Below, one piece after another: positions 1-64,000 of a stretch of DNA of 64,000 nt. Source of the stretch: Plantactinospora sp. BC1 (GTDB taxonomy: Bacteria; Actinomycetota; Actinomycetes; Mycobacteriales; Micromonosporaceae); the NCBI RefSeq assembly GCF_003030345.1, contig NZ_CP028158.1:4526001-4590000 (forward strand). The letters are read 5' to 3'. The translations under genes and the position numbers were made by a program. The first letter of the stretch is position 1; every line of letters starts with the position of its first letter. The notes under the pieces are model-generated. The model was not told the DNA's origin. It was given only the letters and a program-made list of their open reading frames with translations, and searched no databases.

Positions 1-45
1 GTCTGTCGATTCCCATTCATAGTGGTCCCGTTAGGAGAGCCGCTC

Positions 46-1185
46 GTGTCACAGGAACGACCCGGCCTGCTCGTGATCGAGCGGATCCTCCGCGACCGGC
101 AGAGCATCTGGCAGCAGATCGTCGAAGAGCGTGACCTGAACGCGCTCACCGGTCGGATGCTGGCCAGTTCGGCGATCGCGCTGGCCTGTTACGGCGCCGT
201 ACTCGGTGCCTTCCACAGCGTCCTGATGGCCCTGACCTCGGCGGTGAAGCTGCCGCTGCTCTTCCTGGTCACGCTGGCCATCTGCCTGCCGACGCTCTAT
301 CTGTTCAACCTGGTCTTCGGGGCCCGGCTCTCGGTGCGGCAGGCCATCTCGATGGTGATGGTGGCGATCACGGTCACCTCGATGCTGGCCGTGGCGTTCG
401 CGCCGATCAGCCTCTTCTTCCTGATCACCGCGCCGGACTACGCCTTCTTCAAGTTGCTCAACGTGGCGATCCTGACCATGTCGGCGCTGGTCGGGCTGCG
501 TTTCCTGACCGGTGGCATGCAGGTGCTCAACGCACACGGCCTGCTCGCGCCGACCGCCGCCGCGCCGACCGCCGGCCAGTCGGCCGCCGCGGTGACGGCC
601 GGTCAGCCGGCCGTGGCCGCCCCGGCCCAGCCGGGTGCGGCGGCGGCGCCGGCCGTGGCGCCGCAGCCGGTGCCGGTCGCGGTCGGCGCGGTGAACGGCG
701 AGGCTCCGGCCCCGGCGACCACGGTCAACGGGGACGGGCCGGCCACTCCCGCCCCGGCCACGCCCGCCCAGCCGGCGGTCGGCACGCCAGCTCCGGTCGA
801 GGCGGCGGCCCCGGCCGTCGCGCCGGCGGCCCCGGCCGTCGCCCCGACGGCTCCGCCCCAGCCGGCTCCGGCGCAGGTGCTGCCGGGGCAGGCGGTTCCG
901 GGGCAGGTGGTCGCGGGGCAGTTCCTGCCGCAGTACGGCTACCGGGGGCCGGACCCGCACCCGATCGGCCGGCCGGGAGCGCCACATTCCGCGTCCGGCG
1001 GTCCCCGCCCGGCGAGCATGACCCTGCTCTACATCTGGATCCTGCTCTTCGGGTTCGTCGGTACCCAGTTGGCGTGGACGCTGCGGCCGTTCTTCGGCGA
1101 CCCGGAGCGGCCGTTCGCGCTCTTCCGCAGCATCGACGGGAACTTCTACGCGGAGATCCTGCGTAGCCTGGGCAACCTCTTCTGA
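46..1185 (+). CDS. Multi-pass membrane protein with long Ala/Pro-rich linker
   Basis: About 379 aa. A GTG start at 46 is chosen because AGGAG at 33-37 sits 8 nt upstream; an in-frame GTG at 22 lacks such a site. The first 160 residues contain a charged N-terminus followed by about four hydrophobic helices. Residues ~165-320 are a low-complexity Ala/Pro/Val/Gln linker with repeated VAAPAQP-like units, and one more helix (LYIWILLFGFVG) lies near the C-terminus. I do not recognise a catalytic motif. The first half is reminiscent of Yip1-like actinobacterial membrane proteins, but function is unknown. Coding status is secure from length and membrane topology; role is not. Confidence 0.8.
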   Translation: MSQERPGLLVIERILRDRQSIWQQIVEERDLNALTGRMLASSAIALACYGAVLGAFHSVLMALTSAVKLPLLFLVTLAICLPTLYLFNLVFGARLSVRQAISMVMVAITVTSMLAVAFAPISLFFLITAPDYAFFKLLNVAILTMSALVGLRFLTGGMQVLNAHGLLAPTAAAPTAGQSAAAVTAGQPAVAAPAQPGAAAAPAVAPQPVPVAVGAVNGEAPAPATTVNGDGPATPAPATPAQPAVGTPAPVEAAAPAVAPAAPAVAPTAPPQPAPAQVLPGQAVPGQVVAGQFLPQYGYRGPDPHPIGRPGAPHSASGGPRPASMTLLYIWILLFGFVGTQLAWTLRPFFGDPERPFALFRSIDGNFYAEILRSLGNLF

Positions 1186-1235
1186 GCTTGTCCGGAGGCT
1201 TGCCGCCGGAAGTTACCAGCGAGTAGCGTACGGCC

Positions 1236-1700
1236 ATGTCTCCCGACGTACGGCAGATCGCCGCCGGCCTGCTCGAGGCCGTACCGTTCGCCCGGACCCT
1301 CGGCTTCGAGCTGGTCGAGGTGACCCCGGACGGGGCCGGCGGGATCGAGGCCGTCGTCCGGCTGCCCGACTCGCCGCCGACGCACAACCACGTCGGTGGC
1401 CCGCACGCCGGTGCGCTCTTCACGCTCGGCGAGACCGCCTCCGGCGCGGTGGTGCTCGCCGCGTTCGGGCAGCTCTTCGGGCGCGCGGTACCGCTGGCCA
1501 CCCAGGCGGAGATCCGCTACCGGCGGCTGGCGATGGGTGCGGTCCGGGCGACGGCCCGGCTGGGGCGCCCGGCCGCCGAGGTGGTGGCGGAGTTCGAGTC
1601 CGGCGCCCGGCCGGAGTTCCCGGTCGCGGTGGAGATCGGCACCGAGGACGGGACGTCGACCACCGAGATGACCGTGTACTGGACGCTCAAGCCGCGCTGA
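1236..1700 (+). CDS. Hot-dog fold DUF4442/thioesterase-like protein
   Basis: 154 aa from ATG. Features of the DUF4442 / PaaI-like hot-dog superfamily are visible: an HNHVGGPHAGALFTLGE segment around residue 50 (the helix with HAGA followed by a small-residue-rich stretch), and a C-terminal strand ending TEMTVYWTLKP. Members usually hydrolyse or bind acyl-CoA thioesters, but DUF4442 proteins have no agreed substrate. It stands alone about 50 bp after the membrane-protein gene and on the same strand, so co-transcription is possible. Length fits the family. Function beyond fold is inference. Confidence 0.8.
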   Translation: MSPDVRQIAAGLLEAVPFARTLGFELVEVTPDGAGGIEAVVRLPDSPPTHNHVGGPHAGALFTLGETASGAVVLAAFGQLFGRAVPLATQAEIRYRRLAMGAVRATARLGRPAAEVVAEFESGARPEFPVAVEIGTEDGTSTTEMTVYWTLKPR

Positions 1701-1791
1701 CCCCGCTTCCCCGGAGGCTCGGTCCGGGTCTCCCTGAACCGTCCCTGAGTTCCGTCGCCGTTGGTGGACGACGACCTCATATGAAGGCAGG

Positions 1792-1801
1792 CTACATGTA
1801 G
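1792..1801. promoter_or_regulatory. 10-bp palindrome upstream of MCO1
   Basis: CTACATGTAG is a perfect palindrome 27 bp before the MCO1 start codon, in an otherwise AT-enriched promoter-like stretch (TCATATGAAG just before it). A repressor or activator site is plausible. It lacks the two-base gap of the CopY-type TACA-NN-TGTA box, so no regulator is named. Confidence 0.3.
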
Positions 1802-1828
1802 TCAGCTGAGATATGGGGAGGTGTCGGA

Positions 1829-3364
1829 ATGGCCGGCGGGGGATCACGGCTCTGGCTGCGGGTACTGCTCGGAGTCTTCTCGGTCGTACTGCTGCTCTGC
1901 GGGATCGGCACGGCGGTGGGCACCTGGGTCTGGACCCGGAACGTCGTCGACACCCGTGGCGAGGTCGACTTCGTCAACCGGCTGGCCGTACCGCCGCTGG
2001 CCGAGTCGCGGATCGACGGCCAGGGACGCCGGGTCTTCGACCTGCGGGCCCAGCCCGGCCAGCGGGACTTCGATCAGGGCGGCGCCACCGCCACCTGGGG
2101 CTTCAACGGCGACTACCTCGGGCCGACGCTGCGGGCGAAGCGTGGCGAACAGGTACTCGTCAACGTCGTCAACGGGATCGGCCGGCCGACCACGGTGCAC
2201 TGGCACGGCATGCACCTGCCGGCGGCGATGGACGGCGGTCCGCACCAGATGGTCCGGCCCGGCGCGACCTGGTCGCCGCAGTGGAAGATCGACCAGCCCG
2301 CCGCCACGCTCTGGTACCACCCACACCCGCACGGCGAGACCGCCGAGCACGTCTACCGGGGACTCGCCGGGATGTTCATCCTGGACGACGAGCCGTCGGC
2401 CGCGCTGGCGCTGCCCCAGCGGTACGGCGTCGACGACATCCCACTGATCGTGCAGGACCGCCAGTTCCACTCCGACGGGCGGTTCGACGAGAGCCGCTCC
2501 AGCCTCGGCGGCGTCGGCATCCTCGGCGACACGATCCTGGTCAACGGCACCGTCGGGCCGTACCTGGACGTCACCACCGAACGGGTCCGGTTGCGGCTGC
2601 TCAACGGCTCCAACGCCCGCACGTACGACTTCGGGTTCGCCGACGACCGTGCCTTCGCCCTGATCGGCACCGACGGCGGCCTGCTGGAACGTCCGCACCG
2701 GACCGGCCGGATCCGGCTCTCGCCCGGCGAGCGGGCCGAGATCGTGGTGGCGGTGCGGCCGGCGGAGCGGGTGGTGCTGCGCAGCTACCCGCCGGACCAG
2801 GGCGTCGAGTTCCTCGGCGGCCGCTTCACCGGCGGCGACGACACCTTCGACGTACTCGAACTGCGGGCCGCCGGAAACCTCGCGGCGTCACCGGAGGTGC
2901 CGGACCGGCTGGTACCGGTCGACCGGCTCGACCCGGCCTCGGCCGCGCAGACCCGGCGGTTCCGGCTGAACGGACGCCAGATCAACAACCGGCCCATGGA
3001 CATGGGGCGGATCGACTTCGCGGTCACCCGGGACACCACCGAGATCTGGGAGATCGAGAAGCAGGACGCCACCCCGCACAGCTTCCACGTGCACGACGTG
3101 CAGTTCCAGGTGCTCTCGGTGGACGGCCGGGAACCGCCGCCGGAACTGGCCGGCTGGAAGGACACCGTACTGCTCACCGCCGGCGACTCGATCCGGATCA
3201 TCGCCCGGTTCGCCGACTACACCGACCCGAACATGCCGTACATGTTCCACTGTCACCTCCTCGACCACGAGGACCTCGGAATGATGGGGCAGTTCGTGGT
3301 GGTCGAGCCGGGCCAGCGGCCGGGCCGGCCACCCGGCGGGCACGGGCACGCCCAGCACCGGTGA
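1829..3364 (+). CDS. Multicopper oxidase, membrane-anchored or secreted (MCO1)
   Basis: 511 aa; ATG chosen with GGGGAGGT 6 nt upstream. Residues ~8-33 form one strong hydrophobic helix after a basic N-terminus, a signal peptide or anchor, placing the enzyme outside the membrane. All four copper motifs are present: HWHGMHL (~124), WYHPHPHG (~162), HSFHVH (~400), and HCHLLDHEDLGMM (~474-486) carrying the type-1 Cys and axial Met. This is the three-domain laccase/CueO-like layout, oxidising cuprous ions, metals or phenols with O2. A His-rich tail (GGHGHAQHR) may bind metal. A paralogue lies at 44397-45935. It is followed by a strong hairpin, so it is probably monocistronic. Substrate is not deducible. 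Confidence 0.93.
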   Translation: MAGGGSRLWLRVLLGVFSVVLLLCGIGTAVGTWVWTRNVVDTRGEVDFVNRLAVPPLAESRIDGQGRRVFDLRAQPGQRDFDQGGATATWGFNGDYLGPTLRAKRGEQVLVNVVNGIGRPTTVHWHGMHLPAAMDGGPHQMVRPGATWSPQWKIDQPAATLWYHPHPHGETAEHVYRGLAGMFILDDEPSAALALPQRYGVDDIPLIVQDRQFHSDGRFDESRSSLGGVGILGDTILVNGTVGPYLDVTTERVRLRLLNGSNARTYDFGFADDRAFALIGTDGGLLERPHRTGRIRLSPGERAEIVVAVRPAERVVLRSYPPDQGVEFLGGRFTGGDDTFDVLELRAAGNLAASPEVPDRLVPVDRLDPASAAQTRRFRLNGRQINNRPMDMGRIDFAVTRDTTEIWEIEKQDATPHSFHVHDVQFQVLSVDGREPPPELAGWKDTVLLTAGDSIRIIARFADYTDPNMPYMFHCHLLDHEDLGMMGQFVVVEPGQRPGRPPGGHGHAQHR

Positions 3365-3368
3365 CCGG

Positions 3369-3409
3369 CCGGGGCTCCCCCGGCGGCACGGTCGCCGGGG
3401 GAGCCCCGG
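3369..3409. terminator. Strong hairpin after MCO1
   Basis: Perfect 17-bp stem (3369-3385 with 3393-3409) and 7-nt loop, starting 4 bp after the MCO1 stop. No U-tract follows, as is usual in very GC-rich actinomycetes. It also underlies the start of the long in-frame extension of the next gene, supporting the shorter start chosen there. Confidence 0.7.
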
Positions 3410-3475
3410 GGGCGCATCGGCGTGGCCGAACCCGAAACCCTGCCGCGCGATGCCTTCCCGGTTAGGTTGTTAGGC

Positions 3476-4288
3476 GTGTTGGGCCTACCCGCGCACGTGA
3501 CCGCCTGCCTCTTCGACCTCGACGGTGTGCTGACCCAGACCGCCCGGGTGCACAACGCCGCCTGGGCGGAAACCTTCGACGACTTCCTCCGGCGGCGGGC
3601 CGCGGCCACCGGCGAACCGTTCCGGCCGTACGACCCCGGGGACGACTACAACCGGTACGTCGACGGCCGCCCCCGGGCCGACGGGGTGCGTACCTTCCTC
3701 GCCTCCCGGAACATCACCCTGCCGGAGGGCGACCCGGACGACCCGCCGACCCTGGACACCGTCAACGGGGTCGGCAACCGCAAGAACGTCATCCTGCTAC
3801 AGCGGATCCACGCCGACGGCGTGCTGCCGTACCAGGGATCGGTGGACTACCTGCACGCCGCGCAGGCGGCCGGGCTGCGCCGGGCCGTCGTCTCGGCCAG
3901 CGCCAACGCCGCCGACGTGGTCGCGGCGGCCGGCCTCGAACCGCTGATCGAGGCCCGGGTGGACGGTGTCGTCGCCCGGCGACGCGGGCTGCGCGGCAAG
4001 CCCCATCCGGACACCTTCCTGGCCGGCGCCGAACTGCTCGGGGTCCGCCCCGACCAGGCCGTGGTCTTCGAGGACGCGCTGGCCGGGGTGGCGGCGGGCC
4101 GGGCCGGCAACTTCGGCTACGTGGTCGGGGTCGACCGGGTGGGCCAGGCCGACGCGTTACGCGCACACGGCGCCGACATCGTGGTGCGCGACCTCTCCGA
4201 ACTACTCGGCGGGGCGGGCGGCGACCCGACGGCGAGCGGTCGGGGTGGTGCCGGAACGGCGCAGGCCGGGCCGGAGGTGGTCCGGTGA
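3476..4288 (+). CDS. pgmB: Beta-phosphoglucomutase (HAD superfamily)
   Basis: 270 aa from GTG 3476; an in-frame GTG at 3422 exists but overlaps the upstream terminator region. HAD motif I is FDLDGVLTQT (nucleophile and acid/base Asp pair). The beta-PGM cap signature appears as HNAAWAETF and RPRADGVRTFL. Motif II is VVSASANA, motif III K in RGKPHPDTF, and motif IV VVFEDALAGVAAG. The enzyme interconverts beta-glucose-1-phosphate and glucose-6-phosphate. A GH65 gene follows 16 nt later, so the pair channels phosphorolysed disaccharide into glycolysis. The same neighbour pair is known in mycobacteria (Rv3400/Rv3401). Confidence 0.92.
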   Translation: MLGLPAHVTACLFDLDGVLTQTARVHNAAWAETFDDFLRRRAAATGEPFRPYDPGDDYNRYVDGRPRADGVRTFLASRNITLPEGDPDDPPTLDTVNGVGNRKNVILLQRIHADGVLPYQGSVDYLHAAQAAGLRRAVVSASANAADVVAAAGLEPLIEARVDGVVARRRGLRGKPHPDTFLAGAELLGVRPDQAVVFEDALAGVAAGRAGNFGYVVGVDRVGQADALRAHGADIVVRDLSELLGGAGGDPTASGRGGAGTAQAGPEVVR

Positions 4289-4304
4289 CTGCGAGGAGGC
4301 GCCG

Positions 4305-6680
4305 ATGATCCGGGAACGGGCCTATCCCGTCGAGCCGTGGCACGTCCGGGAGACCCGGCTCGACCTGGACGTACTCGCCCAGTCCGAGTCGGTGTTCGCA
4401 CTCTCGAACGGGCACATCGGGCTGCGCGGCAACCTGGACGAGGGCGAGCCGCACGGCCTGCCGGGGACGTACCTGAACTCCTTCTACGAGCTGCGGCCGC
4501 TGCCGTACGCGGAGGCGGGTTACGGCTTCCCCGAGTCGGGCCAGACGATCGTCAACGTCACCAACGGCAAGCCGATCCGGCTGCTCGTCGACGACGAGCC
4601 CTTCGACGTCCGGTACGGCGAACTGCTCAGCCACGAGCGGGTGCTCGACCTGCGCGCCGGCACCCTGCAACGGTCGGTCGAGTGGCGCTCCCCGGCCGGG
4701 CGTACGGTGCGGATCTGCTCGACCCGGCTGGTCTCGTTCACCCAGCGCTCCATCGCGGCGATCGAATACCGGGTGGAGCCGGTCGACGGGCCGATGCGGC
4801 TGATCGTCCAGTCGGAACTGGTCGCCAACGAGCAGCTTCCGGCGCAGAGCCGGGACCCCCGGGTGGCGGCGGTGCTGGAGTCGCCGTTGCAGTCCGAGGA
4901 GCAGTTGGTGCACAGCGACGGCGCGCTGCTGATCCACCGCACCAAGGCGAGCGGGCTGCGGGTGGCCGTCTCGATGAGCCACGAGGTGCACGGGCCGGAA
5001 CGCAAGCTCGTCGGCACCGAGGCGTACGAGGACTGGGCCCGGACCACCGTCACCTCGGTGATCAAGCCGGGTGAGCAGCTCCGGATCGTCAAGTTCGTCG
5101 CGTACGGCTGGTCGAGCCGCCGGTCCCGCCCGGCGCTGCGTGACCAGGTGGCGGCGGCGTTGGCCGGTGCGAAGTTCTCCGGCTGGGACGGGCTCTGCAC
5201 CGAGCAGCGCAGCTATCTCGACACCTTCTGGGACGACTCCGACGTGCGGGTCGAGGGCGACCCGGAGGTGCAGCAGGCGGTCCGGTTCGGACTCTTCCAC
5301 GTGCTACAGGCGGGCGCCCGGGCCGAGTTGCGGCCGATCGCGGCGAAGGGCCTGACCGGGCCGGGCTACGACGGGCACGCGTTCTGGGACACCGAGACCT
5401 TCGTACTCCCGGTGCTGACCTACACCCTGCCGTCGGCGGTCGCCTCCGCGCTGCGCTGGCGGCACTCCACCCTGCACCTGGCCCAGGAACGGGCCCGGAC
5501 GCTGGGCCTGCGCGGCGCCGCCTTCCCGTGGCGGACCATCCGGGGCCAGGAGACCTCGGCGTACTGGCCGGCCGGGACCGCCGGGTTCCACATCGCGGCC
5601 GACATCGCCGACGCGGTACGCCGGTACGTGCAGGCGACCGACGACGAGCAGTTCGAACGCGAGGTCGGGCTGGAACTGCTGGTGGAGACGGCGCGACTCT
5701 GGCGCTCGCTGGGGCACCACGACCGGCACGGCCGGTTCCACCTGGACGGGGTGACCGGGCCGGACGAGTACACGGCGGTGAAGAGCGACAACGTCTACAC
5801 CAACCTGATGGCCCAGCGGAACCTGCTGGCCGCCGCCGACGCCGCCGCCCGGCACGGCGAGGAGGCCTGGAAGCTCGGCGTCGACGACGAGGAGACCGCC
5901 GCCTGGCGGGACGCCGCGCGCGACATGCACGTCCCGTACGACCCGGAGCTGGGCGTGCACCCGCAGGTGGAGGGCTTCACCCGCTTCCAGGAGTGGGACT
6001 TCGCGAGCACCCCGCCGGAGCAGTACCCGCTGCTGCTCAACTACCCCTACTTCGACCTGTACCGCAAACAGGTGATCAAGCAGGCCGACCTGGTGCTGGC
6101 GATGCACTGGCGCGGCGACGCGTTCAGCGACGAGGAGAAGGCGGCGAACTTCGCCTACTACGAGCGGCGTACGGTCCGCGACTCGTCGTTGTCGGCGTGC
6201 ACCCAGGCGGTGCTGGCGGCCGAGACCGGGCACCTGGAGCTCGCGCACGACTATCTGGGCGAGGCGGCCCTGATGGACCTGCACGACCTCAACCAGAACA
6301 CCCGGGACGGCGTGCACGTCGCCTCCCTGGCCGGGGCGTGGATCGCCCTGGTGGCCGGGTTCGGCGGGATGCGCGACCACACCGCGACACTCTCCTTCGC
6401 ACCCCGGCTGCCGAGCCGGATCGACCGGCTGGAGTTCTCGCTCCGCTACCGGGGCGTGCACCTGCGGGTGGACGTCCGGCCGCGCGAGGCGACGTACGAG
6501 CTGCGCGACGGCGAGCCGGACGACGCCCTCGAACTGCTGCACCACGGGGAGAAGGTCCGGATCACCTGCCTGGAGCCGGTGACCCGGCCGATCCCGCCGG
6601 CCCGCCCGACGGGCCCGCAGCCCGCCCAACCGGCCGGCCGCGCCCCGGTCCGACGTACCCCGGAGAGCGAACCGACCTGA
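4305..6680 (+). CDS. Glycoside hydrolase family 65 disaccharide phosphorylase
   Basis: 791 aa; ATG with GAGGAGG just upstream. N-terminal beta-sandwich (~1-270), then the (alpha/alpha)6 barrel. The GH65 active-site region reads DGVTGPDEYTAVKSDNVYTN, with the conserved catalytic-acid Glu in GPDEY. HAFWDTETFVLP and the KQADLVLAM phosphate-site segment also match. It should cleave an alpha-glucosyl disaccharide (maltose, trehalose, kojibiose or nigerose) with phosphate, releasing beta-glucose-1-phosphate for the adjacent beta-PGM. The usual His after GPDEY is Thr here, so substrate cannot be assigned by eye. The C-terminus has a Pro-rich tail of ~30 residues. Confidence 0.92.
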   Translation: MIRERAYPVEPWHVRETRLDLDVLAQSESVFALSNGHIGLRGNLDEGEPHGLPGTYLNSFYELRPLPYAEAGYGFPESGQTIVNVTNGKPIRLLVDDEPFDVRYGELLSHERVLDLRAGTLQRSVEWRSPAGRTVRICSTRLVSFTQRSIAAIEYRVEPVDGPMRLIVQSELVANEQLPAQSRDPRVAAVLESPLQSEEQLVHSDGALLIHRTKASGLRVAVSMSHEVHGPERKLVGTEAYEDWARTTVTSVIKPGEQLRIVKFVAYGWSSRRSRPALRDQVAAALAGAKFSGWDGLCTEQRSYLDTFWDDSDVRVEGDPEVQQAVRFGLFHVLQAGARAELRPIAAKGLTGPGYDGHAFWDTETFVLPVLTYTLPSAVASALRWRHSTLHLAQERARTLGLRGAAFPWRTIRGQETSAYWPAGTAGFHIAADIADAVRRYVQATDDEQFEREVGLELLVETARLWRSLGHHDRHGRFHLDGVTGPDEYTAVKSDNVYTNLMAQRNLLAAADAAARHGEEAWKLGVDDEETAAWRDAARDMHVPYDPELGVHPQVEGFTRFQEWDFASTPPEQYPLLLNYPYFDLYRKQVIKQADLVLAMHWRGDAFSDEEKAANFAYYERRTVRDSSLSACTQAVLAAETGHLELAHDYLGEAALMDLHDLNQNTRDGVHVASLAGAWIALVAGFGGMRDHTATLSFAPRLPSRIDRLEFSLRYRGVHLRVDVRPREATYELRDGEPDDALELLHHGEKVRITCLEPVTRPIPPARPTGPQPAQPAGRAPVRRTPESEPT

Positions 6681-6703
6681 CCCTCCCGTCCCGACGGTCC
6701 GCT

Positions 6704-6728
6704 CGGCCGGGGGGTGTTCCCCCGGCCG
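6704..6728. terminator. Bidirectional hairpin between convergent genes
   Basis: Perfect 10-bp GC stem (6704-6713 with 6719-6728) and 5-nt loop, placed exactly between the ends of the GH65 gene and the convergent wall-hydrolase-like gene. It abuts the stop codon of the latter. Confidence 0.6.
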
Positions 6729-7757
6729 TCAGACCAGCGACAGGTGTACGTGGTTGGTGTGGTCGCTGGACGGGTCGCCGTGTGCGCCGCCGTACGACTT
6801 CCAGCCGATCGTCGGCAACCAGATCTGCCGGTACCAGATCACGTACAGCACCCCGATCCGGTCGGCGTTGCGGACGAAGAACGCGGCGAGGTTGTTGCCG
6901 TACGTCCGGTCGGCGCCGGTGGCGGCACCTCGGAAGCCACCCGCCTCGGCGGAGAAGTCGCAGGCCCGCCCCTTCGGGTGCTCGTACGGGCCGCCGGAGC
7001 GGTAGCAGCCGGTGAAGCGGCCGAAGCCGGCCCGGCGTGCCTCGGTGTAGGCGTGCAGGGTGCGTGGTGTGACGCAGCCCGTGGTGGTCGGGTCGGGCTG
7101 GCTGCACGACTGTGGTGGCCAGGAGCCGTCGGCGGCGCGTGGCGCGGGTCGGGCCACCGGCGAACTCGCGTTGACGAAGCCTCCGGTGGAGGCGCCGCCG
7201 ACCTGGGCCAGCGCCCGCTCGGCGGCCTGCTTCTGCCGCAGCATGATGGCGAGTTGGCGGCGCTCCTCGACCACCTCGGCGTCGAGCGCCTGCTTCGCCC
7301 GCGCGGCCCGCTCCCGGGCCTGGCCGAGTGCGCGCAGTACGTCGTTGTCCCGCAGCGCCACCGCCTCCAGGCCACGGGCGCGCTCCAGGAGTTCGTCGGC
7401 CGAGCCGCTGTGCAGCAGTACCAGCACCGGGCCGATCCGGCCGGTCTGGTACGCCGTCCGGGCCACCTGCTCCACCCGGGGCCGCAACTGCGCGATGCGT
7501 TCCTCGACCCGGCGTAGCTCGGCGACGATCTTCGCCTGTCGAGCTTTCGCGTTGGCCAGCGCGTTTCTGGCCTGTAGGTAACCTCGGCCGGTCGATTCGA
7601 GCACGTCCCGTAGGAGCGGGGTGTCGCCTTCGTCGCCGAGGACGGCGGGGCTGTTCGCCTCCGCCACGCCGGGCCGGAGTGCTGCCCCGGCGAGCGCGCC
7701 GAACGTGGCGAGCAGGGCCAGGGCCAGCGGAAACCGCCGACGTGTGGATCCCGTCAT
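6729..7757 (-). CDS. Secreted coiled-coil, peptidase-like cell-wall protein under c-di-AMP riboswitch
   Basis: 342 aa. Signal peptide ~1-34 (RRRFPLALALLATFGALAGAA, ending near VAEA). A long coiled coil at ~45-175 (KARQAKIVAELRRVEERI and similar) resembles PcsB/RipC-type N-domains that keep wall hydrolases inactive. The C-terminal ~130 residues carry HPKGRACDF and SDHTNHVHLS, the Zn-ligand-like spacing of the VanY/peptidase M15-related actinobacterial domain. It probably acts on or binds peptidoglycan outside the cell. Start ATG 7755-7757 has GGAGGG 6 nt upstream. That SD lies immediately after a c-di-AMP riboswitch, which in actinobacteria typically controls wall hydrolases and supports the role. 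Confidence 0.85.
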   Translation of the reverse strand: MTGSTRRRFPLALALLATFGALAGAALRPGVAEANSPAVLGDEGDTPLLRDVLESTGRGYLQARNALANAKARQAKIVAELRRVEERIAQLRPRVEQVARTAYQTGRIGPVLVLLHSGSADELLERARGLEAVALRDNDVLRALGQARERAARAKQALDAEVVEERRQLAIMLRQKQAAERALAQVGGASTGGFVNASSPVARPAPRAADGSWPPQSCSQPDPTTTGCVTPRTLHAYTEARRAGFGRFTGCYRSGGPYEHPKGRACDFSAEAGGFRGAATGADRTYGNNLAAFFVRNADRIGVLYVIWYRQIWLPTIGWKSYGGAHGDPSSDHTNHVHLSLV

Positions 7758-7767
7758 GCATGTCCCT

Positions 7768-7890
7768 CCGTCGCCCGCCTACCGAGTTAGCTGACGGGTT
7801 CGGGACGGAACAAGTCCCTACCGCGGTTGCGGACTCACCCCACCTACCTGGGTCCCCGGCTCACCCGAAAGTGATTCGGCGGCGGTCACG
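7768..7890 (-). ncRNA. ydaO-yuaA (cyclic di-AMP) riboswitch
   Basis: On the minus strand the leader shows the class's conserved blocks in order: GCCGAATC, GGTGAGCCGGGGACCCAGG, GGGGTGAGTCCGC, GGTAGGGA, CGAACCCGTCAGCTAAC and GGTAGGCG. The first and last blocks can pair (CCGCC with GGCGG) as P1. The regulated gene is a wall-hydrolase-like protein, the usual actinobacterial target. The SD (7764-7769) is only a few nt past the P1 3' strand, so ligand binding could act on translation as well as, or instead of, transcription termination. The class is known to turn genes off at high c-di-AMP. The exact 5' boundary is uncertain. Between here and 8163 I see only promoter-type sequence. Confidence 0.94.
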
Positions 7891-8163
7891 CCGGCGCGGA
7901 GGGGTGCGCCACCGGGCGAAACCGGGGTCAGCCTACCTGATCAACTGGGTCGAACAGGTGGATTTCGGAGTGATCCGCCGTGGAAATTGCTTCATGGGCG
8001 ACGTGCCGGTCGAGGCGCCGGGCAGCCCTCGGAGGCGGGGGCCGGTGTGGTGTCGGTCGAAGGATGTAGTCCGGTTTCCTCAACCGGCAGGAGGCTGGGG
8101 ATAGCGGGCCTGACTAGGCTTTTCGAAGATCCTCCCGCCCCTCTTCTCCAGCAGGGATCCTCG

Positions 8164-8358
8164 ATGTCCTCAGCCCGTAAGACGCTGCTCACCGGCCTGG
8201 CCACCTTTGTGGTGGGACTGGCGCTCCGGCTGTTCGGACCGGACGAGCATGTGGTCATCTTCACGCCCACCAAGCTCGGCGTGGTGCTGATGGTCGTTGG
8301 AGGCTTGGAGAGCCTGTACGGGGTCTACAAGATCAGGCGGGACCGCCTGGTCGAGTAG
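8164..8358 (+). CDS. Small two-helix membrane protein (DUF5708-like)
   Basis: 64 aa. ATG 8164 follows AGCAGGGA. Two hydrophobic helices (TGLATFVVGLALRLFG and LGVVLMVVGGLESLYGVY) joined by a short hydrophilic turn, ending in a basic tail. Layout and the LMVVGGLE segment resemble DUF5708, a small actinobacterial membrane family of unknown role; that match is from memory. The open frame continues upstream to 7987, but that part overlaps promoter and leader DNA and has poor composition. Confidence 0.7.
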   Translation: MSSARKTLLTGLATFVVGLALRLFGPDEHVVIFTPTKLGVVLMVVGGLESLYGVYKIRRDRLVE

Positions 8359-8382
8359 CCACCCGACACCGGGCCGGGTGGC
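8358..8382. terminator. Hairpin after small membrane gene
   Basis: GCCACCCG (8358-8365) pairs with CGGGTGGC (8375-8382) across a 9-nt loop, beginning at the stop codon. A modest candidate terminator between convergent genes. Confidence 0.45.
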
Positions 8383-8431
8383 CATCCTCGGCCGCCCGAC
8401 CCGATTCCACCGCTGTCACCTCAGGTCGTGG

Positions 8432-8896
8432 TCAGCCGCGTGCCGTCCACACCGGGCTCTCCACGTAGTGGTTGTCGTAGCGGTCCTGGGTCTGGCCAAC
8501 CTCCTGCCAGGTGGCTTCGCCCTGGTGCACCCGGTCGAGGAGCCGGTAGTAGTCGAACCGGGGCTTGCCGGGAGTGAGCACGACGAGGAAGTCGGCGTCC
8601 TGGCCGTCGGCGGGGGCGAAGGCGTGCGGGGTGTGCGGCGGGACGAAGAGCGTGTCTCCCTTGTGCAGGGTGTGCAGTTCGTCGCCGACGAGCATTTCGA
8701 GGGCGCCGTCGAGCACGAAGAACAGCTCGCCGGAGCGGGTGTGCAGGTGCGGCGGGGCGCCGTCGGTGCCGCTCTTGAGCAGGGTGCGGTTGCTGGTCAG
8801 GGTGCCGCCGGTGTGCTCGGGATCGAGTAGCAGCGTGATCACGCTGGCCGGGTCGCTCTCCAGAACCTCGGCTTCGGCTGCGCGTACCAGGGTCAT
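8432..8896 (-). CDS. Cupin-domain protein
   Basis: 154 aa from ATG, with AAGGAGCC just upstream. Single cupin: motif 1 appears as PPHLHTRSGELFFVLDGALEM (two His and a Glu as metal ligands) and motif 2 as GDTLFVPPHTPHAF. The C-terminal third (FDYYRLLDRVHQG) is an added helix pair. Such small cupins are metal-dependent dioxygenases, isomerases or sensors, and no substrate is implied. The gene is divergent from an Rrf2 regulator with dyads in the shared promoter, so it is the likely regulated target. Confidence 0.85.
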   Translation of the reverse strand: MTLVRAAEAEVLESDPASVITLLLDPEHTGGTLTSNRTLLKSGTDGAPPHLHTRSGELFFVLDGALEMLVGDELHTLHKGDTLFVPPHTPHAFAPADGQDADFLVVLTPGKPRFDYYRLLDRVHQGEATWQEVGQTQDRYDNHYVESPVWTARG

Positions 8897-8939
8897 TGTC
8901 GGCTCCTTCGTTGCTTCGCTGATTCCTAGACACTAGATA

Positions 8940-9006
8940 TCCAGAATTGGTCGCGCTAGTGATCATGGCGGGCGTCACAGTTTCTGGACGTGTAAAGTCC
9001 AGAATT
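8940..9006. promoter_or_regulatory. Candidate Rrf2 operator cluster
   Basis: A perfect inverted repeat TTCTGGAC (8982-8989), 7-nt spacer, GTCCAGAA (8997-9004), ends 2 bp before the Rrf2 start codon. The half-site TCCAGAATT occurs again at 8940-8948, nearer the cupin. This arrangement suggests autorepression of the regulator and control of the cupin gene. Confidence 0.7.
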
Positions 9007-9483
9007 ATGCGGACGAGCCAGGGCGTCGAATGGGCCCTCCACACGTGCCTCAACCTGAGCTGGCTGGACGACCCGGTGCCGACCGGTACCCTCGCGGCGT
9101 TCTACGAGCTGCCGCCGGCGTACCTGAACAAGCAGCTCCAAGCCCTGGTCCGGGCCGGGATCCTGACCTCGACCTCGGGGCCGCGCGGAGGCTTCCGGCT
9201 GGCCCGGGCCCCGGAGGCGGTCTCCCTACTGGACATCGTCGCCGCGATCGAGGGCCCGGAGGAGCTGTTCCGGTGCGACCAGATCCTCAGCAAGGGGCCG
9301 GGGGAGCATGCCGGCGTCGACTACCGACAGTCCTGCGCGTTCGCCCAGGCGATGCGTGGCGCGGAGCTGGCCTGGCGACGGGAGTTGGCCGGCAGGACCG
9401 TGGCCGACGTCCGGGCCGACGTCGAGCACGGGCACCCCGAGGCCCCGGCCAACACCCGGGCCAGGATCGCGGAACTGCGCTAG
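9007..9483 (+). CDS. Rrf2-family transcriptional regulator
   Basis: 158 aa. The N-terminal winged helix (SQGVEWALHTCLNL, LPPAYLNKQLQALVRAGIL, TSGPRGGFRLARAPEAVSLLDIV) is characteristic, including the RGGF wing. Two central cysteines (FRCDQ and QSCAF) are ~22 residues apart; iron-sulphur Rrf2 proteins normally have three in this loop, so cluster binding is doubtful. ATG 9007 immediately follows the operator with no clear SD, suggesting a leaderless or very short-leader transcript. Divergent from the cupin gene it probably controls. Confidence 0.9.
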   Translation: MRTSQGVEWALHTCLNLSWLDDPVPTGTLAAFYELPPAYLNKQLQALVRAGILTSTSGPRGGFRLARAPEAVSLLDIVAAIEGPEELFRCDQILSKGPGEHAGVDYRQSCAFAQAMRGAELAWRRELAGRTVADVRADVEHGHPEAPANTRARIAELR

Positions 9484-10014
9484 CGGCAATCCCACGTCGG
9501 CCGTCGTGGCGATCATCTCTGAGCCGGCGATCTCACGTCGGGTGGGTGCGGGGGTGGGACATTCGCCGAGGAGACTGTCGAGCTGCCCCGCTTGCGCGCC
9601 CACCCGCCCGGGCTGTCCGAAGCCCGGTCCCGCCCGCCGGTCGACCCGAACCGCGTCACACCGTCGACAACCCCGGCTGTCGACAACCCCGGCTTCCGTG
9701 CCCCGCCTGTGCACCCAGCTCGACAGTCTCCGCGCCGACCACCCTCGGCTCCCCTACCAGCGAGGCGAGGTTACGGTCAGAGCTGTAACCGGCGAGGTGG
9801 CTCTGCGACAGCTACTCGTCCCGGGTGCTGTCCAAGCGCTCACGACGACGCGCTGCGTACTCCCTGACATCCGCGGCGGACCAGATCCGGCCGACGGTCA
9901 ACGTGTCCAGAGGCGCCGGCGGCCGGCGCTGTGGCCTGCGGATCGACCACGACGTGCCGTGCACCGGGCGGCGGTTGCGGCGGCGGCGGTCGATCTGACG
10001 GCGGCGGTCGCCGG
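9484..10014. other. 531-bp gap with no convincing gene
   Basis: No frame here has a good start, SD and normal composition. The most protein-like stretch is on the minus strand, ~9812-9964 (GTG start at 9964), whose product ends GRIWSAADVREYAARRRERL and could be a small or decayed ORF. The left half has repeated GACAACCCCGGCT units near 9664-9690. Otherwise I see nothing assignable. Confidence 0.4.
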
Positions 10015-11058
10015 TCAGCCGCGTGCGTCGAGCGGGACGTGCAGCTCCAGGTGTGCGGAGAGGGCGCGGAGGAAGTCCGGGGCGTCGAAGACCGCGCCGG
10101 CCGAGGCGACGCCGGTGGTCCTGGTCCGGCCGGTGAGAATCCGGTCGACGGCCTCCACCGCGAGCGGCGCGCTGATCGCGTAGATGTCCTGGCCGGCGGC
10201 GACCACCCGGCGTTCCGTGCCGCCGGAGCGGACGAGGGCGTCGACGACGAAGGTCTGCGCGGAGCGGCCGCGCTCGTCGACGGCGGTCGGTGCCGAGGCG
10301 TCGGGCGCGGCCAGCTCCCTCGCCGCCTTGGCGGTCATGTAGGTGCGCACCTCGGGTACGGCCAGGTGGCTGGGGACGGTGACGATGTCGGCCATCGAGA
10401 ACTCCCCGATCACCTCCTGAGCGCCGAGCGGAGCCGGGAAGGTCCACTCCAGGGTCGGCAGGGCGTCGTCGTGGTATTCCAGCCGTCCGCCGGTGTAGCG
10501 GACCCGCCGGCCACCCCGGCGCTGCCCGGAGATCGTGCCCGAGGCGAGCGTTCCGGCGGTGGGCTGCCAACCGCTCAGGCCGTACGCGATGTGCGCCTCG
10601 TCCGCCGCCGTCCAGTCGCCCATCGCGGTGGTGACCAGCAGGTCGCCGAGGCCGCCGTAGAAGGCCATCGCCGGGACCACCACGAGGTTCGCGGCGCGGG
10701 CCCGCTCGGCGAAGTGCGCGAACGTGTCGGCGTTCGCCTCGATCTCGGCCGCCACGTCGACGTACGGGATGCCGGCGCGCAACGCCGCCTCGACCAGCGG
10801 GCCGGCGGTGCTGGCGAACGGCCCGGCGCAGTTGATCACGGCGGTCGCGCCGTCCAGGGCGCGGTCGAGCGAGGTCGGATCGTCGACCGACGCCTGCCGC
10901 GCCGCCAGCCCCGGTCGGGTCTGCGCCAGGGCCAGCAGCCTCTCCCGGTCGCGCCCGAGGAGCAGCGGGACGTACCCGCGCTCGTGCAACTCGGCGACCA
11001 CGAACCGCCCGGTGTGCCCGTACGCGCCGAAGACCGCCACCTGCCGACCCGATCCCAT
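10015..11058 (-). CDS. Saccharopine dehydrogenase-like NAD(P)-binding protein
   Basis: 347 aa from ATG 11058; 31 further in-frame residues upstream overlap the divergent promoter and do not look coding. The N-terminus is a Rossmann fold, VAVFGAYGHTGRFVVAELHERG (GxxGxxG). The substrate-side motif CAGPFASTAGPLVEAALRAGIPYVD is typical of the Sccpdh_NADP family (trans-acting enoyl reductase / saccharopine dehydrogenase-like). Substrate is unknown, as many actinobacterial members act on lipids or small acids. It is divergent from a GlxA-type regulator 80 bp away, a frequent regulator-target layout. Confidence 0.85.
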   Translation of the reverse strand: MGSGRQVAVFGAYGHTGRFVVAELHERGYVPLLLGRDRERLLALAQTRPGLAARQASVDDPTSLDRALDGATAVINCAGPFASTAGPLVEAALRAGIPYVDVAAEIEANADTFAHFAERARAANLVVVPAMAFYGGLGDLLVTTAMGDWTAADEAHIAYGLSGWQPTAGTLASGTISGQRRGGRRVRYTGGRLEYHDDALPTLEWTFPAPLGAQEVIGEFSMADIVTVPSHLAVPEVRTYMTAKAARELAAPDASAPTAVDERGRSAQTFVVDALVRSGGTERRVVAAGQDIYAISAPLAVEAVDRILTGRTRTTGVASAGAVFDAPDFLRALSAHLELHVPLDARG

Positions 11059-11138
11059 TACCGCTCCCACCAGCCCGAAGTGATCCAGTACGAAGATCCT
11101 GTCCCGGTCGGCCCGACGGTGCCAGTGTCCGGAACGAC

Positions 11139-12107
11139 ATGACCCGTACAATTCCCGACATGAGTTCCTTCCCGCGCTCCGTGGTGGTCGCGGCTACCGA
11201 CGGGATGCTGCACTTCGAGCTGGCCATGGCCTACGAGGTCTTCGGCTCCGCACCGGACGCCCTGCCCGGTCCCTGGTACGACGTCCGGGTGAGCGGCACG
11301 CACCCCGTCCGGGTCGGCCGGTTCCGGCTGGAGCCGGACTGCGGGCTGGACCGGCTGCCGAGCGCCGACACCGTGATCGTCCCGGCCCTGGCCGACGTCG
11401 ACGAGGACCCGCCGGCCGACCTGGTCGCGGCGGTACGGGCGGCACACGAGTCGGGCGCGCGGGTCGTCTCGCTCTGCACCGGCGCCTTCGTACTCGCCGC
11501 CGCCGGCCTGCTGGACGGGCTGCGCGCGACGACGCACTGGGCGCACACCGAGCAACTGGCCGCGCGCTACCCCCGGGTCGAGGTCGACCCGGACGTGCTC
11601 TACGTCGACAACGGCAGCGTGCTCACCTCCGCCGGCAAGGCCGCCGCGATGGATCTCTGCCTGCACCTGGTCCGCCGCGACCACGGCTCGGCGGTCGCCA
11701 ACGTGGTCGCCCGGCGCCTGGTCGTGCCGCCGCACCGGGCCGGTGGTCAGGCCCAGTTCGTCACCACCCCGGTACCGGCCCAGGACGACCATCCGCTGGC
11801 CGAACTGCTCCCCTGGGTGATGCGGCGGCTGGACCAGCCGCTCACCGTGGAGGACCTGGCCCGCCAGGCGAAGATGAGTTCACGCCACCTGGCCCGGCAC
11901 TTCCACGCGGTGACCGGCACCACCCCGCTGCAATGGCTGCTGACCCAGCGGATCCGCCGCGCGCAGGAGCTGCTGGAGACCACGGACGACAGCGTCGACA
12001 CCGTCGCCTCGGCCGCCGGCATGGGCACGGCGACGACGCTGCGCCGCCACTTCCAGCGCACCATCGGCGTACCGCCGGACACCTACCGCCGTACCTTCCG
12101 GGCCTGA
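11139..12107 (+). CDS. GlxA-type AraC regulator with DJ-1/PfpI domain
   Basis: 322 aa from ATG 11139; ATG 11160 is an alternative. Residues ~10-190 are a DJ-1/PfpI-like domain with the nucleophile-elbow segment VVSLCTGAFVLAAAGLL. Residues ~220-320 hold two AraC helix-turn-helix units (MSSRHLARHFHAVTG and MGTATTLRRHFQRTIGVPP). GlxA-like proteins sense small metabolites through the first domain, which is not known to be enzymatic. It is divergent from the saccharopine-dehydrogenase-like gene, the likely target. Confidence 0.9.
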   Translation: MTRTIPDMSSFPRSVVVAATDGMLHFELAMAYEVFGSAPDALPGPWYDVRVSGTHPVRVGRFRLEPDCGLDRLPSADTVIVPALADVDEDPPADLVAAVRAAHESGARVVSLCTGAFVLAAAGLLDGLRATTHWAHTEQLAARYPRVEVDPDVLYVDNGSVLTSAGKAAAMDLCLHLVRRDHGSAVANVVARRLVVPPHRAGGQAQFVTTPVPAQDDHPLAELLPWVMRRLDQPLTVEDLARQAKMSSRHLARHFHAVTGTTPLQWLLTQRIRRAQELLETTDDSVDTVASAAGMGTATTLRRHFQRTIGVPPDTYRRTFRA

Positions 12108-12146
12108 GGCGCGGCACGCCGTGGAACCCGCCCGGCCCGACGGGAG

Positions 12147-12353
12147 TCAGCGGTCGCGGGGATCGTCGTTGTACCGCTCACCGCTGGACGGCATGCCCAC
12201 CGCGTCGCGGGGCGGCGTCCGGCGCGGGTCGTCGAGCGACCTCGCCTTGGCCGCCTCGTCCGCCCACTCGCTCCGGTCGGGATTCTGCTGCTGTCCCGCC
12301 TCGTCGGCGCGGGCCGGGCCGGACTTCGCCTTGCCGGATTTCTGGCGGGCCAT
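12147..12353 (-). CDS. Small hydrophilic protein
   Basis: 68 aa, starting MARQKSGKAKSGPARADEAG, rich in charged residues, Gln and Asn, with no hydrophobic core; probably disordered. ATG 12353 has GAGGGA upstream. A longer in-frame reading to 12488 is not preferred. I recognise no family. Its end faces the GlxA-type gene 40 bp away. Confidence 0.55.
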   Translation of the reverse strand: MARQKSGKAKSGPARADEAGQQQNPDRSEWADEAAKARSLDDPRRTPPRDAVGMPSSGERYNDDPRDR

Positions 12354-12583
12354 GACGTCCCTCACGTTCCTCTGCCGGTCGGCGTGAGCGCCGGCCCGGT
12401 ACCTGGTCGGACGATCCGGCCTTCCCCGACTGGGTACCGGCAAACCCGGCCACCGCAGCGGCTCCCGGCGCGTGGTTGAGCCCGGCACCGCCGGGTAAGG
12501 CCGACAAAGGCGGCGGGACGGCGGCGGGACGGCACGACCGACACCGGCAAGCCGCGCCGGGAAGAGGCAGGGGAGGCAGCCGG

Positions 12584-13240
12584 ATGGACATCCGGACCAG
12601 CGACACCACGATTCCGGCCGGCGAGGTACGACTGACCGGCGACCTGGTCGTGCCCGCCGACGCGCGCGGGATCATCCTGTTCGCGCACGGCAGCGGCAGC
12701 TCCCGGCACAGCCCGCGCAACCGGATGGTGGCCGAGGCGCTCAACCGGTACGCCCTGGCGACCGTGCTGGTCGACCTGCTGACCCGGGAGGAGGAGGCGG
12801 TCGACGACCGTACCGGGGCGCTGCGCTTCGACATCGGCCTGCTCACCGGCCGGCTCGTCAGCATCGTCGACTGGCTGGCGACCGGCGAACCGGCCGGGCG
12901 GCTCCCGATCGGCCTCTTCGGGGCGAGTACCGGAGCCGCCGCCGCGCTCTCCGCCGCCGCCCAGCGCCCCGACCAGGTGTACGCGGTCGTCTCCCGGGGC
13001 GGCCGACCCGACCTGGCCGGCGCCGACCTGCCACGGGTACGCGCCGACACCCTGCTGCTGGTCGGCGGGCTGGACGACGAGGTGCTGCGGCTCAACAACC
13101 AGGCGCTGGCCGAACTCGACAGCGGCGCGGAGCTGCGGGTGGTACCCGGTGCCAGCCACCTCTTCGAGGAGCCCGGCACGCTGGACCGGGTGGCCCGGGA
13201 CGCGGCGGAGTGGTTCGTCGACCACCTGCCGCCCAGCTGA
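12584..13240 (+). CDS. Alpha/beta hydrolase (dienelactone-hydrolase-like)
   Basis: 218 aa; ATG with GGGGAGG 7 nt upstream. Strand and oxyanion segment IILFAHGSGSSRHSPRN, nucleophile elbow GLFGASTGAAAAL (Ser of GxSxG), acid GGLDDEV, and catalytic His in PGASHLFEEPG give a full Ser-Asp-His triad in the expected order. Short length and lack of a lid domain match the small hydrolase group near dienelactone hydrolases. Physiological substrate unknown. It stands alone, 96 bp before the next gene on the same strand. Confidence 0.88.
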   Translation: MDIRTSDTTIPAGEVRLTGDLVVPADARGIILFAHGSGSSRHSPRNRMVAEALNRYALATVLVDLLTREEEAVDDRTGALRFDIGLLTGRLVSIVDWLATGEPAGRLPIGLFGASTGAAAALSAAAQRPDQVYAVVSRGGRPDLAGADLPRVRADTLLLVGGLDDEVLRLNNQALAELDSGAELRVVPGASHLFEEPGTLDRVARDAAEWFVDHLPPS

Positions 13241-13336
13241 CCCTCCCGCCGGGCTGACCGGGCTGACCGGGCTCACCGTCCCGCCGGGCCGCGACCCGGA
13301 CCCGGCGGGCGTGCACCGGTTTTCCATACTCGAAGG

Positions 13337-14053
13337 ATGACGGCGGTGCCCCGCGACCTGAGTACGACGGACCTCGGCTACCTCAACGGTGGTGCCTGGG
13401 GCGCCGTCCGGGCCGGACTGGTGACGCTGCACGGCCGGGGCGGTGTGACGGCCGCCCGGCCCGGCGGGCTCAGCCGGACCGGCGGCCTGCCGGCGTACGC
13501 GGAGCCGCTGGAACGGGCCCTGTTCGGTGCGCTGTACGGCACGATGTCGCCCCGGGAGGTGGCCAGCCGGCGGCGGGTCCGGCAGGCCCTGGCCGAGCAG
13601 CGGGAAGGTCTGATCGGGCTGGGACTGCTCCGCCCGGCATGGCGCCGGTTGCTCCTGCCGGCCACGCTGGTGCTCGTGCTGCCGCTGCTGGTGGCCCGGC
13701 TGGTCGCGGCCGACCTGCTCGGCGTCGGCGTCGGCCTGCTGGTGGTGCTGGCGTTCGTCGGGATGGCCGGCTGGTTCCTGCCCCGGCGCACCCTCTCCGG
13801 CGAGCGCACCCTGCGCGACGCCCGGCGCCGGCATCCCCTTCCGACCGGCCCGGACGGCGTACCGGCCGACCACCCCGCCGGGCTCGACCCGGGGCTGGCG
13901 GTGGCGCTCTACGGCACCGCCGGGGTACTGCCGGCGGTGCGGCAGTTCGTCCGGGACAGCGGGCTGCTCGACGGCGGTACCTGGTCTCGGCTCCTCGGCG
14001 ACTCCACACTCGACGGCTCGATGCCGGCCGGCGGAGCCACCGGGCACGCCTGA
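13337..14053 (+). CDS. TIGR04222-like membrane protein
   Basis: 238 aa. It starts with the LGYLNGGAWGAVRAGLVTLHGRGGV segment typical of TIGR04222 proteins, then a helical region with ERALFGALYG and two adjacent transmembrane helices at ~108-155. A cytoplasmic-type charged region (RTLSGERTLRDARRRHP) and a hydrophobic C-terminal stretch follow. TIGR04222 members are actinobacterial membrane proteins of unknown function. The family call is from memory of the N-terminal pattern. Confidence 0.75.
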   Translation: MTAVPRDLSTTDLGYLNGGAWGAVRAGLVTLHGRGGVTAARPGGLSRTGGLPAYAEPLERALFGALYGTMSPREVASRRRVRQALAEQREGLIGLGLLRPAWRRLLLPATLVLVLPLLVARLVAADLLGVGVGLLVVLAFVGMAGWFLPRRTLSGERTLRDARRRHPLPTGPDGVPADHPAGLDPGLAVALYGTAGVLPAVRQFVRDSGLLDGGTWSRLLGDSTLDGSMPAGGATGHA

Positions 14054-14127
14054 GGCGACCCGTGCCCGGAGCACACCGCGCCCGGCCCCGGAGTGGCCCC
14101 CGCCGGCCCGGAGTTGCCCCCGGCCGG

Positions 14128-14955
14128 TCAGCCCAGCCGGGGCGCGGGCTGGCCGGTCAGCTCGGAGCGGGTCGCGGCGGGCCGCTGCGCCGGCTCGGTG
14201 GGCAGCACCGGGAAGCCGTCGGTGCGGTAACACAGCTCGTCGGAGGTGATGATGCCGACCTCGTGTTCCGGCAGCTCGGCCAGCCAGCGCAGCCCGGCCT
14301 GACCCATCGCCACCCCGGCCGTCGCGTACGCGTCGGTGCGGCCGAGGTCCGTGCCGACCACGGTGACCGAGGTCAGCTCGGTGGCCGGGGCACCCCGGTA
14401 CGGGTCGATCACGTGGAAACCGCGCTCGTACGTGCCGGAGGTGGCGATCGCGAAGTCGTTACCGCCGAGCACCCAGCAGATCTTGTCCTCCTGCCACGGG
14501 TGCCGGATGCCGATCCGCCACGGTTCGCCGGGTCGGGGGCCGCCCCGGGCCCGGATGTCCCCGCCCGCGTTGATCCAGTGCGAGCGGCAGCCCGCCGCCA
14601 GCAGCCGGTCCGAGGCCACCTGCACCGACCAGCCCTTGACGTAGCCGGACGGGTCGAAGCGGCCGGTCGCGTACGCGTCGAAGTAGCCGTCCGTCTCCCG
14701 CCACAGGTCGGCGCAGGTCTCGACCACCAGCCGCAGGTCGGCGGAGCAGTCCTGGATGGAGAGTTCGCCCCGGTCGAAGCGGTTGACCTCGCTCTGCTCC
14801 TTGTAGGTGCTGAACCGCTCGTCGACCTCGCGGAACCAGTCGAACGTCTGCTCGGCCAGCGCCTCCAGGCGCCGGGCCGGCAGCGGATCGGTGAGCTGCA
14901 CGCTGATCGGCGTACCCATGATCTGCTCGACCCGGCGCAGCCCGGTGGTGCCCAT
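14128..14955 (-). CDS. apbE: FAD:protein FMN transferase (ApbE/flavin transferase)
   Basis: 275 aa. ApbE features: MGTPISVQL at the start, FSTYKEQSEVNRFDRGE (the Ser-Glu region contacting FAD), DGYFDAYATGRFDPSGYVKGW, INAGGDIRARG, and ATSGTYERGFHVIDP with the metal site downstream (TDAYATAGVAMG). It attaches FMN from FAD to Thr in exported proteins carrying the S/T-G-A-S/T-x-T motif. The preceding gene, whose stop is 5 nt upstream, encodes just such an acceptor. There is no lipobox or signal peptide, so this copy appears cytoplasmic or needs another export route. Confidence 0.92.
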   Translation of the reverse strand: MGTTGLRRVEQIMGTPISVQLTDPLPARRLEALAEQTFDWFREVDERFSTYKEQSEVNRFDRGELSIQDCSADLRLVVETCADLWRETDGYFDAYATGRFDPSGYVKGWSVQVASDRLLAAGCRSHWINAGGDIRARGGPRPGEPWRIGIRHPWQEDKICWVLGGNDFAIATSGTYERGFHVIDPYRGAPATELTSVTVVGTDLGRTDAYATAGVAMGQAGLRWLAELPEHEVGIITSDELCYRTDGFPVLPTEPAQRPAATRSELTGQPAPRLG

Positions 14956-14960
14956 CGGAG

Positions 14961-15464
14961 TCAGGCCTTCGCCTTGTCGAGCGCCGACTGGAGGGACGCC
15001 TTGTAGGCCGCGCTGGTCAGGCTCGCCCCGGAGACCGTGTTCACCTTGCTGGCGCTGGTGGCGGCGAGCGACTGCTGGCGCAGCTTCGGGATCGCGCCCT
15101 CGTTGATGCTGGCGCTGGTCGGGTCCTCGTCGGGATAGGTCGCGTCCGCGCCGGTGACCTTGCCACCGGAGACCTTGATGGTCACCTTGATGGCGCCGTA
15201 GTCGTAGTTGGCGGTCGCACCGACGAAGGTGCCGTCCTTCAGCCCGCCGGCCGGCGCCTTGGCCGGCGGCTTCTTGGCCGGCGGCGCGGTGGTCTTCTTC
15301 CCGGCCGGCGCCTTGCCGCCCGGCGTCGGGCTGGCGGTCGCGTCGCCGGTCTCCTCCTCCAGCGCCACCTGGGCGGGGTCGTCGGTCGAGGTGCCGAGCT
15401 TGGCACCGATCAGCAGGGTGGCGCCGATGGCGGTGCCGAGGACGGCGAAGGCGGCGCGACGCAC
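14961..15464 (-). CDS. Exported FMN-binding domain protein, acceptor for ApbE
   Basis: 167 aa. N-terminal signal or anchor helix (~1-22), then an Ala/Pro/Lys linker to ~74. The FMN-binding domain (~75-167) has DGTFVGATANYDYGAIKVTIKV and ends with SGASLT at 145-150, which fits the flavinylation motif; Thr150 is the predicted covalent FMN site. It should sit outside the membrane and pass electrons. It lies between the ferric-reductase-like membrane protein (upstream, 54 bp) and ApbE (downstream), so the three form one functional unit. Confidence 0.92.
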   Translation of the reverse strand: MRRAAFAVLGTAIGATLLIGAKLGTSTDDPAQVALEEETGDATASPTPGGKAPAGKKTTAPPAKKPPAKAPAGGLKDGTFVGATANYDYGAIKVTIKVSGGKVTGADATYPDEDPTSASINEGAIPKLRQQSLAATSASKVNTVSGASLTSAAYKASLQSALDKAKA

Positions 15465-15518
15465 GGGATGTACCTCCGTTGGGGGTGGAAGTCCGAGGGA
15501 TCGGAATTCTCCGGGGGA

Positions 15519-17162
15519 TCAGAATTCGAACGGGTCGAGGTGGATCTGCCGGCGCGGTACCCGGAGCTTGCGCATCGTCCGCATCGAGACGTCGACCAGG
15601 CCGGGCGGTCCGCAGAGGTAGACGTCCCGACGGCGTACGTCCGGCACCAGCTCGCGCATGCCCTTGGCGGTGAAGAGGTGCCGGGGCGCCGGGTCCTCGC
15701 GCGAACCGATCACGTACCAGACCTGGGCGTTGCGGGACCGGGCCAGGAAGTCCAGCTCGTCGCGGAAGAGCAGCTCCTCCTCGCTGCGGGAGCGGTAGAT
15801 CACCACCGTCTGCTCGGGCAGGTCCTCCAGCAGCGCCCGGATCGGCGCGATGCCGCTGCCACCGGCGATGAGCAGGGCCCGGGGCCGGATCGCCCGGTCC
15901 GCGGTGAAGACCCCGGACGGCCCCTCGGCGAAGATCCGGGTGCCCGGCTCCAGGTACTGCAGCGACTCGGTGTGGTCGCCGACCACCTTGACGGTCAACC
16001 GCAGCCACTGCTCGTTCGGCGCGGCCGAGAGCGAGAACGGGTGCGCCTGCCACCAGCAGCCCTTGGTGAGGAACCGCCACCGGAAGTACTGCCCGGCCCG
16101 GGCGTCCAGCTCGTCGAGGCGGTTGCCGGAGATGTAGATCGAGACCATCTCGAACGCCTCCGGCACCACGTCCTCGACCCGCAGCCGGTGCCGCAGGTTG
16201 AACGCGATCGGGGAGATGATCCGTCCCCAGAGGACACAGGCGATGACGAAGACGTAGAGCCCGGCCCAGAAGTACTGCCCGAAGCCGGGCTTGGACAGCT
16301 CCTGCCCGGCGGCGAACTGGTGGCCGTAGCTGAACAGCAGCACCAGGTAGGTGCTCAGGTGCAGGTAGTACCAGAGTTCGTAGTTCATCATCCGGCGGAT
16401 CGCCCGGATGGCGAGCAGCGCGATGCCGACCAGGATGCCGGTGGCCACCGTCGCGCTGATCATGTCTTCGTACGTGCTCAGCAGCGACCAGGTGCCCTCG
16501 ACGATCGGGGTGTTGGTGAGCTTGCTGTAGCCGACCGCGATCAGCCCGGCGTGCGCCAGGATGGCGAGCAGCAGGAAGGCGCCCAGCTCCCGGTGCCAGA
16601 TCAGCAGCGAGTGCGCCCCGATCCAGCGTTCCAGCCAGCGTACCCGGCTCATCAGCAGCACCTGGGCGAGCAGCAGGAACCCGCCGACCATGCCGGTGAG
16701 CCGGCCACCGGCGATCAGGATGTCGGCGGTGGTCCGGATCGACCCGGCCGGGGTGTTCAGCCACCACAGCTCGACGCTGGTGGCCAGCGCCGACCAGAAG
16801 ACGATGTGGAAGAAGAGCCGGCCACTGCGGTCGTACGGCTCGACCTCGGCGGTCTCCCGGTGCCGGGCCGCCTCCGCCGCCCCGCTGATCGGGTTGGGCC
16901 GGTACGCCGGTGCCTCCTCGGCGTACGACCACGGCTCGCGGCCACGCGTCGCAGCCGGTTCACGGCCACGGGTCGGAGACGTCCAGTCGCCCTCGGAACG
17001 GGTCGGCTCCGCCGGGGTGTACCGCTCGAACTCGTCGTACGGTTCGCGGTCGCGCCCACGGGGTGGCCGGTCGTAGGGGTCCTCGGACGGCACCCGGGGC
17101 AGCAGGCCGGTCACCCATTCGGTGAGCGGCTCGGCCGTTTCGACATCCCGACGACGAGTCAC
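15519..17162 (-). CDS. Ferric-reductase-like transmembrane oxidoreductase (haem b/FAD/NAD)
   Basis: 547 aa from GTG 17162, chosen because TACATA lies 6 nt before it (leaderless geometry); no SD is seen. Residues ~1-105 are hydrophilic, rich in Arg/Glu/Pro. About six helices follow, with paired His for haem (IWHRELGAFLLLAILAHAG and WYYLHLSTYLVLLFSYGHQ). Then come the FAD segment HPFSLSAAP, NAD(P) segment AGGSGIAPIRALL, and C-terminal LCGPPGLVD. It should move electrons from NAD(P)H through FAD and haem across the membrane, probably to the flavinylated partner encoded next. Alternative downstream GTG starts exist. Confidence 0.88.
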   Translation of the reverse strand: MTRRRDVETAEPLTEWVTGLLPRVPSEDPYDRPPRGRDREPYDEFERYTPAEPTRSEGDWTSPTRGREPAATRGREPWSYAEEAPAYRPNPISGAAEAARHRETAEVEPYDRSGRLFFHIVFWSALATSVELWWLNTPAGSIRTTADILIAGGRLTGMVGGFLLLAQVLLMSRVRWLERWIGAHSLLIWHRELGAFLLLAILAHAGLIAVGYSKLTNTPIVEGTWSLLSTYEDMISATVATGILVGIALLAIRAIRRMMNYELWYYLHLSTYLVLLFSYGHQFAAGQELSKPGFGQYFWAGLYVFVIACVLWGRIISPIAFNLRHRLRVEDVVPEAFEMVSIYISGNRLDELDARAGQYFRWRFLTKGCWWQAHPFSLSAAPNEQWLRLTVKVVGDHTESLQYLEPGTRIFAEGPSGVFTADRAIRPRALLIAGGSGIAPIRALLEDLPEQTVVIYRSRSEEELLFRDELDFLARSRNAQVWYVIGSREDPAPRHLFTAKGMRELVPDVRRRDVYLCGPPGLVDVSMRTMRKLRVPRRQIHLDPFEF

Positions 17163-17259
17163 GAAGAATATGTACCGGTTGACGGTGTCGGAAACCAGTC
17201 CGAGCGGCCCGCTTAGTTCAGTCTTAAGAATCGCTTGGTTGGGGGCTAAGGAAGCGACC

Positions 17260-17300
17260 GTGCGGTGGCCCGGGCGCTCCCCGCCCCCGGACCACCGCAC
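17260..17300. terminator. Imperfect long hairpin
   Basis: GTGCGGTGG (17260-17268) pairs with CCACCGCAC (17292-17300), with a further 5-bp inner stem after one mismatch. It lies downstream of the LppU-like gene and upstream of the reductase operon on the minus strand, so it probably separates the two transcripts. Confidence 0.55.
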
Positions 17301-17416
17301 CCCCCGTTGGTCGACTCCCGTCGATCCACCGCACGGGCGGTCGACGTCGCCCCCGTCAGTCCCGCCGACCCGCCCCCTCCCGGGCGGCGAGGGGGCGGAT
17401 CACGCGCCGGGCCGCG

Positions 17417-18169
17417 TCAGCGGGCCGGCGCGACGCACAGGATGAAGTCCTCGAGCGTGCCGATCGCGCCGTCCTGGTAGAGGTACTGCGTGTAGTCGGT
17501 GGACTCGCAGGCGGACTCCTTGATGGTGCCGTCCTTGCGCAGCAGCACCTTGAGCGCGCCCTTGGTGCCGCAGCTCGCTTCGTCGACCTCGTCGGTCGCC
17601 TCGTCGATCGTGAGGCAGTCGCCCTTCTTGAACTGGTCGAGGTTGCCCTCGATTGACTCCTCTCCCGGAGTCGGCGACGGCTTGCCCTTCGGCGGGGTCG
17701 CCTTGGCGCTCGCCGTCGGGCTCGGGGTCTCGTCGCTGGCGGCCACGTTCGACGGCTCGTCGTCGCCGGCCCAGAGGTACGACGCGATGCCGCCGCCGCA
17801 GCAGAGCAGCACGACACCGAGGACGATGCCGATGACCAGCGGCGCCTTGCTCTTCTTCGGCGGCGGAACCGGCGCGTCGAACTGTGCCGCCGGCCCGGCC
17901 GGCGACGAGGGCGTCGACGGGTAACCACCGGACTGCTGGTAACCACCCGACTGCGGGTAGGACTCCGGCTGTCCGTAGGGGTTGCCGGACGACGGAGACT
18001 GCCCGTAGGGACCGCCGGACGACGGGGACTGCGGGTAGCCGCCCTGGGAGGGCGGCGGGTAGCCGGAACCGCCGCCCGCCGGGCCGCCGTACCCACCGGG
18101 CTGGCCGGACTGGCGCGGGTCGTGGGGCGGCTCTCCGGGGCCGTAGCCCGGAGGGGGATATGTGGACAT
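17417..18169 (-). CDS. Pro/Gly/Tyr-rich membrane protein with LppU/SCO3897-like exported domain
   Basis: 250 aa; the second of two adjacent ATGs is chosen because AAAGG is 5 nt before it. Residues 1-95 are a low-complexity PPG/GYPQS/SGGPYGQ region, cytoplasmic by topology. One helix (APLVIGIVLGVVLLCCGGGIASYLW) spans the membrane, then a Ser/Thr/Pro linker. The C-terminal ~75 residues have four cysteines (KKGDCLTID, EASCGTKGA, ESACESTDY, FILCVAPAR), likely two disulphides. The last domain resembles LppU/SCO3897. No enzymatic motif. Confidence 0.7.
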   Translation of the reverse strand: MSTYPPPGYGPGEPPHDPRQSGQPGGYGGPAGGGSGYPPPSQGGYPQSPSSGGPYGQSPSSGNPYGQPESYPQSGGYQQSGGYPSTPSSPAGPAAQFDAPVPPPKKSKAPLVIGIVLGVVLLCCGGGIASYLWAGDDEPSNVAASDETPSPTASAKATPPKGKPSPTPGEESIEGNLDQFKKGDCLTIDEATDEVDEASCGTKGALKVLLRKDGTIKESACESTDYTQYLYQDGAIGTLEDFILCVAPAR

Positions 18170-18570
18170 CATTGCCTTTCGCCAAGAACTGTATGGTCGC
18201 GCCCCCTGCGAGGCCCGTTGGCCGGGGCCGCCGGGGAAGCAGCGTTTGGAGCAGCAGCATTATGGGCCCGCCCGGTTCGCCCGGCGCGCCCGGACCAGGG
18301 GTCGGGACGGTGGCGGTAGTCGGATGGTCGGGTGCCCGGCGCTCGATCCGGTGTCAGGGACTTCCCCGCACCCGAGTCCCCCCGAACGCCGACCCCCGTG
18401 ACCGGCCCGCCCCCCGCGGGCCTCTAGCAGCTTGGGGATGCCCGCCACACAACTGCCACACGATTGCCACACGCCACGCCGCCGCAACCCCGGCGCACCG
18501 CGCCATGCTGGGCAGACACCGTAGTACGGTTTCATGTCCGTGATTTGCCTGCGGCTCAGGGAGACGGCGA
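18170..18570. promoter_or_regulatory. Divergent 401-bp promoter region
   Basis: It separates the LppU-like gene (minus) from the SARP gene (plus). The half near the SARP gene is less GC-rich and contains three phased heptamers at 18444-18472. GTAGTACGGTTTCATG near 18522-18537 could hold a -10 element. No convincing ORF is present. Confidence 0.5.
18444..18472 (+). promoter_or_regulatory. Three 11-bp-phased heptamer repeats (candidate SARP site)
   Basis: GCCACAC occurs at 18444, 18455 and 18466: three exact copies, each separated by 4 bp, so all lie on one helix face. SARP regulators bind direct heptamer repeats at exactly this 11-bp period. The array ends ~99 bp before the SARP start codon, pointing to autoregulation or control by another SARP. 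Confidence 0.65.
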
Positions 18571-21500
18571 GTGAGGTTCGGGGTGCTCGGGCCGCTGCGG
18601 GTCTGCACGGACTCCGGCGCCGAGCTGGTGCTGCGCAGCCGACACCAGCGCACCGTGCTCGGCGCGCTGCTGGTCGGCGCCGGCCAACTCGTCACCGTCG
18701 ACCGGCTGGTGGAGACGCTCTGGGGTGACAACCCGCCGGCCTCGTACGCCTCCAACCTCCAGACCTACGTCTCCCGGCTCCGGGAGCGGCTGCCCGGCCT
18801 GCGCATCGAGCACCGCAGCGACGGCTACCTGCTGCGGGTACGGACCGACGACGTCGACGTACTGGTGTTCCGGCGGGAGGTCGCCACCGGTCGGGCGGCA
18901 CTGGCCGCGGGCGATCCGGCGCTGGCGGCCGACCGGTTCCGGCGCGGACTGCGGCAGTGGCGGGGACGGCCACTGGCCGACCTGACGGTGCCGACGCTGG
19001 AACCCGAACTCGCGCAGTGGGAACTCGAACGGGTCGGCGCGCAGGAGGACTGCGTCGACGCCGACCTGCGCGCCGACGGCGACCTCGCCACCGTCCTGTC
19101 CGAACTGCACCAACTGGTGACCGAGCACCCGATGCGGGAGCGGCCGTACGGCCAGTTGATGGTGGCGCTCTACCGCGCCGGGCGCCGGGCCGACGCGCTG
19201 GCCGCGTACCAGCGGGCCCGGGAGATCCTCGTCACCGAGCTGGGCGTCGAGCCGGGACCCGAACTGCGCCGGTTGCACCAGGCGATCCTGCGGGGCGAGG
19301 AACCGTCGGTCGGCCGGGTCGGCAACCGGCCCGAGGTCGCACCCCGGTCACCGTTTCCGGTCTGCCAGTTGCCGCCGGCCCTGTCGGGCTTCGTCGGCCG
19401 GGCCGGCAGCATCGAGCGGATCGAGCGGCTGCTGGGCGCGGCGGACGGCGGGGTGCCGGTGGTGGCGGTCTCCGGCCAGCCGGGCGTCGGCAAGAGCGCC
19501 CTGGCGGTGACGGTGGCGCACCGGATCCGGGAGCGGTTCCCGGACGGGCAGCTCTTCGTACACCTGGCCGGTGCCTCGGCCGCACCCCGGGATCCGGCCG
19601 CGGTCCTGGCCGACCTACTCCGGGTGCTGGGCGTGCCCGGTTCGGCGCTGCCGCAGAACCTCTCCGCGCTGGCCGCCGCCTACCGGGCCCGGCTCGCGGA
19701 CCGCCGGGTGCTGGTCGTGCTCGACGACGCCGCCACCGCCGCACAGGTCCGGCCGCTGCTTCCGGGTACCCCCGGGAGTGCCGTGCTGACCACCAGCCGG
19801 CGCCGGCTCAGCGGCCTGATCGACGCCCGGCACCTGCCGGTCGGCCCGCTCACCGACGACGAGGCCCGGGCGCTGCTCGCCGACGTGGTCGGTCCGGAGC
19901 GGGTCGCCGAGGAGCCCGGCCAGGCGGCCCGGATCGCCGCCGCCTGCGGCAACCTGCCACTGGCGGTCCGGATCGCGGGTACCCGGCTCGCCACCCGGTC
20001 GTGGCCGCTGGCGATCCTCGCCGACCGGCTCGACGACGAGCGGCAGCGCCTCGACGAGCTGGCCGCCGGAGACCTCCAGGTCCGGGCCAGCCTGGCGCTG
20101 AGCGTGCAGGCGCTCTCCCCGCCGACCCGGGAGGCGTTCGGCCTGCTCGGTTCGCTCGGCCCGGTCAGCTTCGCGGCCTGGGCGGTCGCCGAGCTGCTGG
20201 AGAGCGCCGACGCCGACCGGATACTCGACGAACTCGTCGAGGCGAGCCTGTTGGAGGTGACCCGGCCGGCCGACGGCGGCGAGCCGCGCTACCGCCTGCA
20301 CGACCTGCTCCGGGTCTACGCCGAGGAACTCGCCGCCACCGACGACCGTCCCGCGCCGGACCGGCCCTCCTGCACAGTGGAGCCAGCGGGCGCGGCGCCG
20401 GGGCGGCGGGCCGGGGCGCAGCGCCGACTGGTGGCGGCGGCCGCCGCGCTCGCCGGCAGCGCCGCTCGCCGGCTGCCCCGGACCCTGACCTGGGCCCGCC
20501 TCGCGGAGCCGGCCGAACGGGTACGCCCACCGCGCGCCGCCGAACGGGCCGCCGCCGACCCGCTCGGCTGGTTCGGCGCCGAACTCGACCTCCTCACCGG
20601 CCTGCTCGGACTCGCACCCGAGTGCGGGGCCGAACGGGCCGCGATCGACCTCGCCGAGCGGCTCGCCCCGTTCTGCTGGGTGCACGGGCACTGGACGGCG
20701 CTCCAGGCGGTGCAGCGGCTGGCCCGACAGGCCGCCGAGCGGATCGGTGACGACCGGACCATCGCCCGGGCCGACTTCGTGACGGGCCTGCTCCAACTGG
20801 CCCGGGGCGACCTGGCGGGCGCGGCGCAGCGGCTGCGCGACGGCCGGGACCGGTACGAGCGGCTCGCCGACCGGCACGGCCTGGCCTGCCTGCTCAGCGA
20901 CGAGGCGGTGCTCTACGACTACCAGAACCGCGCCGAGGACGCCGCGTCCACGGCCGAACGGGCGGTGGCGCTGTTCCGGGCCGAGGGGGACCCGCTCGGC
21001 GCCCTGCTGGCCGCGCCGGTGCTCTCCGCCGCGTACCGGGGGCTGGGCCGGCTGGACGAGGCGCTGGCGGTGGACGAGGCGGCGGTGGCCGAGGCAGGTG
21101 AACTGGGCGCCGCCGAGATCGTCACCGCCCGCTGCCTGAACGCGCTCGCGGTGACCCGGCTGCTCCGCGACGAACCGGCGCTGGCGTACGCCGCCGCGGA
21201 GCGGGCCGTGGCGCTGCTGCGTACGGTCAACGACCGGTACGTGCTGCTGGCCGCCCTGCGCCACCTCGCCTCGGCGGCGATCTGCCTCGGCCGGCGCGCC
21301 GAGGCGGTGCACCGGCTCCGGCAGAGCCACGACCTGGCGGTGCAGTTGGGCGACCGCCCCTGGGCCACCGGCCTGGAACGGGACCTGGCGGTGAGCTGGA
21401 TCGGCGAGGGACGCGCGGCGGCGGCGGTCGACGTACTGCGCCGCTGTGTGCGCACCTTCGAGGAGATGAGCATGCCGTCGGCCCAGGCGGCCACGCTGAA

Positions 21501-21666
21501 CATGCTCGCCCGGGCGTACGACGAGACCGGTGACCGGGAGGCGGCCCGGGACGCCCGGTTCTGGGCCGGGATCCTCAGCGATCCCCGGGACACCCGGACT
21601 CCGGCGCTGGCCAGCATCGTACTGCGGTTGGCCGACGCGCCGGGGCTGGTGAGCAGCGGCTCCTGA
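18571..21666 (+). CDS. AfsR/SARP-type regulator: winged helix, BTAD, NB-ARC, TPR
   Basis: 1031 aa from GTG with AGGGA 8 nt upstream. Residues ~1-95: OmpR-type winged helix (FGVLGPLRVCTDSGAELVL, LVDRLVETLWGDNPP, YVSRLRERL). ~96-245: BTAD (RRGLRQWRGRPLADL, MREPYGQLMVALYRAGRRADAL-like). ~265-560: NB-ARC ATPase with Walker A GQPGVGKSA (~302) and Walker B VLVVLDDA (~380). ~650-1031: TPR-like helices. These large SARPs switch on secondary metabolism in response to kinase or nucleotide signals. No biosynthetic cluster adjoins it here, so its target is elsewhere or global, as for AfsR. Confidence 0.93.
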   Translation: MRFGVLGPLRVCTDSGAELVLRSRHQRTVLGALLVGAGQLVTVDRLVETLWGDNPPASYASNLQTYVSRLRERLPGLRIEHRSDGYLLRVRTDDVDVLVFRREVATGRAALAAGDPALAADRFRRGLRQWRGRPLADLTVPTLEPELAQWELERVGAQEDCVDADLRADGDLATVLSELHQLVTEHPMRERPYGQLMVALYRAGRRADALAAYQRAREILVTELGVEPGPELRRLHQAILRGEEPSVGRVGNRPEVAPRSPFPVCQLPPALSGFVGRAGSIERIERLLGAADGGVPVVAVSGQPGVGKSALAVTVAHRIRERFPDGQLFVHLAGASAAPRDPAAVLADLLRVLGVPGSALPQNLSALAAAYRARLADRRVLVVLDDAATAAQVRPLLPGTPGSAVLTTSRRRLSGLIDARHLPVGPLTDDEARALLADVVGPERVAEEPGQAARIAAACGNLPLAVRIAGTRLATRSWPLAILADRLDDERQRLDELAAGDLQVRASLALSVQALSPPTREAFGLLGSLGPVSFAAWAVAELLESADADRILDELVEASLLEVTRPADGGEPRYRLHDLLRVYAEELAATDDRPAPDRPSCTVEPAGAAPGRRAGAQRRLVAAAAALAGSAARRLPRTLTWARLAEPAERVRPPRAAERAAADPLGWFGAELDLLTGLLGLAPECGAERAAIDLAERLAPFCWVHGHWTALQAVQRLARQAAERIGDDRTIARADFVTGLLQLARGDLAGAAQRLRDGRDRYERLADRHGLACLLSDEAVLYDYQNRAEDAASTAERAVALFRAEGDPLGALLAAPVLSAAYRGLGRLDEALAVDEAAVAEAGELGAAEIVTARCLNALAVTRLLRDEPALAYAAAERAVALLRTVNDRYVLLAALRHLASAAICLGRRAEAVHRLRQSHDLAVQLGDRPWATGLERDLAVSWIGEGRAAAAVDVLRRCVRTFEEMSMPSAQAATLNMLARAYDETGDREAARDARFWAGILSDPRDTRTPALASIVLRLADAPGLVSSGS

Positions 21667-21726
21667 CCGGCCGGGGCGGTGCGTGAGCAGGGCGGAAACG
21701 TCGTACCCGACCGGTAGTTTTGGCAG

Positions 21727-22482
21727 GTGAACCGTACCGATCGGCTTTATGCCCTGGTGGAGGAGTTGCGCGCGGTCGCACCCCGACCGCGCAGCGCACG
21801 CTGGCTCGCCGACCGATTCGAGGTCGACGCGCGCACGATCAGGCGGGACATCGGCGCCCTACAGGAGTCCGGCGTGCCCATCTACCCCGAGCTGGGTCGG
21901 GGTGGCGGCTACGTGCTGGACCGGGCCTACACGCTGCCGCCGGTGAACATCACCCCGCGCGAGGCGATCGCCGCCGCCGTCGCGCTGGAGACGATGGCCG
22001 ACACCCCGTTCCTCGATGCGGCACGTTCGGTGCTGCACAAGATCCTGGCGGTGATGCCACCGTCCGGTGTGGAGGCCGTGGCCGAGCTGGCCGGCCGGAT
22101 CAGGCTGACGGCGCTGGAGCCGGAGCCGGTGGCGGCGCCCGCCCGGCAGGTGCTCCGGACCGCCGGTGACGCGCTGCTCAGCCGCACCGTGCTGGCGATC
22201 GAATACGTCGACCGCAACGGCGCCGCCTCGCAGCGGCTGATCGAGCCGGTGGAGCTGCTCGGCGCCGGCCGGCTCTGGTATCTGGTCGGCTGGTGCCGGC
22301 TCCGGCAGGAGGTACGCGGGTTCCGGCTGGACCGGATGCGCCGGGCCGCGCCGACCAACGAGACGGCTCCGCCCCGGTCGATCGAGCCGGCCTGGCGGGG
22401 TGGGTTGGACGTGCCGGCGACCCCGCTGCAACTGCCCGGACGAGCGGATTCGTCGAGAAAAGCGGACAGGATGCTGTCCTGA
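21727..22482 (+). CDS. WYL-domain HTH regulator (YafY/DeoR type)
   Basis: 251 aa from GTG. N-terminal winged helix: RLYALVEELRAV, SARWLADRFEVDARTIRRDIGALQESGVPIYPELGRGGGYVL. The central WYL-domain region has LEYVD-like strand AIEYVDRNG, then LGAGRLWYLVGWCRLRQEVRGFRLDRM, with WYLVGW and FRLDRM standing for the family's ligand-binding core. Such proteins sense nucleotides or DNA-damage products. Downstream 95 bp is a SnoaL-like gene, a plausible target. Confidence 0.88.
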   Translation: MNRTDRLYALVEELRAVAPRPRSARWLADRFEVDARTIRRDIGALQESGVPIYPELGRGGGYVLDRAYTLPPVNITPREAIAAAVALETMADTPFLDAARSVLHKILAVMPPSGVEAVAELAGRIRLTALEPEPVAAPARQVLRTAGDALLSRTVLAIEYVDRNGAASQRLIEPVELLGAGRLWYLVGWCRLRQEVRGFRLDRMRRAAPTNETAPPRSIEPAWRGGLDVPATPLQLPGRADSSRKADRMLS

Positions 22483-22577
22483 CCGGCGTCGAGAATGGTG
22501 GATGACGAGGCCGGCGCGGTGCCGCCGACGCGATCGGCGGGCCGGGCCGGATCACCGCCCACGGGAGGACTCTCGCG

Positions 22578-23033
22578 ATGACCATCAACACCAACCACAG
22601 CTCGGTCGTGGCCCCCGTCGACTCCCGACCGATGCTCTGGCAGAACTGGATGGCGCTGCGCAACGGCGACCGGTCGCTCGTCGAGGAGATCCTCGCGCCC
22701 ACGGTTCTGGCCCACCTGCCGGTGCCGGGCGGGTCGCCGGAGCAGGTCCGGGGCCGCCAGGCGCTGGTCGCCTGGGTCTCCGGCCGGCACGCCGGCTGCC
22801 CCGACGCGCAGCTCGCCGTCGAGGTCGGCCCGATCATCGGGCCCGACCTGATCGCCGGCCGGTGGATGCTCACCCGGGCCGGCGACGACCCGGGCAGCGT
22901 CTGTCCACACCGGATCGTCGTGGCCTGCTCCGGGGTCGACATCCTGCGGGTCGACGGCGACCGGATCGTCGAGTACTGGAGCCACGACGACAGCGTCCGG
23001 CTGGACCACTGCCCGACCTACAGCGCCGCCTAG
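22578..23033 (+). CDS. SnoaL-like/NTF2-fold protein
   Basis: 151 aa; ATG with GGGAGGA 8 nt upstream. The cone-shaped NTF2 fold pattern is visible: N-terminal helix (LWQNWMALRNGDRSLVEEILAPTVLAHLP), a charged helix (GRQALVAWVSGRHAGC), and paired strands ending DGDRIVEYWSHDDSVRL. Close to ester-cyclase/SnoaL-like proteins. Catalytic residues are not conserved enough to assign a reaction. Transcription probably ends at the strong hairpin just downstream. Confidence 0.78.
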   Translation: MTINTNHSSVVAPVDSRPMLWQNWMALRNGDRSLVEEILAPTVLAHLPVPGGSPEQVRGRQALVAWVSGRHAGCPDAQLAVEVGPIIGPDLIAGRWMLTRAGDDPGSVCPHRIVVACSGVDILRVDGDRIVEYWSHDDSVRLDHCPTYSAA

Positions 23034-23046
23034 CAACTGACGGCTC

Positions 23047-23090
23047 GGGTGCGGGGCGGGACGGTGCATACACCGTCCCGCCCCGCACCC
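23047..23090. terminator. Perfect 20-bp hairpin, bidirectional terminator
   Basis: 23047-23066 and 23071-23090 are exact reverse complements around a CATA loop, between the convergent SnoaL-like and VOC genes. It is one of the longest perfect stems in the window. The location fits a shared terminator. Confidence 0.85.
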
Positions 23091-23163
23091 GGCCCTCCCC
23101 ACCGGGCCGGACCGGTGTCCCCCGTCGACACGGTCCCGGGCACGGGCCCGCCTGGCATGCCGG

Positions 23164-23577
23164 TCAGGAGGGTGCGGCCTCGCCCCGGTAGCTGCCGAAC
23201 GACCAGCGGTTGCCCTCCGGGTCACGGACCAGCACCTCGCGCCCGCCGTAGTCGGTGTCTCGCCGGTCCTGGACCACCTCGGCACCGGCCGCGACCGCCC
23301 GGGCATAGAGCGCGTCCACGTCGTCGGTCACCGCGTACGCCCCGAAGCTGCCCGGTTGCAGCGCCCACGGGTCCGCCGGATCGTCCCGGGCCGAGCCGAG
23401 CATGATGCCGCCGCCGGGCGGCCAGCGGAGCTGGGCATGATGCACCAGGTCACCCTCGGCGCTGACCATGACCTCCTCGAAGCCGAACGCGTCGACCAGG
23501 AACCGGATCAGCCCCCGGGCGTCCCGGGCCCGCAACGTGGGCCAGACCTGCGGCGGCGGAGGTGAGTTGACTGTCAT
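23164..23577 (-). CDS. VOC/glyoxalase-fold protein
   Basis: 137 aa; ATG 23577 overlaps the AraC gene's stop (ATGA). Pattern of the glyoxalase/bleomycin-resistance/PhnB group: LRARDARGLIRFLVDAFGFEEVM, HHAQLRWPPGGGIMLGSA, FGAYAVTDDVDALYARAVAAGAEVVQ and REVLVRDPEGNRWSFGSY. It could be a metal-dependent lyase, dioxygenase or binding protein. Translationally coupled to the AraC regulator. Confidence 0.88.
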   Translation of the reverse strand: MTVNSPPPPQVWPTLRARDARGLIRFLVDAFGFEEVMVSAEGDLVHHAQLRWPPGGGIMLGSARDDPADPWALQPGSFGAYAVTDDVDALYARAVAAGAEVVQDRRDTDYGGREVLVRDPEGNRWSFGSYRGEAAPS

Positions 23578-24455
23578 GCGGCCGAGTCTGCCGACCCGGC
23601 CCCCGCCCCGGCTTGGACGTTTCGGAACCCGGCGCCGCCGGCCTCGTCGGCCAGCCATCGGCTCGGCGGGCAGCCGGCGAAGGCCCGGAAGTCCCGGTCG
23701 AGGTGCGCCTGGTCGTAGTAGCCCGCCGCCACCGCCACCTCGGTCAGCGCACCGGCCCGGCCCGGCCGGGGCGGACGCTGGAGCAGCCGGCGGGCCCGGT
23801 CGAACCGCACCACCCGGGCCGCCCGCTTCGGGCTCAGCCCGATCTCCACCCCGAACGACCGGCTCAGATAGCGGGAACTCCAGCCGGTCTCCCGGGCCAG
23901 CTCCGCCACCGGTACGGCGCCGCCGCTGGCCAGCAGGCGCCGCCAGGCGTGCACGAGTTCGGCCGGGAGTCGGGTGTCCGGGGTGAGCCGTTCGGTGAGC
24001 AGCCGGTCGAGCAGCGCGAACCGCCCGGCCCAGCCGTCGGTGGCGTGCAGTCGTTCCCGGAGTTCGGCGGCGAAGGGCCCGAGCACCGTACCGGCGTCGA
24101 GGTCGGTGTGCGCGAGTTCCCCGGCCGGCAGACCGAGCAGCGCCCGGGCACCGAGCGGACTGAGCGCCAGTTGGATCCCGGACTGCCGGCCGGGGTGCGC
24201 GATCAGCGCGGGCGCGGTGTGCAGGCCGCCGAGCAGCGTGTCGTACCGGCCCGGCGGGGTGGCCGGATCCGGGTGGACGGCCACCACCAGCGGATCGTCG
24301 AGGGTGACGATCAACGTCAGGTACGGCGACGGCAGTCCCCGGTGCCGTCCCGGCGGTTGGCCGCTCTCCCGGTAGCCGACGTAACCGGCGAGATAGGGCC
24401 GCAGTGCCGGCGCCGGACGCCGCTCGACGAATTCCGACCTCGCCTCGTCCGTCAC
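23574..24455 (-). CDS. AraC-family regulator
   Basis: 293 aa from GTG 24455, with GGGAGGT upstream. The C-terminal ~110 residues form the double HTH (PVAELARETGWSSRYLSRSFGVEIGLSPKRAARVVRF and AGYYDQAHLDRDFRAFAGCPPSRWL), the second matching the AraC signature. The N-terminal ~170 residues are a sensor domain seen in actinobacterial AraC proteins next to glyoxalase-like genes. Its stop overlaps the VOC gene start by 4 nt, so the two form one translational unit. Confidence 0.9.
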   Translation of the reverse strand: MTDEARSEFVERRPAPALRPYLAGYVGYRESGQPPGRHRGLPSPYLTLIVTLDDPLVVAVHPDPATPPGRYDTLLGGLHTAPALIAHPGRQSGIQLALSPLGARALLGLPAGELAHTDLDAGTVLGPFAAELRERLHATDGWAGRFALLDRLLTERLTPDTRLPAELVHAWRRLLASGGAVPVAELARETGWSSRYLSRSFGVEIGLSPKRAARVVRFDRARRLLQRPPRPGRAGALTEVAVAAGYYDQAHLDRDFRAFAGCPPSRWLADEAGGAGFRNVQAGAGAGSADSAA

Positions 24456-24571
24456 CCTGGCACCTCCCGCACGGCTCCGACCAGCCTATGTCCGCCGGCC
24501 GGGGCGCGGTGGCGGGCGTTTGCCGGGTACCCGGCCGGGTAGCCCGGCCCAGGTGGTGGAGGGGGAGGATC

Positions 24572-25198
24572 ATGCGGATCGGCATCGTCGGCACCGGGCA
24601 CGTCGGCGGCACCCTGGCCCGGTTGTTCACCAAGGCGGGCCACGAGGTGGCGGTGGCCAACTCGCGAGGCCCGGAGACACTGCGCGGGCTCGCCGAGGAA
24701 CTGGGCGAACGGGTACACCCGGCGACCGTGGCGGAGGCGGCCCGGTTCGGCGAGGTGGTGGTGGTCTCGGTACCCGTCGGCCGGTACGCCGAGCTGCCCG
24801 CCGAGCCGATGCGGGGCAAGACGGTGATCGACACCGGTAACTACTATCCGGAGCGGGACGGCCCCAACCCGGAGCTGGACCAGGACCGGACCACCTCCAG
24901 CGAGCTGCTGCAACGGCAGCTGCCGGAGGCGCACGTGGTGAAGGCGTTCAACGCGATGCGCTGGGAGCACCTGCGCGAGTACGGCCGCCAGTCCTCGGCG
25001 CAGCGCCGTTACGGCATCCCCGTCTCCGGCGACGACGACGGGGCGAAACGGCAGGTCGCCGACCTGATCGAGCAGGTCGGGTACGAGCCGGTGGACGCCG
25101 GCCCGCTGACCCAGGGGCGCCGGCACCAGCCCGGTACCCCGGTCTACCTCGCCGACCTGGACGGCGCCGAACTGCACAGCCGGCTCGGCGCACCGTAG
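24572..25198 (+). CDS. NADPH-dependent F420 reductase-like / NAD(P)-binding oxidoreductase
   Basis: 208 aa; ATG with GGGGGAGG 4-10 nt upstream. Rossmann start MRIGIVGTGHVGGTLARLFTKAGHEVAVANSRGPETL has GxGxxG and the Asn-Ser-Arg phosphate-binding segment favouring NADP. VVKAFNAM (~125) and the C-terminal YEPVDAGPL match F420H2:NADP oxidoreductase (Npd/Fno-like) and NAD(P)-binding relatives. Actinomycetes make F420, but the shorter family members need not use it. Confidence 0.87.
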   Translation: MRIGIVGTGHVGGTLARLFTKAGHEVAVANSRGPETLRGLAEELGERVHPATVAEAARFGEVVVVSVPVGRYAELPAEPMRGKTVIDTGNYYPERDGPNPELDQDRTTSSELLQRQLPEAHVVKAFNAMRWEHLREYGRQSSAQRRYGIPVSGDDDGAKRQVADLIEQVGYEPVDAGPLTQGRRHQPGTPVYLADLDGAELHSRLGAP

Positions 25199-25325
25199 CC
25201 GAGCAGCCGGGGCGCCCGCTGGGCGGCGGCGAGCAGGCAGACCCCTCTCCCCCCGGGCGGCTCCGGATCCGCCGGGGGCGGCGGGGCGATGTCGATGGGG
25301 CCGAACAGCGGCGGCCAGCGGCGGG

Positions 25326-26537
25326 TCAGTTCTCCGGCGGGTTCCGTCCGGCGTCGCCGGGTCTCGTCGGGCCCGCCTCGTGCTCCTCGCCGGTCGGCGC
25401 GACCCGGTCGTCGTCGTCCGCGCGTCCGGGCCGGCGGGAAGTCCCGGCATCGTTGGCGGCACGCCGGTCGGCCGCGACCCTGTCGACCACGTTGTAGAGG
25501 ACCGCGGCGATCGGCACCGCGACGAAGGCGCCGACGATCCCGCCGAGCAGGGTGCCGGCGGTGACCACCAGCAGCACCACCACCGGATGCAGCCGGACCT
25601 GCCGTTTCATGATCAGCGGTTCGAGCAGGTTCCCCTCGGTCTGCTGCACGGCGATCACCGCCGCCAGCACCAGCAGCGCCGTGGTCGGCCCCTTCGCGGC
25701 CAGCGCGACGAGTACCGCGATGCTTCCGGCGACGGTGGCCCCGATGATCGGCACGAAGCCGCCGAGGAACGTGATCACCGCCAGCGGCAGCGCCAGCGGG
25801 ACGCGGAGCAGCACCAGGGCGATCCCGATGCCGATCGCGTCGATCGCGGCGATCATCATCGTGCCCCGGGTGTACGCGCCCAGCGTGTGCCAGCCGGCCC
25901 GACCGGCCGCCGCCACCCGGGGGCGGGACGGTTCCGCGACCCGACCCAGCACCCACCGCCACATCGGGCGCCCGTCCTTCAACAGGAAGAACAGCAGCAC
26001 CAGGACCAGCAGCAGGGCGCCGGCCGCCTCCGCCAGGGTGGCCGCGCCGCTGACCGGGTCCGGAGCCGACTTCTGCACCCCGGTGACCGCCTGCCGGGTC
26101 AACCTGTCGAGCTGCTGCTCGCTGATCGGCAGCGTGCCGGTGACGAAGTCCCGGGTCCGCTCCAGCCCCTGGTCGAGCTGTTGGGCCAGGTCGGAGAACT
26201 GGTCGGCGGTCAGCCGCCAGACCAGCAGTACGGCACCGCCGAGCAGCGCCAGCAGCAGCAGTACGGTGGCCAGCGCGGCGAGCGCCGGCGGAAAGCGGTA
26301 CCGGCGCAGCCGGCTGGCCACCGGATCGAGCAGCCCGGCCAGGAACAGGGTGGCCGCGAGCGCGATGCTCAGCGGTGCGAGCCGGGTGGCGATCTGCGCC
26401 AGCACATACGCCCCGGCCGTGATGACGAGCAGGCAGGCACTGGCCAACACCGCCCAGCGCACCAACCAGGGGAGACGGTCCAGTAGCTGGCTGGGGCGCC
26501 CGCCGTACCCGTTCGACCGGTCGGCCGCGTTGCCCAT
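25326..26537 (-). CDS. AI-2E/PerM-family membrane transporter
   Basis: 403 aa. Seven to eight hydrophobic segments. The family signature region is DAIGIGIALVLLRVPLALPLAVITFLGGFVPIIGATVAGSIAVLVAL. An extracytosolic helical loop (~110-165) and the later PLIMKRQVRLHPVVVLL segment also match. The AI-2 name is historical; several members are sodium/proton antiporters or have unknown cargo. The last ~50 residues are acidic and disordered. A bulged GC hairpin near 25251-25281 lies downstream. Confidence 0.9.
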   Translation of the reverse strand: MGNAADRSNGYGGRPSQLLDRLPWLVRWAVLASACLLVITAGAYVLAQIATRLAPLSIALAATLFLAGLLDPVASRLRRYRFPPALAALATVLLLLALLGGAVLLVWRLTADQFSDLAQQLDQGLERTRDFVTGTLPISEQQLDRLTRQAVTGVQKSAPDPVSGAATLAEAAGALLLVLVLLFFLLKDGRPMWRWVLGRVAEPSRPRVAAAGRAGWHTLGAYTRGTMMIAAIDAIGIGIALVLLRVPLALPLAVITFLGGFVPIIGATVAGSIAVLVALAAKGPTTALLVLAAVIAVQQTEGNLLEPLIMKRQVRLHPVVVLLVVTAGTLLGGIVGAFVAVPIAAVLYNVVDRVAADRRAANDAGTSRRPGRADDDDRVAPTGEEHEAGPTRPGDAGRNPPEN

Positions 26538-26654
26538 GTCCGCCTCCTGTCGACCTCGGCGTCACGGGTACCCGCCCGATGCCCGGGCGACACCTGCCGC
26601 TGTCGGCCGATCTGTGCGGTTCCGGCGGTGAAAGCCGCCCGGGACCCGACCCTG

Positions 26655-27587
26655 TCAGGAGGCGGAGCCGGGATGCCGTTCCGGCCAACGGGAAGGTGTC
26701 GTGCCCGACATCCGGTTCGGTGCCGGCGAGTTGTGCCCGGACGGCGACAGGTTCCGGCCCGGCGTCGGCGAGCCGGCGCCCGGGGTCGACGAGTTGCCGG
26801 TCGGCGGGGCGGAACTCCGGCTCGGCGTCGGCGCGTTCCGGCGACGCAGCGCGCGACGGTAGTAGTCGTCCCGGTGCGCGAACTCGACCGGCAGCGAGCC
26901 GGGCAGGTCGACGCCGCGCCGGGGGTCGGCGAGGGCGTCGGCGTGCAGCGCCAACCCGGCACGGCTGAGCAGCGCGTCCCACTCCGGCGGAGCCAGCTCC
27001 ACCATGGCCGGATTGGCCAGCCGGAACCCGGCGACCGCCCGCCGGATCACCGTGGCCAACCGCCGTACGCTCTGCGGCGAGTCGAGCGGGCCGCCGGAGA
27101 GGGCGAGCGCCGGCCGGCCGACGGCGCGTACCGCGTCGCAGACGACGAGCAGGCGTTCACCGGCCACCGCCGGATCGGTCTCCGGACCGGTGCCGGGCGC
27201 GAGGATGCGCAACCCGGCCGGCCACTGCCAGCGGATCTGCCCGGTCACCACCCGGCTGGCGACCGGTCCGGTCCGCCGCCGGTGCCGTGGATCGGCCCCG
27301 AGCCCGGGCGCCGGTCCGATGTGGCAGTCCACGCAGACGTACGTCAGCCGCCGGTCGGTGACGGTCACCTCGGCCGGACGCGGCAGCGACCAGGCCAGCT
27401 CGTCCGGGCCGGCGTGCGGGGCGAGCAGGTATCCGGCGACCTGGACCCGGTCACGCCACAGCACCCGCTCGTCGGTGTCCAGCACGAGCCGGCGGTGCCA
27501 GTCGAGCCGGGGGAAGTAGGTGTCGTCCTGGTCCGGGTCGTCGAAACGGTGGGGCCGGATGAAGAACGGGGACGCGTTCTCGGTCAT
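26655..27587 (-). CDS. Uncharacterised protein with disordered C-terminus
   Basis: 310 aa. The first ~250 residues look globular, beginning MTENASPFFIRPHRFDDPDQD, with a Cys pair (YVCVDCHIG) in the middle that could bind metal. The last ~65 residues are Ser/Pro/Gly/Arg-rich with repeated SPTPGRN- and SAPPTGN-like units. No signal peptide or helix. I recognise no family. Compositional bias and codon pattern support it as a real gene. Confidence 0.7.
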   Translation of the reverse strand: MTENASPFFIRPHRFDDPDQDDTYFPRLDWHRRLVLDTDERVLWRDRVQVAGYLLAPHAGPDELAWSLPRPAEVTVTDRRLTYVCVDCHIGPAPGLGADPRHRRRTGPVASRVVTGQIRWQWPAGLRILAPGTGPETDPAVAGERLLVVCDAVRAVGRPALALSGGPLDSPQSVRRLATVIRRAVAGFRLANPAMVELAPPEWDALLSRAGLALHADALADPRRGVDLPGSLPVEFAHRDDYYRRALRRRNAPTPSRSSAPPTGNSSTPGAGSPTPGRNLSPSGHNSPAPNRMSGTTPSRWPERHPGSAS

Positions 27588-27794
27588 GGGGGAGGGCCTC
27601 CCGGGTACGGGACGTCGTACCTTCTAGGCTGGCGGACTTCCGATCCGCTGTCACGACGGTTGTTGGGGGGTCGGACGCTCGGCTGACCCCCGGACGGCCG
27701 TTGGGTGACTGGCGTTGGATCTACGGCCGCGTCGACGTGACAGCGAGGGGAGTCGACGTGACGCCGCGGCGATCGGCGGCCGGGGCCGCGCCGG

Positions 27795-28481
27795 CTAGTT
27801 GCCGATCTCGTCGGCCCGGACGAGACCGTCCTCGATGGCCCGGGCCAGCAGCGCGGCCTTGGTGGCGGCGGGCCGGCCGGCCCGGGCGTACTTGATCCGG
27901 GCCCGGTCGACGTACTGCTTGACGGTGTGCTCGCTGATGTTCATCCGGCGCGCCACCGAGGCCTTCGACATCGACTGGAACCAGAGCAGCAGCGCCTCGC
28001 GCTCCTTGTCGGAGAGGACGGGCCGGCCGGTACGCCGGTCGCCGACGATCGCGCCGGCCAGCGCCGGTGGCACGTACGGCCGGTCGCTCGCCGCCGCCAG
28101 TACGGTGTGTACGCAGTGCTCCCGTCCCTCCTGTTTGGCCAGGAAGGCCACCGCACCCGCGTCCAGGACGGCCAGGATGGTGTCGGAGTCGCTGTGTTCG
28201 GAGTAGACCACCACCCGCCGGCCGGCGCCGCTGAGTTCGGCCACCTTGTCGATCACCATCCGGCCGCGCAGCCGCAGGTCGAGCAGGATCACGTCGGCCG
28301 GTGGCTGGCCGGCGGCGAGTACCGTGTCCGGGTCCTCGCCGGTCGCCACCACCGCCAGCCGTGGCTCGGCGGCCAGCCACGAGCGGATCCCCTCGATGAC
28401 CACCGGGTGGTCGTCGACGATCGCGACCGTGATCCGCGATCCTCCCGGGGTCACGCCGCCCGCCACCGGGTCTGCACCCAT
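27795..28481 (-). CDS. NarL/LuxR-type response regulator
   Basis: 228 aa. Receiver domain: AIVDDHPVVIEGI (acidic pair), ILLDLRLRGRM (phospho-acceptor Asp), VVVYSEHSD (Ser in the Thr position) and FLAKQEG (Lys). C-terminal LuxR HTH: LSDKEREALLLWFQSMSKASVARRMNISEHTVKQYVDRARIKYA. Starts inside the preceding kinase-like gene (31-bp overlap), so it is translated with it. With the two upstream sensor genes it forms a three-gene two-component unit. Confidence 0.92.
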   Translation of the reverse strand: MGADPVAGGVTPGGSRITVAIVDDHPVVIEGIRSWLAAEPRLAVVATGEDPDTVLAAGQPPADVILLDLRLRGRMVIDKVAELSGAGRRVVVYSEHSDSDTILAVLDAGAVAFLAKQEGREHCVHTVLAAASDRPYVPPALAGAIVGDRRTGRPVLSDKEREALLLWFQSMSKASVARRMNISEHTVKQYVDRARIKYARAGRPAATKAALLARAIEDGLVRADEIGN

Positions 28482-29614
28482 ACCAGTTCCTCGTTCTCCT
28501 CGTAGACGTACTCGACCTCGCCGCCGGCAGCGGAAAGCTGGTCGTCGCCGGTCCCTCCGATGGTGTCACCGGGCTGGTCCGGCCCGGACGTGATGATCGA
28601 CGTGCCGGGTGTGGTCAGGCTCACCACGACCTCGTCGGGTTGGCCGACCACGGTCAGCCGGGCCCACCGGGTCGCGGCGGCCAGGGTCGAGGTCAGCGGT
28701 TCGGCGAGCTGGCGGCGAATCTCCACCGGCAGTGCCGGCAGCGTGCCGACGGCCACGAAGTCGACCGGCAGGCCGTTGCGTTCCACCACGTCGACGCAGG
28801 CGCGCAGCTCGTGCAGGAGCGGATCCGGCACGTCGTCGGACTCGGCGATCAGGCGGCGCAGCCGGGACGCCTCCAGGGCGCAGCGGCGCTGCACGGCCGG
28901 GTCCGCCGGATCGGCCCGGCCCTGCGCGAGTTCGGTCAGGATGGCTCCGGCGGTCCGGTCCAGCGCGGCGAGCCGGTCCCGCCGGGTCTGGTGGGTCCGG
29001 CCGGCGGCGGCCCGCTCGGTCTCGATCGCCGTCCGGGCCGCCGCCGCCCGGGCGGTGGTGCCGGCGAGGGTGCCGAGCAGGTTCACCGCGATCATCATCG
29101 CGATCGGCAGGGTCGCGTTGCCGTAGACGGCCATCGCGTACCGGCTCAGGTCCGCGGCGCCGCCGCCGCGCAGCGCCAGTACCCCGACCAGGGCGATCGC
29201 CGCGCCGACCGCCAGTACGGCGACCAGGGCCGGGATCCGGCGACCCCAGAGCAGGAGTACGACGAACCAGCCGAGGGTCGCCCAGCCGAAGTTGGCGGAG
29301 TCGAAGACCAGCGCCCCGGGTACGCAGGCGAAGACCACCACGTCGACCAGGAGCAGTACCCCGACGAGTGGCCAGGTCGGCGAGGGGGTGCCGCGCAGCA
29401 GGTTGACCGCGGCGACCACCCCGACCGCGCCGAAGACCAGCCAGCCGATGCCGACGACCCAGGGCAGCCGGTAGTGCTCCCAGTCGCCGAGTACCGCCGG
29501 GAGGTTGATGGCCAGGTGCCAGCCGAAGGCGATCAGCACGGCGGCGATCCGGGGGCCACGTTCGACGGTGGCGGTGACCGTACCCGCCGCACCGCCGGCC
29601 AGGTCAGTGGACAT
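28451..29614 (-). CDS. Membrane protein resembling a degenerate sensor kinase
   Basis: 387 aa. Five to six helices (~15-190), then a coiled region where kinases have their His box: RRDRLAALDRTAGAIL has no H-D pair. The following ~150 residues (LRACVDVVERNGLPVDFVAVGTLPALPVEIRRQLAEPLTSTLAAATRWARLTVV) mimic a HATPase beginning, but the N and G boxes are missing. It overlaps the true kinase by 11 bp and the response regulator by 31 bp. Likely a pseudokinase or sensory partner; inference. Confidence 0.82.
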   Translation of the reverse strand: MSTDLAGGAAGTVTATVERGPRIAAVLIAFGWHLAINLPAVLGDWEHYRLPWVVGIGWLVFGAVGVVAAVNLLRGTPSPTWPLVGVLLLVDVVVFACVPGALVFDSANFGWATLGWFVVLLLWGRRIPALVAVLAVGAAIALVGVLALRGGGAADLSRYAMAVYGNATLPIAMMIAVNLLGTLAGTTARAAAARTAIETERAAAGRTHQTRRDRLAALDRTAGAILTELAQGRADPADPAVQRRCALEASRLRRLIAESDDVPDPLLHELRACVDVVERNGLPVDFVAVGTLPALPVEIRRQLAEPLTSTLAAATRWARLTVVGQPDEVVVSLTTPGTSIITSGPDQPGDTIGGTGDDQLSAAGGEVEYVYEENEELVWVQTRWRAA

Positions 29615-30836
29615 CCGGCCACTCCAGCCGGATCCGGGTGCCCCGGCCGGGCGCGGAGCTGACCTCGGCCCGGCCGCCGACCGTCGCCATCCGGCCGCGC
29701 ACGGACTCCCGCAGGCCGTACCGGTGCCGGGGGACCGTGGCCGGGTCGAAGCCGGGTCCGTCGTCGACCACCTCGACCGCGACGGTGTCGCCGCTGCGGC
29801 ACAGTCGCACCGAGGCGGTGGCCCCCGGCGCGTGCCGGAGCACATTGGACAGTGCCTCGCCGGTGCTGTGGGTGACTGCCTCGGCGACCGGGGCCGGCAC
29901 CGCGCACGGCTCCAGCGCGGCGCTGGCCCGCAACTCCGGCAGGCGGCCGAGCAGGGTGCGCAGCCGTTCGTCGAGCGCGATCAGCCGGACCTCGCCCTCC
30001 GGTTCGACGCCGGACGCCGACCGGTCGCCGGCCAGGCCGGCCAGGGTGCGCAGGTCGGCGGCGGCCCGTTCGCGCAGCAGCGGTGAGCGGCCGGCGACAG
30101 CGCCGAGACCGACCACGGTGAGGGTGGAGAGCACCGTGTCGTGCAGGTCGCGGTTCTGTTGCCGCTCGGCGGCCCGGGCGGCCCGCGCGGTCACGGCGGC
30201 CCGGGCGGTCTCCTGGTAGGCCGCGAAGGCGGCGTCGGCGAGCCGGCTGCTGCGCCGGGCCACCCCGGCGAGCGCGGCCGCGCTGACGGTCTGCACGACG
30301 AGGGTGACGGCGTGCCCGACCGCCTCGATGTCGTCGCCGGCCAGATGCGCGCCGATGCCGTACGCGGCGGCCACCAGCAGCCCGGCCGGGATCGAGCGGG
30401 TGGCCGGCAGGATGAACTGGGCGACGATCACCGAGGTGCTGGACTGGATCGCCACCCAGCTCACCTCGCCGGGCAGTACCTCGGCGGCGACCACGTCCCG
30501 GATCAGCAGGCAGGTGCCGACGGTGAGCAGGATGTCGACGGCCATCGCGGACATCGGCCGCCGCCACCGGACCACCAGGGCGGCGAAGAGCACCGACCAG
30601 GCGGTCAGCAGGCTCACCACGACGACGAGCAGCGGGGTGGAGACCGGCGGGGTACGCACCGCGAGCGCCGCCACCGCGCAGGCGATCCCGCAGGTGAGCC
30701 GGAGCAGGGCCGGAAAGATCGTGTAGACCCAGCCCAGCGCGCTCGCCGCCGGCATCTCGGTGCCGGCCGGCGGCGGGTCGACCGGCCCGGGTCGCCCGGC
30801 CGGCGCGGAGGCGGCGGTGGCGGTGGAGACAGTCAC
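29604..30836 (-). CDS. Sensor histidine kinase (HisKA_3 type)
   Basis: 410 aa from GTG 30836, with GGGAGGAG ~8 nt upstream. About five to six helices at ~30-190 (ALLRLTCGIACAVAALAV onwards). Phosphoacceptor box NRDLHDTVLSTLTVVGLGAV (His-Asp), HATPase N-box THSTGEALSNVLRHAPG and G-box VVDDGPGFDPATVPRHRYGL. This pairs naturally with the NarL-type regulator downstream. Input ligand unknown; there is no large extracytosolic loop, so sensing may be intramembrane. Confidence 0.9.
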   Translation of the reverse strand: MTVSTATAASAPAGRPGPVDPPPAGTEMPAASALGWVYTIFPALLRLTCGIACAVAALAVRTPPVSTPLLVVVVSLLTAWSVLFAALVVRWRRPMSAMAVDILLTVGTCLLIRDVVAAEVLPGEVSWVAIQSSTSVIVAQFILPATRSIPAGLLVAAAYGIGAHLAGDDIEAVGHAVTLVVQTVSAAALAGVARRSSRLADAAFAAYQETARAAVTARAARAAERQQNRDLHDTVLSTLTVVGLGAVAGRSPLLRERAAADLRTLAGLAGDRSASGVEPEGEVRLIALDERLRTLLGRLPELRASAALEPCAVPAPVAEAVTHSTGEALSNVLRHAPGATASVRLCRSGDTVAVEVVDDGPGFDPATVPRHRYGLRESVRGRMATVGGRAEVSSAPGRGTRIRLEWPDVH

Positions 30837-31012
30837 GTGCCCGACTCCTCCCGTCGCTCCGCCGCCCCGGCGGTACGTCCGAACCGGACCGCACCCAAGA
30901 CATCGATGCCGAACAATAGCAGAGGCATAACGGCTGGTTTGCCCCAGATGACACCCGTTGCCGGCCGTCTCCGGTCGACGGAAACGCCGGACCGGTCCGG
31001 CACGACCTGACC

Positions 31013-31081
31013 GCCGGACGGGGGTCACGGTGACGGCCGGACGGGGGTCAGTGTGACAGCCGTACGGGGGTCAGCGCGACC
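31013..31081. repeat. Three tandem 23-bp units
   Basis: Units begin at 31013, 31036 and 31059, each starting GCCGGACGGGGGTCA or GCCGTACGGGGGTCA. They lie in the gap between the kinase start (30836) and the convergent 3' end of the MRJP-like gene. No ORF fits. Copies differ at 2-5 positions each. Confidence 0.75.
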
Positions 31082-31126
31082 CGTACCGCCGGTCCCACGG
31101 GTGTGGCGGGATCGGGTGATCGAGGG

Positions 31127-32197
31127 TCAGGCGTGGTCGTTGGCGGGCGGTACCGCGTCGACCGGCATCCGGTAGATCCACACCGGATAGTCGACGTTCG
31201 AGGTGCCGCCGGAGAGCCCCGGGGTCCGGTTGAGCTGGGCCGCCGGGATCCAGAGCTGACCGGTGCCGTCGAGCCAGAGCGCGTCACCCCAGACCAGCCG
31301 GGGGTCGGCGACCAGCGTCTCGATCCGGCGGTCCAGGTCGATCGCCAGGATGCGCCGCCGGTCCACGTCACTCAGATAGATCACCCCGGCCGCGTCGATC
31401 GCGGTACCCCCGGTCGTCGGGGTGTCCACCCACGGCTCGACCTGCTGCGCCACGATCTCCGGCGGAATCTCCGGGTCGTCCAGGCAGCGCGTCTCGATCC
31501 GGTGCAGCGGCCCCGAGGCGGGCTGGTAGTAGAGATACCGCCCGTCCGGCGAGACCTCCAACTGGTCGGCGTGGATCCGCAGCTCCCGGCCGTGCGCGTC
31601 GCGGATCATCTCCCCGTCCGCCCGCAGCGGGCGGCGCGCGACGGTACTGGCGTGCCCGTCGAGTACCCGCCGGCACGCCCCGGTCGCCAGGTCCAGCACG
31701 ATCAGCCCGGGTGCGCCCGCGTCGGTCAGGTAGCCCATCCGGCCGTTGAACCGGACGTCGTCGACGTAGCTGTTCGGCCGCAGCGCCGGCCCGAGGTCGT
31801 AGCTGCGGAGCACCGTCGCCGACTCCGGCTCCACCACGATCAGCCGGGGACCACCGGGTACGACCGGCAGCCCGACCCCCGGACTGCCGGCGTCGACGAT
31901 CCAGAGGTTGCCGTCCGGCCCGATTCGCAACCCGTTGACGTGCACGAAGGCGCCCTCGGGATCGAGGTCGTCGCGGACCTCGTTCCAGGCCGCGTCGGGA
32001 TAGGGGAGGATCCGGCCGTCCGAGACCACCTCCCCGACCTGGATCCCCGGGCCGTCGGCGGAGGGGAAGCTCACGAAGACCCGGCCGTCACCGGTGGTGG
32101 TCACGCCGGTCCAGACCCGGTCGGCGGCGGTCACCGGGCGCAGCCGGGGATTCTCCTCGATGGTGGGGCGCACGCCGCCGAGCCTATCGCCGGACAC
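31127..32197 (-). CDS. Major royal jelly protein/L-dopachrome tautomerase-related protein
   Basis: 356 aa from GTG 32197; GTG 32173 is an alternative. Six-bladed propeller style repeats: GLRIGPDGNLWIVDAG, MGYLTDAGAPGLIVLDLATGACRRVLDGHAST, EVSPDGRYLYYQPASGPLHRI and TTGGTAIDAAGVIYLSDVDRRRILAI, matching the Yellow/MRJP family. No signal peptide. Bacterial members are thought to bind or act on small aromatic ligands. It is divergent from a Nudix gene, with start codons ~50 bp apart. Confidence 0.75.
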   Translation of the reverse strand: MSGDRLGGVRPTIEENPRLRPVTAADRVWTGVTTTGDGRVFVSFPSADGPGIQVGEVVSDGRILPYPDAAWNEVRDDLDPEGAFVHVNGLRIGPDGNLWIVDAGSPGVGLPVVPGGPRLIVVEPESATVLRSYDLGPALRPNSYVDDVRFNGRMGYLTDAGAPGLIVLDLATGACRRVLDGHASTVARRPLRADGEMIRDAHGRELRIHADQLEVSPDGRYLYYQPASGPLHRIETRCLDDPEIPPEIVAQQVEPWVDTPTTGGTAIDAAGVIYLSDVDRRRILAIDLDRRIETLVADPRLVWGDALWLDGTGQLWIPAAQLNRTPGLSGGTSNVDYPVWIYRMPVDAVPPANDHA

Positions 32198-32247
32198 GCC
32201 CCGGAAAGTCCCTTTCGTTGCAGCTCAATGCTTCTACCGTGGCGCAC

Positions 32248-32757
32248 ATGCCGATCCCGCCGTACGTCGCCCGGCTGCGTGCCGCAGTCGGATCCGAACT
32301 GCTGTTGCTGCCCTCCGCCTCGGTACTGCCGGTCGACCCGGCCGGCCGGCTGCTGCTGGTACGCCACCGTGGGCACACCGAGGGGTGGGGGCTGGTCGGC
32401 GGTGTCGTCGAGCCCGGCGAGTCCCCGGCCGAGGCCGCCGTACGGGAGGCCGCGGAGGAGATCGGGGTGCGGGTGCGGTTGACCGGGCTGCTCGACGTAC
32501 TCGGCGGTCCGGAGTACGAGGTGACCTATCCGCACGGCGACCGGGCCGCGTACGTCACCGCGGTCTACCGGGCCGAGATCGTCACCGGCACGCCCGTACC
32601 GGACGGCGACGAGGTCGGCGAGGTCGGCTGGTTCGGCCGGACGGAACTCGCCGCGCTGCCGCTCAGCCGGTTCGCCCGGGCCGTGCTCCGGACCACCGGG
32701 TACCTCGCCGGGCCGTCCGGCCACCTCGGCGGATCGTCGGGGCACCAGCAGCGCTAG
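32248..32757 (+). CDS. Nudix hydrolase
   Basis: 169 aa from ATG 32248. The Nudix box is complete: GGVVEPGESPAEAAVREAAEEIGV. Preceding strand LLLVRHRGHTEGWGLV and following DEVGEVGWFGRTELAAL are as expected for ADP-ribose or NDP-sugar type pyrophosphohydrolases. The C-terminal tail (GPSGHLGGSSGHQQR) is low-complexity, and the DNA at its stop is duplicated (32742-32780), giving a second in-frame TAG 21 bp later. Confidence 0.9.
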   Translation: MPIPPYVARLRAAVGSELLLLPSASVLPVDPAGRLLLVRHRGHTEGWGLVGGVVEPGESPAEAAVREAAEEIGVRVRLTGLLDVLGGPEYEVTYPHGDRAAYVTAVYRAEIVTGTPVPDGDEVGEVGWFGRTELAALPLSRFARAVLRTTGYLAGPSGHLGGSSGHQQR

Positions 32758-32780
32758 TCGGAGCACCAGCAGCGCTAGTC
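32742..32780. repeat. 21-bp tandem duplication over a stop codon
   Basis: GCACCAGCAGCGCTAGTC occurs at 32742-32759 and again at 32763-32780. The first copy carries the Nudix stop TAG; the second reproduces it. A recent slippage-type duplication. Confidence 0.7.
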
Positions 32781-32971
32781 AGGGCATTTACGGCGTTTCG
32801 GGGCATATCCTCGGGCACGATGGCCGAGTGGAGTTCGCCCCGGCCGAATCGCCCGCCCGCCGCCGGCCCGGCGGTACGGCGCTACCCGGCGTGCTCCATC
32901 AGTCACCCGGCCACGACCGGGGCCACGACGCGGGCCGGTCGGCTGCCGGTACCGGCTGACGGGCGGCCCGG

Positions 32972-33595
32972 GTGGACGGCGTCATCGACACCCTCACCGC
33001 ACTCTCCGGCTGGGCGGCGCTGGTGGTGGTCGGCGGGCTCGCCTTCGGCGAGTCCGCCGCGTTCGTCGGGTTGTTCCTGCCCGGCGAGACCGCCCTGCTG
33101 CTCGGTGGTGCGCTCGCCGCGACCGGCCGGGTGAGCCTGCCGGCGATGGTGGTGGTCTCCACCGTCGGCGCCATCGCCGGGGACAGCGTCGGCTACGAGA
33201 TCGGTCGCTGGACCGGCCCGCCACTGAAACGCAGCCGGGCCGGGCGCTGGGTCGGCGAGGAGCGCTGGAATCGGGCCGAGCGGTTCGTGGCCCGGCACGG
33301 ACCGCTGGCGGTGCTGCTGGGCCGGTGGGTCGGGGTGCTCCGGACCCTGGTGCCGGCCCTGGCCGGAATGAACCGGATGCCGTACCGCCGGTTCCTGCTC
33401 TTCAACGCCCTCGGCGGCGCGGCCTGGGCGACCACGGTGGTGATGGTCGGCTATCTGGCCGGCGCCTCCTGGCGGCGGATCGAGGACCACCTCGGCGAGG
33501 CCGGTGCCGGCCTCGCCGCGCTGGTGGTGCTCTGCCTGGCGGTGTGGTGGCTGATCCGACGACGGCGCCGGGCGCGACGCCGGGCCCGGCCGTGA
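32972..33595 (+). CDS. DedA-family membrane protein
   Basis: 207 aa from GTG. DedA/SNARE-associated features: GESAAFVGLFLPGETALLLGGALAATGRVSLP with the acidic residue in the re-entrant helix, GDSVGYEIGRWTGPPL, and GRWVGVLRTLVPALAGMNRMPYRRFLLFNALGGAAWA (F/Y-xxx-R and G-x-x-x-W/R). DedA proteins flip undecaprenyl-phosphate or phosphatidylethanolamine and need proton motive force. C-terminus is strongly basic. Confidence 0.92.
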   Translation: MDGVIDTLTALSGWAALVVVGGLAFGESAAFVGLFLPGETALLLGGALAATGRVSLPAMVVVSTVGAIAGDSVGYEIGRWTGPPLKRSRAGRWVGEERWNRAERFVARHGPLAVLLGRWVGVLRTLVPALAGMNRMPYRRFLLFNALGGAAWATTVVMVGYLAGASWRRIEDHLGEAGAGLAALVVLCLAVWWLIRRRRRARRRARP

Positions 33596-33617
33596 CCAGG
33601 GCGGGCGTCGGCGGCGG

Positions 33618-33845
33618 TCAGCGGGCCCCGACGGGTACGTCGATGATGCTGGCCAGCAACTCCTGGGCCCGCCGGGCCCGGTCCATGTCCTCCCGCTGGA
33701 TGCGGTCGATGAACTGCCGGACGTCGTCGTGCCCCTCGGCGTCGCTCTTGTACTGCTCGTAGACCTGACCACCCTTGAGGGCGTGGTACTGGATCGACAC
33801 CAGGTCATAGACGATGTTGTCGGCGTGACCGTGGACCTTACCCAT
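33618..33845 (-). CDS. Small soluble protein
   Basis: 75 aa, beginning MGKVHGHADNIVYDLVSIQYHALKGG, with a helical second half containing RQFIDRIQREDMDRARRAQELL. Not basic enough for a nucleoid protein, no membrane helix. Family not known to me by number, but the composition is that of a conserved actinobacterial helical protein. Its upstream region contains the GGGTTC repeat array. Confidence 0.75.
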   Translation of the reverse strand: MGKVHGHADNIVYDLVSIQYHALKGGQVYEQYKSDAEGHDDVRQFIDRIQREDMDRARRAQELLASIIDVPVGAR

Positions 33846-34000
33846 CGTGGTCTCCCTCCCTCGGCTTCCGTCGCCGGCTACCCGGTTACCGACCGTTGAA
33901 CCGCCACCGACGACACCACCGGCGACGGTGCGCTGGTCGACCGGCGTGGCGGCTCGGTCGCGGCGGGACCGGTCAGGGAGGGATCGGTCGCGGACGGGCC

Positions 34001-34059
34001 GGGTTCGGGTTCGGGTTCGGGGCGGGTTCGGGTTCGGGTTCGGGTTCGGGTTCGGGTTC
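34001..34059 (+). repeat. (GGGTTC)n hexamer array, quadruplex-prone
   Basis: Three perfect GGGTTC units at 34001-34018, a 5-bp break, then six perfect units at 34024-34059, followed by more G-runs. The plus strand offers at least nine G3 tracts with 3-nt loops, a classic G-quadruplex pattern. It sits between two minus-strand genes, ~155-215 bp upstream of the small protein start, so the G-rich strand is the non-template-complementary (template) strand for a minus-strand transcript. Confidence 0.85.
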
Positions 34060-34090
34060 AGGTTCGGGGGCGGGGCGGATTCGGGGGCGG

Positions 34091-34552
34091 TCAGTCGGCG
34101 TTCGGCCAGGGTGACGCGGCCACGACGACGCCGTACAGCAGGTGGTCGGCGAGCAGGGCCAGCCGTTCCCGGGCATCGTGGTGGCGGCGGTCGTCGATGC
34201 CGAGCAGGGGTGCGAGGCCCGCCTCGAAGACCGCCCAGAAGGCGAAGCCGTACGCCGGGCCGGTCCAGGGCTGTCGCCGCAGCGACCGGGGCAGCAGACC
34301 GAAGAGCATCCCGCCGCCGGCACCGTAGGCCCAGTGGACCAACTCGACCAGGGCCTGTCGGCGGTCCACCGGGATCCGCCGGAAGAGGCTCGGCGCGGTC
34401 TGCCGCAGTACCTCCTCGGGCGGGGTGCGTTCGACCAGCCCGAGGCCGGTGGTCACCTGCCGGAAGCCGGACATCGCCATCGCGGCGAACGCCCCTCGGG
34501 TGGTGCCCCGCAGCGCCGCCGAGGCCGCCCGCCTGGGGTGTCGATCCGTCAC
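34091..34552 (-). CDS. Membrane-associated protein of unknown function
   Basis: 153 aa from GTG. Moderately hydrophobic segments AFAAMAMSGFRQV, YGAGGGMLFGLL, YGFAFWAVFEAGLAPLLGI and DHLLYGVVVAAS suggest three to four short helices with HWAYG- and F/W-rich faces. The pattern is that of DUF1440-like small membrane proteins, but I am not certain. Upstream DNA contains 23-bp tandem repeats. Confidence 0.7.
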   Translation of the reverse strand: MTDRHPRRAASAALRGTTRGAFAAMAMSGFRQVTTGLGLVERTPPEEVLRQTAPSLFRRIPVDRRQALVELVHWAYGAGGGMLFGLLPRSLRRQPWTGPAYGFAFWAVFEAGLAPLLGIDDRRHHDARERLALLADHLLYGVVVAASPWPNAD

Positions 34553-34570
34553 CTGGGGCTCCTCTCCGTG

Positions 34571-34626
34571 CCGGCGAGCCGCGCGTTCCCGTACCGGCGA
34601 ACCGCGCGTTCCCGTACCGGCGAACC
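34571..34626. repeat. Tandem 23-bp units upstream of membrane gene
   Basis: Units start at 34571, 34594 and 34617 with CCGGCGA followed by GCCGCGCGTTCCCGTA or ACCGCGCGTTCCCGTA. Two full copies and a partial third, in the 200-bp gap before the ArsR operon. The unit sequence is unrelated to the 23-bp units at 31013. Confidence 0.7.
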
Positions 34627-34754
34627 CTGCGCCGCCTCGCTCGCCGGCCAGTCCAGCCGTGCGCCGCCCTCGCTGCTACCCGGGCAGAGCGCCGGGAAAC
34701 CGAACCCGGGGTCGGAACTTCCCGGCTGACCCGCCGGGACCGGTGATCGCCGGA

Positions 34755-34782
34755 CAATAGTTAAGAAGACACTTGACTATTG
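34755..34782. promoter_or_regulatory. ArsR operator 1
   Basis: CAATAGTTAAG, 6-nt spacer, CTTGACTATTG: an 11-bp dyad with a single mismatch. The downstream arm contains TTGACT, a possible -35. It lies 27 bp before the ArsR start codon. Confidence 0.75.
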
Positions 34783-34794
34783 CTCACCCGGCGC

Positions 34795-34818
34795 CAATAC
34801 TTAAGTACATGCTTAACC
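34795..34818. promoter_or_regulatory. ArsR operator 2, overlapping the start codon
   Basis: CAATACTTAAG, 6-nt spacer (TACATG), CTTAACC repeats the layout of operator 1 with the same spacer length. TTAAG/CTTAA arms are perfect, and the ATG is inside the spacer. Two matching sites in 64 bp argue for cooperative autorepression. Confidence 0.7.
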
Positions 34819-35162
34819 AAGGGTACGAGCTGGACCGGGTGTTCCAGGCCCTGGCCGACGGCACCCGGCGGGCCATGGTCGAGCGGTTGGTCCGGGGCCC
34901 GGCCCCGGTCAGCGAACTCGCCCGACCCTTCGCCATGTCCCTGCCGGCCGTGATGCAGCACCTCCAGGTGCTGGAGACGAGCGGCCTGGTCCGCTCCGAG
35001 AAGGTCGGCCGGGTCCGCACCTGCCAGATCGAGCCGGCGGTGCTGCGGATCGCCGAGGAGTGGCTCGGCGCGCAACGCACGTCCTGGGAGCGGCGCCTGG
35101 ACCGGCTCGACGACTACCTGACCGAAGACTCCGACCCGCAAGAGAACGGGAGCACGCCATGA
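34809..35162 (+). CDS. ArsR-family repressor
   Basis: 117 aa from ATG 34809, which lies inside operator 2. Winged helix: ELDRVFQALADGTRRAMVERLVRGPAPVSELARPFAMSLPAVMQHLQVLETSGLVRSEKVGRVRTCQI. No Cys metal site of the ELCVC type, so it belongs to the non-metal ArsR group that pairs with SRPBCC/AHSA1 proteins. Its stop overlaps the SRPBCC start (ATGA). Confidence 0.92.
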   Translation: MLNQGYELDRVFQALADGTRRAMVERLVRGPAPVSELARPFAMSLPAVMQHLQVLETSGLVRSEKVGRVRTCQIEPAVLRIAEEWLGAQRTSWERRLDRLDDYLTEDSDPQENGSTP

Positions 35163-35623
35163 CCGACCGATCCGTGACGCACGGGACCTTCAGCCTCGAA
35201 CGCAGCTACCAGCTTCCACCCGCCCGGGTCTTCGCCGCCTGGGCCGACCCGACGGCCAAGGCGCGGTGGTTCGCCGGTCCCGCCTCCGTCGAGCACCACC
35301 TCGACTTCCGGGTCGGTGGCCGCGAGGTCAACCGGGCGCGCGGCGACGGCGGCGAGACGCTGACCTTCGAATCCGTCTACCAGGACATCGTCCCGGCCGA
35401 GCGGATCGTCTACGCCTCCACCCTGCACGCCGGGGAGACCCTGGCCACCGCCTCGCTGACCACCGTGGAGTTCAGGCCGACGGCCGGCGGCACCGAGCTG
35501 CTCCTCACCGAACAGGCCACCTTCCTCGACGGCCACGAGGAGCCGGCCTGGCGGGAGCGGGGCACCGACGACTGGCTGACGGCGCTCGGCGTGGAGCTGC
35601 GCCGGCCGGCCGGAGTCGAGTGA
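35159..35623 (+). CDS. SRPBCC/AHSA1-domain protein
   Basis: 154 aa. START-like helix-grip fold: FSLERSYQLPPARVFAAWADPTAKARWF at the N-terminus, DFRVGGREVNRARG, and C-terminal helix EPAWRERGTDDWLTALGVEL. Coupled to the ArsR gene by a 4-nt overlap. ArsR-SRPBCC pairs are common in actinobacteria; the SRPBCC product probably binds a hydrophobic small molecule, which is unidentified. Confidence 0.9.
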   Translation: MTDRSVTHGTFSLERSYQLPPARVFAAWADPTAKARWFAGPASVEHHLDFRVGGREVNRARGDGGETLTFESVYQDIVPAERIVYASTLHAGETLATASLTTVEFRPTAGGTELLLTEQATFLDGHEEPAWRERGTDDWLTALGVELRRPAGVE

Positions 35624-35650
35624 CCGACCCCTGACCTGCCCGGCCGGCCT

Positions 35651-36280
35651 TCACCGATCCACGGCGAGGCGTACGCCGAGACCGATGAAGATGCCGCCGG
35701 TCGCGGCGTCGATCCGGCGGCGTACGGCGGCCCGGCGGCGCAGCCAGCCGCCGATCCGCCCGGCGAACACCCCGACGGCACCGTCCACCAGGAACTCCAG
35801 CCCGATCAGGATGGTGCCGAGGATCGCGAACTGTAGCCAGACCTGCCCCAGCGCCGGATCGACGAACTGGGGCAGGAACGCGATCGTGAAGGTGACCATC
35901 TTCGGGTTGAGCAGGTTCGTCAGCAGCCCGCTCAGGTATGCCTTCCGACCCGAGAGTCCACCCCCGGTCGGCAGCTCGGCCCGGGCGTCGCGGCGGTGCC
36001 GGATCAACTGCACGCCGAGATAGATCAGGTAGGCGGCGCCGACGATCCGGACCACCGCGAACGCTGTCGGCGCCGCCGCGAAGAGCGCGGCCAGTCCGGC
36101 CGCCGCCACGGCCACGTGTACCGCCTCGCTGGTCGCCACCCCGGCGGTGGCGAGCAGGCCGGCCCGGGAGCCGCCGCGCATCCCGCAGCCCAGCACGAAC
36201 AGCATGTCCGGGCCGGGCGTGATCATGGCGATGATCGTGGTCAGGGTGAATGCCAGCAGCAGGTGTTGGTCGATCGGCAT
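35651..36280 (-). CDS. LysE-family amino-acid exporter
   Basis: 209 aa. Signature ITPGPDMLFVLGCGMRGGSRAGLLATAGVATSEAVH in the first helix pair, then GAAYLIYLGVQLIRH and LTNLLNPKMVTFTIAFLPQFV, all typical of RhtB/LysE exporters. About six helices. Cargo probably a neutral or basic amino acid or derivative; not deducible. Convergent with the SRPBCC gene. Confidence 0.92.
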   Translation of the reverse strand: MPIDQHLLLAFTLTTIIAMITPGPDMLFVLGCGMRGGSRAGLLATAGVATSEAVHVAVAAAGLAALFAAAPTAFAVVRIVGAAYLIYLGVQLIRHRRDARAELPTGGGLSGRKAYLSGLLTNLLNPKMVTFTIAFLPQFVDPALGQVWLQFAILGTILIGLEFLVDGAVGVFAGRIGGWLRRRAAVRRRIDAATGGIFIGLGVRLAVDR

Positions 36281-36460
36281 CCGGTGATCCTTTCATCCGT
36301 ACCGCGATGTCGCCGTTCGCGCGCCGCCGCCACCGGCCCGCGCAGCCATGGCGGCTGCCTCCGGTACCCGAAAATGGCTGGGCCGGTCATCCGGCGGCGC
36401 CTAACCTGCCAGCAGCGACAGCCGGGATCGTCGACCACCGTCGTTGCCGAGGGAGCTGCG

Positions 36461-37549
36461 TTGGCCACCGCTGATCTGCCGCACGTCGAGGTGCCGACCG
36501 ACGAGGCGCTCGTCCGCCGGCTGATCGCGGCCCAGTTTCCGCGGTGGGCGGAGCTGCCCGTCGTACGGACCCGGAGCTGGGGCACCGACAACGCGATGTA
36601 CCGGCTCGGCGACGACAAGGTGGTCCGGCTGCCCCGCTTCGCCCGATGGGCACCGCAGGTCGACCGGGAGCACCGGTGGCTGCCCCGACTCGCCCCGCAC
36701 CTGCCGTTGACCGTCCCCGTCCCGCTCGCGCTCGGCCAGCCGGCAGAGGGCTACCCGTTCCGGTGGTCGGTCTGTCCGTGGCTCGACGGCGAGAACCCGG
36801 CGCGCGGGGGCGGCCCCGACCCGGACCGGTTGGCGCGGGACGTGGCGGGGTTCATCCGCGCGCTTCGCCGGATCGATCCCACCGGCGGTCCGGCACCCGA
36901 CGCGAGCAACGCCTTTCGGGGCGTACCGGTGGGCGACAGCCGGCCGTCCCTGGCGACGGACGGCAACCTGCGGCGGCGGATCGCGGCCCTGTCCGGGCTG
37001 GTCGACACCGACGCGCTGGCGGCGGTCTGGGACGCCGCGCTGGCCGCGGTGCCGGCCTGGGACGGCAGGGGCGGCTGGATCCACGGCGACCTCGCCGCCG
37101 GAAACCTGCTCACCGTCGACGGCCGGCTCCGCGCCGCGATCGACTTCGGCTGCCTGGCCGTGGGCGATCCGGCCTGTGACCTGATGGTCGCCTGGACGCT
37201 GCTGCCGGCGGGCAGCCGCGCCGTGTTCCGGGCCGCGCTGGAGGTCGACGACGCCAGCTGGGCGCGGGGCCGGGGCTGGGGCATGGCCATGCGGGTGCCC
37301 GCGCCGGAGGATTTCTCGGCCGCCGACCCGGACCGGGCGGCCTACGCTCGGCGGATCGTGGCCGAGTTCGTCGCCGACCACCGGCAGCCCGGATCCGGGA
37401 CCGAGCAGGCCGGGGACGAGCAGGCCGGGGCCGAGGAGGCCGGGGCCGAGGAGGCCGGGGACGAGCAGGCCGGGACCGAGCAGGCCGGGGACGAGCAGGC
37501 CGGGGACCGATCCCGGTCCCGGCTGTCCGGGGAGTCACCCACCGCGTGA
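36461..37549 (+). CDS. Aminoglycoside phosphotransferase-family kinase with pentapeptide tail
   Basis: 362 aa from TTG 36461, the only candidate start after a good SD (GAGGGA, 6 nt). Kinase-like fold: TRSWGTDNAMYRLGDDKVVRLPR (ATP loop and Lys), catalytic loop GWIHGDLAAGNLL, and metal-binding IDFGCLAVGDPACDLMVAW. Related to APH/MphA-like and homoserine-kinase-like enzymes; real substrate unknown. After the domain ends (~311) come seven EQAGD-type pentapeptides encoded by 15-bp tandem DNA, then a Ser/Arg tail. The family does not normally have such a tail. Confidence 0.88.
   Translation: MATADLPHVEVPTDEALVRRLIAAQFPRWAELPVVRTRSWGTDNAMYRLGDDKVVRLPRFARWAPQVDREHRWLPRLAPHLPLTVPVPLALGQPAEGYPFRWSVCPWLDGENPARGGGPDPDRLARDVAGFIRALRRIDPTGGPAPDASNAFRGVPVGDSRPSLATDGNLRRRIAALSGLVDTDALAAVWDAALAAVPAWDGRGGWIHGDLAAGNLLTVDGRLRAAIDFGCLAVGDPACDLMVAWTLLPAGSRAVFRAALEVDDASWARGRGWGMAMRVPAPEDFSAADPDRAAYARRIVAEFVADHRQPGSGTEQAGDEQAGAEEAGAEEAGDEQAGTEQAGDEQAGDRSRSRLSGESPTA
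37403..37507 (+). repeat. Seven 15-bp tandem repeats within phosphotransferase gene
   Basis: Units starting GAGCAGGCCGGGG or GAGGAGGCCGGGG at 37403, 37418, 37433, 37448, 37463, 37478 and 37493. They encode E-Q/E-A-G-D/A/T seven times. Reading frame is kept because the unit is a multiple of three; copy number likely varies between strains. Confidence 0.9.
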
Positions 37550-37583
37550 CCGCCGGCTCGGTCCGGAGTCCCCTGGTACGCGA

Positions 37584-37616
37584 CGGTGCGGAGGACCATC
37601 GTGGTCCTCCGCACCG
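37584..37616. terminator. 15-bp hairpin between convergent genes
   Basis: 37584-37598 pairs perfectly with 37602-37616 around a TCG loop. Placed between the phosphotransferase stop and the xylanase stop; it can serve both. Confidence 0.8.
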
Positions 37617-37636
37617 GTCGTGTCGTTGTCGGTCGG

Positions 37637-39640
<2,004 letters not shown>

Positions 39641-40954
39641 TCACGAGTCCGGGTCGGCGAAATTCTCCCGCTCGGCCGATGACGACCCGGCGGCACCGGC
39701 TTCGGCGGCGACCTCCGCGAGCCGCCGCCGCAGGAACGCCCGTTCCGGCTCGTTGCCGACCAGGTCGAGTGCCCGACGGTACGCCGCAGCGGCCTCCCCG
39801 GCGCGACCCAGCCGACGCAGCAGGTCCGCCCGGGCGGCCGGCAGCAGGTGGTAACCGGCCAGCCGGCCCTGCGCGTCGAGCGCGTCGAGCAGCCGCAACC
39901 CGGCGGCCGGACCGTCCCGCAGCGCGATCGCCACCGCCCGGTTCAGTTCCACCAGCGGTGACGGCGCCAGCCGGGCCAGTACGTCGTAGAGCGCGACCAC
40001 CTGCGGCCAGTCCGTACCGGCCACGTCGGCGGCCTCGCCGTGCAGCGCGGCGATCGCGGCCTGTACCGCGTACGGGCCGGGGCGGTTGGTGAGGGCGTCC
40101 GGCACGAGCCGACGGCCCTCCTCGATCCGGTCGCGGTCCCAGAGCGTGCGGTCCTGCTCGTCGAGGAGTACGAGGTCGCCCTCGGCGGTGCACCGGGCGG
40201 CCCGGCGGGCGTCGACCAGCAGCAGCAGGGCGAGCAGCCCGGTCACCTCCGGTTGCCGGGGCAGCAGCCGGTGCAGCAGCCGGGCCAGCCGGATCGCCTC
40301 GTCCGCCAGGTCGGCCCGGACGAGCTGTGGGCCACTGCTCGCCGCGTACCCCTCGGTGAAGATCAGGTAGATCACCCGGAGTACCCGGGGGAGCCGGGCC
40401 GGCAGTTCGGCGGCGTCCGGGACCCGGAACGGGATCCGGGCGGCCCGGATCTTCTGCTTCGCCCGGCCGATCCGCTGGGCCATCGTCGGCACCGGGACCA
40501 GGAACGCCCGGGCCACCTCGGCGGTGGTGAGTCCGGCCAGGCAGCGCAGGGTCAGCGCGATCTGCGTCTCGCCGGGCAGCGCCGGGTGGCAGCAGGTGAA
40601 GAAGAGCGCCAACCGCTCGTCCGGCAGGTCGCCTCCGTCGGTCGGGTCGGGTGCGGCCGGCCCGTCCCGGATGGCCTCGGCCCGGAGTACGGCCAGCCGG
40701 GCCGCGTAGGCGCGGTCCCGGCGGAGCCGGTCGACGGCCCGGCGCCGGGCGGTGGTGAGCAGCCAGGCCGCCGGACGGGTCGGCACACCCTGCACGGGCC
40801 AGTGCAGCAGGGCCGCCTCGATCGCGTCCGAGGCGACCTCCTCGGCGAGGTCGAGGTCGCCGAAGTGCCGGACCAGGGTGGCGAGCAGTCGCCCGCGCTC
40901 CTCCCGGAACACCCGCTCCAGAATGTCGACGGTCGGCCGCTCGCCACCCGACAC
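39641..40954 (-). CDS. ECF sigma factor with TPR-like C-terminal extension (ECF42 type)
   Basis: 437 aa. Sigma-2 region: RVFREERGRLLATLVRHFGDLDLAEEVASDAIEAALLHWP and RPAAWLLTTARRRAVDRLRRD. Sigma-4: LPGETQIALTLRCLAGLTTAEVARAFLVPVPTMAQRIGRAKQKIR. Then ~240 residues of helices (EVTGLLALLLLVDARRAAR, PSPLVELNRAVAIAL, YHLLPAARADLLRRLGRAGEA), a TPR-like extension. Length, extension and an adjacent DGPF/YCII gene define the ECF42 group, which has no anti-sigma factor; the extension is thought to be regulatory. The C-terminal 20 residues are acidic. Confidence 0.93.
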   Translation of the reverse strand: MSGGERPTVDILERVFREERGRLLATLVRHFGDLDLAEEVASDAIEAALLHWPVQGVPTRPAAWLLTTARRRAVDRLRRDRAYAARLAVLRAEAIRDGPAAPDPTDGGDLPDERLALFFTCCHPALPGETQIALTLRCLAGLTTAEVARAFLVPVPTMAQRIGRAKQKIRAARIPFRVPDAAELPARLPRVLRVIYLIFTEGYAASSGPQLVRADLADEAIRLARLLHRLLPRQPEVTGLLALLLLVDARRAARCTAEGDLVLLDEQDRTLWDRDRIEEGRRLVPDALTNRPGPYAVQAAIAALHGEAADVAGTDWPQVVALYDVLARLAPSPLVELNRAVAIALRDGPAAGLRLLDALDAQGRLAGYHLLPAARADLLRRLGRAGEAAAAYRRALDLVGNEPERAFLRRRLAEVAAEAGAAGSSSAERENFADPDS

Positions 40955-40999
40955 GGCTATCCGCCCTGACCGCCGTCGACGCCCTGACCGCCGTCCATG

Positions 41000-41071
41000 C
41001 TCGGCCGGAGCCGGTCGCTCGGCCGGAGCCGGTCGCTCGGCGAGAGACGGTCGCTCGGCCGGAGCCAGCCG
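41000..41071. repeat. Four tandem 18-bp units between YCII and sigma genes
   Basis: Units begin at 41000, 41018, 41036 and 41054 with CTCGGCCGGAGCCGGTCG or close variants. They occupy half of the 154-bp gap between the two minus-strand genes, so they would be transcribed if the genes are co-expressed. The core CTCGGCCGGAG is nearly self-complementary. Confidence 0.75.
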
Positions 41072-41108
41072 ATCGGTCGCCCGGCCCCGGGGGACGGCGT
41101 AGCGCGGG

Positions 41109-41465
41109 TCACGGCTGCTCGAACTCCATGATCGGTCGAATCTCGACCTTGCCGCGCAGGGCGCCGGGGCAGCGGGCGGCCCAGCCGATGGCGGCGTCCA
41201 GGTCCGGCAGGTCGACCAGGTAGTAGCCGCCGAGGATCTCCCGGGTCTCCGCGAACGGGCCGTCGGTGACGGTCGGCTCGCCCTCCCCGCCCGCCTGCAC
41301 CGTCGTGGCGGTCTCGGTGCCCTGCAACGCCTGGCCGTCGAGCATGACGCCCGCGTCGGCGAGCAGTTTGTCGTACGCCCAGTACGTGTCGATCTCCGCC
41401 TGGATCGCCTCCGGATCGGTCGAGTCCTGGGCCGGGTCGCCGTAGATCAGGAACATGTACTTCAC
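41109..41465 (-). CDS. DGPF/YCII-related protein, partner of ECF42
   Basis: 118 aa from GTG 41465 with GGAGGAG upstream. KYMFLIYGDPAQDS at the start, the eponymous TVTDGPFAETREILGGYYLVDLPDLDAAIGWAARCP in the middle, and VEIRPIME at the end. YCII-like ferredoxin-fold proteins of the DGPF group are encoded beside ECF42 factors across actinobacteria and are their usual regulon members. Enzymatic role unknown. Divergent from an epimerase gene. Confidence 0.92.
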   Translation of the reverse strand: MKYMFLIYGDPAQDSTDPEAIQAEIDTYWAYDKLLADAGVMLDGQALQGTETATTVQAGGEGEPTVTDGPFAETREILGGYYLVDLPDLDAAIGWAARCPGALRGKVEIRPIMEFEQP

Positions 41466-41555
41466 GCCAATCTCCTCCGTCTCGTTCCGCCGAACCGGCC
41501 GCCGGGCGTCACCGGCTCGCTCCGGATCCTCGGGCAGCGGACTGCTGCACAGCAT

Positions 41556-41585
41556 GACGACGAACGGCCCCGGCCGGGAACGACA
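41556..41585 (-). promoter_or_regulatory. Candidate ECF42-type promoter
   Basis: On the minus strand, TGTCGT (41580-41585), a 17-nt spacer and CGTC (41559-41562), about 93 nt before the YCII start. From memory, ECF42 promoters have a TGTCGA-like -35 and a short CGTC-like -10. This would make the unit self-activating. Confidence 0.4.
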
Positions 41586-41643
41586 GCCCGGGCCAAGTTT
41601 CCGCCGACCTGCCCCCCGCGTCTCCAGGACGGAGAATGGTGCG

Positions 41644-42474
41644 ATGCGCATTGCGGTGACCGGCGGTGCCGGGACGGTCGGACGCTCGGTGGTCGAGCAC
41701 GCGCTGGCCGAGGGGCACACGGTGGTGGAGATCGACCGGCCGTCGGCCCCGTACGCCGGCAGCGCCGTGCCGGCCGGGCTGGTACGCCGGCCCGCCGACG
41801 TGACCGACTATCCGGCGCTGCTGCGGGCGCTGGACGGCTGCGAGGCGCTGGTGCACCTGGCGGCGTACCCGAAGCCGTGGGGCGAGCCGGACCACGTGGT
41901 GCACAACGTCAACGTCACCGCCAGCTACAACGCGCTGCGGGCCGCCGTCGAACTCGGGATCACCCGGGTCTGCCTGGCCTCCAGCGTCAACGCCGTCGGC
42001 GGCGGCTACAGCCGGAAGCCGCGCTTCGACTACTTTCCGCTGGACGAGCGGCACCCCAGCTACAACGAGGACCCGTACAGCCTGTCGAAGTGGCTCGGCG
42101 AGGCGCAGGCGGAGAGCTTCGCCCGCCGGTACGCCGGGCTGACCGTCGCCAGCCTGCGGCTGCACGCGGTGGTACCGACCCGGCCGAGCACCCGGGCCGG
42201 TTCGGGGCAGTGGGCGCTCGCCGTCCGCGACCTGTGGGGGTACACCCTGGCCCGGCCGGCGGCCCGGGCCTGCCTGCTGGCGCTCACCGCCGACTTCACC
42301 GGCCACCAGGTCTGCTACGTGGTCGCCCCGGAGACCACCTCGGACATCCCGAGCGAGGAGCTGCGCCGCGAGCACTACCCGGAGGTGCCGGTCCGCGGCG
42401 AGCTGCGGGGCAACCAGGGCTTCTTCGACTGTACGAGGGCGGAGCGGCTGCTCGGCTGGCGCCACGACGAGTAG
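41644..42474 (+). CDS. NAD-dependent epimerase/dehydratase (extended SDR)
   Basis: 276 aa; ATG. Rossmann start MRIAVTGGAGTVGRSVVEHAL (GxxGxxG), acidic residue ending strand 2 (VVEIDRPS), active-site SSVN region, and YSLSKWLGEAQAESFARRY with the Tyr-x-x-x-Lys pair. C-terminal substrate domain ends NQGFFDCTRAERLLGWRHDE. Sugar-nucleotide epimerase or dehydratase, or uronate dehydrogenase-like; not resolvable. Divergent from the YCII gene. Confidence 0.88.
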   Translation: MRIAVTGGAGTVGRSVVEHALAEGHTVVEIDRPSAPYAGSAVPAGLVRRPADVTDYPALLRALDGCEALVHLAAYPKPWGEPDHVVHNVNVTASYNALRAAVELGITRVCLASSVNAVGGGYSRKPRFDYFPLDERHPSYNEDPYSLSKWLGEAQAESFARRYAGLTVASLRLHAVVPTRPSTRAGSGQWALAVRDLWGYTLARPAARACLLALTADFTGHQVCYVVAPETTSDIPSEELRREHYPEVPVRGELRGNQGFFDCTRAERLLGWRHDE

Positions 42475-42523
42475 CCGGGGCGCCTGCGGCGGCGGACATC
42501 GCTCCGACAGCTCCGCTTTCCTT

Positions 42524-42539
42524 GACAAAAACAGTTGTC
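42524..42539. promoter_or_regulatory. Dyad overlapping -35 of the HTH-SRPBCC operon
   Basis: GACAA, 6-nt spacer, TTGTC, within CTTGACAAAAACAG, an excellent -35-like TTGACA. It lies 18 bp before the HTH gene start, consistent with autorepression. Confidence 0.6.
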
Positions 42540-42556
42540 GGTGACAGGCTTGCCGC

Positions 42557-43165
42557 ATGTTCGACATCGCAGTGATCGAGGACCCGGCGGCGGCCGAGGT
42601 GTCGCTCGACCCGATCCGGGCGCGGCTGCTGGCCGAGCTGGCCGAGCCGGCCTCGGCCACGATGCTCGCCGCCCGGGTCGGCCTGGCCCGGCAGAAGGTC
42701 AACTACCACCTCCGGGCGCTTGAGCAGCACGGGCTGATCGAGCTGGTCGAGGAGCGCCGCAAGGGCAACGTCACCGAGCGGGTGATGCGGGCGACCGCGG
42801 CGTCGTACGTGATCTCCCCGGTGGCGCTCTCCGCCGTGCGGCCGAACCCGAGCCAGTCCCCGGACCGGCTCTCGGCGCGGTGGCTGCTGGCGCTCGCGGC
42901 CCGGCTCGTCCAGGACGTGGGTGCCCTGATCACCGGCGCGGACCGGGCCGAGAAGCGGGTCGCCACGTTCGCCATCGACGCCCAGGTGCGATTCGGCTCG
43001 GCGGCCGACCGGGCCGCCTTCGCCGAGGAGCTGGCCGGGACGGTCGCCAGACTCGTCAGCAGGTACCACGACGAGTCCGCGCCCGGCGGCCGCGACCACC
43101 GGGTGGTGATCGCGCTGCACCCGCACGTCCCGGCCGACCCGGAGAGCCCCGAACCGACCGGTTGA
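42557..43165 (+). CDS. Winged-helix regulator (ArsR-like)
   Basis: 202 aa from ATG. N-terminal HTH: VSLDPIRARLLAELAEPASATMLAARVGLARQKVNYHLRALEQHGLIELVEERRKGNVTERVMRATAASYVIS. The C-terminal ~110 residues are a helical domain found in actinobacterial ArsR/HTH_20 proteins next to SRPBCC genes, with RLVQDVGALITGADRAEKRVATF. Its target is most likely the SRPBCC gene 130 bp downstream. Confidence 0.9.
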   Translation: MFDIAVIEDPAAAEVSLDPIRARLLAELAEPASATMLAARVGLARQKVNYHLRALEQHGLIELVEERRKGNVTERVMRATAASYVISPVALSAVRPNPSQSPDRLSARWLLALAARLVQDVGALITGADRAEKRVATFAIDAQVRFGSAADRAAFAEELAGTVARLVSRYHDESAPGGRDHRVVIALHPHVPADPESPEPTG

Positions 43166-43174
43166 GCCCGGCCA

Positions 43175-43226
43175 CCCGGTACGGCCGCCCGGTACGGCCG
43201 CCCGGTACGGCCGCCCGGTACGGCCG
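43175..43226. repeat. Four perfect tandem 13-bp units
   Basis: CCCGGTACGGCCG at 43175, 43188, 43201 and 43214, without a mismatch, just after the HTH gene stop. Each unit includes GGTACGGCC. Perfect identity suggests recent expansion. Confidence 0.85.
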
Positions 43227-43297
43227 GACAGAGACATCCCCGCAAGGCCGGCACGGTCGGCCTGATTCCGCACGTCAGCGAATTGGAGACTTCTACC

Positions 43298-44056
43298 GTG
43301 GGACACGAATTCGAGCTGCGCAAGGAGATCGAACTGGCCGGGACGCCGGACCAGGTCTGGGCGGCGATCGCCACCGGCCCCGGCATCGACTCCTGGTTCA
43401 TGGGACACACCGAGGTGGACCCGCGCGAAGGCGGGCGGAACACGTTCGCGATGGCCGGCCACACCGAGGAGTCGACGGTGACGGCCTGGGAACCCGGCAA
43501 GCGGTTCGGATACGCCACCGAACCCGGCCCGGACGGCACGTTCATGGCGATCGAATATCTGATCGAGGGACGTGACCAGGGCAGTACGGTGCTGCACCTC
43601 GTGCAGAGCGGTGTGCTCGGCGACAACTGGGAATCCGAGTACGAGGCGATGCGCGACGGCTGGGACATGTACCTGGCCACCCTGGCCGCGTACGTGCGGT
43701 ACTTCCCGGGCCGGCACGGCACCCAGGTCGCCGCGTTCCGGCCCGGTGCCGGCGAGCCGGACCAGGTCTGGGCGGCCGTGGCGGAGGCGTTCGGCATCAC
43801 CGGCGCGATCACCGAGGGCACGCCGGCCCGGCTCACCCTCGACGGCCTGCCGCCGATCGAGGGAGTCGTCGACATCACCGGCCTGCCCACCTATTTCGGG
43901 GTACGCACCGACGACGCGCTCTACCGCTTCCTGCACTCCGGTACCGACCGGGGCAGCGTGCTGGTCCTCGGCCACCACATCTTCGCCGACGACGTGGACC
44001 AGGCCCACGCCGAGCGGGTCTGGCAGGACTGGACCGCCCAGCTCCCGATCCGCTGA
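43298..44056 (+). CDS. SRPBCC-domain protein
   Basis: 252 aa from GTG 43298 (GGAGAC ~8 nt upstream; TTG 43283 also open). N-terminal ~145 residues form the AHSA1-like helix-grip fold: FELRKEIELAGTPDQVWAAIATGPGIDSWFMGHTEVDP and EYEAMRDGWDMYLATLAAYVRYF. The remaining ~100 residues repeat part of that pattern (AGEPDQVWAAVAEAFGI), indicating an internal duplication or second START-like half. Under control of the upstream HTH regulator; ligand unknown. Confidence 0.9.
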   Translation: MGHEFELRKEIELAGTPDQVWAAIATGPGIDSWFMGHTEVDPREGGRNTFAMAGHTEESTVTAWEPGKRFGYATEPGPDGTFMAIEYLIEGRDQGSTVLHLVQSGVLGDNWESEYEAMRDGWDMYLATLAAYVRYFPGRHGTQVAAFRPGAGEPDQVWAAVAEAFGITGAITEGTPARLTLDGLPPIEGVVDITGLPTYFGVRTDDALYRFLHSGTDRGSVLVLGHHIFADDVDQAHAERVWQDWTAQLPIR

Positions 44057-44069
44057 CCCGAAGCCGGCG

Positions 44070-44118
44070 CCACCCGGTGTACGACCCCGGAGACGGATCG
44101 GGGTCGTACACCGGGTGG
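44070..44118. terminator. Perfect 20-bp hairpin
   Basis: 44070-44089 is the exact reverse complement of 44099-44118, 9-nt loop, 13 bp after the SRPBCC stop. It cleanly separates this operon from the MCO2 operon. Confidence 0.85.
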
Positions 44119-44181
44119 AGTAGTGATTTCGACTCCGATCGGCAGACGTGCGACGGCACCCCCGCTCCCTAGCGTCGGGGC

Positions 44182-44400
44182 ATGGCACAACGACGTCTGC
44201 TCTGGGTCGGGCTGGCCGTGGCACTGGTCGGGCTCACCCTCAACCTCGGCTGGTTCTGCGGCCCGCCGCACGTCTGGCTCGACGACCCCAATCTGGTACC
44301 GATGCCCGAGGCGCTGCCCGGCTGGTGGGTGATCGCCACCGGCGTCGTACTCCTGCTCGTACTCGTGCTCTGGAGCCTGCGGCCGCGGAGCCGGCGGTGA
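44182..44400 (+). CDS. Small two-helix membrane protein upstream of MCO2
   Basis: 72 aa from ATG. Helix 1 LLWVGLAVALVGLTLNLGWF, loop CGPPHVWLDDPNLVPMPEALPG, helix 2 WWVIATGVVLLLVLVLWSL, then a basic tail. The loop should face outside. Its stop overlaps the MCO2 start (GTGA), so they are translationally coupled and likely work together; perhaps an anchor, chaperone or electron partner. No family known to me. Confidence 0.8.
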   Translation: MAQRRLLWVGLAVALVGLTLNLGWFCGPPHVWLDDPNLVPMPEALPGWWVIATGVVLLLVLVLWSLRPRSRR

Positions 44401-45935
44401 CGGCCACCCGGCGGAAGGTGCTCGGCTGGCTCGGCGCCGGCACCGGCCTGCTCGTCGCCCCGGCCGCCGGATACGCCGGCTACCTCTGGGCGGAGTCCGG
44501 GCGGAGCAACGTCGGCACGCTGTCGTTCCGCAACCGGCTGCCGATCCCGCCGCTGCTGCCGCCCACCGTCGACGCCGACGGGCGCAAACGGTTCCGGCTC
44601 ACCCTGGCGGCCGGCCGCACCGAACTGCTCCCCGGCACCAGCACCACCACCTGGGGCGCCAACGGACCGATCCTCGGCCCGACACTGCGGGCCCGGCGCG
44701 GTGACCGGGTCGCGGTCGACGTGACCAACAACCTGCCCGAGACCAGTTCGCTGCACTGGCACGGCATGCACCTGCCGGCGGTGATGGACGGCGGTCCGCA
44801 CCAGCCGATCGAACCCGGCCGGACCTGGCAGCCGTACTGGACGGTCGAGCAGCGGGCCGCGACCCTCTGGTACCACCCGCACCTGCACCGGCGTACGGCG
44901 GCGCACGTCTACCGGGGGGTCGCCGGCCTCTTCCTGGTCGACGACGACGAGGCCGACACGCTGCCGCTGCCCCGCCGGTACGGCGTCGACGACATCCCAC
45001 TGATCCTCCAGGACCGGAAGCTGCACGACGACGGCACACTCGACGAGTCCGGCCTGGAGTTCGGCGGGTTCTCCCTCACCGGCCTGCTCGGCGACCGGAT
45101 CCTGGTCAACGGCGGCTACGACCCGTACCTGGAGGTCGACGCCGAACTGGTCCGGTTCCGGCTGCTCAACGGCGCCAACGCCCGGGTCTTCTCCGTCGGG
45201 TTCGCCGACGACCGGGAATTCTCGCTGGTGGCCACCGACGCCGGACTGCGGGACGCGCCGCTGCCGCTGCGCCGGCTGATGCTCTCGCCGGGCGAACGCG
45301 CCGAGATCGTCGTCCGGTTCCGGCCCGGCGAGGAGGTGCTGCTGCGCGGGTTCCCGGCGCCGATGGGCGGCAACGCGCTGATCCGGCGACTCGCCGGCGG
45401 TGCCGACACCTTCGACCTGCTGAAGATCGTCGCGGCGCCGGCCCTGCGGCCGTCACCCGCGCTGCCGCCCCGGCTGGCCGCCGCGCCGCCGGTGCCGGCG
45501 CCGACCCGGGCCGAGCCGTACCGGATGACGATGGGGGACTTCCGGTTCGACGAGCGGGTGCACGACCCGACCCGGATCGACCGGGTGGTCCGGGCCGGTT
45601 CGGTGGAGACCTGGGAGATCGGCAACACCGGCGGGATCCCGCACAACTTCCACCTGCACGGCGCGGCGTTCCACCTGCTCGACGTGGACGGCCGGCCGCC
45701 GGCACCGCACCTGGCCGGGGAGAAGGACACCGTGTACGTACCGCCGGGCGGCCGGGTCCGGCTCGCCGTACGCTTCCTGGCACATTCGGACGTACGGACG
45801 CCGTACATGTTCCACTGCCATCTGCTCGCCCACGAGGACGCCGGCATGATGGGACAATTCATCGCCGTCTCCGCCCGGGACGAACCCCGGGTGCCGGCCG
45901 ACCTCGCCGGCACACATCCGGGGCACGGAAAGTGA
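44397..45935 (+). CDS. Multicopper oxidase with twin-arginine-like leader (MCO2)
   Basis: 512 aa from GTG. N-terminus TATRRKVLGWLGAGTGLLVAP has an RR pair before a hydrophobic stretch, suggesting Tat export of the folded copper enzyme, unlike MCO1. Copper motifs are complete: HWHGMHL (~120), WYHPHLH (~159), HNFHLHG (~420) and HCHLLAHEDAGMM (~475). The two paralogues share long stretches (HGMHLPA-MDGGPHQ, RRYGVDDIPLI) but differ at the position after HPHxH: HG in MCO1, HR here. Likely cuprous or phenol oxidase outside the membrane. Confidence 0.93.
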   Translation: MTATRRKVLGWLGAGTGLLVAPAAGYAGYLWAESGRSNVGTLSFRNRLPIPPLLPPTVDADGRKRFRLTLAAGRTELLPGTSTTTWGANGPILGPTLRARRGDRVAVDVTNNLPETSSLHWHGMHLPAVMDGGPHQPIEPGRTWQPYWTVEQRAATLWYHPHLHRRTAAHVYRGVAGLFLVDDDEADTLPLPRRYGVDDIPLILQDRKLHDDGTLDESGLEFGGFSLTGLLGDRILVNGGYDPYLEVDAELVRFRLLNGANARVFSVGFADDREFSLVATDAGLRDAPLPLRRLMLSPGERAEIVVRFRPGEEVLLRGFPAPMGGNALIRRLAGGADTFDLLKIVAAPALRPSPALPPRLAAAPPVPAPTRAEPYRMTMGDFRFDERVHDPTRIDRVVRAGSVETWEIGNTGGIPHNFHLHGAAFHLLDVDGRPPAPHLAGEKDTVYVPPGGRVRLAVRFLAHSDVRTPYMFHCHLLAHEDAGMMGQFIAVSARDEPRVPADLAGTHPGHGK

Positions 45936-46073
45936 GGTCCGATGCGCCGCCTGGAGTGTGCTGCTCGCGCCGGTCAGCGCCGTCACCCTCACGGTGGCGA
46001 CCGAGGTTGCCGGCGGAGCCGCCGGCTGAACCGCGTCGGTGTGGATCGGCCGGTGTATCCCGGACCGGTGGGG

Positions 46074-46532
46074 TCACCGGCGTCCGTGGGTGTCGGGGGC
46101 CGGGGCGGTGTCGGGGCCGGTCGACCGGGTGCCCCAGAGCCGGTCGGCGTTGCCCTGCCGGACGGCCTCCTCGTAGGCGCTGACCTTGTTGCTGATCAGG
46201 TCGAGACAGTCGTGGAGTTCGGCGATCCGGTCCAGTACCCGCTGCCGGTGTGCCCGGAGCAGTTCGAGACGTTCGGCCTCGTTGCCCGGGCCCTCGCCGA
46301 CCAGTTCGGCGAGGCGACGGATCGCGGCCAACGGCATTCCGGAGGCCCGGAACTTCGTACAGTTGTCGAGCCACTGCACGTCCCATTCACTGTAGACGCG
46401 ACGGCCACCGCTGCTCCGGCGCGGCCGGGAGGTCAGCAGCCCTTCCCGCTCGTACAGCCGGAGGGTGTGCACGCTCAAGCCGGTGCGTTCGGCCACCTGC
46501 CCGATGCTGAATTCCGCAGGAGTGTCGAGCAT
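46074..46532 (-). CDS. MerR-family regulator
   Basis: 152 aa from ATG 46532; ATG 46544 is an alternative, neither with an SD. MerR HTH: FSIGQVAERTGLSVHTLRLYEREGLLTSRPRRSSGGRRVYSEWDVQWL, then a long dimerisation helix (NEAERLELLRAHRQRVLDRIAELHDCLDLI). No C-terminal Cys ligand set, so an organic or redox effector is more likely than metal. Divergent from an SDR gene across a classic MerR promoter. Confidence 0.9.
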   Translation of the reverse strand: MLDTPAEFSIGQVAERTGLSVHTLRLYEREGLLTSRPRRSSGGRRVYSEWDVQWLDNCTKFRASGMPLAAIRRLAELVGEGPGNEAERLELLRAHRQRVLDRIAELHDCLDLISNKVSAYEEAVRQGNADRLWGTRSTGPDTAPAPDTHGRR

Positions 46533-46553
46533 GGCCCGGAGCATACGCGCGCG

Positions 46554-46584
46554 TTGACCTAGACCACGGTCTAGCGAATAGCTT
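46554..46584 (+). promoter_or_regulatory. MerR-type promoter, 19-bp spacer with dyad
   Basis: TTGACC (46554-46559), 19-nt spacer, TAGCTT (46579-46584). The spacer contains CTAGACC-AC-GGTCTAG, a perfect 7-bp dyad (46559-46574). Long spacer plus central dyad is the hallmark of MerR-activated promoters. The SDR ATG is 8 nt after the -10, so the message is probably leaderless. Confidence 0.82.
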
Positions 46585-46591
46585 CGCTCGC

Positions 46592-47629
46592 ATGACGGTG
46601 AGAGCAGGCAATCGGGATAAAGGTTTCGATGTCCGGGGCGGGATCGGTGCAAGGGTTGGGGCCGGGGCCGGGGGGACGGCTGGGTTCGGTGGGACGGCCG
46701 GGTTCGGGGCACGGAGTACCGCCGAGGAGGTGTTGCGGGGGATCGACCTCTCCGGCCGGCTCGCGCTCGTCACCGGCGGGTACTCCGGACTCGGCCGGGA
46801 GGCGACGGCGGCGCTCGCCCGGGCCGGCGCCCGGGTGGTCGTACCCGCGCGGCGGCCCGCGGTGGCCCGCGCCGCGCTGGCCGGGATCGGCGGGCTGGAG
46901 GTGGACGGGGTGGAGGTCGACGGGGTGGAGGTCGACGAACTCGACCTGGCCGACCTGGGCAGCGTACGGGCCTTCGCGGACCGGTTCCTGGCCTCGGGCA
47001 GGAGCATCGACATCATGATGAACAACGCCGGCATCATGGCCTGCCCCGAAACCCGGGTCGGCCCGGGCTGGGAGGCACAGTTCGGCGTCAACCACCTCGG
47101 GCACTACGCGCTGGTCAACCTCCTGTGGCCGGCGATCAGGCGGGACGGGGGAGCCCGGGTCGTGGTGCTCACCTCCCGGGCCCAGCACCCGTCGGCGATC
47201 CGCTGGTCCGATCCGCACTTCACCCGTGGCTACGACAAGTGGCAGGCGTACGCCCAGGCGAAGCGGGCGAACGTGCTCTTCGCGGAACGGCTCGACACGC
47301 TCGGCCGGGAGGTGGGGGTGCGAGCGTTCTCGGTGCACCCCGGGCACATCCTCACCCCGTTGCAGCGGCACCTGAGCCGGGAGGAGATGGTCGCCGCCGG
47401 GTGGGTGGACCTGGACGGCAACCTGGTGGACGCCGAATTCAAGACGCCGGAGCAGGGGGCGGCGACCCAGGTCTGGGCGGCCACCTCGCCCCAGCTCGCC
47501 GGAACCGGCGGGCGGTACTGCGAGGACTGTGCCGTGGTCGACCAGGAGTTGGACCCGGAAGGAGCGGCGCGGCTGTGGACGCTGTCGGCCGAGTTGACCG
47601 GCGTCGACGCGTTTGGGACCCGGCCCTGA
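46592..47629 (+). CDS. Short-chain dehydrogenase/reductase controlled by MerR
   Basis: 345 aa from ATG 46592, no SD (leaderless). Residues ~1-45 are an unusual Gly/Ala-rich lead (GARVGAGAGGTAGFGGTAGFG). SDR core: ALVTGGYSGLGREATAALARAG (TGxxxGxG), MMNNAGIM, VVVLTSRAQHPS and YDKWQAYAQAKRANVLFAERL (Tyr-x-x-x-Lys). Near ~105 there is a VDGVEVDGVEVDELDL repeat. Probably detoxifies a carbonyl or alcohol sensed through MerR; inference. Confidence 0.9.
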   Translation: MTVRAGNRDKGFDVRGGIGARVGAGAGGTAGFGGTAGFGARSTAEEVLRGIDLSGRLALVTGGYSGLGREATAALARAGARVVVPARRPAVARAALAGIGGLEVDGVEVDGVEVDELDLADLGSVRAFADRFLASGRSIDIMMNNAGIMACPETRVGPGWEAQFGVNHLGHYALVNLLWPAIRRDGGARVVVLTSRAQHPSAIRWSDPHFTRGYDKWQAYAQAKRANVLFAERLDTLGREVGVRAFSVHPGHILTPLQRHLSREEMVAAGWVDLDGNLVDAEFKTPEQGAATQVWAATSPQLAGTGGRYCEDCAVVDQELDPEGAARLWTLSAELTGVDAFGTRP

Positions 47630-47803
47630 CCTTGGCGCAGCTCGGGGTGTGCGCACAGCGGTGGGCAGACGCGCCCGGTGTCGGGAACGCCTGGCATGGC
47701 GTACCCGATGCGGGGCGGGCAGCCGGCGGCACCGCCGGTGCTGATCGGGTACGAGCCCCCTGCGGTACGCTGACAGCCGCCGTCAGGTCGCCTGGCGTCG
47801 CCC

Positions 47804-47876
47804 GCCCTCGTAGCTCAGGGGATAGAGCAACGGTTTCCTAAACCGTGTGTCGCAGGTTCGAATCCTGCCGGGGGCA
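47804..47876 (+). tRNA. tRNA-Arg (anticodon CCT)
   Basis: Acceptor GCCCTCG pairs with CGGGGGC (one G-U), discriminator A at 47876, CCA not encoded. D-arm GCTCAGGGGATAGAGC, anticodon arm ACGGTTTCCTAAACCGT with loop TTCCTAA, T-arm CGCAGGTTCGAATCCTGCC. All four arms fold. The following decayed integrase points to this 3' end as an integration site. Confidence 0.96.
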
Positions 47877-48101
47877 CCCCAAAGATCAGCGAAAACACCA
47901 TCTGACCAGCGGATACGTTCAGTGGTCGATGTGATCGCGTAGGCAGCCGTAGGCCGCTCCGAGCCGCCGTTTGTCGCCAGTCGTGCAGAGTACGTGCAAT
48001 GATCTTGGAGCCTTTCGGGCGCATGTTTGCGCAGCTCACAAGGCACAAAGGCGAGGAGGCCGCAGCATCGGCTACGGCCTCTCGAACCCTATCGGTGATC
48101 G

Positions 48102-49408
48102 TCACGCGGACAGCGCCGCCTCGATCCGCTCGTTCATCCGACTCCGGTCCCCGTCAATGCACTTCGCGTACACCCTGAGCAGCACGTCGACGGAATGACC
48201 CGCCCGCTCCGCGACCTCCGGAGCGGGTAGGCCCGCGTTCAGCCAGAGCGAGACTCCGGCATGCCGCAAGTCGTACGGCCGCCCCGCCAGCGGCGACGCC
48301 ACAAGGTCCGGTGGCAGGCTCAACGCCCGCGCCTCTTCCCAGACCCGGGAGTACGTCGAGGACGCCACCACGTTGCCCCGCTCACTGCGGAACAGCCGGC
48401 CATCCTTGCCGACGCCGAACCGTTCGATGTGCCACCGAAGGAGCCCGACCAGCTCCGGCGGAATCGGTACCTCCCGCGCTTCCGTCTCGCCCCGGTGTTT
48501 CAACCCGCGATCGTCGTGCACCTCACCGCTGTCGGTGTAGCGCTTGCCCGCCGCCGGACGGGACTTCTCCACCGTCAGCAGACCCCAACCCGACTCGGGC
48601 AGGTGGCAGTCCCGCTCCCGCAGGCCCAGCGCCTCACTCGGCCGCAGCGCCGCAAAGTACAGGCAGGCGTAGAAAGCGCGTAGCCGCTCACCTCGCCGCC
48701 CGTCTCTGCCGCGCCGGCCGACGTACGTCACTGCGGTCAACAGTTCCCGCGCCTGGCCGACGTTGACCACCACCCGCCGATCGACCTCCGCCGTCACCTT
48801 TCGCCGAGCCGACCGTACGCGCGCCGCCTGGTCGTCGTCGCGGCTGCTGGCCGCCCATCCATCCGGAGCCCGAGCGCGTCCAGGGCCGGCCGGATCACCG
48901 AGGCTTCCGCCAGGGACGGCAGTGGACGCGATGCCTTGCCAAGCCAGCGCAGCGCGGCGATGACCTCCGTCGGTTGGTCGAGTTGCCGAGCGGCCGGCGG
49001 TAGCTCGTACTCCCGAAGCGCCCGACGCAGCAGCGCCGCATCGGGACGGCCGGGCAGGTCCTGGATGAGCAGCCCGGTCACGGCCGCGAGCGCGTCTGTC
49101 ATGCTTTCCCGCGATTTCGCGGCGGCACCCGGCCATTTCATGTCGACGTACCGCCGTACGAAGGCAAGCCAGGTCACCGACTCCTGTGGCGGCACCATCG
49201 AACCGGGCAACCCGGTATCGGTGTCGAACGCCTCGCCACGGTTGACGGCCTGCATCAGGTCCGAGCGGAAGTTATCCGCCAGAGCACGAGTGCCGAAGGT
49301 CCGAGACTTTGGCTCCGTGCCCACAACCCACCGGACGGTGTACGACTTCTTGCGCTTGGCCAGGGTGTTGACCTGGATACCGCGAATCCGTACCTCGCGC
49401 GACTTCAC
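48102..49408 (-). pseudogene. Tyrosine integrase of AICE type, frameshifted and internally deleted
   Basis: The N-terminal part (49408-48794, GTG start) reads KSREVRIRGIQVNTLAKRKKSYTVRW through the core-binding domain up to TTTRRRAYGRLGER, then stops. The catalytic part continues in another frame from RRKVTAEVDRRVVVN, including LYFAALRPSEALGLR, HAGVSLWLNAGLPAPEVAERAGHSVDVLLRVYAK (catalytic Arg, H-x-x-R-like, Tyr). Compared with related integrases from memory, ~20-30 residues between the two parts are missing, so this is a deletion plus frameshift, not just one miscalled base. Integration and excision are probably lost. Confidence 0.85.
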
Positions 49409-49590
49409 GCCGCCTCCCGGTGCTGGTCCAGCCAGGCTCGCAGGTCACGCCGCTTGATCCGTAGCTCACCGTTTGGCAGCTTGATGCACTCCGGTGCGAC
49501 GCCCAGCTCACGCCACCGGTAAAAGGTTCGCCGCGATACACCGTTGAGCGCGGCGAGAACCTGAGGAACGGTCAACAGGTCGTTGTCCAT
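49405..49590 (-). CDS. xis: Excisionase-like HTH protein
   Basis: 61 aa: LTVPQVLAALNGVSRRTFYRWRELGVAPECIKLPNGELRIKRRDLRAWLDQH, a MerR-superfamily excisionase HTH (AlpA/Xis). Its stop overlaps the integrase GTG by 4 nt, the standard xis-int coupling of actinomycete integrative elements. The gene itself looks intact even though the integrase is broken. Confidence 0.9.
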   Translation of the reverse strand: MDNDLLTVPQVLAALNGVSRRTFYRWRELGVAPECIKLPNGELRIKRRDLRAWLDQHREAA

Positions 49591-49611
49591 AGGGGTGGTT
49601 TCCTCCAGGAG

Positions 49612-50580
49612 TCAGGCTGCGGGGACGAAAGTCTGTGCGGTTGCCGAAACATCGCCGGACGCCCGTTGCCGGGCGGTGTCGAGGTCTGTTCGCCAGCGGA
49701 TGCGGGCTGAGATGGCGCGCAGGATGCGGTGTTCGAGGGGTAGGACGTCGGGGTCTTCGGGGCGTGCGAGTTCGAACCGGTACCGCTGCGGGTTGTCGGC
49801 CGTTGTCTGGTCCTGGCCGTGTCCGTCGCCCTGGTCTCCGTCGGCCGGATCGGTGTCGGCCATGCCACCAGCGAGGATGGCGCGAATCCAGGCCCGGTTG
49901 TCCGCCCGGTGATCGGCGAGGGTCTTGCCGGACCACTGCCGGGAGACGAGAACCCGCCGGCCGGTGAAGCCGAGCGTGGAGCGTTGGTGGACCTTCCCGG
50001 TACAGCGGCCGGGGGTCAAGCCTGCCTTGACCCCGTCAGGCTGGACGCCGTAGAGGAGCCAGTTGGCGCAGGTGGGCGAGCAGGGCAGGACGGAGAGTTC
50101 GGCGTGGAGCCGGTCGAAGTGCGCCTTCTGCGCGTCGGAGCGTGGTCGGGCCTGGTCGGTCAGGTCCTTGGTGACGTACTTCGTGACGTAGCGGATTGAC
50201 CGTTCCGCGTCGCGGGTGCCCTGCTCGATGCCGCGTGCGTCGATCCGGCCGAGCCGGGCGACGTATGCCGGTCGGGCGGCGGGTTTCTCCAGCTCGTCCA
50301 GGGCGTGCGACCACGGGGTCAGCGGCTCGCGTGTCTTGGGGTCGACGTACGCCTGTTGCTCGACATCCCACACGGGCGGTTTGTCGACGGTGTAGCACGG
50401 TTCGTTGAACGCTGGCCACCACACTTGGTGGTAGGTCGCGGCGGCGATCTGCTTGAGTAGCCGCCTCGGGAGGGTGCCCCGGATGGCGAAGTGTGCGTGT
50501 GGCGCGAGCCGGCGTTGTAGCTCGACTGCTCCGGCGTATTGGACGTTCCAGCTGTAGTGACCATGAGCGTTGTTGACGGC
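49612..50580 (-). pseudogene. repSA: RepSA replication initiator, 5' truncated
   Basis: About 320 residues of the C-terminal part remain: HYSWNVQYAGAVELQRRLAPHAHFAIRG, RRLLKQIAAATYHQVWWPAF, RSIRYVTKYVTKDL, CSPTCANWLLYGVQPDGVKAGLTPGRCTGKVHQRSTLGFTGRRVLVSRQWSGKTLADHRADNR. This is the AICE initiator. Intact proteins have ~100 or more residues before HYSW. Here the frame runs into insertion-sequence DNA at ~50571-50580 and has no proper start, so replication function is lost. Confidence 0.85.
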
Positions 50581-50677
50581 GTGTCGGCTTGATCGATGGA
50601 GAGACCTCCGGCGAGGTGTGAGGTGCTGACGCCCATACCTACCGGAGGTCTCTATGGCCCACCGTAACGCCCGGCTG
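50571..50677 (+). mobile_element. End of an IS481-type insertion sequence, transposase start only
   Basis: From TGTTGACGGCGTGTCGG (50571, likely terminal repeat) to MAHRNARL, the first eight codons of an IS481-family transposase at 50654, after which similarity to the family pattern stops. A perfect 12-bp inverted repeat (50600-50611 and 50642-50653) precedes the ATG; its right arm contains the SD GGAGGT, so the start could be masked in readthrough RNA. The element inserted into repSA and later lost its body. Confidence 0.75.
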
Positions 50678-50830
50678 GAAAGTGGCCCCCTCGTCCCTGT
50701 GTCGGGCCACCCTCTCGTGGATGTGGGGCGACCCTCTGTGCTCCACGGGGGGGGTGGTGTTGACGGGGGGGCGGGTGTGGGCCGGGGGGGGGTGGGGTGG
50801 GGTGGCGGGATGTCCGCAAGCGCCGCTGAC

Positions 50831-50932
50831 CCGCGGACGTCGCACCGTTTCCGGGAAGGAGTGGCTTCCCGACCCCGCGAAGCCACTCCTTCCCGGAATT
50901 GGCGTCCCCCCCGCATCGTGGCGGGAGGTCAG
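50831..50932. repeat. 102-bp hairpin repeat, copy A
   Basis: Direct copy of 56104-56205: equal length, 94 of 102 positions identical. Core is a perfect 20-bp stem (TTCCGGGAAGGAGTGGCTTC with its complement) around CCGACCCCGC. Flanks begin CCGCGGACGTCGCA and end ATCGTGGCGGGAGGTCAG in both copies. Its right end overlaps the DUF1801 stop codon. Between the IS fragment and this copy (50678-50830) lies G-run-rich DNA without a gene. Confidence 0.9.
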
Positions 50933-51381
50933 GTGGTGGCGCGTTTCACGAGGGCGCTGATGCGGGTCTCTACGTCGGGGGTTAGGGCGGTCAGGGCGAA
51001 GGCGGTGGGCCAGATCGGGCCCTCGTCCAGGTTTGCCTGGTCGCTGAAGCCGAGCGTCGCGTAGCGGGTCTTGAACTTGGCGGCGGGCTGGAAGTGGCAG
51101 ACGATCTTGCCGTCAAGGGTGTAGGCGGGCATCCCGTACCAGAGCTTCGAGGCGAGCGCGGGGGCGCTGGCGGTGACGATCGCATGGACACGTTCGGCCA
51201 TGATCCGGTCGGAATCCTGCATCTCGGCGATCTTCGAGAGCACGTCCCGCTCCGCCTCCGCCGCCTTGTCCGCCCGGGAGCCACGGCGCGCTGCCTTCTT
51301 CTGCTCTTGGGCGTGTTCCTTCATCGCGGCGCGCTCTTCGGCGGTGAAACCCTGGTAAGTCCTGTTGCCGTCGCTACTCAT
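50929..51381 (-). CDS. DUF1801/YdhG-like protein
   Basis: 150 aa from ATG 51381 (AGGAAG 8 nt upstream; GTG 51390 less likely). N-terminal helix very rich in Lys/Glu/Ala (TAEERAAMKEHAQEQKKAARR), then the DUF1801 core: APALASKLWYGMPAYTLDGKIVCHFQPAAKFKTRYATLGFSDQANLD. Bacillus YdhG is described as an iron chaperone, but DUF1801 members are otherwise uncharacterised. First of three minus-strand genes in the accessory module. Confidence 0.88.
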   Translation of the reverse strand: MSSDGNRTYQGFTAEERAAMKEHAQEQKKAARRGSRADKAAEAERDVLSKIAEMQDSDRIMAERVHAIVTASAPALASKLWYGMPAYTLDGKIVCHFQPAAKFKTRYATLGFSDQANLDEGPIWPTAFALTALTPDVETRISALVKRATT

Positions 51382-51393
51382 GGTTGACACTTC

Positions 51394-52059
51394 CTATCGC
51401 TCGGTACGAAAGCCAAGATCGGCAGTGTTGGCCTGGCCGTACTGTTCGTACGAGGTGGAGACGGCCTCCCACTGGAAACCGTCCGGGTCGGCGAAGGTGC
51501 CGGCACTGCTGCCGATGACGAGGCGGTGTGATCCGGTGCCGTCGGGGGAGACGCCTGCGTCCTTGGCGGCGGCACGGCGGCCGTAGAGGGCCAGCCTGAT
51601 GCCCGAGGTGGCAAACTCGACGTACTTGCGACCGAAGCTTCTGGCCACGGGCAGGCCGCGCTCGACATAGCAGCGCTTGGTCGCGGCGACGTCGGCCACG
51701 CCCAGCAGCAGGACGATATCGTCGACGTGTCGGCTGGCCGGGCCGGTGTTCTTCTTCGACGACGAAGCGATCTTCCAGATCGTGCCGTACGGGTCACGTA
51801 GCACCCCGCCGTAGCCCCAGAAACTCTTCGCGGCCGGCTTCAGTGCTGTCGCTCCGCGTTCGACGGCGGTGTCGAAGTAGCTGTCCACAGTGTTCGGCTG
51901 GGACACCACCAGCGACATGGCGAACCCGCGAAAGCCGGTCGTGGGTGCCTGCGAGGCGCGTACCCGCACTCGGGCGCCCAGGTCGAAAGCCCCGGAGTAG
52001 AAGGCATTGGCGGCGACGGGGTCGGGTACTTCGAGCGTGACAAACTCGATGGAGGACAT
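51394..52059 (-). CDS. Two-domain VOC-fold protein
   Basis: 221 aa. Two VOC halves: EFVTLEVPDPVAANAFYSGAFDLGARVRV ... GYGGVLRDPYGTIWKIA and HVDDIVLLLGVADVAATKRCYVERGLPVARSF ... TFADPDGFQWEAVS. Each half has a DPxG strand as in glyoxalase/extradiol dioxygenase folds, though metal ligands are not clearly conserved. 12 bp upstream of the DUF1801 gene; likely co-transcribed. Confidence 0.88.
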   Translation of the reverse strand: MSSIEFVTLEVPDPVAANAFYSGAFDLGARVRVRASQAPTTGFRGFAMSLVVSQPNTVDSYFDTAVERGATALKPAAKSFWGYGGVLRDPYGTIWKIASSSKKNTGPASRHVDDIVLLLGVADVAATKRCYVERGLPVARSFGRKYVEFATSGIRLALYGRRAAAKDAGVSPDGTGSHRLVIGSSAGTFADPDGFQWEAVSTSYEQYGQANTADLGFRTER

Positions 52060-52118
52060 GGCAGGGCCTTTCCATAACGGGGCGGTTCAGGCAGAAGAGC
52101 AGTTCAGGTGGAGTACGT

Positions 52119-52472
52119 TCAGTCCTGGATCAGTCCCAGGACGTTGCCGTCCGGGTCGGTGACGGTGGCGACGGTGCGGCCGCCACCGACGTCGTGCGCG
52201 GGCTCGGTCACGGTGGCGCCTGCGGCGGTCAGTTCGGCGAGTTTCGCCTCGATGTCCGGTACGTGCCAGTAGGCCACCGGCGAGGTCATGCCCTGTGGGC
52301 CACCGCCCGGCACCAGCCCGATGTGCTGACCCCCGGTGTCGAAGCCGACATAGTAGGACGAGTCACTCGTCGGCGGCACGCCGAGCAGAGCCGCGTACAC
52401 CGCCTTGGCCTTCGCCAGGTCCGACACCGGATGCAGCACGGTCTTGACTCCCTGGGTGGCAGAACCGGCCAT
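52119..52472 (-). CDS. Glyoxalase-like VOC protein
   Basis: 117 aa, ATG with AAGGAG 7 nt upstream. GVKTVLHPVSDLAKAKAVYAALLGVPPTSD, YYVGFDTGGQHIGLVPGG, YWHVPDIEAKLAELTAAGATVTEPAHDVGGGRTVATVTDPDGNVLGLIQD: a canonical single-domain VOC. Begins the minus-strand run divergent from the LuxR/NB-ARC regulator, which probably controls it. Confidence 0.9.
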   Translation of the reverse strand: MAGSATQGVKTVLHPVSDLAKAKAVYAALLGVPPTSDSSYYVGFDTGGQHIGLVPGGGPQGMTSPVAYWHVPDIEAKLAELTAAGATVTEPAHDVGGGRTVATVTDPDGNVLGLIQD

Positions 52473-52624
52473 GGTTACTCCTTCGATCGCTGGTCGCGGG
52501 CCACCGTCGGCCCGGTCGGTTCGGGTACGCAGACAGCGTCTCCGCCGGCACGTCCGGTGCGGATCCGTGCTGACCACGGAGCGGCCACGGAATCGGCACA
52601 CGGAGGGGCTGACAGAATGGGGCA

Positions 52625-55564
52625 ATGGTTGACATCTCGACTCGGGAAGCCGAGGTGCTCGCGTTGGTCGGCGAGCACCTCAGCAACGCCGAGATCGGGG
52701 CCCGGCTGTTCATCTCGGTGCGTACCGTGGAGACCCACGTCTCGTCGCTGCTGCGCAAGCTGGAGGTCCCGGATCGGCGTGCGCTCGCCCAGCGGGTGCC
52801 TGAGGAGGCCGTCGCCGGCCCGGCCCAGCCGGTACCGGTCCTGCCGGCCCCGCTGACCTCGTTCGTCGGTCGGGTGCGCGAGCGGACCGAACTGACCGAG
52901 CTGATCAAGGCGCACCGTCAGGTGACCGCGGTCGGCCCTGGTGGCGTGGGCAAGACCCGGCTCGCGCTGGCGGTGGCCTCGGAAGCCGCTGGCGAGTACC
53001 CCGACGGGGTATGGTTCGTCGACCTGGTCCCGGTCGCCGATCCTGGCATGATCGCGACTGCCGTCGCCGGGGCGCTCGGCCTCGGCGAGCAGCCCGGCCG
53101 GGACATGACCGGGTCCGTCGTTGCCGCGTTGGCCGGCCATCACGCGTTGCTGGTCCTGGACAACTGCGAGCACGTACTGGACGGGGTGGCGCCGCTGCTC
53201 GAGCGGCTGTTGGCAGCGTGCCCCGGGGTGACGGTGTTGGCGACCAGCCGGGCCCGGCTGATGGTGCCGTTCGAGCGGGTGTACCAGGTGCCACCGCTGT
53301 CGCTGGCTGTCGACGGTGGATCGGACGCGATCGCGTTGTTCATGGAGCGGGCGGCGGCGGTGGGCTGGCCGCTGGATCCGCCACTGCGCGAGCAGGTCGC
53401 CTCGATCTGCGAGCGTCTGGACGGCATGGCGCTGGCGATCGAGCTGGCCGCCGCTCGGTATCCCACGCTCGGGCTGGACGGCATCACCACCGCGCTGTCC
53501 CATCCGCTCCGGATGCTGACCGGCGGATCCCGGGCCGATGAGCGGCACCGTTCGGTGCGGGCGGTACTGGACTGGAGCCACGCCCTGCTGGAGCCGGCCG
53601 ATCGGGTGCTACTGCGCCGGGTGTCGGTGTTCGTGGCACCATTCACCGCGCAGGCGGCGGCGGAGGTCACCGGAGCCGAGCACGTAGCGGAGGGCGCCGG
53701 GTTCGAGGGCGCGGCGGAGGGCGCCGGAGCCGAGTACGCGGCGGAGGGCGCCAGGTTCGAGGGCGCAGGGGAGGGCGCAGGGGCCGAGGAGGGTCTTGTC
53801 GCCGAGGGGCTGGCGCGGCTCGCCGAACAGAGCCTGCTGGTGGTGACGGCCTCCCCGGGCGGCACCCGGTACCGGGCGCTGGAGACCATCCGCCAGTACG
53901 GGACGGAGCGGCTCACCGAGGCCGGTGAGCTGGTTGACGCCCGGTCCCGGCACCTGCGCTGGTGCTTGGCCAAGGCCGCTGGGCTGACGGAGACGGGGGC
54001 GGACTGGCGGGTCCGCTTCGACGCGGTGGCCGACGACCTCCGTGCCGCCCTCGCCTGGGCGGCCGACCGGGCAGAGCAGCGCGCGGACGCCTGTCGCCTC
54101 GCCCGGTTCCTGGCAGAGCTGACCTTCACGCGTCACCTGACCGCCGAGTCCCAGCAGCGCTACGAGCAGGCGGCCGCGCTCGCCGACGACCCCGCGGTCA
54201 CCGCGTCGATGTACCGGCAGGCCGCGGCCGTGGCCGGCTGCCGGACGATCGGTGACGACATGTACCGGCTGCGGCGCGCTGCCGCCGACGCCGCCGGTCG
54301 GGCCGGTGACACCGCTGGCGCGGCGGGTGACCTGGCGACCGCCGCCACCATCGCCTACCGCTTCTCGAGCAAGTTCGTGCGGATCCCGTCCCCGGCGGAG
54401 GCGCTCGCGCTGCTCACCGAGGCGCGACAGCTGGCCGGCGACGACCCGGCCGCGCAGGCCGCGGTCTCATTGGCCGAGGCGGGAGTGCTCTCCGACGCGT
54501 TCGGTGCCGCCCAGGGCCCGCCGGACAACGCCGTACCGGAGACGATCGCGCGCGCCGAGCGGGCGGTCGAACTCGCCCGCCGGACCGGCGACCCGCTCGC
54601 CGAGTCGGCCGCACTCGACGCACTCACCGCCGCGCACAGCTGGGCCGGTGACACCTTGGCGGTCGCGGCCACGGCCCGGCGCCGGATCATGCTGCTCTCC
54701 GACACACCGGATACCCCGGCTGGTACCCACGAGCTGATCGACGCACTCGGCATGGTCACCGAGACGGGCCTCGGCGCCGGGGACGTGCCGGGCGCCCGGC
54801 GGTGGGCACGGGAACTGGCCGGCCATCCGGCGCTGGCCGAGGTCGGGCACCTCGCCACGTACCGGCTGCTGATGGTGGAGGCACTGGCCGGCAACGCCGC
54901 CGAGGTGCTGACCGGCAGTGTCCGGTTCCTCGACGGGTGGCGGCGGTCGGGCAGTCCGGCCCTGCCGGGCCTCGCTCCGGCGGCGGCCGGGGTGGCGATG
55001 ATCCACGGCCTGCGCGCCGACCAGGAGGCGAGGGGCGAGTGGCAGGAGATCCTGGACCAGTTCGGCACCTCGGCGGGCGGGCGTACCTACGGCTACGGGG
55101 CGGTCTTCGACGCGATGCTCCTGCTGCACCAGGGGCAGGCGCCGGAGGCGCTGGAGCGGGTGGCACCCGAGCCCGGCGAGGTGTGGAAGTGGGTCACCTG
55201 GATCTGGCTCCACTGGTACGTCGCACTGCGCGCCGAGGCCGCCGTACTCGCCGCGAGCCCTGACGCTCGCGACCGCCTGGCGGAGGCCCGGACCATCGTG
55301 GCCGGCAATCCGGTGGCCGATGCCATGGTGGCACGGGCCGAAGCCCTGCTGGACGGCGACCGGGCGGCACTGCTCGGCACGGCAGCGGCCTTCGAGGTGG
55401 CCGGCTGCCGCTACCAGTCCGGCCGGACTCTGCTGCTGGCCGGCGGCGCCGATGCCGAGCGCGGGGCGGCCGTGCTCCGCGAGCTTGGGCTCGCCCCGAC
55501 GGGCAGCGAGCCTGGGGTCGCCCCGATGGGCAGCGGCGTCGACGGGCTGGTTCGGCCCGGGTGA
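52625..55564 (+). CDS. N-terminal LuxR HTH fused to NB-ARC ATPase and TPR-like domain
   Basis: 979 aa from ATG. LuxR HTH lies at the N-terminus (STREAEVLALVGEHLSNAEIGARLFISVRTVETHVSSLLRKLEV, residues ~5-55), opposite to most LuxR/LAL proteins. ATPase: Walker A VGPGGVGKTRLA (~104) and Walker B HALLVLDNCEHVLD (~175). ~560-960: helical repeats. Between the ATPase and the repeats are two 18-residue tandem units rich in Glu/Gly/Ala (GAEHVAEGAGFEGA...). Expected to be an ATP-gated activator of the divergent VOC/DUF1801 genes and perhaps RidA. Confidence 0.92.
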   Translation: MVDISTREAEVLALVGEHLSNAEIGARLFISVRTVETHVSSLLRKLEVPDRRALAQRVPEEAVAGPAQPVPVLPAPLTSFVGRVRERTELTELIKAHRQVTAVGPGGVGKTRLALAVASEAAGEYPDGVWFVDLVPVADPGMIATAVAGALGLGEQPGRDMTGSVVAALAGHHALLVLDNCEHVLDGVAPLLERLLAACPGVTVLATSRARLMVPFERVYQVPPLSLAVDGGSDAIALFMERAAAVGWPLDPPLREQVASICERLDGMALAIELAAARYPTLGLDGITTALSHPLRMLTGGSRADERHRSVRAVLDWSHALLEPADRVLLRRVSVFVAPFTAQAAAEVTGAEHVAEGAGFEGAAEGAGAEYAAEGARFEGAGEGAGAEEGLVAEGLARLAEQSLLVVTASPGGTRYRALETIRQYGTERLTEAGELVDARSRHLRWCLAKAAGLTETGADWRVRFDAVADDLRAALAWAADRAEQRADACRLARFLAELTFTRHLTAESQQRYEQAAALADDPAVTASMYRQAAAVAGCRTIGDDMYRLRRAAADAAGRAGDTAGAAGDLATAATIAYRFSSKFVRIPSPAEALALLTEARQLAGDDPAAQAAVSLAEAGVLSDAFGAAQGPPDNAVPETIARAERAVELARRTGDPLAESAALDALTAAHSWAGDTLAVAATARRRIMLLSDTPDTPAGTHELIDALGMVTETGLGAGDVPGARRWARELAGHPALAEVGHLATYRLLMVEALAGNAAEVLTGSVRFLDGWRRSGSPALPGLAPAAAGVAMIHGLRADQEARGEWQEILDQFGTSAGGRTYGYGAVFDAMLLLHQGQAPEALERVAPEPGEVWKWVTWIWLHWYVALRAEAAVLAASPDARDRLAEARTIVAGNPVADAMVARAEALLDGDRAALLGTAAAFEVAGCRYQSGRTLLLAGGADAERGAAVLRELGLAPTGSEPGVAPMGSGVDGLVRPG
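53673..53780 (+). repeat. 54-bp tandem repeat inside regulator gene
   Basis: GAGCCGAG at 53673 and 53727 starts two 54-bp units, and a partial third follows. Encodes 18-residue E/G/A-rich repeats at ~350-388 of the regulator; likely a flexible spacer. Confidence 0.75.
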
Positions 55565-55697
55565 TAACTCGGGCTCGCGAATGCGGGCGGTCGGCTGGAA
55601 TACATGACGCAGGGTGTCGTGATTGGTTGGCAGGCTCGTCGACACGTGGGGAGCCGTTCCTGGCGTGCCCACACCTGCGAAAGAGCTGAGGCTGACA

Positions 55698-56093
55698 ATG
55701 GATCGAACGGCGGTCAACCCGTGGGCCTGGTCGGTGGAGTTGGGGTACAACCAGGGCGAGGTCGTCTCCGGGCACACCCGGACGCTGTACTGCGCCGGGC
55801 AGGCCGCGATGGGTGGCGACGGCCGACCCCGGCATGCCGGTGACCTGGCGGCGCAGTTGGCGCTGAGCCTCGACAACCTGGAAGCCGTACTCGCCGGGGC
55901 CGAGATGTCCCTCGCGAACCTCGTCCGGCTCAACGTCTACACCACCGACGTCGACGGGCTCTTCGCGCACTACGGCGTGCTGGCGTCGCGGCTGGGTGCC
56001 GCCGGGGTGGCACCGCCGACCACGATGCTCGGGGTGACCCGGCTTGCGATCCCCGACCTGATGGTCGAACTTGAGGGGACCGCCGTCGCGTGA
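55698..56093 (+). CDS. RidA-family protein
   Basis: 131 aa from ATG 55698; 25 in-frame residues upstream look non-coding. RTLYCAGQAAMGGDGRPRHAGDLAAQLALSLDNLEAVLAGAEMSLANLVRLNVYTTDVDGLFAHY and PPTTMLGVTRLAIPDLMVELEGTAVA are the YjgF/YER057c/UK114 pattern. The canonical RidA catalytic Arg (in NVKRATVY-type segment) is replaced in the form NLVRLNVYTTD with Arg two residues off, so imine deaminase activity is not certain. Last gene before repeat copy B. Confidence 0.87.
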   Translation: MDRTAVNPWAWSVELGYNQGEVVSGHTRTLYCAGQAAMGGDGRPRHAGDLAAQLALSLDNLEAVLAGAEMSLANLVRLNVYTTDVDGLFAHYGVLASRLGAAGVAPPTTMLGVTRLAIPDLMVELEGTAVA

Positions 56094-56103
56094 CGGCAGC
56101 CGG

Positions 56104-56205
56104 CCGCGGACGTCGCACAGATTCCGGGAAAGAGTGGCTTCCTGACCCCGCGAAGCCACTCTTTCCCGGGATTAGCGTCCCCCGCGCATCGTGGCGGGAG
56201 GTCAG
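56104..56205. repeat. 102-bp hairpin repeat, copy B
   Basis: Direct repeat of copy A (50831-50932). The stem change G to A in the left arm (GGAAAGAG) is matched by C to T in the right arm (CTCTTTCC), keeping the base pair; one further change gives a G-U. It starts 11 bp after the RidA stop and ends 13 bp before the methyltransferase stop. Confidence 0.9.
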
Positions 56206-56217
56206 CCCCGTTTACGC

Positions 56218-57390
56218 TTACCGTGCCCGCAGGACGACGATCTCCGGGTGGGTGCCGGAGAGGCTGATCGGGTACCGCTGCCGCAGGGCCAGCCCGGTCG
56301 CCTCCACATCGGGTAACTGGCCGTCCACGTCGGAGAGCAGCAGCACCGCGCGGCCGTTCGGGCGTAGCACCCGGCGCAGCTCCGTCCAGAACCGCCGCTG
56401 TTGCCCGGCCAGGATGCCGGCGAACGGCACCTGCCGGTCCCACGGCGGGTTGGTGAGCACCAGGTCGACGGCGTCGTCCGACAGTGGGATCCGGCCGGCG
56501 TCCGCGACCACCCAGCCGACCGGTGTGTCCCGGCCGTTGCCGGCGGCGATCGCGACGACGGCCCGGTCGATGTCACTGCCCACGATGGACAGACTCCGAC
56601 CGGAGAGAGCCGCCTCGACCGGTATCGTCCCGGCACCGCAGCAGGGATCGAGGAGCCGGTCGCCGTCCCGCGCCCCGACGAGCCGGACCAGCGCGGCGGC
56701 GACCGGCGGATGCAGGCTGCCCGGCCGGGACATCCGACGGTACGCGCGGCGGTGCAGCGGCCGGTCCGCGATCCGCAGCGCCACCAGCGCCCGGTCGTCG
56801 ACGAGGGTGACCCGCCAGGAGAGTCCGCCGGGCGGTGGCGCGACCCCGCCCCGTCGGCTGTGGTACGGCAGCCCGAGCGCGGCGGCGATCGGCTCGCCGA
56901 CCGCGTCCTCCAGATCGAACCGGGTGAAGTTGCGCCGCCCCAGGAACGACGCGGAGACGTCGATCCCGGACAGCGGTGCCCACTCGTCCGTGCCGGACAG
57001 TGGTGCCGAGCCGTCCGTGCCGGACAGTGGTGCCGAGCCGTCTGTCCCGGAAAGCCGGCGGTCGCGCATGCTGGAGGTCGGTTGTCGGGCAGCGCCACGG
57101 CAGCGGCGCCACCGGGTCAGCAACTCCCGCAGCGGCAACGTCGACGCGGCCTTGCCCAGCATCCGCAGATCGGCCCGGCTGCGGCCGATTCCGTACACGG
57201 CCGTGCCGACCAGGAAGATGTCGTCGGCGCAGCGCAGATCCAGTACCTCCGGACCGGGATCAACGCTGTCGAACCACACCTCACGGTGTGCGACCGCACT
57301 GACCCGGCCCACTTGAAGTGTTGCTATCTCGTCGGCCACCACCGGCTCGATGCCCCGCACCGTCCGCGCCACCAGGCGCGCGGCCGTCAC
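56218..57390 (-). CDS. THUMP-domain RNA methyltransferase (Trm14/RlmL-like)
   Basis: 390 aa from GTG 57390 (no clear SD). N-terminal THUMP-like part (RTVRGIEPVVADEIATLQV ... LDLRCADDIFLVG). C-terminal methyltransferase: LLDPCCGAGTIPVEAA (AdoMet loop), VGSDIDRAVV and catalytic DLVLTNPPWDRQVPF (NPPW, N2-guanine type). Should methylate guanine N2 in tRNA or rRNA. Three tandem 9-residue LSGTDGSAP-type repeats (DNA unit 27 bp, 56966-57046) interrupt the segment between the domains. Confidence 0.88.
   Translation of the reverse strand: MTAARLVARTVRGIEPVVADEIATLQVGRVSAVAHREVWFDSVDPGPEVLDLRCADDIFLVGTAVYGIGRSRADLRMLGKAASTLPLRELLTRWRRCRGAARQPTSSMRDRRLSGTDGSAPLSGTDGSAPLSGTDEWAPLSGIDVSASFLGRRNFTRFDLEDAVGEPIAAALGLPYHSRRGGVAPPPGGLSWRVTLVDDRALVALRIADRPLHRRAYRRMSRPGSLHPPVAAALVRLVGARDGDRLLDPCCGAGTIPVEAALSGRSLSIVGSDIDRAVVAIAAGNGRDTPVGWVVADAGRIPLSDDAVDLVLTNPPWDRQVPFAGILAGQQRRFWTELRRVLRPNGRAVLLLSDVDGQLPDVEATGLALRQRYPISLSGTHPEIVVLRAR
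56966..57046 (-). repeat. Three 27-bp tandem repeats within methyltransferase gene
   Basis: Units at 56966, 56993 and 57020 each start CCGGACAG on the plus strand. They keep frame and encode a Ser/Thr/Asp/Pro-rich nonapeptide between the THUMP and catalytic domains. Confidence 0.85.
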
Positions 57391-57450
57391 GACGTGACGA
57401 CGGTGCCAGGACGCGGTGTGGCCCCGGCGCGAGTACGCGCCGGCAACCGA

Positions 57451-57466
57451 AAGATCATTCGATCTT
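57451..57466. promoter_or_regulatory. AAGATC-ATTC-GATCTT dyad
   Basis: Perfect 6-bp arms in a short AT-enriched stretch 61 bp upstream of the methyltransferase start. Could be an operator or a weak hairpin; no regulator adjoins. Confidence 0.35.
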
Positions 57467-57588
57467 CTCCCACGTCGCGACTCGGGGCGACGCGTCGCCG
57501 CCCCGCATCGCTGGCGAGGGGTTGTCCGCAACCCGCCAGCGGTCGCGTCAGGCGAGGAAGAAGAAGTTCATGGCCTGGAGGATAGCGA

Positions 57589-58155
57589 TCAGGTCGGCGG
57601 CACGTCGCCGGATATTTTCGGCGCCGGGTCGTTCCGGAGCCGACTGTAGAGCCAACCGTCCCGCCACCGGCCGGCCCGGAACTCGACCGACCGCAGCACA
57701 CCCTCGCGGCGGAACCCGGCCTTCTCCAACGACCGCTGCTCCGCCGTGTTCTCCGGATGGGTGCCGGCCTGGATGCGCTCGGCCGGAGTGTGCGTGAACA
57801 GGTAGTCGCAGAGCAGCGCCTGGGCACGCCAGCCGATGCCCTGGCCGCGCCACTCGGGCAGCAGCGCGATGCCGATCTCCCAGAATCTCGCCACGCCGAA
57901 CCCGTCGGCGTGCCAGCCGACGAACCCGGCGGCGGTGTGTTCCTGCTCGGCGTCGGGATCCGGGGAACCGGTCTCGACGATCAGCCGGCTGTTCTCGGCG
58001 CCGAGGTAGCCGTCGGCGGCGTACCGGCGTACCGGCTCCTGGGCATCGCGGAAGCCGGCCCAGTCCAACCCGACCAGGCCCGGCTCGGTCAGGAAGCGTT
58101 GCAGCATCGGAAGGTCGTCCTCGCGTACCGGGCGGAGCCGTACGGATGCTGCCAC
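57589..58155 (-). CDS. GNAT acetyltransferase (RimJ/RimL type)
   Basis: 188 aa from GTG with AGGAG 7 nt upstream. VRLRPVREDDLPMLQRFLTEPG, EIGIALLPEWRGQGIGWRAQALLCDYLF (acetyl-CoA loop RGQGIG), and GTHPENTAEQRSLEKAGFRREGVLRSVEFRAGRWRDGWLYSRL, the N-terminal and small-molecule acetyltransferase pattern. Acceptor unknown. Confidence 0.92.
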   Translation of the reverse strand: MAASVRLRPVREDDLPMLQRFLTEPGLVGLDWAGFRDAQEPVRRYAADGYLGAENSRLIVETGSPDPDAEQEHTAAGFVGWHADGFGVARFWEIGIALLPEWRGQGIGWRAQALLCDYLFTHTPAERIQAGTHPENTAEQRSLEKAGFRREGVLRSVEFRAGRWRDGWLYSRLRNDPAPKISGDVPPT

Positions 58156-58242
58156 GGTCTGCTCCTACTCGGGTCGGTTGAGGAGGGGAAATAAGCCTCG
58201 CTCGTGCCGGACTCACAATCCTCAGCTGTTGTGCCCAGATCG

Positions 58243-59202
58243 TCAGTCGGTCGGCTGCGAATCGGGGTAACCCACCCCGCTGAGCCGTTCCGACACCTGC
58301 CAGAGCCGGGCCGTGGTGGCCTCGTCCAGGGCTCGGGCGGGGATCTGGGCCGGGGCGGGTCCACCGTGCAGTTCGCGGTAGCCGTCCGGGCCGTAATATC
58401 CACCGCCCTCGGCCGTCGGGCTCGTCGCGGCGAAGATCGCTGGCAGGGCGCCGGAGGGGATGTCCTGCCAGATCCCGGGCACGAGATAGATCAGCCGGTT
58501 CCGGATCCGGTTGAGCCGCAGCGAACCCCCGCCGTGGGTCGGGCCGGTCACCTGGAGGTTGGTGACGGCGGCACCCGGATGCGCGGCGTTGCTCAGGATG
58601 CCCCAGCCGCCCGCGGTGCTGCGTCGCTGGAGTTCCCGGGCGAACATCAGCAGGGCAAGCTTCGAGAGCCCGTACGCCCGCAGCGGCTGGTAGCGGCGCT
58701 CACCCTGGAGGTTGTCGAAGTCGAACCGCCCGATCCGGCTCATCAGGCTGCTGATCGACACCACCCGGGCGGCACCGGCGGCGCGGAGCAGCGGGAGCAG
58801 GTGACCGGTCAACGCGAAGTGCCCGAGATAGTTGACGGCGAACTGGAGTTCGTACCCGTCCTCGCTGAGCGCCCGGGGGCGCGGCGTCATGATGCCGGCG
58901 TTGTTGACCAGGATGTCGATCGGCCGACCCTGCTCGGTCAGCGCAGTGCCGCACGCGGCGATGCTGGCCAGCGATGCCAGGTCCAGGTGCTGGAGGCTCA
59001 GCTTCGCGCCGGGCACCTCGGCGCCGATCTCGGTGACGGCCCGCTCGCCCTTGGCCTGGTCGCGTACCGCGAGGATCACCTCCGCGCCGGCCCGGGCGAG
59101 CCGATGGCTGACGCCGAACCCGATCCCACTGTTGGCCCCGGTCACCACCGCGAGCTTGCCGGTCAGATCCGGTACGTCGATGTCAGGTGCGCGGTGCGGC
59201 AT
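58243..59202 (-). CDS. Short-chain dehydrogenase/reductase
   Basis: 319 aa. [68 protein letters not shown] and [18 protein letters not shown] (Tyr-x-x-x-Lys). Arg at the end of strand 2 (AVRD) favours NADP. The C-terminal [23 protein letters not shown] resembles retinol-dehydrogenase-like bacterial SDRs. Substrate unknown. Confidence 0.92.
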
Positions 59203-59248
59203 ACGATCATTATCGATGCTGGCCCGCCCTTCGTGGGGGGCGCGGCGT

Positions 59249-59440
59249 TCAGTGCCGCTCGGGCAGCCCGTTGACGAAGCATCGCCACGCGGCGGGCCGG
59301 AACGCGAGCGTGCCGCCGTGCCGGTCCTTGGTGTCGCGTACCAGCACCTGACCGGGTACGTCGACGGCGACCTCGACGCACGCCCCCTGGTTGCTGCTCC
59401 GGGTGCTCTTTCGCCAGGTGAGGATCGTCGGCTCAGTCAT
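59249..59440 (-). CDS. DUF397 protein
   Basis: 63 aa, ATG with GGAGG 6 nt upstream. [21 protein letters not shown] ... [25 protein letters not shown] is the full DUF397 pattern. It overlaps the XRE gene by 8 nt. XRE/DUF5753 plus DUF397 pairs occur in dozens of copies in actinomycetes and have been compared to toxin-antitoxin or differentiation switches (as with BldB/AbaA-like and WhiJ systems). Confidence 0.95.
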
Positions 59441-60311
59441 CGACAGCCTCCTTGATGATGGCGGCGAGCAGATCCTCGGAATCCTCCTGGCTGAGCGCCA
59501 GTTCCGAGAGCGTCTGCCAGGCGCCCTCATGGTCAGCCACTTCCACCGGCTTGTCCAGATAGAGCGCGCCGGTCAGGTTCTCGCTGTAGACGGTGGTGGG
59601 CTCGGGTGGGCGGGTGCCCTGCGTCGGGAAGTCGAAGATGTGGAACGAGTTGGAAACCGAGGCCCGGTGCGGCCCGACCGCGAACGGCAGCACCCGGACG
59701 GTGACCGAGGGGTGGCGGTTGCTGTTCGCGAGGTGGGCGAGTTGGGCCACCCAGGCGTCGTGGTCGGCGATGGGGCGGCGCAGTACCGCCTCGTCCACGA
59801 TCACTTCCAGGTCGGGGGCCTTCGGCTGGCGACGGGTCAGGATCCGTTGCCGTTCCAGGCGTAGCGCGACCTTGCTGGCGACCTCCTGCTCGGTGACCCC
59901 GGGCTTGGTCCGGATCACCTCGGCGGCGTACTCGGCGGTCTGCAACAGGCCGGGGATCAGCGACGACTCGAACTGGCGGATGCGGGCGGCGGTCGCCTCC
60001 ATGCCGACGTACAACTGGAACCAGGAGGGGATGACCTCGCCGTACGCGTGCCACCAGCCCTTGGCCTTGGACTCCTTGGCGAGGCTGAGCAGGACGTTGG
60101 TCATCTTCGGGTTGACGCCGTAGAGCCGGCACATCGCCTCGACGTCGTGCGTGCGTACCGTGGTCTCGCCGCGCTCTATCCGGTACATCCGGGCGCGGGA
60201 CCATTCCAGGATCTTGGCCGCCGGTTCGAGATTGATCCCGGCCTCCTCCCGGGCGATCTTCAAATGCCGGCCGAGTTGACGTTGCGGTACGGATGACGCG
60301 CGGTCGGCCAC
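59433..60311 (-). CDS. XRE-type regulator with DUF5753 domain (WhiJ-like)
   Basis: 292 aa from [60 protein letters not shown] (~13-66). DUF5753: [77 protein letters not shown] and the hydrophobic end. Forms the usual overlapping pair with DUF397. Related WhiJ proteins govern development in Streptomyces. Confidence 0.95.
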
Positions 60312-60489
60312 GATTCGCTCCCATCTCTTCTGGACAGTTTCGAACGACTGGAACGAGACAGCGATATCGGGTCGGGCGTATCGATGTCAATATTTTCCGG
60401 CAAATCTCGCGCCATACTGCTGACCGCACGGGCGTCGATGTCCAGACTCCTGCGCCCGGCTGCGGCTGGCGGCGACGTACAGTCCGTTG

Positions 60490-61107
60490 ATGGTGCGGGC
60501 GGCGGCGGTACCGGAGCGGCTGCGGTGGGCGGTCGAGTTGTTGCGGGTGGCCCCGGACGACCAGATCCTGGAGATCGGTTGCGGCAACGGGGTCGCGGTG
60601 TCGCTGGTCTGCGACCGGCTGGTCGGCGGGCGGATCACCGCGATCGACCGTTCGGTGGCGGCGGTCCGGCAGGCGGAGCGGCGCAACGTCGAGCACATCG
60701 CGGCGGGGCGGGCGGTCGTCCGGCTCGGTGCCCTGGAGGAGTTCGGCGCGCCGGAGGGGATCGGTGCGCTGGAGGAGTGTGGCGCGCCGGTGGGGTCCGG
60801 AGTGGACGGTGGGCGGTTCGACAAGATCTTCGCGGTCAACGTCAACCTGTTCTGGACCCGTTCGGCCGCCGCCGAGCTGACCCTGCTCCGCCGGCTCCTG
60901 CGGCCGGGCGGCGGGCTCTATCTCTGCTACGAACCGCCCGAGGCGACCCGGGTGGCGGAGCTGGTCAGGCGGCTGCCGGCGACGCTCTCGGCGCACGGGT
61001 TCGCCGCCACGGCGGTCACCTCGGCGATCACAGCCACCACCTCCCTGCTCTGCGTCAGCGGTCGGGCGGACCGGCGGCCGGAGGGGACGGGAGCGGGAGT
61101 CGGCTAA
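60490..61107 (+). CDS. Class I AdoMet-dependent methyltransferase
   Basis: 205 aa from ATG 60490. Motif I DQILEIGCGNGVAVSLVCDRL, acidic loop ITAIDRSVAAVRQAERRN, post-motif GGRFDKIFAVNVNLFW and LLRPGGGLYLCYEPP. Between motifs II and III a short repeat (GALEEFGAPEGIGALEECGAP) is inserted. Methyl acceptor unknown. Its stop overlaps that of the convergent MarR gene by 3-4 nt. Confidence 0.88.
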   Translation: MVRAAAVPERLRWAVELLRVAPDDQILEIGCGNGVAVSLVCDRLVGGRITAIDRSVAAVRQAERRNVEHIAAGRAVVRLGALEEFGAPEGIGALEECGAPVGSGVDGGRFDKIFAVNVNLFWTRSAAAELTLLRRLLRPGGGLYLCYEPPEATRVAELVRRLPATLSAHGFAATAVTSAITATTSLLCVSGRADRRPEGTGAGVG

Positions 61108-61583
61108 CCGACCCCGAACGGGACGCAGCCGCCCGCCGGCGGCTCGGGGTCGTCGGCGATGGCCTTCACCAGCAGCGCACTGCAGTGCGCGACGGTACGC
61201 AGCTCGTCGTCGGAGAGCCGGTCGAGGATCCGACGCATCTTCTCCGCCCCGGCCGTCACGAACCGGTCGACCAGGTCGCGCCCCGGCCCGCTCAGCTCGA
61301 TTCGGCGTACCCGGCGGTCGTGCGGGTCCTCGCGGCGGGTGACCAGGCCCTGCGCGACCAGTCGGTCCACCATCCCGGTCATGGTGGCCAGGCTCACACC
61401 CATCGCGGTGCTGAGTTCCTGACCGGCGATGCTGCCGTGCGCCGAGAGCACCAGCAGCGCCTTGAGCTGTGGCAATGTCAGATGCAGCGTGAACAGCGGA
61501 TTCGCCGGGTCATTGGCGAAGAGATGCTGCATCTCCCGCTGCGTCTCCATGATCTGGGCGATGAGATCGTGCCGGTTACCCAT
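61104..61583 (-). CDS. MarR-family regulator
   Basis: 159 aa from ATG 61583 with GGAGGG 4-9 nt upstream. Winged helix: LTLPQLKALLVLSAHGSIAGQELSTAMGVSLATMTGMVDRLVAQGLVTRREDPHDRRVRRIELSGPGRDLVDRF, with the DxRxxR wing. Divergent from a DHA2-type exporter with a dyad between them, the classic MarR-exporter arrangement. Probably relieved by a drug-like ligand. Confidence 0.93.
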   Translation of the reverse strand: MGNRHDLIAQIMETQREMQHLFANDPANPLFTLHLTLPQLKALLVLSAHGSIAGQELSTAMGVSLATMTGMVDRLVAQGLVTRREDPHDRRVRRIELSGPGRDLVDRFVTAGAEKMRRILDRLSDDELRTVAHCSALLVKAIADDPEPPAGGCVPFGVG

Positions 61584-61702
61584 CGATCCCTCCAGAGCAC
61601 GAGACGGCGGCAACGGTCGGCCGCAACGCGGCCACGCCCTCCGCGGTCAGCGGAGGTTACCAGGGATGTGCCAGCCCCAGAATACTTCGCTGTGAGCGAA
61701 CT

Positions 61703-61719
61703 GTTAGTGTCAGCCTAAC
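61703..61719. promoter_or_regulatory. MarR operator candidate
   Basis: GTTAG, 7-nt spacer, CTAAC, inside AT-richer DNA with TTTATATCC downstream (a possible -10 for the exporter). It is the only clear dyad between MarR and the MFS gene. Confidence 0.6.
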
Positions 61720-61750
61720 TTTATATCCACGGGGAAAAGGAGCGAGCCGC

Positions 61751-63283
61751 ATGTCCGTGGCCGTCCAACCTGACGCCGGGAGCGACAAGCTCGATCCCGG
61801 CGTCCTGAGGGTCGCCGGTGTGGTGGTGCTCGGCGCCATCATGTCGATCCTCGACGTCACCGTCGTCAGCGTCGCGATACCGACCTTCCAGCGCGAGTTC
61901 GACGCCAGCTACGCCACCGTCGCATGGACGATGACGGCGTACACGCTGGCCCTGGCCACGGTGATCCCGATCACCGGCTGGGCGGCCGACCGGTTCGGCA
62001 CCAAGCGCCTCTACCTGATGTCGCTGGTGCTCTTCCTCGGCGGCTCGGCGCTGTGCAGCGTGGCCTGGGACATCGGCCCACTGATCGTCTTCCGGGCTCT
62101 CCAGGGTCTCGGCGGCGGCATGCTGATGCCGCTCGGCATGACGATCATGACTCGCGCCGCCGGCCCGCACCGGGTCGGCCGGGTGATGGCCGTGCTCGGC
62201 GTACCGATGCTGCTCGGCCCGATCGGCGGCCCGATCCTCGGCGGCTGGCTGATCGAGGCGGCCTCCTGGCACTGGATCTTCCTGATCAACGTGCCGGTCG
62301 GGATCATCGCCTTCGTCTTCGCGCTGCGGGTCCTGCCCAAGGATGAGCCGCAGCCCTCCGAGTCGTTCGACTTCCTCGGCATGCTGCTGCTCTCGCCGGG
62401 TCTCGCGCTCTTCCTCTACGGCGTCTCCTCCATCCCGGAGGAGGGCACCGTCGCCGCCGCCAAGGTGCTGGTTCCGGCGATCATCGGCCTGCTGCTGATC
62501 CTCGCGTTCGTGGCGCACGCCCTGCGCAAGGACCACCCGCTGATCGACCTCAAGCTGTTCAGGAACCGCAACCTCACCGTCTCGGTCGTCACGATGACGC
62601 TCTTCACCGTGGCGTTCATGGGCGCGATGCTGCTGCTGCCCAGCTACTTCCTCCAGGTACGCGGCGAGGGGACCCTCGACGCCGGCCTGCTGCTCGCCCC
62701 GCAGGGCATCGGCGCGATGCTGACCATGCCGATCGCCGGCCGGCTGACCGACCGGATCGGCCCCGGCAAGCTGGTACTCGGCGGAATCGTGCTGATCGCC
62801 CTGGGGCTCGCCCCGTTCACCCAGATCACCGCCGACAGCTCGTATGGGCTGCTCCTCGGTGGCCTGTTCGTGATGGGCATGGGAATGGGCATGACCATGA
62901 TGCCGATGATGTCGGCGGCGATGGCTAGCCTCACCCACCAGCAGGTCGCCCGGGGCTCCACGATGATGAACATCGTCCAGCAGACCGCCGGCTCCATCGG
63001 CACCGCCGTGATGTCCGTCATCCTCACCAACCGGGTGCTGGAGAGCCAGGCGGCCACCGCGTACAGCGCGGTCACCCAGGGGCAGGTGCCGCGCGACCAG
63101 GTGCCGCCGGAGGTACTCACCCAGGGGCAGGCGTCGCTGGCCGACGCGTTCAGCCAGACGTACGTGATCGCGCTGGTGCTGATCGTCCTCTGTGTCATAC
63201 CGGCGGTGCTGCTGCCGCGCAAGCGGATCGAGCCGGCCGCGCCGGAGCAGGGCGAGGTGCCGGTCCCGGTCGTCATGCACTGA
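61751..63283 (+). CDS. DHA2-family MFS drug:proton antiporter (14-helix type)
   Basis: 510 aa; ATG with AAAGGAG 8 nt upstream. Motif D1 (LDVTVVSVAIPTF), motif A (GWAADRFGTKRLYL), motif B region (RALQGLGGGMLMPLGMTI), and antiporter motif C (GVPMLLGPIGGPILGGWLI) are all present; later helices are Met-rich (MGMGMGMTMMPMMSAAM). EmrB/QacA-like exporters pump cationic or hydrophobic drugs. Control by the divergent MarR fits. Confidence 0.94.
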   Translation: MSVAVQPDAGSDKLDPGVLRVAGVVVLGAIMSILDVTVVSVAIPTFQREFDASYATVAWTMTAYTLALATVIPITGWAADRFGTKRLYLMSLVLFLGGSALCSVAWDIGPLIVFRALQGLGGGMLMPLGMTIMTRAAGPHRVGRVMAVLGVPMLLGPIGGPILGGWLIEAASWHWIFLINVPVGIIAFVFALRVLPKDEPQPSESFDFLGMLLLSPGLALFLYGVSSIPEEGTVAAAKVLVPAIIGLLLILAFVAHALRKDHPLIDLKLFRNRNLTVSVVTMTLFTVAFMGAMLLLPSYFLQVRGEGTLDAGLLLAPQGIGAMLTMPIAGRLTDRIGPGKLVLGGIVLIALGLAPFTQITADSSYGLLLGGLFVMGMGMGMTMMPMMSAAMASLTHQQVARGSTMMNIVQQTAGSIGTAVMSVILTNRVLESQAATAYSAVTQGQVPRDQVPPEVLTQGQASLADAFSQTYVIALVLIVLCVIPAVLLPRKRIEPAAPEQGEVPVPVVMH

Positions 63284-63292
63284 CGAGCACAC

Positions 63293-63351
63293 CCCGGAGC
63301 GCCGCTCCGGGCACCGCGAAGCCCTCCCGCCGCTCCGGCGGGAGGGCTTCG
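63293..63351. terminator. Twin hairpins after exporter
   Basis: Hairpin 1: 8-bp stem 63293-63300/63304-63311. Hairpin 2: perfect 16-bp stem 63317-63332/63336-63351 with a 3-nt CTC loop. Back-to-back stems make a strong stop before the DUF2243 gene. Confidence 0.8.
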
Positions 63352-63464
63352 GCGTCCGCACCGGCCCCGGCCGGGACGAATCGGCGTCCTCCGCACGGTT
63401 ACTTCCGCCTTGTCCGGGTACCCGGGAGTGCACAGCGGGCAGGGACGGAGGCGGAGGCGGACCG

Positions 63465-64000
63465 ATGACGACCACCAGGGGTGAGGAACGGGCCGCCGTC
63501 AGGCCGGCCAGCCTCAGGTTGCCGGGGATCGTGCTGGGGGTGGGGCTCGGCGGATTCGTCGACGGCATCCTGCTGCACCAGATCCTGCAATGGCACCACC
63601 TGCTCAGCAGCACCAACACCGACAACGTCGGGGTGCGGTACTACGACCCGAAGACCGTACCCGGGCTGGAGATGAACACCCTCTGGGACGGCATCTTCCA
63701 CGCGGTCTGCTGGCTGGCCGTCCTGATCGGCCTGGCCATCCTCTATTCCCGGGTGACCCACCACCGCCGCCGGGTCTGGACCTCCCGGGTCCTGTGGGGC
63801 TGGATCCTGGTCGGCTGGGGGCTGTTCAACCTCGTCGAAGGCATCCTCGACCACCACATCCTCGGCATCCACCACGTCTATCCGGGCCCGGACCAGCTCT
63901 GGTGGGACATCGCCTTCCTCGTCCTCGGCGCGCTGCTGGTCGTCGGCGGCTGGCTGCTCCAGCGCGGCGGACGCTCGTTCGACCCCGTCTCCGGGCCCGA
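63465..64000 (+). CDS. DUF2243 membrane protein, cut by window end
   Basis: 178 codons visible from ATG 63465 (GGAGGCGG upstream), still open at 64000. GIVLGVGLGGFVDGILLHQILQWHHLLS, then DGIFHAVCWLAVLIGLAILYS, GWGLFNLVEGILDHHILGIHHVYPGPDQLWWDIAFLVLGALLVVGGWLL. His-rich paired helices and GFVDGILLHQ are characteristic of DUF2243. The many His residues hint at metal or haem binding, but function is not established. Confidence 0.92.
   Translation, partial: MTTTRGEERAAVRPASLRLPGIVLGVGLGGFVDGILLHQILQWHHLLSSTNTDNVGVRYYDPKTVPGLEMNTLWDGIFHAVCWLAVLIGLAILYSRVTHHRRRVWTSRVLWGWILVGWGLFNLVEGILDHHILGIHHVYPGPDQLWWDIAFLVLGALLVVGGWLLQRGGRSFDPVSGP

Follow-up and report, generated by a model that had tools for sequence, protein, structure and literature searches.

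The two hairpin repeats of the window (the 64,000-nucleotide stretch of the Plantactinospora sp. BC1 chromosome that was analysed), referred to hereafter as copies A and B, are members of a dispersed family of imperfect DNA palindromes of soil actinobacteria. We lean slightly towards reading this family as REP-like and linked to a DUF559 nuclease, that is, as a REPtron-like element without a RAYT. A DUF559 gene was bracketed by two mutually similar palindromes at 13 of 47 loci, compared to none of 397 control genes, and the palindrome pairs around the nuclease gene have the look of mobile DNA of a type not described before.

Copy A (50831..50932, + strand) contains a perfect 20-bp stem (50849-50868/50879-50898), and copy B (56104..56205, + strand) a perfect 18-bp stem (56124-56141/56152-56169). 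Both are 102 nt long, lie in direct orientation and share 94 identical positions, so that the coordinates, lengths and orientation given by the first-pass annotation for two hairpin copies with 8 differences were all borne out. Neither stem has a mismatch. The compensatory change it reported is present at 50858/50889, where G-C in one copy is A-T in the other, while a second pair of differences at 50846/50901 (C/G to A/A) breaks the pairing. As + strand RNA, A and B folded to -66.1 and -61.2 kcal/mol (z of -6.6 and -6.4), and none of 200 shuffles did as well; on the - strand the z values were -6.6 for A (0/200 shuffles) and -3.8 for B (1/200). The copy number check by BLAST of the 102-bp unit against the whole 8.33-Mb genome returned only two full-length copies (E of 1.7e-47 and 1.2e-36), the remaining match being the hairpin against its own complement. 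Since the A-B alignment scores 86 and neither copy scores above 49 against any palindrome of the relative G006, it is probable that one copy gave rise to the other once this lineage and G006 had split.

The labels proposed earlier for the genes between the copies proved correct, although the DUF1801 and AAA matches fall slightly below the Pfam cut-offs. The DUF1801 gene (50929..51390, - strand; 24.4 bits, cut-off 27.2) overlaps the final bases of copy A with its 3' end. It is followed by two glyoxalase/VOC genes on the - strand (51394..52059 and 52119..52472, the latter with a longest ORF of 52119-52625), a LuxR-type regulator with an AAA/NB-ARC-like domain (52625..55564, + strand) and a RidA-family gene (55623..56093, + strand), for which the orthologous 20 kb of G006 gave no match. 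Copy B starts 10 nt past the RidA stop codon, between this gene and a convergent RlmKL/UPF0020-type methyltransferase gene (56218..57531, - strand). Beyond copy A, outside the block and of interest only as context, lies the remnant of a pSAM2-type integrated element (47879..50610, - strand), made up of an integrase in two frames, an excisionase-like ORF and a C-terminal RepSA part. The end of an AICE was rejected as the origin of the repeats: no second copy of the tRNA 3' end is present in the window, and of the 10 family sites of this genome 8 lie elsewhere.

The family palindrome is about 90 nt long, with a 35-bp stem, an 11-nt loop, a consensus foot of AAGATC...GATCTT and GTAG within the arm; the family model match at copy A spans 50830-50918. 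The family occurs in Plantactinospora, in Micromonospora and patchily in other Micromonosporaceae. With model R1 (E up to 1; 150 scored out of the 4466-6748 candidates of each genome), 10 distinct sites were found in this genome, 16 in G006 and 21 each in G002 and G003. G004 and G001 gave a single weak or doubtful site apiece, and G005 gave none. A pattern scan of species genomes gave at least 120 stretches, at least 117 of them in Micromonospora and at least 3 in Plantactinospora, and model R2 (E 1e-5; 39 candidates scored per genome) matched 23 of 111 genomes of the Micromonosporaceae, in 10 of 42 genera. Extrapolation from 4 sites in 400 kb puts the Micromonospora copy number at about 70 per genome. 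An early impression that the family is rare, from a narrow pattern found in 5 of 200 genomes (one of which, G071, has a different sequence), was overturned by the wider pattern and the models. The family pattern gave no stretches in viral contigs, and one other kind of palindrome was not dispersed within a 464-kb sample of its own genome. No description of this family was found among the matches listed from the open-licence literature, and the papers matching strings of its core sequence look unrelated by title.

Covariation was seen again when more copies were aligned. For 65 copies (65 of 69 sites, without G001_C29, G003_C44, G003_C10 and G004_3082; 20 of the 21 sites of G002 were used and C22 left out), the covariation score was 0.230, compared to 0.175 for shuffles and at most 0.122 for slid partners. 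For 71 copies (36 of 79 pattern-scan sites plus 35 genus sites) the values were 0.249, 0.153 and at most 0.108, respectively. These scores come from copies collected by patterns or models biased towards paired stems, and the number of pairs changed on both sides barely exceeds the shuffles, which reached it in 31 of 500 and 28 of 500 trials, respectively.

The gene that recurs between matching palindromes is DUF559. The 47 loci, a subset of the listed matches chosen by protein similarity, comprise 36 best matches and 11 further copies picked blind to their flanks; L282 and L304, at contig ends, were left out. The control genes numbered 397 after removal of the G006 DUF559 gene, the sole scorer among 398. 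The tested loci fall into 25 distinct surroundings, 7 of which show the paired signature, and 34 of the 47 loci lack it at the threshold used. At 7 of 38 loci (L281, L291, L292, L294, L297, L300 and L306), matches to R2 flank the gene on both sides, either adjacent to it or at a distance of up to about 460 nt. The palindrome sequence differs between DUF559 lineages, Tsukamurella and Arthrobacter included. Among all seven matches of one search outside the Micromonosporaceae, three have matched palindromes (two in Tsukamurella, one in Arthrobacter), two a weaker inverted-repeat pair, one a single palindrome on one side and one nothing. The paired palindromes are inverted at 12 of 21 DUF559 loci and direct or tied at the other 9. 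No link of DUF559 to palindromes was found in the open-licence literature, where the wider searches covered top matches only.

The only Pfam match of these genes is DUF559, a family of unknown function; the G006 gene scores 21.7 bits, above the cut-off of 20.6, and three Micromonospora proteins fall slightly under it at 16.1-19.9 bits. The protein consists of an AbiEi-like N-terminal part, with AbiEi matches down to an E of 3e-12, and a Vsr-like PD-(D/E)XK C-terminal part, for which the best PDB profile match was weak (3r3p, 'Mobile intron protein', E 0.028). We take 3r3p to be I-Bth0305I. E230, D262, E273, G276 and H279 are invariant in all 22 aligned proteins and, by inference, form a PD-(D/E)XK-like active site. 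Structure prediction was poor (mean pLDDT 47.5). A Caulobacter DUF559 protein is called Vsr-like in a passage of PMC12907096.

Nuclease gene and family palindromes do not always occur together. This genome and G003 are rich in family palindromes, yet their DUF559 paralogues are all distant (43-44%) and sit beside a different palindrome, and G072 has many with no DUF559 match at E 1e-30. In five genomes (G165, G058, G037, G077 and G075) the DUF559 genes are fairly close but the family was not matched (R2, E 1e-5). The two distinct DUF559 copies of G165 are 92% alike, have little in common beyond the gene and adjoin different palindromes, which is a poor fit to the idea that gene and palindromes always move as one unit. 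Two species have an empty site (L230 and L233) at a Micromonospora locus, with one palindrome and no nuclease gene where others have palindrome-DUF559-palindrome; in L294 the gene is present at this junction but points the other way. When filled and empty sites were compared, the lone palindrome aligned to both palindromes of the filled site in 4 of 14 comparisons, with an overlap of 71-74 nt, and the other 10 gave alignments with no such overlap there. Because the two empty sites sit among filled ones in a gene tree, they look like losses and do not demonstrate insertion.

In G006 the block between copies A and B is present, with palindromes at the same two junctions, and next to it a DUF559 gene lies between two palindromes. 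That DUF559 neighbour is gone from this genome. Copy A here adjoins the remnant of an unrelated element, and Ppx, once a neighbour, lies 3 Mb away beside a palindrome of its own. The palindromes also mark points at which gene order changed, for example between copy A and the Ppx palindrome. The methyltransferase ortholog lies near Ppx in G002 and G003 and, with the block in between, in G006. At the position of the block, G002 and G003 have different genes together with a hairpin of unrelated sequence. Excision of the 5.3-kb block, as the first-pass annotation had suggested, was not supported, as precise loss of 50933-56205 was seen in none of the relatives examined.

The palindromes are situated at the 3' ends of genes, and roughly half of them separate convergent genes. 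In the genus, 66 of 69 sites (without G001_C29, G003_C44 and G003_C10) comprised 32 convergent, 30 tandem, 1 divergent, 1 inside a gene and 2 at an edge, compared to 37/203/97 convergent, tandem and divergent among other gaps (Fisher p 8e-12). The 92 Micromonospora sites comprised 42 convergent, 35 tandem, 3 divergent and 12 at an edge, against 23/112/89 (Fisher p 8e-14). GeSTer or I-shaped intrinsic terminators of actinobacteria are strong hairpins without a T-run, and the palindromes resemble them in form and in setting. They might be two-way terminators or mRNA 3'-end hairpins homogenised by gene conversion, with the DUF559 link incidental or due to terminators around accessory genes. The strong enrichment between convergent genes and the short distance to the stop codon (median 24 nt, 212 gene ends) suit this explanation, as does the unrelated hairpin that G002 and G003 have at the same place, the methyltransferase 3' end. 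Still, we consider it unlikely, since terminators need neither a shared 90-nt sequence nor a loop of near-fixed length across genera, and since the palindromes are paired around one gene family. The mismatches show no clear excess of G-U over A-C, either at tandem sites read from one side (124 and 113, about equal) or at convergent sites (136 and 118). None of the 130 element ends of 65 copies has a T-run of at least 4 within 20 nt, which together with the mismatch counts speaks against the structured RNA ends proposed earlier. Canonical Rho-independent terminators were rejected on the same T-run count, and a terminator scan reported neither A nor B, although its loop and T-run limits would miss such hairpins.

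The 3'-end setting also bears on two other explanations. If the palindromes were operator-like sites of the AbiEi-like domain, the DUF559 gene would repress itself through its flanks and the dispersed copies would be regulated or decoy sites. The N-terminal AbiEi matches and the lineage-specific palindromes beside DUF559 genes agree with this, but sites between divergent genes are rare (1 of 66 and 3 of 92) and autoregulation needs no second copy downstream of the gene, which leaves it quite improbable. A structured non-coding RNA or riboswitch-like element would account for the stable fold and the covariation; we regard it as very improbable for a single hairpin that is palindromic on both strands, sits at 3' ends, has no clear wobble asymmetry and has no Rfam match at A or B. 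At Rfam gathering scores the window gives only a c-di-AMP riboswitch and a tRNA. Integron attC sites were also rejected, as none of 65 copies has both the RYYYAAC and GTTRRRY cores. Ordinary REP/REPIN elements, which a RAYT tyrosine transposase mobilises, share the layout of scattered palindromes and a gene with one on either side, but we find this the least credible origin: Y1_Tnp (PF01797) is absent from the four palindrome-rich Plantactinospora genomes (G000, G002, G003 and G006), where RAYT mobilisation is largely refuted, and among seven genomes of the genus it was matched in G001 alone, which has one chance-level match to the family. The REP/MITE-like character suggested by the first-pass annotation stands in so far as the palindromes are dispersed, vary in copy number by species and are kept with covarying pairs; their companion, though, is a DUF559 nuclease, not a RAYT.

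Comparison with known systems places the REP-like, nuclease-linked family close to REPtrons, which in the passages of PMC3733652 that describe them are likewise dispersed intergenic palindromes of species-dependent copy number with a gene between two of them. Unlike REP/RAYT, it has a PD-(D/E)XK nuclease gene in place of a RAYT/Y1 transposase, and unlike REPs of the GTAG type, hairpins of 20-40 bp ending in GTAG or CGTC, it is about 90 nt long with GTAG inside the arms. MITEs and TIRtrons are also short gene-less repeats, and TIRtrons have a gene between two related repeats (passages of PMC3733652), whereas here each end is a complete palindrome and no transposase was seen. The C-terminal profile similarity to Vsr-type or I-Bth0305I-type homing endonucleases is weak, and in contrast to these the gene is stand-alone and intergenic between palindromes, not intronic, with an AbiEi-like N-terminal part.

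As a tentative proposal, from sequence evidence and held with less than even confidence, we suggest an undescribed class of selfish elements in actinobacteria: an AbiEi-DUF559 nuclease gene that stands alone and has a copy of its own palindrome on either side, with the palindrome sequence specific to the nuclease lineage. The nuclease would recognise and cut its cognate palindrome, or the hairpin or cruciform formed by it, and repair would copy into new intergenic sites either the palindrome alone, from which REP-like families like the one containing A and B would arise, or the entire palindrome-gene-palindrome unit. On the reading that we slightly favour, pairing of two palindromes could also remove the DNA between them. 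Copies would persist mainly at 3' ends because insertion there is least harmful, and may act as a terminator or mRNA end as a side effect. The lineage-specific pairing gives the DUF559 protein a direct, testable target. If the nuclease spreads the palindromes, they would represent a second, independently evolved REP-like system in which a PD-(D/E)XK enzyme replaces the HUH transposase, and dispersed palindromes in genomes that lack RAYT would be explained.

The window carries two direct hairpin repeats of 102 nt, copy A (50831-50932, perfect 20-bp stem) and copy B (56104-56205, perfect 18-bp stem), that differ at 8 positions. As the first-pass annotation had described, one pair of differences is compensatory (50858/50889, G-C to A-T); another disrupts pairing (50846/50901). 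The + strand of each copy folded far better than shuffled sequence. At the sensitivity of BLAST, a search for the 102-bp unit recovered both copies and no further full-length copy in the 8.33-Mb genome of Plantactinospora sp. BC1. In A the 86-nt model match leaves 13 nt to the DUF1801 gene's 3' end; B begins 10 nt past RidA, in the gap where the RidA and methyltransferase genes converge. A and B scored 86 against each other but at most 49 against any palindrome of G006, the relative that carries the block between them. Because this likeness is so much greater, A or B was probably copied from its partner after BC1 and G006 split.

Several features lie near the copies. At 47804-50610 a decayed integrative element of the pSAM2 type comes after a tRNA-Arg(CCT). 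Its integrase is split across two frames, it has an excisionase-like ORF, and its RepSA match begins only at profile position 185; a second att copy is absent within the window. Where the rep gene breaks off at its 5' end, the 11-bp inverted repeat GAGACCTCCGG/CCGGAGGTCTC (50601-50651) is possibly an insertion scar, and in the gap from the rep remnant to copy A there is a very G-rich tract with several G runs (50741-50812). Inside the LuxR/NB-ARC gene of the block are 27-bp in-frame tandem repeats (53652-53786), at which position the G006 ortholog has different repeats. Elsewhere the window holds a c-di-AMP riboswitch (7761-7891, minus strand, 85.4 bits).

A covariance model built on 13 hairpins found relatives of A and B elsewhere in the genus. 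At E up to 1, distinct sites numbered 10 in BC1, 16 in G006 and 21 each in G003 and G002; G004 and G001 each gave a single weak or doubtful site, and G005 gave none. Since scoring was restricted to 150 of several thousand candidates in each genome, the high counts are minimum values; the weakest matches may be chance. A pattern scan of species genomes returned at least 120 stretches (among the matches listed, 117 from Micromonospora and 3 from Plantactinospora); the same scan of viral contigs returned none. A second model, built on 71 sequences with 35 pairs, was run on 111 genomes of the bacterial family, with 39 candidates scored per genome; at E 1e-5 it matched in at least 23 of them, from at least 10 of 42 genera. 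One Micromonospora had 4 sites per 400 sampled kb, and 400 sampled kb of BC1 had one clear site, previously known, and one weak shorter site. The REP/MITE-like character suggested for the repeats is supported in outline by model sites in BC1, G006, G003, G002 and other genera.

The family unit is an imperfect palindrome of nearly constant length, its 35-bp stem capped by an 11-nt loop. Among 65 genus copies, 72% of cells were paired compared to 43-48% with slid partners, and the covariation score was 0.230 compared to 0.175 in shuffles; for 71 copies from both genera, 77% of cells were paired and the score was 0.249 compared to 0.153. Pairs changed on both sides exceeded the shuffles by only a little: 27 compared to 23.9 for the 65 copies (31 of 500 shuffles reached 27) and 25 compared to 22.5 for the 71 (28 of 500 reached 25). 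Pairing of the inner stem was partly selected for, since copies were found by pairing-favouring patterns or models; the outer stem GATCGYGC...GCRCGATC pairs too, though it lies largely outside the first model's pairs. None of 130 element ends had a T-run. G-U and A-C mismatches were about equal (124 and 113 at sites read from one side, 136 and 118 at convergent sites), which does not point to conservation acting on the RNA.

With genes called by a codon-usage script rather than an annotation pipeline, 66 genus sites comprised 32 convergent, 30 tandem and 1 divergent, plus 1 inside a predicted gene and 2 at an edge, compared to 37, 203 and 97 convergent, tandem and divergent gaps among the other gaps of at least 80 nt in the same loci. 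Likewise, 92 sites in pattern-scan loci were 42 convergent, 35 tandem, 3 divergent and 12 at an edge, compared to 23, 112 and 89 gaps. The convergent excess was significant in both sets (Fisher p 8e-12 and 8e-14, respectively). Elements lay a median of 24 nt from the adjacent gene 3' end (n=212 ends) and, at tandem sites, 123.5 nt from the downstream start (n=64).

One gene recurs between two palindromes spaced about 1.1 kb, in G006 and at several loci of Micromonospora. The N-terminal part of its product is AbiEi-like (best PADLOC matches 3e-12 to 4e-9, four proteins) and the C-terminal part is DUF559, in which E230, D262, E273 and H279 are invariant across 22 proteins. The best PDB profile match was weak (3r3p, 'Mobile intron protein', E 0.028); we take 3r3p to be the Vsr-type homing endonuclease I-Bth0305I. 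The structure predicted for the protein was of low confidence (mean pLDDT 47.5). Near 6.011 Mb, BC1 has a DUF559 paralogue between two 53-nt palindromes (L285 1282-1334 and 2437-2489) of a different kind from A/B, ACCTGGAC...GTCCAGGT; the relatives of this paralogue in G002, G003, G004 and G006 are flanked by similar ones.

To avoid circularity, DUF559 genes for the pairing test were chosen by protein similarity alone. Family palindromes stood on both sides of 7 of 38 loci (L281, L291, L292, L294, L297, L300, L306), the second lying at a distance of 320-460 nt in L292 and L297; 7 more loci had a family palindrome on one side, in many cases a weak one (L282, L295, L301, L305, L307, L310, L312). 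Palindromes of quite different sequence bracket other DUF559 lineages: the ACCTGGAC type at L283, L284, L285, L287 and L288, and further kinds at L300/L301/L330, L323, L325, L326 and L327. By a generic inverted-repeat measure, a strong palindrome was present on at least one side of 28/38 DUF559 genes compared to 38/200 controls, and on both sides of 8/38 compared to 0/200. Mutually similar palindromes on both sides were found at 13 of 47 DUF559 loci and 0 of 397 controls; clustering 59 loci by common flanking DNA gave 27 clusters, 25 with a tested locus, and the 13 were spread over 7 of these 25. One search outside the bacterial family gave seven loci. Matched palindromes were present in Tsukamurella (L335, L336) and Arthrobacter (L340). 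Inverted-repeat pairs at Tsukamurella L337 and Arthrobacter L339 scored 42 and 38, where the largest of 200 controls was 46 (L337 reached 55 in wider flanks); Arthrobacter L341 had a palindrome at one side and Nonomuraea L338 at neither flank.

Against this association, 34 of the 47 loci tested fall short of the strict criterion of paired palindromes. The palindrome-rich BC1, G003 and G072 are without a close DUF559 gene, and G165, G058, G037, G077 and G075 have a fairly close one without a family match. In G165 (L319-L321) two distinct DUF559 copies, 92% alike with homology limited to about the gene, adjoin different palindromes; a third record, at a contig end, repeats one of them identically over 3875 nt. 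Orientation is also mixed, paired palindromes being inverted at 12 of 21 DUF559 loci and direct or tied at 9.

Presence and absence of the gene were compared at the junction between a DUF2344-like gene and fecB. Eight loci are filled with palindrome-DUF559-palindrome (L123, L129, L134, L174, L190, L191, L221 and, in G069, L291), as are L125 and L203, whose contigs end before one neighbour gene is reached; L294 (G053) has at this junction a DUF559 gene only ~50% identical and in opposite orientation. In Micromonospora sp. ATA32 (L230) and M. chokoriensis (L233) the junction holds a single palindrome without the gene. Flank alignments of empty and filled sites overlapped by 71-74 nt across the single palindrome in 4 of 14 comparisons (L233 with L123, L129 and L221; L230 with L129) and stopped short of one another in 10. 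The analysis established no cleanly bounded insertion and none with a target-site duplication. A tree built from the neighbour genes on both sides places each empty site among filled ones (node supports 0.895 for L230; 0.253, 0.984 and 0.999 around L233), which makes loss of DUF559, for example by recombination between palindromes, likelier than insertion. The excision suggested as possible for the 5.3-kb block has a probable counterpart at this junction but was not seen for the block itself.

The order in G006 is methyltransferase, palindrome, LuxR, VOC, VOC, DUF1801, palindrome, DUF559 gene, palindrome, Ppx, and RidA had no match in its 20-kb stretch. Methyltransferase and Ppx lie close together in G002 and G003, separated by other small genes and an unrelated hairpin, and the block was not found in their 20-kb stretches. 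From this distribution, the block and its two palindromes predate the split of BC1 and G006, but they do not occupy the methyltransferase/Ppx place throughout the genus. In BC1, Ppx is at 7.61 Mb, with a family palindrome of its own 22 nt past the stop, and A and B are at 4.58 Mb; gene order has therefore changed between these palindromes, at the place of DUF559 in G006. At L054 (4838-6830), Ppx is followed by a palindrome, an aspartyl-tRNA synthetase-like gene and lipA-like sequence; this last side matches G002 immediately past a further family palindrome (L081), which hints that DNA was rearranged between palindromes.

The family to which copies A and B belong as ordinary members is unusual: REP-like in distribution, without a RAYT in the four palindrome-rich Plantactinospora genomes (BC1, G002, G003 and G006), and positionally tied to DUF559 nuclease genes. 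There is a real chance that the palindrome family and the gene it brackets form a separate class of element.
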